Part shown: piece after piece, positions 1 through 22,037 of the stretch | How positions within the stretch are numbered: the stretch's first letter is position 1 | How the letters are laid out: the number at the start of each line of letters is the position of its first letter | Virus record (IMG/VR): IMGVR_UViG_3300046532_000629 | Location: 1-22,037 of that record | DNA: 22,037 nucleotides | Source of the DNA: a virus | Strand: one strand, 5' to 3' | Made by a program: the position numbers and the translations under genes | The notes under the pieces: model-generated | The model's database searches: none | The model's input: the letters and a program-made list of their open reading frames with translations, nothing else | Told to the model about the DNA's origin: nothing

Positions 1-33
1 TGCAATTTGACCAATTATTCCGACATTGACCAT
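1..33 (-). CDS. 5' end of an unidentified gene, truncated by the window edge
   Basis: Only eleven codons are visible, reading MVNVGIIGQIA. The hydrophobic beta strand followed by glycines (VGIIGQ) is typical of the first strand of a Rossmann or P-loop nucleotide-binding protein, but too little is present to name it. The ATG at 33-31 is chosen because the frame is open to the edge and it sits behind two promoter-like elements: a sigma70-type promoter at 67-96 and a TAAATA box exactly five bases upstream. A GAGAAAGG purine stretch lies about 14 bases upstream, rather far for a Shine-Dalgarno. It is the next gene after the nucleotide-metabolism operon and is probably transcribed separately. Confidence 0.6.
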   Translation of the reverse strand, partial: MVNVGIIGQIA

Positions 34-38
34 AAAAT

Positions 39-46
39 TATTTACC
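39..46 (-). promoter_or_regulatory. Late-promoter-like box (GGTAAATA) five bases before the ATG at 33
   Basis: On the minus strand TAAATA (44-39) is followed by five bases and then the ATG at 33-31. The T4 late promoter is a single TATAAATA element read by gp55, with transcription starting about six bases downstream, so a start here would fall at or near the A of the ATG. Four other genes in the window show the same spacing. The match outside TAAATA is poor (GG instead of TA), and a sigma70-like promoter lies just upstream, so this could be chance. Confidence 0.3.
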
Positions 47-66
47 TTTCTCATAACTATACATCT

Positions 67-96
67 AGTATAACATAAGAAGGGGGTCTACGTCAA
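67..96 (-). promoter_or_regulatory. Sigma70-type promoter upstream of the gene at 33
   Basis: Reading on the minus strand, TTGACG (96-91, five of six matches to TTGACA) is followed by an 18-base spacer and TATACT (72-67, five of six matches to TATAAT). The expected start near 60 gives a leader of about 27 bases before the ATG at 33, with a purine-rich ribosome-binding region. The TGA stop of the amidotransferase gene is inside the -35 box, so the promoter lies at the very end of the preceding operon. It fits an early or middle phage promoter recognised by host RNA polymerase. Confidence 0.6.
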
Positions 97-686
97 GGGG
101 TTTTTAGGAAGTTTTCTATAAGAGTTGACCCATGTCCGTTCCTTGTGAAGGATGACTCAGGGTGTATTTGGAATGATTCTATGGGTAGTGTAGTGTGTCG
201 AATTGCCATTACCAATCCATCTGACCATGCAGATACAACCAGTGGAGTTCCTTTTAAATCAGGATTGACCACATCATTGTGATATCTACCGACATTAAAT
301 GGGGTAGGAATTCCTGAAAAGAGTCCTTCTCCATCATGTTGACATTCTGTTTCAATTCCTCGTAATGGGACGACATTAGAATCTATCTTTGCACCAAAAT
401 AGGCTGCAATGCACTGGTGACCTAAACATACTCCTGATATCGGAATGTCCTGATGAAACTCATGGACAAACTTTTGATGTCTAAGTCCATGAATATCGTA
501 AGTCCCATTGCCAGGCGTTAGGAAAAGGTGTGTTGGGTTTAGTTCTTTTGCATCTTCGATAGTGAGTTCATCATTTCTCGATGCCAATACTTCTGCACCT
601 GCGTTGATGAAGAGTTGTGCAATGTTGTTAGTAAATGCATCTGAATTATCGAGTAATAATACCCTCTTATTCTGTTTCAATTTCAT
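93..686 (-). CDS. Stand-alone class I glutamine amidotransferase (PabA/TrpG-like)
   Basis: About 197 residues, the normal size of a free-standing glutaminase subunit such as PabA or TrpG. The nucleophile elbow GVCLGHQ and the C-terminal FQIHPES motif supply the Cys-His-Glu triad, and TPGNGTYD resembles the oxyanion-loop region (SPGPG in PabA). All catalytic residues are present, so it should release ammonia from glutamine. No synthase partner (PabB/TrpE-like chorismate enzyme or other acceptor) is seen in the window, so the ammonia acceptor is unknown. It is the last gene of the primase-nrd operon. I start at the ATG at 686 (MKLKQNKR); a TTG six bases upstream is in frame but no better. It overlaps the zinc-ribbon gene by 20 bases and has no strong Shine-Dalgarno, suggesting coupled translation. 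Function in aminobenzoate or tryptophan synthesis should not be assumed. Confidence 0.88.
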   Translation of the reverse strand: MKLKQNKRVLLLDNSDAFTNNIAQLFINAGAEVLASRNDELTIEDAKELNPTHLFLTPGNGTYDIHGLRHQKFVHEFHQDIPISGVCLGHQCIAAYFGAKIDSNVVPLRGIETECQHDGEGLFSGIPTPFNVGRYHNDVVNPDLKGTPLVVSAWSDGLVMAIRHTTLPIESFQIHPESSFTRNGHGSTLIENFLKTP

Positions 687-828
687 CGACAAATTCTACT
701 TCATCCTCATCAATGTCTTCCCCACAAAAAGGGCAAAACTCTATGTCATATTGGTGTGAGTCCATCTCATGATGAATATCCAATTCACTCTTACAACTAT
801 TGCAATGTATTTTAAATATCTTTATCAT
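667..828 (-). CDS. Small zinc-ribbon protein, 53 residues
   Basis: A short frame starts at the ATG at 828-826 with a good Shine-Dalgarno (AGGAG, nine bases upstream) and ends at TAA 669-667. The product begins MIKIFKIHCNSCKSELD and has two cysteine pairs, CNSC at residues 9-12 and CPFC at 32-35, separated by about 20 residues, followed by a very acidic tail rich in Asp and Glu. That is the layout of a zinc ribbon. It overlaps the genes on both sides (17 bases with the upstream one, 20 with the amidotransferase), which supports real translation. Role unknown; it may be a nucleic-acid or protein-binding accessory factor. Confidence 0.8.
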   Translation of the reverse strand: MIKIFKIHCNSCKSELDIHHEMDSHQYDIEFCPFCGEDIDEDEVEFVDEIETE

Positions 829-1057
829 GTACTTTTTCTCCTATTACTTCTTTCCATAAATTATCAAATGATTTCTTCTTACCATCTAGTGTTGCAAAAG
901 GTAACTTATGTTCAACATCTGAATTATGGAAGTCTTGTCCTAGGACATAAACACGAACATCATGTTTTTTGGGGTCTAGTGTCTTCAACATATGTCGAAT
1001 CCTCATGTCTTCTACACCCTGTTGTGCTTCGTTGTGAACGTATGCATGGATAATCAT
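812..1057 (-). CDS. Hypothetical protein, 81 residues
   Basis: Not recognised. The product starts MIIHAYVHNEAQQG, has a mixed beta/alpha look (HDVRVYVLGQDF in the middle) and is rich in charged residues and histidines. No signal peptide, membrane segment or cysteine motif is visible. Its ATG overlaps the stop of the preceding membrane-protein gene in an ATGA arrangement, and its own end overlaps the zinc-ribbon gene by 17 bases, so it is translated as part of the nrd operon. A small regulator or an enzyme accessory is possible, but nothing in the sequence decides this. Confidence 0.75.
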   Translation of the reverse strand: MIIHAYVHNEAQQGVEDMRIRHMLKTLDPKKHDVRVYVLGQDFHNSDVEHKLPFATLDGKKKSFDNLWKEVIGEKVHDKDI

Positions 1058-1305
1058 AACTTAACTGCGAGTAATATGAATATACCAAGTTGGACAACAA
1101 CTATTAGGAACATAAGTCCTGCAAGTATAGTGTGATACCATATCCACCTAGTCTTATATGCATTTTCTATTGTTAAATCATCGGGGTTGGGAGTTCCAAT
1201 TTCATGTTGTTTGAGATTAATCTCCTTGACAACCTTGTTTGCAATCTTCTGTTCGAGGTCTTTCTCTTCTTGACTACCCCATAACACTTGCCACCATCTG
1301 TTCAT
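1054..1305 (-). CDS. Small protein with one C-terminal membrane anchor, 83 residues
   Basis: The first 50 residues are charged and helical, beginning MNRWWQVLWGSQEEKD. Residues about 57-80 form a long hydrophobic stretch (LAGLMFLIVVVQLGIFILLA) typical of a single transmembrane helix, with only three residues after it. A tail-anchored topology with most of the protein in the cytoplasm is likely. It overlaps glutaredoxin upstream and the 81-residue gene downstream by four bases each (ATGA), so it is co-translated with the redox and RNR genes. Family not recognised. Small membrane proteins in T4-like phages sometimes modify the host envelope, but that is inference only. Confidence 0.78.
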   Translation of the reverse strand: MNRWWQVLWGSQEEKDLEQKIANKVVKEINLKQHEIGTPNPDDLTIENAYKTRWIWYHTILAGLMFLIVVVQLGIFILLAVKL

Positions 1306-1520
1306 GCAATCATGTCCTTTAGGTTATCAAATCCACCAATCGATTCACCGTCCACTTTTATTTGTGGGAAGGTTCGTGCAGTTGGGAATATTTCCATTAA
1401 ATCTTCTCTAGTAAAGTCCTCACCTAATTGTTGGTAAGTGTATTCTATACCCTTACTTTCACATAGTGTTTTCGCCATGTCACAATAGGGACATTGTGTT
1501 TTCCCCCATATCTCAATCAT
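1302..1520 (-). CDS. nrdC: Glutaredoxin, reductant for ribonucleotide reductase
   Basis: 72 residues with a full glutaredoxin core: the redox-active CPYC at residues 10-13, the cis-proline segment TFPQI at about 50-54 and the GG turn at 62-63 in IGGFDN. Length and motifs match small phage glutaredoxins such as T4 NrdC, which carry electrons to the C-terminal cysteines of the RNR large subunit. It directly follows nrdB with an ATGA overlap (1517-1520), and RNR here has the matching C-terminal CxxC, so the pairing is strongly supported by context. Its ATG also overlaps the nrdB stop, so translation is likely coupled. Confidence 0.95.
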   Translation of the reverse strand: MIEIWGKTQCPYCDMAKTLCESKGIEYTYQQLGEDFTREDLMEIFPTARTFPQIKVDGESIGGFDNLKDMIA

Positions 1521-2614
1521 AATTTAAATCCTGTAAACGAATCATCATCAACATCTTGTTTAATACCACCAATCACATATGATTCGATTTCTGTTTCTTG
1601 GGGTGCGTTCTGTAATCCTCTTGAGTTGAACCAATGTTCAGTCCATGGTAATGGATTGTTGGTTGAACTTCTGTCGTATATAGGGTTGAGTCCGATAGCT
1701 CTTAATCTTTTGTTTGCAGTGTACTCGACATAGTGTCCAAGTAACTGAGTAGATAAACCAATCATTGACCCATGTTGGAATAGGAACTCTGCCCAATCCT
1801 TCTCTTGGTTCACTGCATCTTCATACATCTGATACACTTCAGGTTCACAATCCTTCATGACCTTGTTCATCACTTTGTTGTTCTCATGTTTCTGATAACA
1901 CTTCAATATGTGTGTTGTGATTGCAAGATGTTGAGACTCATCCCTTGCAATTAGAGATATGATTTTTGCACTTCCTTCCATCATTTTCAACTCACCAAAT
2001 CCGAATGAACAGGCGAATGAAACAAAGAATCTAATCCCTTCTAAGATGTTAACTGATATCAATGCAAGGTAAAGTGCCTTATATAAATCGTAATCATCTA
2101 TTTTATGACCCATCAATTTACGTCTTCCGATATTGATAAACTCATCGTACTTTTGTGTCACCGTTTCTGCACGAGCAAGGATTGCTGGTTCTTCTAGGAT
2201 AGTGTCGAACACATCACTAGGGTCACTATAGATATTCTTTATAATGTGAGTGTAACTTCGTGAATGTATGGTCTCCATGAAATCCCATGTAATGATACAT
2301 GACTCTAATTCAGGAATACTTACGAATGGTAAGAATGCAATTGATGGAGCACGACCTTGAACACTATCTAGTAGTGTTTGATATCTTAGATTAGATGTGA
2401 AGATGTGTTTTTGTGCATCATTAAGTTGTTGATAATCACTTCTATCTTTCTGTAAGGACACCTCTTCAGGTCTCCAAAAGAATCCTAATTGTTTCTGAGT
2501 AAGTTTATCAAATACTGGGTATTTGAACTCATCAAATCTTTGAGTGTTTAGGGGTTCGCCAAAGAACATCTGTTCCTTAGTGAAATCTACTTTCTTTTTA
2601 TTAAATACTGTCAT
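1517..2614 (-). CDS. nrdB: Ribonucleoside-diphosphate reductase, small (beta) subunit, class Ia
   Basis: 365 residues. It holds the di-iron centre and tyrosyl radical that start ribonucleotide reduction in NrdA. All ligands expected from E. coli NrdB are visible, shifted by one or more residues: Asp83 in LLDS, Glu114 and His117 in METIHSRSY, radical Tyr121 in the same motif, Glu192 in LEGIRFF, and Glu226 and His229 in ARDESQH. The C-terminus ends in an acidic stretch and FTGFKL, as expected for the tail that docks in NrdA. The presence of the tyrosine and of glutamates at the iron sites marks an oxygen-dependent class Ia-like enzyme. It overlaps the upstream oxygenase-like gene by 14 bases and the glutaredoxin gene by four. 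Upstream ribosome-binding signal is weak, consistent with coupling. Confidence 0.98.
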   Translation of the reverse strand: MTVFNKKKVDFTKEQMFFGEPLNTQRFDEFKYPVFDKLTQKQLGFFWRPEEVSLQKDRSDYQQLNDAQKHIFTSNLRYQTLLDSVQGRAPSIAFLPFVSIPELESCIITWDFMETIHSRSYTHIIKNIYSDPSDVFDTILEEPAILARAETVTQKYDEFINIGRRKLMGHKIDDYDLYKALYLALISVNILEGIRFFVSFACSFGFGELKMMEGSAKIISLIARDESQHLAITTHILKCYQKHENNKVMNKVMKDCEPEVYQMYEDAVNQEKDWAEFLFQHGSMIGLSTQLLGHYVEYTANKRLRAIGLNPIYDRSSTNNPLPWTEHWFNSRGLQNAPQETEIESYVIGGIKQDVDDDSFTGFKL

Positions 2615-3614
2615 CTAGTGTCTTCTTATCTCTGTCGGTTAACTCAAGTTCTTGTAGGTTCTTGTAGTTGTTTATATAATCTGATGGGTCGAACCAATCG
2701 TGGCCGCCACCACACCATTCATTCCAAAATTTCATTGCATCTTTAAAATAATCTTGTTGTTCATGTGAATATCTATCAAGTCTGCCATCATATGCAAATA
2801 CATTATGAGGTCTTCCGTCTGACCTTTTTCTAGTCCATGGTTGATGGAACTTATCAAATGAATTTATCTGTCCACCATGATTGATGAAGTGTAAAAACAT
2901 ATGATATGAATGGTCACCTAGAAGAGTGTCTCTCCAGTGAACTGCATTCGGCCCTTGATAAAGTAAGAGGTCTCCTACTTCTAATGATATAGGTGTTCCT
3001 TTTCTATCCCTATGAGGAATGTTTTGCATCTTCTCAAAAAATATCTCTTGACCTTCACCTCTTGCATGATTGATATAGTTCTCATCTTTCTGAACCCATA
3101 TCTTCCAAGGAGTGTTATCATCAGTTTTATACTTTAGACAAATGGTTGCACTAACTTCACATGAAGGTCGGTCACTATGTGCCTTGAGGTATGCACCTCT
3201 TTCGTATTTACGAGAATATGCATAAGTCTCTACGAGTTGCATATCAATAACTTTGTCTAGATTATCTCTTAACCATCTATGTAGGGAAACTGAAGGTGGA
3301 AAGGAATAACATCCTTGACTTTTTCTTAAGGATGATTTAGGTGAATCATGAATGATATCATCTTCCACTGCAAAGAATGTGTCATTCCACTCAGGTCTAT
3401 TTTCGATACATTTCCATGCATCCATGGTCATATCAATGATTTCTTTGGGAATGAAATTCCTTAAAACAACATAACCATTATCTTGGAAATCTTTTGTTAA
3501 TCGATTAGTCCACCCTTTAGTTGAAATTTTACCGTCATTAGTCTTAACTTCGGCACCTTCAGGTGTATCATATAATTCGACTTTTACTTTCTTATCTTCA
3601 TATTGCACAGGCAT
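2601..3614 (-). CDS. 2-oxoglutarate/Fe(II)-dependent oxygenase-like protein between nrdA and nrdB
   Basis: 337 residues from the ATG at 3614, which has GAGGA eight bases upstream; two in-frame ATGs up to 18 bases earlier lack such a signal. The middle carries a double-stranded beta-helix iron site: His146 and Asp148 in AHSDRPS, and His226 in the VGDLLLYQGPNAVHWRD segment. The last segment resembles the phage/bacterial subgroup with 'LLYxG...EHWR...G....FLH', where an Arg follows the distal His. The usual Arg or Lys about ten residues after the distal His is not obvious (GDHSYH at that place), so 2-oxoglutarate binding is not certain. The first 100 residues look like a leading helical region, and the C-terminal 80 are rich in Trp and aromatic residues. 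It overlaps nrdA by 17 bases and nrdB by 14. Substrate unknown; hydroxylation of a protein, nucleotide or base are all possible. Confidence 0.8.
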   Translation of the reverse strand: MPVQYEDKKVKVELYDTPEGAEVKTNDGKISTKGWTNRLTKDFQDNGYVVLRNFIPKEIIDMTMDAWKCIENRPEWNDTFFAVEDDIIHDSPKSSLRKSQGCYSFPPSVSLHRWLRDNLDKVIDMQLVETYAYSRKYERGAYLKAHSDRPSCEVSATICLKYKTDDNTPWKIWVQKDENYINHARGEGQEIFFEKMQNIPHRDRKGTPISLEVGDLLLYQGPNAVHWRDTLLGDHSYHMFLHFINHGGQINSFDKFHQPWTRKRSDGRPHNVFAYDGRLDRYSHEQQDYFKDAMKFWNEWCGGGHDWFDPSDYINNYKNLQELELTDRDKKTLDDSI

Positions 3615-5913
3615 CGCAATCTTCCTCATCACTATCGGGTGAAGACATCATAGGTGGGATGTATTCATTCATTGCTGAATTCTCATCCTTAATTACGTCT
3701 TCTGTTTTCCCATCCATTGTATTTTGGTAGTATGATGTTTTCCATCCATACTTATATGTCTTCAACATATCTCCTGCAAGAACTGATACGGGGACTTCTC
3801 CATCCGTAAAATTCTCAGGGTTGTAAGACCAGTTACCGCTTATTGCTTGGTCAAAGAACTTCTGCATCACTGCAATAGTTTTTATGTAACCATCATTGTC
3901 TGGCATATCCCATAGTAAGGTATAAAAGTTCTTATACATTGAGTACTGAGGTACTACTTGTTTAAGTGTTCCCTTCTTACTCTTCTTGACACTAAGGTAA
4001 TCTCTAGGTGGTTCAACACCATTTGTTGCGTTAGAAACGACACTAGAGGACTCTGACGGCATTTGTGCAGTAAGGGTAGAGTGTCTTAACCCATGAACCT
4101 TAATACACGTTCTTAATTTTTCCCAATCATGTTTCAATACATGAGGGGTAATATTATCGACATCTTTTTTGTAATGGTCGATAGGTAATGAACCCTCTGC
4201 ATATTTTGTTCTGTCAAACCAATCGCAGGCACCCTTCTCGGATGCAATCTGATTGGATGAACATAGTAAATGATACTGGAATGACTCTGTAAGTTCATGC
4301 ACTAATCGATGTGCTGCAGGGTCGTCATATTTAACTCTATTCTTTGCAAGGAAATGTGCAAGACCAATATAACCAATACCCAGTGACCTTCTTGCGAGGG
4401 TTGACCTCTTCGCAGCTTCTACAGGATACTCTTGGAAATCAATAAGTTCTTCGAGTCCTCTCACTGCAAGGTCACATAGGTTTGATAATTCATCCATCTT
4501 GATGATACCAACATTGATTGCACTTAAGATGCATAACGCTATCTCGCCATCTCCATCGATGTGCGTTAGTGGTGCAGTTGGTAGTGTAATTTCTTGACAA
4601 AGATTACTCATGTTCACCTTGTCTGTAAAACTACTATGAGAATTGCAATGGTCTATATTCATAATATAGATACGTCCTGTTTCAGCACGTTCTTTCAATA
4701 AGTCCGTAAACAATTCTCTTGCACTAACTTTAGTCTTTGGAACTGAGGTTGCACGTTCATACTTTTCGTATAGTTCGTCAAATTCATCTGTTCCAAATGC
4801 ATCATAAAGTTTAGGTACATTGTGAGGACTAAACAATGTTATGTCCTCGTTCTTTAAAAATCTTTCGTAAAATAGTTTAGATATCTGAATACTGTAATCC
4901 AGTTTTCTTACTCTGTTGTCTTCTGTTCCCTTATTGTTCTTGAGAACAAGGATGTCTTCGACCTCTTGATGCCAGATTGGAAAATGTACCGTGGCACTTC
5001 CACCCCGTACTCCGTTTTGTGTGCAACTTCTAACTGTTGCTTCAAACTTTTTAAGGAAAGGGATGACTCCTGTATGTTGGACTTCTCCACCTCGTATCTT
5101 AGAACCAAGTCCTCGTATTCTTCCTGCGTTAATTCCAATTCCAGCTCTTTGTGCAACATATCTTCCGATTGCCATGTCACTCGTAAAGATTGAATCGAGG
5201 GAATCATCGGCATCAACGAGTACGCACGATGCGAATTGTCGTAAGGGGGTTCTGACCCCTGCCATAATAGGTGTGGGTATACTGATTTTAAAAGTTGATA
5301 TTGCATCGTAGTATCTTTTGACATAATCTAATCTCGTCTCTTGGTCATAATTGTGGAATAGAGTCATTGCGATTAACATATACATGAACTGAGGTGTCTC
5401 AAACACTTCATTAGTTGACCTGTCTTGGACTAGGTATTTGTCTACAATCTGTTGTAGACCTGCATATGTAAATGTTAAGTCTCTACTATGTTTAATGTAT
5501 TTGTCGCATTCTCTTATCTCTTCTAGAGAATACATTTTAAGAATCTCAGGGTCGTATACACCTTTCGTGATATTCTTTTCAATGATTTCATTTAATGGTG
5601 GGTAAATGGTCGAGTCCTTCCACTTAGTGTTGAACACTTGTTTCTGAACTCCGAATAGTAACAGTCGGGCTGCAACATATTGGTAATTGGGTGCTTCTAA
5701 TGAGATTAAATCTGATGCAGATTTAACTAAAATCTTTTGTATGTCTATTGTTGAGATACCTTCAGAAAACTGAAGACCACTGTTCATTTCTACTAGGGAC
5801 TCTGATACACCTGTAATACCTTTACACGCCTTATGAACCATTTTATGAATTTTATCTAGGTCTATGGTAACCTTAGAACCATCTGACTTAACTACTAACA
5901 TCGGGGAATTCAT
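3598..5913 (-). CDS. nrdA: Ribonucleoside-diphosphate reductase, large (alpha) subunit, class Ia
   Basis: 771 residues, close to E. coli NrdA in size. Residues about 5-95 look like an ATP-cone allosteric domain. Catalytic residues are all visible: the disulfide pair Cys230 (FASCVLVD) and Cys461 (ALCILSAIN), Asn437, thiyl-radical Cys439 and Glu441 in SNLCQEI, the radical-transfer pair Tyr728-Tyr729 in SYYQNT, and the shuttle Cys766/Cys769 in the C-terminal DCDACAI. It converts NDPs to dNDPs together with NrdB and the glutaredoxin. The gene starts inside the primase stop (ATGA), with GGAG eleven bases upstream of the ATG, so its expression is tied to the primase gene. No intron, intein or split is seen, unlike nrd genes of some T4-like phages. 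Confidence 0.98.
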   Translation of the reverse strand: MNSPMLVVKSDGSKVTIDLDKIHKMVHKACKGITGVSESLVEMNSGLQFSEGISTIDIQKILVKSASDLISLEAPNYQYVAARLLLFGVQKQVFNTKWKDSTIYPPLNEIIEKNITKGVYDPEILKMYSLEEIRECDKYIKHSRDLTFTYAGLQQIVDKYLVQDRSTNEVFETPQFMYMLIAMTLFHNYDQETRLDYVKRYYDAISTFKISIPTPIMAGVRTPLRQFASCVLVDADDSLDSIFTSDMAIGRYVAQRAGIGINAGRIRGLGSKIRGGEVQHTGVIPFLKKFEATVRSCTQNGVRGGSATVHFPIWHQEVEDILVLKNNKGTEDNRVRKLDYSIQISKLFYERFLKNEDITLFSPHNVPKLYDAFGTDEFDELYEKYERATSVPKTKVSARELFTDLLKERAETGRIYIMNIDHCNSHSSFTDKVNMSNLCQEITLPTAPLTHIDGDGEIALCILSAINVGIIKMDELSNLCDLAVRGLEELIDFQEYPVEAAKRSTLARRSLGIGYIGLAHFLAKNRVKYDDPAAHRLVHELTESFQYHLLCSSNQIASEKGACDWFDRTKYAEGSLPIDHYKKDVDNITPHVLKHDWEKLRTCIKVHGLRHSTLTAQMPSESSSVVSNATNGVEPPRDYLSVKKSKKGTLKQVVPQYSMYKNFYTLLWDMPDNDGYIKTIAVMQKFFDQAISGNWSYNPENFTDGEVPVSVLAGDMLKTYKYGWKTSYYQNTMDGKTEDVIKDENSAMNEYIPPMMSSPDSDEEDCDACAI

Positions 5914-6947
5914 ACCTTTTTATACTCCATAAATTTTGCTTTTGCACTGAGTCCACTATAGGAACAGTCCTCTATTATACTAACAATTTCTTGTTCTGTC
6001 AATCCGTTTAATATCATATCATTGACATCTTTCAATTCATTCACTCTTCGGTCACCCCAAATACAAACGGTAAATCCTAAGTTGATAACGTGTTCAATCT
6101 TCTTAAGTATTTCTGCGTTTCGTGGTTCATTATCATAGACTAATACAGCATTTTCTTTAATACTATCGTCTAGTTTTGTGAAGTCACTTCCTGCAACAGC
6201 AATTGCATTTGGTAGGAACATTGAATCTATTGGGCCTTCGGTCACATAGATACGTTTTGTTTTGTCCACTTTATGTAGGTTGTAAATTAACGGTTCATTG
6301 TCGTCAAATTTCATGGTCATATATCGCAATGGACTGTTGTTCATTGCACGACCACTCAAACCAATTAACTGATTGTTTACATTATAAAATGGTATTATTA
6401 TTCTTGGGTCTGTTCCTAAGACTCTATCTTTATATTTTTCACACAACATTGATAAACTCTGAGGAGTTGAAGTGTACCATAAGTCTTTATAATGGACTTC
6501 AGGTATCTGTCTTTCCATCAGATAATCTCTAGCAACTGAGACCTCAGAACAAGGTTTCATTAGAAACTTAAGATTTTCAACGGTCATAATATCATTTTTA
6601 TTTAGGGATTCTTGGGTTGGTCGGAACTTAAATGCGTTAGCACTTGGCATCTTTTTTCCCTTTGGTTTGAAACCTTTTTCGGTTAACCACTCTTTCATAT
6701 ACTCTTTATATATGACTGAGAAATGGTCTTTCAAGAAGTTGATAGATGAGGTAGATTTACCACAATTATGACACTTATAGACATACGATTGGTCTATCAC
6801 AAAGTGATAACCACGTGCTTTATGTTCGTTTTTGGATGAGTCCCCACAATAGGGACATCTATGATTCAGGGTGGTGTCACCCTTCCATTTGGCGTTGTCC
6901 AAGTTGGACACGACCATCGATAAATATTTTTTCTCTAACCAAAGCAT
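5910..6947 (-). CDS. 61: DNA primase, T4 gp61-like
   Basis: 345 residues. The N-terminal zinc ribbon has CPYC at 31-34 and CHNC at 59-62. The catalytic core shows the GLSGR motif near 196-200 and a TOPRIM fold with the metal-binding glutamate Glu237 in YVTEGPIDS and the acidic pair in VYDNEPRN (Asp272, Glu274). This matches T4 gp61, which makes RNA primers on the gp41 helicase; gp41 is encoded about 13 kb upstream. The start at 6947 is kept because the N-terminal helix before the zinc ribbon has the length seen in T4 gp61. A later ATG at 6917 would remove part of it. There is no usable Shine-Dalgarno, and the ATG lies inside a long inverted repeat, six bases below a TATAAT box, so initiation is unusual. 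It heads the primase-nrd operon. Confidence 0.93.
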   Translation of the reverse strand: MLWLEKKYLSMVVSNLDNAKWKGDTTLNHRCPYCGDSSKNEHKARGYHFVIDQSYVYKCHNCGKSTSSINFLKDHFSVIYKEYMKEWLTEKGFKPKGKKMPSANAFKFRPTQESLNKNDIMTVENLKFLMKPCSEVSVARDYLMERQIPEVHYKDLWYTSTPQSLSMLCEKYKDRVLGTDPRIIIPFYNVNNQLIGLSGRAMNNSPLRYMTMKFDDNEPLIYNLHKVDKTKRIYVTEGPIDSMFLPNAIAVAGSDFTKLDDSIKENAVLVYDNEPRNAEILKKIEHVINLGFTVCIWGDRRVNELKDVNDMILNGLTEQEIVSIIEDCSYSGLSAKAKFMEYKKV

Positions 6948-6975
6948 ACACCTATTATACTATAGGTGATGCTTT
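6941..6975 (-). promoter_or_regulatory. 35-base inverted repeat covering the primase -10 box and start codon
   Basis: Arms of 14 bases (AAAGCAT plus CACCTAT on the plus strand at 6941-6947 and 6949-6955; ATAGGTG plus ATGCTTT at 6962-6968 and 6969-6975) pair perfectly except for one unpaired base at 6948, around a six-base centre. As minus-strand RNA it forms a hairpin with the primase AUG and the GGUG before it in the 3' arm. There is no run of U after it, so it is not a standard terminator. It could act as a DNA operator or as an RNA switch on read-through transcripts, as known for T4 genes such as e and soc, whose start sites are hidden in early RNA. Confidence 0.75.
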
Positions 6976-6982
6976 TATACAA
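6954..6982 (-). promoter_or_regulatory. Sigma70-type promoter for the primase-nrd operon
   Basis: On the minus strand TTGTAT (6982-6977) is followed by a 17-base spacer and a perfect TATAAT (6959-6954). The -10 box is six bases before the ATG at 6947-6945, so transcription would start at or within a base or two of the start codon, giving a leaderless or nearly leaderless mRNA. The -35 match is modest (TTG conserved), as for promoters helped by an activator such as MotA in T4; no MotA-like box is recognised. The -10 lies within the inverted repeat at 6941-6975. Confidence 0.62.
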
Positions 6983-7006
6983 GGGGGTTTGGGTTAGTTT
7001 TTAATA

Positions 7007-7219
7007 CTACTCTGCGTTAGCTATAGCGTCATCAATACCAGCGATTTGACGTAAGTTTTGTGCAAGACTTTCATCGTATGCAAGTTTGTTACTGTCGTCT
7101 GCTGCCATTGCATCGTATCCTGTAGGTTTAGGTGGTTTTCCGTCACCTTCGAAATATGCTTTCTTCTCTACACGACTCATTGCTTCCATTTCAGCTATTG
7201 TTTTTTCTACGAATGCCAT
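7007..7219 (-). CDS. Hypothetical protein, 70 residues
   Basis: Not recognised. A short, acidic, probably helical protein starting MAFVEKTIAEMEAMSR, with a proline-rich turn (GKPPKPTG) in the middle and an Ala/Asp-rich second half. No cysteine, membrane segment or known motif is visible. The ATG has an excellent Shine-Dalgarno (AGGAG, six bases upstream) and a late-type ACTAAATA box 34 bases upstream, so it is probably an efficiently translated late gene, perhaps a small virion or assembly protein. It is the last gene before the primase promoter; no hairpin-plus-U terminator separates them, so read-through toward the primase is likely. Confidence 0.75.
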   Translation of the reverse strand: MAFVEKTIAEMEAMSRVEKKAYFEGDGKPPKPTGYDAMAADDSNKLAYDESLAQNLRQIAGIDDAIANAE

Positions 7220-7253
7220 CAGGTTCTCCTATGATTGGTTTTATTCTTATGTT

Positions 7254-7261
7254 TATTTAGT
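7254..7261 (-). promoter_or_regulatory. Late-promoter-like box ACTAAATA upstream of the 70-residue gene
   Basis: ACTAAATA on the minus strand differs from the T4 late box TATAAATA at two positions. It lies 34 bases before the ATG at 7219, allowing a normal leader that keeps the AGGAG ribosome-binding site. The TAA stop of the preceding membrane-protein gene is within the box. Confidence 0.4.
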
Positions 7262-8441
7262 CTTTTTCCATGTTCTTAACACGATTTTTTGGTACTTGTA
7301 ACACATATCTTTGTTCGATAACTGGTGGTTTTTTCTCTTCAATTATCTCCTTCTCTCTTGCGACTTGTCCTACACTACTAATCAATAGTAACACTGCAAG
7401 TGGGTCGAACACAAAGATAAGCATATAAATGACCCATCTAACTGCGTTGTCAAGGTACTTGACAGACTCTTCTTGACCGTACATTACCTCTGCAATATAC
7501 TTAATCGGGCCAACTTCTCGTTCTAGTGTAAGGATAATTTGTTTTGAATTGAACATATCATCCTTATACCCATCTATTATATCATAAGACCCATCAATCA
7601 ACAAGTTGAATTCTTCTGTTTTTGCAATCATCTCATCTACATCTCCAGTGGATGATTGTTGTAATCTCTTTATTTCTTTGTTAGCATCGTTTATAGTGTC
7701 TTGTGCTTGTGTTCTGTACCTATCTATATTACCCTGTTGTTCTGCAATGTCATCACTTATTTGAGTTCTATAGTCACCCTGTTGGATGAATAGTTCATTC
7801 GCTTGTGCAACGTAATCAATGACCTCTACATCATCTTGAGAGAATATTCCACCCTCTTGAACTGTTATAGTTGCCACTCCTTTGTTTCTTAAAGTTGACA
7901 ATGTTTCATTAAGTGTACTTAATTCGACTCTTAGTGATTCTATCTGACCTTGTGCATAGTTGATATCTCCCTTGACTCTATCCCATGCACCATCTCTGAT
8001 TACTTCCTGTTGGGATATAGACTCACTTACATCGATGTTTGATACACCTAGTGTTTTTATACGGTTTTCGTAAGTTTGGATTTTGTTTTCTTCTCTGAGA
8101 ATTTGATTCTCAATTCGATTAACAATTGATTGTGCTTGTGCAGTATCACCTGTTTGTTCTGAATGTGCTTTTGATAGGTATCCGAATATACCTAGTGATG
8201 TGATTAACATCAGGACAAAGACCATGAATGCCATTATCCATTTTTGATAATTGAGTCTATCCCAAAAGAGATGTAAGTAGGCGGCACTAACAATTTTACC
8301 AAATTCTAATGCACCTGCCATGATAACAATTCCCATGAATGCACCTGCAAATATTGTTGCAAGTCCTAATACGGAAAAGTATGCAGCTATTCCTGCAATT
8401 GCGACTGAGGTTATCAATGCTAACCAATTCAAATATTTCAT
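7257..8441 (-). CDS. Membrane protein with a long periplasmic or cytoplasmic coiled coil, 394 residues
   Basis: The N-terminus has three hydrophobic stretches (about 4-24, 26-46 and 67-90), then residues about 95-320 are a charged, Gln/Glu/Lys-rich heptad-like region predicted as coiled coil, with a break near 190-215. A last hydrophobic helix at about 336-358 contains FDPLAVLLLIS, a motif I associate with membrane proteins of marine T4-like phages and DUF4407-like proteins. A basic/proline tail of 35 residues follows. The architecture suggests an inner-membrane protein with a large rod-like domain between the third and fourth helices. Possible roles are superinfection exclusion, lysis timing or host-membrane attachment; none is shown by the sequence. 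No strong Shine-Dalgarno precedes the ATG at 8441. It follows the 51-residue gene by ten bases. Confidence 0.82.
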   Translation of the reverse strand: MKYLNWLALITSVAIAGIAAYFSVLGLATIFAGAFMGIVIMAGALEFGKIVSAAYLHLFWDRLNYQKWIMAFMVFVLMLITSLGIFGYLSKAHSEQTGDTAQAQSIVNRIENQILREENKIQTYENRIKTLGVSNIDVSESISQQEVIRDGAWDRVKGDINYAQGQIESLRVELSTLNETLSTLRNKGVATITVQEGGIFSQDDVEVIDYVAQANELFIQQGDYRTQISDDIAEQQGNIDRYRTQAQDTINDANKEIKRLQQSSTGDVDEMIAKTEEFNLLIDGSYDIIDGYKDDMFNSKQIILTLEREVGPIKYIAEVMYGQEESVKYLDNAVRWVIYMLIFVFDPLAVLLLISSVGQVAREKEIIEEKKPPVIEQRYVLQVPKNRVKNMEKD

Positions 8442-8451
8442 AATGTAACCG

Positions 8452-8607
8452 TTAAAGTTTTCGCTTTAATACCTTGAATACCTCATCTGGCATTCTCTTC
8501 TTCTTTTTTTTCTTTACTGCATCTACTGGTAAGGACATTCCAACACCAGTCGAATTCATGGCTGCATCTTCCCATACCTTTAACTGTTGTTTTTTAATAT
8601 AAGTCAT
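8452..8607 (-). CDS. Small basic protein, 51 residues
   Basis: A short frame from ATG 8607-8605 to TAA 8454-8452. The product begins MTYIKKQQLKVWEDAAMNST and contains six consecutive lysines followed by KRMPDEVFKVLKRKL, so it is strongly basic in its second half. It fills the otherwise empty gap between two longer genes, overlaps the upstream gene by 14 bases and stops ten bases before the next start, which is the spacing of a real gene in this tightly packed genome. The ribosome-binding signal is weak. Not recognised; DNA binding is plausible from the charge. Confidence 0.65.
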   Translation of the reverse strand: MTYIKKQQLKVWEDAAMNSTGVGMSLPVDAVKKKKKKRMPDEVFKVLKRKL

Positions 8608-9154
8608 CGCCAGTTACCAGTATTCTATCGTTGTTAATATATGCAACATAAACTTTTAATCCGAACACCAAACTATGTTCTGAAATAACATCTACTTCTG
8701 TTTTTGCGAGATAGGTTGTATTGTTCTGTTCATGTAATTGTCTCTTTAGACGGTATTTACATCCGACCATGAGTTCGGGAACCTGAGTGGTCTCTGTAAT
8801 CATCTCTGATTGTAAGACACCTTCGGTCTTTAGGAGTCTGTAGAACTTCTCGCAAAGTTCGTCCATCTGTTCTCCGTTAAGTTTAGTTTCTTCCTTCAGT
8901 AAAAGTAATGCAACAGCATAAGATGCAAATGCAGTTTTACCAAATGGGACTTTGTTCAGAATTCTTTTTAGATTGAATACTAACCTATGAAGTAATGAGT
9001 ATGATTCTTTTTCAGCTGAGGTTTCTACTTTCTTGTCTTTTAGTCGAGTTCCTTTATCATCGATTAATCCCAACTTATGAGCTTCAAACTTCTTCCAAGG
9101 TGTTGTTAACATCTTCAGAATTCGGAATACTATTAATGTGTCTACTATACGCAT
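8594..9154 (-). CDS. Conserved phage protein, 186 residues, unknown function
   Basis: Starts MRIVDTLIVFRILKMLTTPW, then KLGLIDDKGTRLKDKK and a helical region HRLVFNLKRILNKVPFGK, which I recall as a conserved N-terminal signature in proteins of marine T4-like phages; I do not know a tested function. The middle (about 75-125) is helical and the last 60 residues look like a small beta domain (PELMVGCKYRLKRQ ... RILVTGDDLY). No membrane segment or enzyme motif is seen. The ATG has no Shine-Dalgarno; instead CCTAAATA ends exactly five bases before it. It lies immediately downstream of tRNA-Thr. A structural or assembly role is a guess from its late-gene context. Confidence 0.8.
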   Translation of the reverse strand: MRIVDTLIVFRILKMLTTPWKKFEAHKLGLIDDKGTRLKDKKVETSAEKESYSLLHRLVFNLKRILNKVPFGKTAFASYAVALLLLKEETKLNGEQMDELCEKFYRLLKTEGVLQSEMITETTQVPELMVGCKYRLKRQLHEQNNTTYLAKTEVDVISEHSLVFGLKVYVAYINNDRILVTGDDLY

Positions 9155-9159
9155 ATATC

Positions 9160-9167
9160 TATTTAGG
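9160..9167 (-). promoter_or_regulatory. Late-promoter-like box CCTAAATA five bases before the ATG at 9154
   Basis: The minus strand reads CCTAAATA, GATAT, ATG. With a T4-type late start about six bases below the box, the first transcribed base would be the A of ATG. No Shine-Dalgarno is present, in agreement with leaderless initiation. Confidence 0.45.
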
Positions 9168-9186
9168 TCTTTTAAACCCCCTAATA

Positions 9187-9262
9187 TGGAGCTCCCAAAC
9201 CGATTCGAACGGTTGACCTACTGATTACAAATCAGTTGCTCTACCAGCTGAGCTATGGGAGC
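9187..9262 (-). tRNA. tRNA-Thr, anticodon UGU
   Basis: 76 bases with a complete cloverleaf on the minus strand. The acceptor stem GCTCCCA pairs with TGGGAGC. The D arm contains AGCTCAGCTGGTAGAGC, the anticodon stem ACTGA/TCAGT holds the loop TTTGTAA with anticodon TGT, the variable loop is short, and the T arm contains GTTCGAATC. The 3' CCA is encoded (TCCA after the acceptor stem), with U as discriminator base. The anticodon arm and following AGGTCA closely match bacterial threonine tRNAs reading ACA, a common codon in AT-rich phage genes. The tRNA's first base follows directly after the TAA of the upstream protein gene, so it is probably cut from an mRNA. Confidence 0.97.
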
Positions 9263-9634
9263 TTATAAATCTCTCAGTTTTTGTGCGAGTTCATCGTTAA
9301 TTGGGATGTCTGTTTCCCACGAATCCTCGATATAACCTAGGTATAATAACATTGTTTTGATGGATGACCAGTAGTTTGGTTCTTGGATTTTAAATTCTAA
9401 CATTCTCATTGATGAATCATATCCAAATACATTGAATATGGTAATGAGATGATTTAACATTAGACGTTCTCTAAGTTCACCTGCTTCATGATATCGATGT
9501 AGAAGTCTCTTGAGGTATCTAAACCTTCTCAAGTCCTCTTGAAATTCCTCAATGTCTGCACATTGAGGGTCATCGTAGTTTTGCAGTGCGAATGCACTAA
9601 AGTTTTTTACAGTAAGTTTGTCAAATAGACCCAT
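9263..9634 (-). CDS. Conserved small phage protein, 123 residues (DUF7207-like)
   Basis: Starts MGLFDKLTVKNFSAFALQNYDDPQ and continues ADIEEFQEDLRRFRYLKRLLHRY, a signature I recall in a small conserved protein of marine T4-like phages, annotated only as a domain of unknown function. The rest is helical with aromatic residues (LNHLITIFNVFGYDSSMRMLEF) and an acidic tail. No enzyme motif is visible. GGA six bases before the ATG can act as a ribosome-binding site. A CCTAAATA box within a small palindrome lies 35 bases upstream. Its TAA stop is followed with no gap by the first base of tRNA-Thr. Family assignment is from memory of sequence pattern and needs a profile search. Confidence 0.82.
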   Translation of the reverse strand: MGLFDKLTVKNFSAFALQNYDDPQCADIEEFQEDLRRFRYLKRLLHRYHEAGELRERLMLNHLITIFNVFGYDSSMRMLEFKIQEPNYWSSIKTMLLYLGYIEDSWETDIPINDELAQKLRDL

Positions 9635-9660
9635 GTGTTATCCATAATATATGTTTAAAA

Positions 9661-9678
9661 TCCTAAAAGTATTTAGGA
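9661..9678 (-). promoter_or_regulatory. Late-promoter-like box within an 18-base palindrome
   Basis: TCCTAAA (9661-9667) and TTTAGGA (9672-9678) are perfect inverted arms around four bases, and the minus-strand arm contains CCTAAATA (9677-9670). It lies 35 bases upstream of the ATG at 9634 and just after the stop of the 132-residue gene. It may be a late promoter; the dyad could be a weak operator or hairpin. Confidence 0.42.
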
Positions 9679-9680
9679 GA

Positions 9681-10079
9681 TTAAATTGAACCGTATACTT
9701 TGAATGAACCTGTTTCTAGTTTCTCTACTTTAAGTGATAATGTTACCACTTCTGTTTGGTTGTCAAATTCATCATGTGGTGTGTCAACGGTTTTACCGAA
9801 TTGGTCTCCGTATCTCTTCATTGAAATAGTGTAGTTACCACCTTCAGTAATTTCAGGAGCATCACCATCAAGTGCGATACCAAGTTGACCTAATTTTGCG
9901 TTGATTTGTCCAACAGCGGCACTTGGGTTTAAGAATTCACTTACTGCACAATGACCAAGGATAGCATTAATCCTTGCTTTAACTTCAGGGTCATTGATAT
10001 CATGGGGGACATGAGTAGATGACAATCCTGCACTATCGTGTGAAGTTCCTTCGTTTATAAATTCTGCAAATTTTTTCAT
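9681..10079 (-). CDS. Putative capsid-internal protein with a T4-like capsid-targeting N-terminus, 132 residues
   Basis: The N-terminus MKKFAEFINEG closely matches the T4 internal-protein capsid-targeting sequence MKTYQEFIAEA: Met-Lys, aromatic at 4, Glu-Phe-Ile at 6-8, Glu at 10 and a small residue at 11. The T4 prohead protease gp21 cuts after [LI]xE, which here would be after INE at 8-10. The remainder (about 120 residues) has a helical segment with NDPEVKARINAILG and a beta-rich C-terminal half (GGNYTISMKRYG ... VVTLSLKVEKLETGSFKVYGS). I do not recognise the family. AGGA eight bases before the ATG is a good ribosome-binding site. Packaging inside the capsid is inferred from the N-terminus only; the protease gene is not in the window. 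Confidence 0.8.
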   Translation of the reverse strand: MKKFAEFINEGTSHDSAGLSSTHVPHDINDPEVKARINAILGHCAVSEFLNPSAAVGQINAKLGQLGIALDGDAPEITEGGNYTISMKRYGDQFGKTVDTPHDEFDNQTEVVTLSLKVEKLETGSFKVYGSI

Positions 10080-10083
10080 ATTA

Positions 10084-10347
10084 TTATCCTATTATTCCTA
10101 CTGAGACTCCAAGCACTTCAGCATGAGCTGCAAATACTTCGTCTGTAGGGTTCTTTGAACAGTTAACTGTACTTCCTACACCTAGTGTAAATGTTCCGAT
10201 TAGTGCAGCTGCAGAAGTTTCTACAGATACTAATCTTGCAGTAGACCCACTATTGTGAAGTCTAACACAAGTTCCACTACCGAAGTTTGAACCGTTCGTT
10301 GAACTTGTTCCACAAGCGGCTTCTGTTCCTAGTACATTTACTTTCAT
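10084..10347 (-). CDS. Small beta-rich probable virion protein, 87 residues
   Basis: Gly, Ser, Thr and Val-rich, starting MKVNVLGTEAACGTSSTNGS, with alternating hydrophobic/polar strands (TARLVSVETSAAALIGTFTLG) and a conserved-looking 'VNCSKNPTDEVFAAHAEVLGVSVG' type end. This resembles short structural or decoration-type proteins of marine T4-like phages that I remember without a firm name. Three cysteines are present, which is unusual for the class. AAGGTAGG upstream of the ATG is a good ribosome-binding site. It is sandwiched between the 'MALWG' protein and the CTS-bearing protein, all late-type genes. Confidence 0.78.
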   Translation of the reverse strand: MKVNVLGTEAACGTSSTNGSNFGSGTCVRLHNSGSTARLVSVETSAAALIGTFTLGVGSTVNCSKNPTDEVFAAHAEVLGVSVGIIG

Positions 10348-10358
10348 ATTAACCTACC

Positions 10359-10907
10359 TTATGCAATTACTGTTTTAGTTCCAGCAGCAGTTCCGATTGA
10401 AGCGATTGAAGTGATTGTAGAAACTACTGAAGTTCCTGCATCTTTAATCGTTCCACCAGCAAGTGCGATTGGGTTTGCACCAACTGAAAGTACGTCACCT
10501 GCGTTAGTAGCGGCGTTTGCAGCTGCAATTCCAAGTGCGAATTTAATCTCATTTGAACCTGAACCTGATAAGTATGTTAATACATGGTCTGCACGTTGGT
10601 CATTAACTACTGTAAATGTAGGTGAACCTGTTACGTCTACTGCTTCATTAAATGTTGCAGTTAAACCAAGTGTAAATCCTTCAGATTTATCTACTGTAGT
10701 AGTAGTCCATAAGAATGATGTGATGTTAGCACCTGCAAGAAGAGTATTCAAACCATTGATTGATACTAAAACTTCTTTACGAGTTCTAGAACCAACAACA
10801 GTTGAGAGTTCCCAACCTGATGCAGTTGCCTGTGTTTTTTCTTTTTCGGCAGTAGATAACCAATTAGGTTTATTCTCCGTACCGTCTTTATGTCCCCATA
10901 ATGCCAT
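10359..10907 (-). CDS. 'MALWG'-type virion structural protein with an Ig-like segment, 182 residues
   Basis: Begins MALWGHKDGTENKPNWLSTAEK, the N-terminal signature of an abundant structural-protein group in marine T4-like phages (MALWG.KD, then a KP.WL..AEK motif). Residues about 70-105 read TLGLTATFNEAVDVTGSPTF, the signature of bacterial Ig-like/calcium-binding surface repeats. The C-terminal 60 residues are Ala/Gly/Thr-rich and may be a fibre-like or decoration region. GGGGA eight bases before the ATG is a strong ribosome-binding site, in line with a highly made virion protein. A role on the capsid or tail surface is likely, but the exact location is unknown. Confidence 0.82.
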   Translation of the reverse strand: MALWGHKDGTENKPNWLSTAEKEKTQATASGWELSTVVGSRTRKEVLVSINGLNTLLAGANITSFLWTTTTVDKSEGFTLGLTATFNEAVDVTGSPTFTVVNDQRADHVLTYLSGSGSNEIKFALGIAAANAATNAGDVLSVGANPIALAGGTIKDAGTSVVSTITSIASIGTAAGTKTVIA

Positions 10908-10918
10908 TTTTCTATCCC

Positions 10919-11476
10919 CTATTTTTTAAGTTGTTTATTGGCAAACTTAAGTATGCCATTAAAATTGGTTTTGAAAGACTTTATGTCTTTCTGTAATAAT
11001 ATAAGGTATTTAGACCTGTCGGGTGTCTTAAGTTGCATTAAAACGTCATAAACCTTTTCTGCATCCTTCGCCTTTACCTTCATAGTCTTCATATCATCTG
11101 TTCTGATGTCTTGGTCTCTACCAGTGTCAATCAATTTCTTGAATTGCATTAGTACTTGTGCATCAGGTCTCAGTTGCATACCTTGTGCTGAAGAACCCAT
11201 TGCCCAAATTGCTCTTTGGATTACATCGTCTTCATCAGCTTCTGCGTATTTTCCTTTTGCCATCGTAGCAATTTTCTTTAACGCATCTCTCAAATCTTTC
11301 TCGTTTTTTGCTTTCGCAACGGCACGTGCAACCTTTTGATTACCTGCATCAGACATCATCCCGAAGTCTGCGACCTTTTCCATGACGGAAGCAACTTTCT
11401 TCGCCTCACCCTTCATGTAACCAAGTTTTTTAATTTTCTCTTTAAAGGTTTTGAATCTAGCGTCTACTCTATCCAT
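10919..11476 (-). CDS. Basic helical protein, 185 residues, unknown function
   Basis: Lys-rich and almost entirely alpha-helical in appearance, beginning MDRVDARFKTFKEKIKKLGYMK, with a central segment YAEADEDDVIQRAIWAMG and a C-terminus of regularly spaced Lys/Phe (KSFKTNFNGILKFANKQLKK). No cysteine, membrane helix or enzyme motif is visible. The late-gene neighbourhood and strong positive charge fit a capsid core or DNA-associated internal protein, but this is inference. Unlike its neighbours it lacks an obvious [LI]xE in the first 20 residues. CGGA before the ATG is a moderate ribosome-binding site, and the gene starts three bases after the previous stop. Confidence 0.75.
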   Translation of the reverse strand: MDRVDARFKTFKEKIKKLGYMKGEAKKVASVMEKVADFGMMSDAGNQKVARAVAKAKNEKDLRDALKKIATMAKGKYAEADEDDVIQRAIWAMGSSAQGMQLRPDAQVLMQFKKLIDTGRDQDIRTDDMKTMKVKAKDAEKVYDVLMQLKTPDRSKYLILLQKDIKSFKTNFNGILKFANKQLKK

Positions 11477-11479
11477 TTT

Positions 11480-11944
11480 TTATCCGAACTTTTTAGCGAA
11501 TGATTTAAGGTCAAGAGTTTCAAAATCTCCAAACTCATTTTGGACTTTAAATCCCAATTTATTACTACCATATACTATCGCTTTAGCACTATAAGTACCA
11601 TTTTTCCATTTTAATCCATTAATCTCAGAACCGTATACTGATAGTCCTTTCATCTTTGGTGCTTTTGCTTCTTCTAAACTCTCGTCAAAGTGTTGTACTG
11701 TTGAAGGGTCACCATATGATGATTTACCTCTTGCAACTGCATCAAAGTCTCTCAATTGTTTCTTAGTACCAGTCATAGTTACATGAGTATCACTACCTTG
11801 CTTCTTAAACGATACCTTTAACTTCATCAACTTTGCAGATGTATTGAATTTATCCATTTCAGGTTTCTGTATACCTTTAACTTTATAAACAATCGTCTCT
11901 TCTTGGATATTTTTTAAAGTTCTATAAGTTTCAAATATATTCAA
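11480..11944 (-). CDS. Probable virion-internal protein, 154 residues, TTG start
   Basis: The frame starts at TTG 11944-11942 with GGAG seven bases upstream; there is no nearby ATG, so TTG is the best start. Residues 13-15 are IQE, a gp21-type cleavage site (NIQE/E). The first half contains MKLKVSFKKQGSDTHVTMTG and RDFDAVARGKSSYGDP, a compact domain I recall from other late proteins of marine T4-like phages. It resembles a small alpha/beta ACT-like fold in pattern, without certainty. The second half (about 100-154) has a short beta-rich region (LSVYGSEINGLKWKNGTYSA) that may be a separate unit joined by the linker SLEEAKAP. No enzymatic motif is seen. Confidence 0.76.
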   Translation of the reverse strand: MNIFETYRTLKNIQEETIVYKVKGIQKPEMDKFNTSAKLMKLKVSFKKQGSDTHVTMTGTKKQLRDFDAVARGKSSYGDPSTVQHFDESLEEAKAPKMKGLSVYGSEINGLKWKNGTYSAKAIVYGSNKLGFKVQNEFGDFETLDLKSFAKKFG

Positions 11945-11946
11945 AA

Positions 11947-12336
11947 TTACTCTCCAAATATTGCGTATGACATAATGTCGTCTTGCATTAATATTTTTGC
12001 AAGGTCTTCTCTAAACATTGTATCACCATCAAAATCTTTAGACATTGAATTATGTTGTTTTTCTGTCATAACAATGGTGTCCTCGTAACCCATCATCTCA
12101 ATACCTGCATTAAGGTTCTTCATGATTACCGTACAAGTTTTTTGTGACTGAGGATGTTCTTTTTCATCTTTCATCAATTTTTTGATATCTGTAATCAATT
12201 TACCATTCATAGGTGACTTGTATCTGAATGCTTTTTCTTCCCCATGTTTAGCAATAAGAGCATCTACTTTTTTGTAATAATCTCTACTTGCTTCTGCAAG
12301 GATATTATGTTCTTTGATGACTCTAACTAAACTCAT
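11947..12336 (-). CDS. Probable virion-internal protein, 129 residues
   Basis: Starts MSLVRVIKEHNILAEASRDYY. LAE at 13-15 followed by Ala fits the prohead-protease rule [LI]xE/[AGS]. The body is alpha/beta in pattern, with a Met/Asp-rich stretch (MGYEDTIVMTEKQHNSMSKDFDGDTMFRED) and an acidic C-terminus. No domain is recognised. The gene overlaps none of its neighbours but is only 4 bases from the upstream gene and 2 from the downstream one. The ribosome-binding signal is weak (AGG about 13 bases upstream), so coupling to the preceding gene is possible. Late structural or packaged role inferred from context. Confidence 0.74.
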   Translation of the reverse strand: MSLVRVIKEHNILAEASRDYYKKVDALIAKHGEEKAFRYKSPMNGKLITDIKKLMKDEKEHPQSQKTCTVIMKNLNAGIEMMGYEDTIVMTEKQHNSMSKDFDGDTMFREDLAKILMQDDIMSYAIFGE

Positions 12337-12340
12337 GGTA

Positions 12341-12790
12341 TTAACCGTACCTTGCTTTAAGGAATTTTTTTGATGGTTTTGGAGATTCTTCTACTTCTTC
12401 TTCTTCATCCTCGTCACCTTTCTTCTTAGCAATTGCCTTCTTTAGTGCTGGGGGTAATTCACCTTCTTTGACTTCTTTTTTATCTTCGTCTTCGTCTTCG
12501 TCATCAGATTTTTTACCATTCTTCTTGTCTATTGCTTTTTGCAATGCAGGTGGTAATGTTCCCTCTTTAACTCCATCTTCACCTTTCTCATCATCTGAGT
12601 TATAGTTCTTATCGATGTAATCAAAGAATTCTTTTTTCTTATCACCCGTTAATTCTGCTGGTGATGTAACACCAAATTTCTTTAATGCACCGTCAAAAAA
12701 CTTCTTATATTCTGCAGATGACTCTACAACCTTTTTAGACGCTTCTATTAACGAATCTGTTAAACCTAATTGAAATCCTGTAAAACTCAT
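12341..12790 (-). CDS. Charged repeat-bearing probable capsid-core protein, 149 residues
   Basis: LIE at residues 14-16 followed by Ala is a gp21-type cleavage site. Residues about 25-65 form a helical domain with AEYKKFFDGALKKFGVTSPAEL and KKKEFFDYIDKNYN, a unit I recall in other marine T4-like late proteins. Two near-identical 19-residue repeats with core LPPALxKAIxKK follow at 74-92 and 107-125, separated by a run of alternating Asp and Glu. The tail is acidic then ends in basic SKKFLKARYG. Such charged, low-complexity proteins fit a scaffold/core or packaged internal protein. AGGAGA eight bases before the ATG is an excellent ribosome-binding site, and the ATG overlaps the previous stop (ATGA). 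Confidence 0.8.
   Translation of the reverse strand: MSFTGFQLGLTDSLIEASKKVVESSAEYKKFFDGALKKFGVTSPAELTGDKKKEFFDYIDKNYNSDDEKGEDGVKEGTLPPALQKAIDKKNGKKSDDEDEDEDKKEVKEGELPPALKKAIAKKKGDEDEEEEVEESPKPSKKFLKARYG
12416..12571 (-). repeat. Two-copy protein repeat with LPPALxKAIxKK core
   Basis: Copy one covers 12515-12571 and copy two 12416-12472, each encoding V-K-E-G, a variable residue, L-P-P-A-L, K/Q-K-A-I, a variable residue, K-K and a glycine. The copies are 33 residues apart and linked by an acidic Asp/Glu tract whose DNA is itself a short run of TCTTCG-type hexamers. The repeat could bind a common partner such as a capsid or portal component. Confidence 0.8.
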
Positions 12791-13185
12791 TGTTCTAACT
12801 CTCCTGATTCGAAATAATCGAATAATTTTTGTTTGTTGTCTTCGTTAAGTTCCATTGACTTTGCAAGTCTACCTAACATATTTTTTTCGGTAAGTTTAGT
12901 TAACATACCTTCAAGTCTTTCCTGTTGTTCTTTGATACCAGTATCATACAACGGTTTGCCACTAGAATCTTTAAGTTTAGTTGCATCGAACTTGTCTCCA
13001 GCACTAGGAATATCTTTCAATGCATCCTGCTTTTTATCGTCTTCTAATAGACCAATAAGAGCATCAATTTCCTCACTGATGATTTCGTCTTCAGTTTTTT
13101 CGGTTACAGGAGTTTCAGTGTTCTCTGCGAGACCAACTCTAACTCTTTGTAAGGCTTCTTGCCAATTTTCTGTTTTATGACTCAT
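12787..13185 (-). CDS. Acidic helical probable virion-internal protein, 132 residues
   Basis: Starts MSHKTENWQEALQRVRVGLAEN; LAE at 19-21 fits the gp21 cleavage rule. The rest is strongly acidic and helical (EDEIISEEIDALIGLLEDDKKQ), with a middle segment IPSAGDKFDATKLKDSSGKP and a C-terminal helix NKQKLFDYFESGELEQ. No known domain. The ATG has no Shine-Dalgarno but CATAAATA lies exactly five bases upstream, so the mRNA may be leaderless. Its TGA overlaps the ATG of the repeat-bearing gene (ATGA), so the two are probably coupled. Confidence 0.76.
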   Translation of the reverse strand: MSHKTENWQEALQRVRVGLAENTETPVTEKTEDEIISEEIDALIGLLEDDKKQDALKDIPSAGDKFDATKLKDSSGKPLYDTGIKEQQERLEGMLTKLTEKNMLGRLAKSMELNEDNKQKLFDYFESGELEQ

Positions 13186-13190
13186 ATCTT

Positions 13191-13198
13191 TATTTATG
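13191..13198 (-). promoter_or_regulatory. Late-promoter-like box CATAAATA five bases before the ATG at 13185
   Basis: The minus strand reads CATAAATA, AAGAT, ATG: seven of eight matches to the T4 late box, with the predicted transcription start at the start codon. It overlaps the end of the 82-residue gene. Confidence 0.5.
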
Positions 13199-13442
13199 TT
13201 ATTTGAATTCTAACTACCAACTCAGATTTCCCCTTTTCAAGGTTCCCCTTCATTGTGTACTCTTTACCCAGTTCTAGTTCAATTGGCATATAACCTCGTT
13301 CTCTCATACACCACCCATTACCACTCAAAATATGCATGGTCTTCTTCATACCATTCACAATCTCTAAAGGAACCGATTCGTTAAACGTCCTAATTAGATA
13401 TTTAACACCCGTTCCATGTTGTTCCGACAAGATATCCTTCAA
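13194..13442 (-). CDS. Hypothetical protein, 82 residues, TTG start
   Basis: The frame begins at TTG 13442-13440, with GGAG six bases upstream; the next in-frame ATG is about 30 codons later and would remove over a third of the protein. Starts MKDILSEQHGTGVKYL with an LSE at 5-7 (possible protease site). The body is a beta-rich pattern: a Met-Cys-rich turn NGWCMRERGYMPIELELG, then KEYTMKGNLEKGKSELVVRIQ. Not recognised. An ACTAAATA box lies 13 bases upstream of the start. It ends nine bases before the next gene's ATG. Confidence 0.68.
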   Translation of the reverse strand: MKDILSEQHGTGVKYLIRTFNESVPLEIVNGMKKTMHILSGNGWCMRERGYMPIELELGKEYTMKGNLEKGKSELVVRIQIT

Positions 13443-13455
13443 GGACTTCTCCGAG

Positions 13456-13463
13456 TATTTAGT
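13456..13463 (-). promoter_or_regulatory. Late-promoter-like box ACTAAATA upstream of the TTG-start gene
   Basis: ACTAAATA on the minus strand ends 13 bases before the TTG at 13442. A late start six bases below the box would fall within the GGAG ribosome-binding site, so the fit is imperfect; it may serve only weakly or be chance in AT-rich DNA. Confidence 0.33.
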
Positions 13464-13472
13464 TAGTTAAAA

Positions 13473-15173
13473 TTACATTTTTTCGTCTGTTACGACTTTA
13501 AATTTTGGTAGTTTTCTTTCTTGTTTTAACATCTTTAAAATGTCTTTACTGTTAACATCAAAAAATTGAACGGTTTCCTTTTCGTTTTCAATTTCACTTG
13601 CTCTTGACATATACCATTCTCCACCAATTACATCCATTGCCCTAGAAGCTTCATTTCTATTATTAAATCGAATTTCAAGATACATATTACCACTACCTTT
13701 TGCTTCATTAGTAGTGCGAGTTAATTTTCCATTAGATTCTTTTATAGACTTAATAAAGTCTCTCTTACCTGCTTTGTACATTTGAACAACACCACTATGG
13801 TCTGTTATCATGTACATGGATTGGATTGCTTCCAATTCTTTTGGTTTCAATCCTTTAATCTCTTTATTCCAGTAGTTTGCAATGTTCTTGTTAACACCTT
13901 TCTTCTGAGGTAGATATGGGTCTCCCTCGACCTGCATATTACCTGCAATTGGTGTATCTTCTTTGAACATAAATCCTACTTCTTTAACTCTTACTGATTC
14001 ACCAAAGTTTGCATAGTTAAGTGCTTTCTCAACGTCCTTATCTTTAGAGAGTCCTTTCTTAAGTTTTTCAATCTGTTTGATTGCATAAGAGTATGCACCA
14101 CCATGGTCAAGTGCGATTTCAACAGCCTTTTTAGTCATTTTATCACTGACTTTATTCCTTCTAAAGTAAACAGAAATCTCTTGTCCAGTAAGTTTAGCAC
14201 CGCTCATATCCTTTTTGTTTTTTGCTTTGTTTACAGCCCATCTCGCACTATTAGCACCACCGTCTCTATATGCTTCTTCTATCTCTTCTTTAACACCTTC
14301 TTTGATTTTACCTTTAATTAAATCATCAAGGTTATTATCTAACCATTCAATGAATTCGTCTTCATCGTCTCCACGAATCTCACCATTGGAACTTGCCCAA
14401 CTAGTAAGTTCGTCTTCTGCTTTCTTAGATAGTTCTAGGTTACCACTTTTTTGTACTTTCTGAAGTTCTCTTTTGTGTTTACGAACTATGTCTTGAATCT
14501 TCTTACCTTCTGATATAGTTTCTTCTTTAACACCCATTACTTTGTGTGCAATATGTACTAGAGTTTGAATGTTTGATTTCTCCATTCTATCTTTGTTTTG
14601 GTCGTTTACTTTATCGTAAACTGTTAAAATCATAGATGCAGTAAACATATCTAACATGACTCCGCCAACTTTTGTTGCAGATTTAGTATCTACAATCTTT
14701 TTGATATCTGGCATCAAGTCTTTTGCTTCAAGTAAAGAATCATAGTTCTTAAGAATTTCTGTTTCTTCACCCATTTTAAGAGGTTTTTTCTTTTGACTGT
14801 AGTAATCTTTAAGGAAGTCTTTAGCGTTTTGTAGAGATATCTTGTGGTCTCTTGCAAGTTCTTTCGCAGTTGCACCTTGTTGAATATCTATAAGTAGTTC
14901 ACTCATTGCACCTTCTGCTATTTCTTCTTCTTCTTCTAGGGGTGTAACGAAGTTATCGTCAAGTTCTTCATTGTAAGGAAATCCTTTAAGGGGATTATCG
15001 AATACCTTAGTGAAAGATTTCTTTTGTTTCTCTTTCTTTTCGTTAATCACTTCATTGATTGTATTGAGATATCTCTCAACGTGTTGGCCAGGAGTATCAT
15101 TTTGATATGCAAGACGAGTTTCCTCTGTCCCCACTTCATGAACTCCATTGTTATTTTTGTTACCGTCTGACAT
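13473..15173 (-). CDS. Large multidomain late protein, 566 residues, probably virion-associated
   Basis: I start at the ATG at 15173 (MSDGNKNNNGVHEVGTEETR), which has GGGG eight bases upstream and overlaps the preceding TAA as TAATG; an in-frame ATG 45 bases earlier lies within the upstream gene. Residues about 92-126 (IDIQQGATAKELARDHKISLQ) resemble a small helix-turn-helix. About 152-197 carry VGGVMLDMFTASMILTVYDKVND, and about 358-388 GGAYSYAIKQIEKLKKGLSK; I recall both as modules shared among late proteins of marine T4-like phages. Acidic runs (EEEEEIAEG) and KEG linkers join the modules. The C-terminal 75 residues look like a small alpha/beta domain. No catalytic motif is seen. Mosaic build and context suggest a capsid-internal or scaffold-related protein; no specific function is claimed. 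Confidence 0.78.
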   Translation of the reverse strand: MSDGNKNNNGVHEVGTEETRLAYQNDTPGQHVERYLNTINEVINEKKEKQKKSFTKVFDNPLKGFPYNEELDDNFVTPLEEEEEIAEGAMSELLIDIQQGATAKELARDHKISLQNAKDFLKDYYSQKKKPLKMGEETEILKNYDSLLEAKDLMPDIKKIVDTKSATKVGGVMLDMFTASMILTVYDKVNDQNKDRMEKSNIQTLVHIAHKVMGVKEETISEGKKIQDIVRKHKRELQKVQKSGNLELSKKAEDELTSWASSNGEIRGDDEDEFIEWLDNNLDDLIKGKIKEGVKEEIEEAYRDGGANSARWAVNKAKNKKDMSGAKLTGQEISVYFRRNKVSDKMTKKAVEIALDHGGAYSYAIKQIEKLKKGLSKDKDVEKALNYANFGESVRVKEVGFMFKEDTPIAGNMQVEGDPYLPQKKGVNKNIANYWNKEIKGLKPKELEAIQSMYMITDHSGVVQMYKAGKRDFIKSIKESNGKLTRTTNEAKGSGNMYLEIRFNNRNEASRAMDVIGGEWYMSRASEIENEKETVQFFDVNSKDILKMLKQERKLPKFKVVTDEKM

Positions 15174-16399
15174 TATTTTTTCCCCTTGTTTTTGTTCTTG
15201 GCAGCTGCTTTTACCCATTCTGCATTTACTCTAAGTCTCGGTTCAGTTCTATTGAACTTTTGCGACACAATTGATAAGTTAGACTTATCGTTATTCATAG
15301 GATTGTTATCTTTATGATGAACATCCTTCCCTTTAATATCTTTTCTATTTTTCAACATTCTTCGTGCTTCATTTCTCTTTGCACGTCTTTTAATTTGTTC
15401 AGGGTCTTTATGGTAGTTCTCATACTCTGATTTGTAATTTCTACCTTCTTTAACACTTTCAGTTTTTATCATATCGCTGTTAAACCTATCAAAGTTTTTC
15501 TTAGCCCATTTTACTGCGGCATCGTGAGATTTAAACTTAATCCTATCTTGTTTAAATCCTTTTTTCTTATTCAGAAAATCAATGTAAAATGTTTCTTCGT
15601 CAATCTCAACTTCTTCGTTCTTGTTCTTATTCTTTGCATCATAGTCTTTGATAGACTTTTTTGCAGACTTCATCATTGCTTTTTGATGTGCCTTTTGTTG
15701 AGACTGATTTCTTTTTCTCATTACATCTGAATGTCGTTCTCCTAATTCTACCTCTTCACCAAACTTAAGGAACAACTTTCCTTGGTCTTGTTTTTTATCA
15801 CTAACAGTTGCACCAACAAATGACCCCAAAGTATTTAACATACCAAGACCTTTTTCTTGGTTCTTTGCAATCTCTTTTCCAACTTGCTTACTAATCTTTC
15901 CCATAACCGTATCAATGACGTGTTGGATGTTTGATACTAACTTACCTTCTTCTAATGAATCTTCTAATGAATGTAAAGTCTGACCAAATTCTTCATTTGC
16001 TTTTCTAAGTGCGTCTCTTTTCTTACCGATTGCATCATCTTCTGTTTCTTTTTCTTTTGCACCTTTGAGTCTATCATTTTCTCTCTCATGACGGTCTTTA
16101 AGTGCTTCAATCTCTGTCTCATGTTTGGTTTTGAGTTTTTCCAACTCGTCAATCTGTTTTGCCTTTGCATTTGCAGATTTAACTGTAACATTGTCTTCCT
16201 TAATAGGATTGGTTGTTTCTTCAGGAACACAATTAGGAACGTCTTTACCATTCTTTTTCTTCATTCCAACTTGCTTATATCCTTTCCAACAAGGGTCTCC
16301 ATCTTGTTTATCATCTTCTGCAAACAACGACCTAAAAGTTTCGATTTTCTCATCACGAGAACCTTTTTGGGCGGCAAGTATTTGGTCTAATATATCCAT
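15173..16399 (-). CDS. Late protein with DPCWKGY motif, coiled coil and C-terminal HNH nuclease-like domain, 408 residues
   Basis: Residues 35-41 (DPCWKGY) and 55-60 (PNCVPE) form a two-cysteine motif recurrent in virion proteins of marine T4-like phages. About 70-140 is a highly charged coiled coil. About 265-310 (FYIDFLNKKKGFKQ...DAAVKWAKK) is a small module. The C-terminus has HNH features: a basic run KRRAKRNEARRMLK, then HHKDNNPMNN with His361, His362 and Asp364, followed by Asn374 in KSNLSIVS and Asn383 in FNR. This matches the HHxDxNPxNN...SNL....N pattern of active HNH enzymes. The gene therefore encodes a possible DNA nickase or nuclease joined to structural modules. The ATG lacks a Shine-Dalgarno; GATAAATA lies five bases upstream. 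A homing role is less likely because the gene shows no intron context. Confidence 0.82.
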   Translation of the reverse strand: MDILDQILAAQKGSRDEKIETFRSLFAEDDKQDGDPCWKGYKQVGMKKKNGKDVPNCVPEETTNPIKEDNVTVKSANAKAKQIDELEKLKTKHETEIEALKDRHERENDRLKGAKEKETEDDAIGKKRDALRKANEEFGQTLHSLEDSLEEGKLVSNIQHVIDTVMGKISKQVGKEIAKNQEKGLGMLNTLGSFVGATVSDKKQDQGKLFLKFGEEVELGERHSDVMRKRNQSQQKAHQKAMMKSAKKSIKDYDAKNKNKNEEVEIDEETFYIDFLNKKKGFKQDRIKFKSHDAAVKWAKKNFDRFNSDMIKTESVKEGRNYKSEYENYHKDPEQIKRRAKRNEARRMLKNRKDIKGKDVHHKDNNPMNNDKSNLSIVSQKFNRTEPRLRVNAEWVKAAAKNKNKGKK

Positions 16400-16404
16400 A
16401 TTGT

Positions 16405-16412
16405 TATTTATC
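16405..16412 (-). promoter_or_regulatory. Late-promoter-like box GATAAATA five bases before the ATG at 16399
   Basis: The minus strand reads GATAAATA, ACAAT, ATG, seven of eight matches to TATAAATA. It includes the TAA stop of the nucleotidyltransferase gene. No Shine-Dalgarno is present before the ATG, so a leaderless late mRNA is plausible. Confidence 0.5.
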
Positions 16413-17709
16413 TCTTTCTCTTGGTTAACTCTTGTTGTTTCCAGTCAAGTGCTACTTTATTGGTGGGAAACTTTGCAGTCCACCCCAACATCTGACCATA
16501 TAATTTACTAGATTTTGCTTCTAGTGACTTAACACTATCGTCATTAAGGATTTCTATAAAGTCCTTACCGAATAATCTCTTAAATCCAGCTGCATTCTTA
16601 GCGACCATTTCATGTTCTGCGATTAAAATCTCAGGGGGTAGTGTTCTTGCTCTCATTGAATTAAGTCGTTGTGCAAGTTCTAAACTGGTCTTAACAAATA
16701 TCATTTTATATTCGTAACCTAGTTTATCTAATTCTTTTTTGTAGTTTTGTATCTTGGATGCTTTTGCACTAGTAGTGTCAAAGATTAATCCCAATCTAGC
16801 AGGAGCGTGGATGGACAATTGTTTATTTGCAATCGCCTTTCCTTTACTTCTAAGTGCATCTCTTTCAGGGTTGACCGTTCCACTACCTGTTTGGGTCATT
16901 TTCATAGACATATTTGCATCTTTCATTAGTCGTTCAAAGTGAGTGTCACTGTTAATCATCTTAAGACCTAACACTTTAAGTGCAAGTGCATCAACCACTG
17001 TTGACTTACCACTTCCTGGCCCACCCATTAAGAACACTGCTTTGAATATACCTTGGTCATAAACACCTTCTGAAAGTAAGTCCTCATACATATAGTTTGG
17101 CATGGTCTCTTCTTTAATACCCATACCATTTCGAACTGCTTTATAAAGTAATTCTTGGTCTCTCTTATTGTTAGATGCAACACCATTTTTAAATGAATCG
17201 AAGTCCCCTTCCTCTGCAGCTTCTCTCATCTTAGATGCAGACATTCCTGACACTAGGTCATCGGAGTCGGGGTCTCTTTCTCCTGCAGATATGATATCAA
17301 TATTAGTAAAGTTATAATAACCATGTTTACCCTTTGAACCGTTGTATTTTCTAATTAAAGTATCGAACTCTCTGACTCTGTCTGAACCCACAACCATTCT
17401 CAGGTCTCTGTATCCTCTTTCATATAACTCAGTAACAATTTGAAACACTTGTCTTGAATTTGAGTTCACTATACCAACTTTTTTTCCGAAGAACTTATTC
17501 ATCCATTTGTATTTTGTTGCATGGTCTAGTGGATTTTTCTTTGGGTCTTGTGAGTGAGACATATACACTAGAGGAACATATCCCCCACTTGATGCTTTCT
17601 TCAATGCATCAACTAATTTTCCGTGGCCAACAGTAGGTGGATTGAATCTACCAAAAGTAAATACAACCTTATCTTGTGTTGCCTCGTTAAATTTTCTAAA
17701 GGTTTTCAT
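16408..17709 (-). CDS. Nucleotidyltransferase fused to a P-loop kinase-like domain, with CTS-like N-terminus, 433 residues
   Basis: Domain 1 (about 14-195) is a cytidylyltransferase/NMN-adenylyltransferase type fold: GRFNPPTVGH at 20-29 gives the T/HxGH nucleotide-binding site, MVVGSDRVREF follows, and SASKMR at 157-162 corresponds to the second signature (ISSTxxR). Domain 2 (about 215-433) is a P-loop enzyme with FLMGGPGSGKST (Walker A at 229-237) and NSDTHFERLM, a kinase or zeta-toxin-like pattern common in phages. LSE at 212-214, between the domains, could be a protease site that separates them. The N-terminus MKTFRKFNEAT resembles the T4 capsid-targeting sequence, one residue shorter. Its ATG overlaps the preceding gene by 14 bases, with AGGA about 12 bases upstream. 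Substrates are unknown; NAD synthesis, sugar- or lipid-nucleotide synthesis, or RNA-end chemistry are all open. Confidence 0.86.
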   Translation of the reverse strand: MKTFRKFNEATQDKVVFTFGRFNPPTVGHGKLVDALKKASSGGYVPLVYMSHSQDPKKNPLDHATKYKWMNKFFGKKVGIVNSNSRQVFQIVTELYERGYRDLRMVVGSDRVREFDTLIRKYNGSKGKHGYYNFTNIDIISAGERDPDSDDLVSGMSASKMREAAEEGDFDSFKNGVASNNKRDQELLYKAVRNGMGIKEETMPNYMYEDLLSEGVYDQGIFKAVFLMGGPGSGKSTVVDALALKVLGLKMINSDTHFERLMKDANMSMKMTQTGSGTVNPERDALRSKGKAIANKQLSIHAPARLGLIFDTTSAKASKIQNYKKELDKLGYEYKMIFVKTSLELAQRLNSMRARTLPPEILIAEHEMVAKNAAGFKRLFGKDFIEILNDDSVKSLEAKSSKLYGQMLGWTAKFPTNKVALDWKQQELTKRKR

Positions 17710-18199
17710 TTTGGTCTATTGTCCTAAATTTCATAAAGGGTTTACCATTAATGGTAATGTCTCCCTTTTCGTTTTTCTCGATTGATTTTACTATTATTTT
17801 TTTGTTCTTGAACTTACCACCGAGTACTGTATCACCAATCTTGATTGGAACTCTAATTGTTTCTCCTAGGAACTCTCCAAAGGTTGACATTCTAAAATCG
17901 TCCTCTACCTTTGCATTCTTTCTCCACTGCCAACATGACCAGTAGTTTGCTTTCCATTTTGGGCCTGGGTCTGTATCACAACCCATTCTTGAACGGAATG
18001 CTTTTAGTCTTTTAGGGTCATCACGTTTGATTTCCATTTCTGAACTACCGAATGTAACTTTGACTACGTTTTTCTTATCGTTTATGACATAGACACCGAA
18101 TTTTTTACTACTACCTGAAGGTAATCGAAAAGGAGAGTTAAGTGTAACCTTTCTTCCTTCGTATTCTGATTCAGTGATTTCTAAGTCGTAAATATCCAT
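17696..18199 (-). CDS. Two-part late protein, 167 residues, with a possible internal start
   Basis: Residues about 14-92 form a compact domain with GRKVTLNSPFRLPSGSSKKF, VYVINDKKNVVKVTFG and KRLKAFRSRMGCDTDPGPKW, ending in NYWSCWQW; I recall this as a recurrent unnamed domain in marine phage proteins (DUF5872-like in pattern), with Cys74 and Cys89. The second part from residue 104 begins MSTFGEFLGET, which itself looks like a capsid-targeting sequence, followed by a small beta domain (VPIKIGDTVLGGKFKNKK). GAGG eleven bases before that internal ATG (17890-17888) could allow a 64-residue shorter product. The main ATG has GGGA six bases upstream and overlaps the preceding stop (TAATG). A fusion of two packaged proteins or a two-product gene are both possible. 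Confidence 0.78.
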   Translation of the reverse strand: MDIYDLEITESEYEGRKVTLNSPFRLPSGSSKKFGVYVINDKKNVVKVTFGSSEMEIKRDDPKRLKAFRSRMGCDTDPGPKWKANYWSCWQWRKNAKVEDDFRMSTFGEFLGETIRVPIKIGDTVLGGKFKNKKIIVKSIEKNEKGDITINGKPFMKFRTIDQNENL

Positions 18200-19404
18200 T
18201 ACTTATCCCATGCCTTAGCTGCGTTGAAGTTGTTCATACTAAATTCCATTCTATCTACAAGTTTTACTGCACTTCCATCTGAATCGATTGCAACATAACC
18301 TTCGGGGTTAACTACTTTGAAACCATTATCAGTCTTTACAAAGGTTCCTATACTCTTTATTCTATTTAGAGAGGTGACAATAAGTGATTTCGACTCAATT
18401 AGATAACCTTGGAATTTTGCGAGATTATCTACCATCGTCTTAATGTTTTTTAGTTCACGCATTATATCTTTACCAATCTGTATCTTGATGTCTTTAGTCT
18501 TCTGCATCTTAACTTTTGCGACTATTTTATCTGACCAGTAAGTCTCAACGTGTTTAAGGTAGTCTGCTCCATTTGGATTCCATTTACCTGCACGGATAAG
18601 GGTATTAGTATACGTTTTGTATGATGCACCTGCAGCTCCTTTTGAATTAAGAACTCCCTGTACGTCATTGAACTTTTTGAGGTTATTTGCTGAGATACCA
18701 TGAAATGCTTTACCTGTATTAGTAAGTGCTTGTGTAAGTTTAAGTGTTTCTCTTGCAGTCATGTTTCCATAACCAGTTTGGTCTTTATATGTTGCATCAT
18801 CTTGCCATACTTTGGATGGTGCAGGTGGAAGTTTTGCACCGAATGATGCAGATAGTCCTTCAATGGATGACCCTGAATAAGTTGTATGCCACACTACACC
18901 TAGTGTTGCTTTATCTATTTCTTTTCCTAACTTTGATTCCTTCTGAACTGCGTACACAATTGTATTTGGTTGGAATGTAATGTAATCTTGTCCGTCCATT
19001 GCAGTGGTACTTTTGTCCCCCGAAGTAAACATTAAGTCTCCTTGCAGGATTTCTTTCATTCCGACACCTGAAAAGGCGTTGAATGCTTCCGTAAATTTTG
19101 TTTTAAGTGTACCGTTTAGGTCGGAAGTGTCGTTGATTTCTTTTATACTAGAATAGAAAAGTCCACCACCTTTATTGAATAATGATTTCTTTGCGATAAA
19201 GAATTTTCCTGTTTCGGGGTGAGGCCCACACCAAATTGCAGGAGCACCGTCCCACTTAACAGTCATGTTGACACGACCCGATGCATTACCTTTCATCATA
19301 TCTCTTAACTCTCTTAAGAAATTGATTGATGCACGACCACCTGCGATACCATTGTTAATGATTTCGTCTTCGAGGTGTTCTAAATGTAAGTTCTTTCCAG
19401 CCAT
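18199..19404 (-). CDS. Ligase/nucleotidyltransferase-like late protein (DUF6267-like), 401 residues
   Basis: I start at the ATG at 19404 (MAGKNLHLEHLEDEI); a TTG 18 bases upstream has no ribosome-binding site. The protein matches the phage family I know as DUF6267. Residues 50-53 are KWDG in TVKWDGAPAIWCG, the form of motif I (KxDG) of covalent nucleotidyltransferases (DNA and RNA ligases, capping enzymes), where the lysine is adenylated. EILQGDLMF at 108-116 sits where motif III is expected, PEGYVAID at 367-374 resembles motif IV (EGxV), and VKLVDR at 380-385 resembles motif V. A long insertion separates III and IV, so the fold assignment is inference. It is one of several late proteins here with nucleic-acid-type domains. 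An ACTAAATA box lies 59 bases upstream. Confidence 0.82.
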   Translation of the reverse strand: MAGKNLHLEHLEDEIINNGIAGGRASINFLRELRDMMKGNASGRVNMTVKWDGAPAIWCGPHPETGKFFIAKKSLFNKGGGLFYSSIKEINDTSDLNGTLKTKFTEAFNAFSGVGMKEILQGDLMFTSGDKSTTAMDGQDYITFQPNTIVYAVQKESKLGKEIDKATLGVVWHTTYSGSSIEGLSASFGAKLPPAPSKVWQDDATYKDQTGYGNMTARETLKLTQALTNTGKAFHGISANNLKKFNDVQGVLNSKGAAGASYKTYTNTLIRAGKWNPNGADYLKHVETYWSDKIVAKVKMQKTKDIKIQIGKDIMRELKNIKTMVDNLAKFQGYLIESKSLIVTSLNRIKSIGTFVKTDNGFKVVNPEGYVAIDSDGSAVKLVDRMEFSMNNFNAAKAWDK

Positions 19405-19463
19405 AAGTTTAGTCTGTTGCAATTAATATTGTAAGTATACACCCTTTTTATAGGTTTGTCTAC

Positions 19464-19471
19464 TATTTAGT
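19464..19471 (-). promoter_or_regulatory. Late-promoter-like box ACTAAATA upstream of the ligase-like gene
   Basis: ACTAAATA on the minus strand lies 59 bases above the ATG at 19404, just below the terminator at 19493-19515. It is a good position for restarting late transcription of the long cluster after termination. The 164 bases between 19404 and 19568 hold only this box, the terminator and no gene. Confidence 0.42.
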
Positions 19472-19492
19472 TAATTAAAAAGGTATGGACAC

Positions 19493-19515
19493 AAAAAAGG
19501 GGTCTTGTAGACCCC
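19493..19515 (-). terminator. Rho-independent terminator after the 129-residue gene
   Basis: On the minus strand GGGGTCT, a three-base loop ACA and AGACCCC form a perfect 7-bp GC-rich stem, directly followed by six T residues. It lies about 50 bases below the stop of the gene at 19568-19957 and is the only clear intrinsic terminator seen in the window. Confidence 0.9.
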
Positions 19516-19567
19516 TGAAACAACTGGGTTGTTTTGTTTTGGTGCGTTGTATACTACTTAGTGTAAG

Positions 19568-19957
19568 TTATTCGGGTATTGACGCAAGCATTTCTGCGTG
19601 ATGATTTCTCATCTCCCCTAGGTCTTCACCTAATGTGGCAGCTTCGGCATCCCAATCTGAACGTCTGTTAGTGAAGTAGTCCCACTGTTCCCATGTATGA
19701 GAGTCTTGGTCTGAACCAACTTCAGTTACGGAAGGGTTTTCAACTCTCCATGCAGGATAGAAGTCTAGAGCACCTGCACCAGTGTAGTCATAGTTACTTT
19801 CGAAAACTAATTCGGTGCCATTCCAATCATTTCTTGTCATGGAGTATGTCTTAGATACACCCGACATCCAATCATGGGTGTTTTGAAAGTTTGTTATTTC
19901 AGCAAGATATGTATCGCAATCTGCCTGTGTGTGGGTCACCCCTTCTGTTAATGCCAT
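19568..19957 (-). CDS. Probable late structural protein, 129 residues, in its own transcription unit
   Basis: Starts MALTEGVTHTQADCDTYLAEI and is rich in Trp, Tyr, Asp and Thr (NDWNGTELVFESNYDYTGAGAL, HTWEQWDYFTNRRSDW), ending in a helical acidic tail. No known domain is recognised. The aromatic, acidic composition with no membrane helix fits an exposed virion protein such as a tail or decoration component. AGGA eight bases before the ATG is a good ribosome-binding site. A perfect TATAAATA late box lies 37 bases upstream and a strong terminator follows, so it is a single-gene late unit, probably highly expressed. Confidence 0.8.
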   Translation of the reverse strand: MALTEGVTHTQADCDTYLAEITNFQNTHDWMSGVSKTYSMTRNDWNGTELVFESNYDYTGAGALDFYPAWRVENPSVTEVGSDQDSHTWEQWDYFTNRRSDWDAEAATLGEDLGEMRNHHAEMLASIPE

Positions 19958-19994
19958 TCTTAATTTCCTATGGTGTTGTTTGAGATTATAAGTT

Positions 19995-20002
19995 TATTTA
20001 TA
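19995..20002 (-). promoter_or_regulatory. Perfect T4-type late promoter TATAAATA
   Basis: Eight of eight matches to the T4 late consensus on the minus strand, 37 bases above the ATG at 19957, giving a leader of about 30 bases with AGGA before the ATG. The TAA stop of the 58-residue gene lies inside the box. It is the best late-promoter match in the window and implies gp55/gp33/gp45-type late transcription. Confidence 0.8.
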
Positions 20003-20174
20003 TTTTTTGCAAAGGTGTCGAGGACAATTTGGACTCTATTTTACCAATTTTTTTAGATAATATGTCAACCTTCTCGTCATCGTGCAATTTCTTTGCATCT
20101 CTTAGTGCTATCTTCAATTCTACTTTCCTCGAAAGCGAATCTAGAACCTCTTGGGATTTTAAATTCTTCTTCAT
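19998..20174 (-). CDS. Small charged helical protein, 58 residues, downstream of gp41
   Basis: Frame from ATG 20174-20172 to TAA 20000-19998. The product starts MKKNLKSQEVLDSLSRKVEL and continues with regular Leu/Ile and Lys/Asp spacing typical of a short coiled coil (KIALRDAKKLHDDEKVDILS). It fills the gap between the helicase gene and the 129-residue gene. Its ATG has no strong Shine-Dalgarno but lies five bases below CCTAAATA. Function unknown; the position next to gp41 suggests a replication accessory, but the promoter type suggests late expression. Confidence 0.68.
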   Translation of the reverse strand: MKKNLKSQEVLDSLSRKVELKIALRDAKKLHDDEKVDILSKKIGKIESKLSSTPLQKI

Positions 20175-20179
20175 ACTTC

Positions 20180-20187
20180 TATTTAGG
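20180..20187 (-). promoter_or_regulatory. Late-promoter-like box CCTAAATA five bases before the ATG at 20174
   Basis: The minus strand reads CCTAAATA, GAAGT, ATG, immediately after the stop of the helicase gene. Same spacing as at 33, 9154, 13185 and 16399, predicting a start of transcription at the start codon. Confidence 0.45.
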
Positions 20188-21582
20188 TCAAACTTTGAAG
20201 TCTCCGTATTTATTTCCCATTCTACCTCTATCTGCGACTGGGATAGAATCGTCTATTCCAGTGTTCTCTATCAATTCTTCTTGAGCTTCTTGTTCACAAT
20301 CATAGAGTTTCATACGACTTCTATCAACACCGATAACAAATCTCTTAAATATTGTCGGGTCGTTGTATCTATTCTTTAACTGTTTGACTACCATTTGGTC
20401 TAACTCTTCTAATTCTTCTGAGGAGATTAGTGCAAACATAAAGTCTGCAGTTGCAGGTAATCCAAATGACTCTGAGGTATCTGTAAGTTCTACATCTGTT
20501 GAACCATAACCACTTCTTGTAGTCTGAGTTGCACTCATGATTGGAACATTATACTCCACTGCAAGTCCTCTCAACTCTTCTGCAATACTCTTAATAAGAG
20601 TATAAGAGTTCGCACCAGCACCTGGCTTCACTCTATGTGATGCACATATGTTTAAGTAATCAATGAATATCATATCGGGTCTGAAGTCCTTCTTGATATC
20701 CAATTCTTGTAATAGATGTCTAAAGTGACCAACATGAGCAGATGCAGTAGGATATTCTTTAACAATAAGTTTACCTTTTGTCTTGTCCTTAAGTTTATCT
20801 ACCTTTTTACCAAACATATTCTTGGTGATATCACCCAAATCTTGTATAGGAATATTTAAGGTATTTGCATCAATTCTTTCTGCAATCTTCTCTTCCGACA
20901 TTTCTAATGTAATGTATAATACATTCTTGTTCATCATCAAATGACTTGATGCCATATGACACATGAATAGGGACTTACCCACACCTGTTCCTGCAAGGCA
21001 GATATTCAAGGTTTTATTGGGTAAGCCACCCTTAGTAACTTTGTTGAAGTATTCCAAGTCAAATGGAATCTTCTCTTCTTCAGTATGGTAAAATTCCCAC
21101 CTGTCGTCTGCATCTTCTAATTGGTCGTGACCAATATTAGTATCAAAAGACACGGAAAGTGCATCCTTAAGTAGTTCAGGAATATCTCCACGAGACCTTT
21201 TAGACTTCTCATCAAGTACTTCAATAGAGTCCATGACAGCGATGTAGATAGCTCTATCTTTGCACCATTTTTCTGCCTCGTCTATTAACCATTCTTGTGG
21301 GGTTTCTTCTGATGAGTTCCCAATCTCCTTAACAATAGATTTAGAGGATTTTAATACATTGTCTTGTAGACTAGTATTGTTCTCTAAATTTATGAGAAGT
21401 GCCTCCATTGTAGGAGTCTTAGTGTATTTTTCGAAGTAGTCAACTACTCCCTCAAATACAGTCTTTTCATCGGTCTCGGTAAAGTATTCCGACTTTACAA
21501 AGGGGAGCACTTTCCGTGCAAATGAATCACTCTGAAGAAGGTTCTTCAGTATTGTCTGTTCTATTCTTATCGTTTGTTCCAT
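20188..21582 (-). CDS. 41: Replicative DNA helicase, T4 gp41-like (DnaB family)
   Basis: 464 residues, close to T4 gp41. The N-terminal part (about 1-150) is the helical primase/loader-interaction domain. The RecA-like helicase core has Walker A AGTGVGKS at 197-204, catalytic glutamate region ITLEMSE at 224-230, Walker [10 protein letters not shown] at 304-312 with Asp308, and the motif H3/H4 region [19 protein letters not shown]. It unwinds the fork 5' to 3' as a hexamer with the gp61 primase encoded further downstream. The gene overlaps uvsX by 56 bases; AGGA ten bases before the ATG and the match of the first helix to T4 gp41 support the 21582 start. No gp59 loader gene is seen in the window. 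Confidence 0.96.
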
Positions 21583-22037
21583 ACTTAAAATATCCTTGTG
21601 CGTGTGTCTCTAGTTCTTCCATTACTTCAGGAGTAAAGAACTTTTCGGGGTTGTTGTTAATCGTTTTACCGAATTCTGTTTTACCAGTAGGTAGTTTAAC
21701 ACGAGTTCCCTCTTTTGTAAAGACATTAAATGCTAATGCCATATCGAGTAACCCGTAATACCTGTCCAACCCTTTATCGTAGGATAATCTTACGTCAACC
21801 ATTCTGTTTTCAACTGTCAATCTTGATTTTGCATTCTTACAATGAATGATATTACCAATAATTTCAGTACCTTCTTTTTCTTTCTTCTTAGATAAGAATA
21901 TGATTGATGAAGCTGCATATTTCAGTCCACTACCACCACCCATTTCTTTCTGAGGGAACATAGAACCAATCACATCATATGTGTGGTTCGTTACTATCAT
22001 CGGAACTCCGACTCTACCCAATTTCAATGTCAATACT
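21527..22037 (-). CDS. uvsX: UvsX recombinase (RecA-like), 3' part; 5' end outside the window
   Basis: The frame is open to the right edge, so this is the C-terminal half; a TTG at 22033 should not be taken as the start. [20 protein letters not shown] and [20 protein letters not shown] match the region of T4 UvsX containing the NHTYE motif and the MGGGTG DNA-binding loop, and [19 protein letters not shown] matches the conserved VKFDGGIDPYSGLLDMAL stretch. UvsX pairs DNA strands for recombination-dependent replication. The C-terminal tail is acidic and Glu/Asn/Thr-rich, as in T4 UvsX. The last part of the gene overlaps the start of gp41, the same uvsX-then-41 order as T4 (T4 has gene 40 between). 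Confidence 0.95.

Follow-up and report, generated by a model that had tools for sequence, protein, structure and literature searches.

A hairpin around a predicted leaderless promoter at a phage primase start, and its recurrence in related viruses

In IS10 and IS50, RNA arriving from outside folds over the start of the transposase gene, while RNA from the element's own promoter misses one arm of the fold, the arms being derived from the element end. According to PMC3014915, long transcripts of the T4 genes e, soc, 49 and I-TevI form a helix that contains the Shine-Dalgarno (SD) sequence and/or the AUG. At gene e the helix cuts lysozyme synthesis 100-fold, and transcripts from two late promoters just upstream lack its 5′ strand; for the I-TevI hairpin deletion too, a nearby upstream promoter makes RNA that lacks the 5′ strand. 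Hidden starts are described there for a few T4 genes, such as those for lysozyme and homing endonucleases (PMC3014915). Lambda cI is named as leaderless in a review (PMC9031893), in which the terms "hairpin" and "secondary structure" are absent, and PMC3121790 concerns translation without an SD sequence, permitted by an absence of local structure.

Here we analysed a 22,037-nucleotide stretch of viral DNA (the window; IMG/VR record IMGVR_UViG_3300046532_000629), in which a hairpin lies over the start of a DNA primase gene. As at the T4 hidden starts, the primase AUG is paired in the predicted fold of a long transcript, and the sequence and spacing of a putative internal promoter, with a weak -35 element, fit T4-type production of RNA without the 5′ arm. 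T4 uses a late TATAAATA promoter and its early RNA is silent, whereas the promoter in the window is sigma-70-like (TATAAT) and the silenced RNA would probably be late; no T4-type late promoter was found inside the window hairpin, a late-like motif lying upstream of a 70-residue gene instead. The locus also differs from e, soc, 49 and I-TevI in its leaderless layout and in concerning a replication gene, and from IS10 and IS50 in that its arms come from a 59-nt phage intergenic region, between the 70-residue gene and primase. Like leaderless lambda cI mRNA, the primase RNA is predicted to start at the A of AUG, and closure of such a start by a hairpin fits the reading of unstructured starts without an SD sequence (PMC3121790). 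Among the matches listed in the open-licence literature, no hairpin of this sort was found at a phage primase.

The hairpin and its embedded promoter

The elements and genes concerned are all encoded on the minus strand:

7254..7260, minus strand: CTAAATA, a late-promoter-like motif before the 70-residue gene, read from the sequence and resembling NATAAATA
7007..7219, minus strand: 70-residue gene upstream of primase, without a family match; a gene of the same size is present in 7/7 window-clade loci examined
6977..6982, minus strand: weak -35-like TTGTAT, 17-nt spacer to the -10 box, read from the sequence
6962..6975, minus strand: 5′ arm, AAAGCAT (6975-6969) plus CACCTAT (6968-6962), within the -35/-10 spacer, from sequence, fold and covariation with the 3′ arm
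6956..6961, minus strand: loop AGTATA in the predicted fold, containing most of the -10 box
6954..6959, minus strand: -10 box TATAAT, 6 nt upstream of the ATG, lying partly in the loop and partly in the uppermost stem pairs, read from the sequence
6941..6955, minus strand: 3′ arm in the predicted fold, ATAGGTG (6955-6949), bulged U/T (6948) and AUGCUUU/ATGCTTT (6947-6941), spanning the primase start codon and part of codons 2-3
5910..6947, minus strand: gp61-type DNA primase, 345 amino acids (phrog_47, E 4.9e-73), with its ATG at 6947-6945
3598..5913, minus strand: nrdA, overlapping the end of primase by 4 nt

An earlier note on this DNA had described two 14-base arms with one unpaired base at 6941-6975, enclosing TATAAT and the primase ATG. 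Sequence and fold confirm this hairpin: the minus-strand inverted repeat at 6975-6941 can form a stem of 14 pairs with a single bulged U, closing over a loop of 6 nt. The predicted fold of the corresponding sense RNA has an energy of -20.1 kcal/mol (z -4.58), a stability that none of 200 shuffles matched. The fold agrees with the proposal that the AUG would be hidden in the stem of a long RNA. A scan for Watson-Crick stems of at least 11 bp (loops of 3-12, no more than one bulge or mismatch) returned it as the sole stem in the window. The same scan of four relative contigs (209 kb) gave 14 stems, against 4, 6 and 1 in three Markov resamples of these contigs, in which 3, 0 and 0 stems reached at least 13 bp.

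The GGUG in the 3′ arm ends one base 5′ of the AUG, which appears too near for a normal SD site; the layout is accordingly that of a leaderless gene and not of an SD-led one. With a -10 box at this distance, a sigma-70 promoter is expected to initiate at the A of AUG or close to it; since TATAAT stands 6 nt upstream of the primase ATG, as the leaderless geometry claimed for the embedded promoter has it, the predicted transcript is leaderless. The proposed -35 element outside the arms is present at a 17-nt spacing, although TTGTAT is weak, matching at 3/6 positions, and the embedded promoter is for this reason absent from the list of a standard promoter scan. Rfam gave no match above the gathering score; the one sub-threshold match was SprX on the plus strand (17 bits versus 80).

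An alternative reading takes the hairpin for a read-through terminator or an RNase processing site, after which the embedded promoter restarts transcription, insulation being the purpose and AUG hiding incidental. A consensus scan does call the inner stem terminator-like on both strands; the Ts it counted as a T run, however, belong to the outer arm, and right after the window stem there is no U run, GGUUAGAG coming next. A stem of 14 bp is also short for RNase III.

The genes after nrdA also overlap at their ends; in order, they are a ferrochelatase-like gene, nrdB and one with a thioredoxin domain. The ferrochelatase-like gene (phrog_2954, E 7e-36; window 2601-3632) thus lies between nrdA and nrdB in a dNTP operon.

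Arm changes among related primase promoters

Primase relatives in viral contigs include L001 (100% identity), L002 (84%), L003 (78%), L004 (78%) and L005 (72%), and each carries a hairpin at the primase start. The arms of L002-L005 are written in other letters than those of the window (for example ATATCAT with ATGATAT in L005), and the -35 equivalents are TTGTAA (L002), TTGTAA (L003), TTGTTT (L004) and TAGACA (L005). In the predicted folds of all five distinct hairpins (window and L002-L005), the AUG is fully paired with CAU, which argues against a terminator or processing site. Pairs of genomes differ at up to 8 shared paired positions on both sides, with none between L003 and L004; because the MAFFT alignment A1 put the arms out of register, these pairs were counted by script. 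The native assignment of arms was the best of 120 permutations of the five hairpins (-17.3 kcal/mol versus -9.5 kcal/mol for swapped arms). Searching viral contigs for the exact pattern of the window's arm letters gave 0 matches, as expected if arm sequences turn over. L123, of the same clade (62% identity to L005), has no comparable stem.

Beyond this clade, we pooled 250 primase loci from four relative sets (80, 10 of 12, 80 and 80), L122 and L125 being excluded because their sequence stops short of the primase start. Removal of 2 loci without a start, 3 that were too short, 68 duplicates and 96 without a fitting -10 box (5-8 nt upstream of the primase ATG) left 81 distinct leaderless promoters, with -10 to ATG spacings of 6 nt in 52, 7 nt in 25, 8 nt in 3 and 5 nt in 1. 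In the contigs, this spacing likewise peaks at 6 nt (11 versus 2.2 expected).

Across the 81 promoters the native arms form duplexes of -8.10 kcal/mol on average, compared with -5.50 kcal/mol (sd 0.25) when 5′ arms were permuted (z -10.6, 0/20,000). The compensating arm changes in relatives sharing the upstream gene, which the earlier note had named as a check, are thus seen in the window clade and joined by this permutation test. The bulk of the covariation signal lies between the -10 box and the ATG (z -7.4 for that region alone); the ATG with 9 nt gave z -3.5 (4/20,000), and codons 2-4 alone gave no pairing signal (z -0.9). All three AUG bases are paired upstream in 23/35 folds of -9 kcal/mol or better versus 4/46 weaker folds, a difference that is partly true by construction. 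With a hairpin defined by -10 kcal/mol and rank 4 or better, 27/81 promoters carry one, in 7/15 clusters at 55% identity, and 54/81 are without a strong hairpin; near-identical sequences persist in some of these primase counts.

A chance palindrome arising from AT-rich promoter sequence could be suspected, as a -10 box is in part complementary to itself and strong hairpins are missing from most lineages. This is highly improbable, given that no permutation of the full set of arms and promoters attained the native pairing and that close relatives show changes on both sides of the stem.

In a separate clade of 11 sequences (alignment A2), AAUGUC over the start codon has GACAUU from the -35 region as its pairing partner; the inner stem occurs as CACAG/CUGUG, CAUAG/CUAUG and UACAG/CUGUA. 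The covariation score of this clade is 0.164 versus 0.091 when shuffled (0/500); 2 pairs show a both-sided change, which is inside the shuffle range (139/500).

None of 10 named phages examined presents a clear case. In six cyanophages (S-WAM2, S-P4, S-CAM22, S-SCSM1, S-RSM4 and S-RIM8), the primase match begins at most 3 nt from the end of the upstream gene or overlaps it, and no TATAAT-ATG layout was seen by eye; their primase-start stretches nevertheless have fold energies between -13.9 and -18.2 kcal/mol. No clear hairpin is present in Melnitz (-4.7), Mosig (-6.5) or AG-345-O18 (-9.3 kcal/mol), and the primase start of HTVC008M folds at -12.1 kcal/mol.

RNA structure, DNA sites and other promoters

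The earlier note had named a simple DNA operator as the alternative, that is, a phage or host repressor binding the palindrome over the -10 box and thereby blocking the promoter. To its credit the dyads are centred on the -10 box. The conserved half-site of a dimeric-repressor operator is absent, however: the arms are almost wholly different when close relatives, or promoters within one genome, are compared. The window stem also contains a one-base bulge. A fixed-axis palindrome profile of the primase promoters shows no single axis. We also compared oppositions in the stems with a score that is strand-neutral, treating G-U and A-C alike. The strong primase stems (score at least 20, 21 sequences) hold 38 G-U versus 7 A-C oppositions, whereas permuted arms give 452:323 (Fisher p 0.00045). 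The excess varies with the threshold (p 0.017, 0.067, 0.0066 and 0.00045 at scores 14, 16, 18 and 20), and without L121 and L059 the ratio is 34:7 (p 0.0024). Moreover, in 20/21 strong stems the sense RNA has a more stable fold than the antisense RNA; this bias exceeds that of permuted arms, with p 0.001 for a score threshold of 20 and 0.009 for 18. The preference for G-U over A-C together with the sense-fold bias points to structure in the sense RNA rather than a DNA operator. With arms that differ among close relatives and wobble pairs that are strand-specific, a sequence-specific operator at primase is disfavoured, and we consider this reading unlikely. A recurrent sense-RNA hairpin over a leaderless primase promoter, by comparison of these sequences, is well supported.

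Other promoters of these viruses were scored in control sets that exclude primase sites (the Melnitz primase and several primase loci). Neither 15 non-primase leaderless promoters (z -0.18) nor 146 non-primase leadered promoters (z 0.7) showed a pairing excess. The idea that all leaderless promoters have hairpins is therefore unsupported; a contrast of 7/20 versus 0/49 depends on primase sites, which supply 6 of the 7.

Leadered primase promoters do show an excess (74 promoters, 77 minus duplicates of leaderless loci; z -4.86, 0/5,000). An SD-like AGGA is paired in L205, the strong stems of L189, L194 and L199 stop about 14 nt before the AUG, and L150 has a U-rich stretch 3′ of its stem. What these promoters share may be protection against read-through, which in the window clade would take the form of AUG hiding. 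The three hairpins that miss the AUG and the U-rich stretch of L150 would suit the terminator or processing site introduced above, as would a hairpin in contig G001 (the virus of L001), where a perfect 15-bp stem at 3226-3260 surrounds TATAAT before a peroxiredoxin-like gene (phrog_2281), upstream of the SD site, and is followed by UUUAUUAUAUU. Because AUG and SD of that gene are downstream of the stem, the hairpin would not hide them directly. Weighed against the AUG-containing stems of the window clade, the terminator or processing reading seems to us improbable for the window.

Short dyads also flank the -10 box in leaderless-type promoters of gp43 polymerase genes (phrog_262) of related phages. 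From 160 polymerase loci, removal of 59 duplicates, 18 startless or short loci and 4 without a -10 box left 79 distinct promoters, with the box 6 nt before the ATG in 60/79 and dyads at z -9.95 (0/5,000); within two clades, z was -5.2 and -5.9 (0/5,000 each). The loci are these:

L296-L455: gp43 polymerase loci
contig G004 (virus of L005), 3104: gp43 polymerase
contig G001 (virus of L001), 8818: gp43 polymerase

Most of these stems are short, and neither a G-U nor a sense bias reached significance, as might be seen at an operator; the gp43 dyads might be operators or weak hairpins.

Several further sites were noted in the contigs. At 400-450 of G004, a hairpin of -23 kcal/mol with TATAAT inside and the AUG in its stem precedes a 473-residue gene whose product matches a DNA-methylase family weakly (PF01555; 24.3 bits, slightly below the cut-off of 26.7), and this is the single strong case at a non-primase gene. 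Contig G002 (virus of L002) has, in coding orientation, a 14-bp hairpin around TATAAT at 30754-30790, with the start codon more than 60 nt downstream; it may be a terminator with a promoter inside. A further class of promoter, TTGACA-18-TATACT, occurs in contigs G001, G003 and G004; most of its members precede a leader of about 20-35 nt, and it looks like the early class of these phages.

Read-through RNA and the proposed role of the hairpin

PMC2984593 gives NATAAATA as the late promoter of cyanophage S-PM2. The similar CTAAATA is strand-biased in the window (9:0) and in contigs G001 (15:0), G003 (19:2) and G004 (12:0), G002 not being counted. In 7/7 clade loci, the distance from the start of an upstream [CA]TAAATA is 34-44 nt to the ATG of the 70/71-residue gene, which has an AGGAG- or GGA-type SD site, and 295-318 nt to primase. 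On the minus strand of the window, [CA]TAAATA occurs upstream of open reading frames at 20001, 16411, 13197, 9676, 9166 and 7260. As judged from sequence, these strand-biased motifs are likely late promoters of this phage group, and the CTAAATA at 7254..7260 is the likely source of late read-through RNA, which presupposes both that it acts as a promoter and that its RNA crosses into primase. The consensus scan found no other terminator-like site on the minus strand from 8382 to 6968. The earlier note had envisaged late read-through from structural genes; the late-promoter-like motif before the 70-residue gene favours the late part. As for the structural part, the upstream genes scanned match families of unknown function, a few enzymes or nothing. 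Across lineages, hairpin presence tracks neither the strand of the upstream gene nor late-like motifs, so the idea that hairpins follow upstream late motifs is unsupported.

The best explanation, which we regard as probable, is that the inverted repeat acts as a read-through silencer built around a leaderless primase promoter. It builds on the hairpin, its geometry, the arm covariation, the sense-strand bias and the conserved late-like motif, all shown by the sequences; from these we infer transcript starts, timing, translational effect and coupling. RNA entering from upstream, probably late RNA from the CTAAATA site before the 70-residue gene, would have both arms and fold, burying a primase AUG that has no usable SD site. 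RNA from the embedded TATAAT would have its 5′ end on the A of AUG or beside it, lack the 5′ arm, stay open and be read as leaderless mRNA. Closure of the primase start might, by translational coupling, also reduce expression of the remaining operon genes, since primase, nrdA and the next genes overlap. Against silencing stand the 54/81 promoters without a strong hairpin, the hairpins that miss the AUG and the 0/10 named phages with a clear case.

More tentatively, T4-like phages outside the enteric group may use leaderless promoters that insulate themselves at core replication genes (primase and, more weakly, gp43), with the -10 box as loop and the start region as arm. The hairpin would form only in read-through RNA, late polycistronic RNA would thus be unable to make replication proteins, and the arm letters would be free to turn over while the fold persists. 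We hold this generalization possible, though short of probable.

Covariation over many lineages points to a logic similar to that of the T4 hidden starts at a replication gene, reversed in that late RNA is probably the one silenced, and merged with a leaderless promoter. Cyanomyoviruses are described as lacking MotA and AsiA in PMC2984593. If the proposed role is true, the hairpin would offer phages without MotA/AsiA a cheap separation of replication from late expression.
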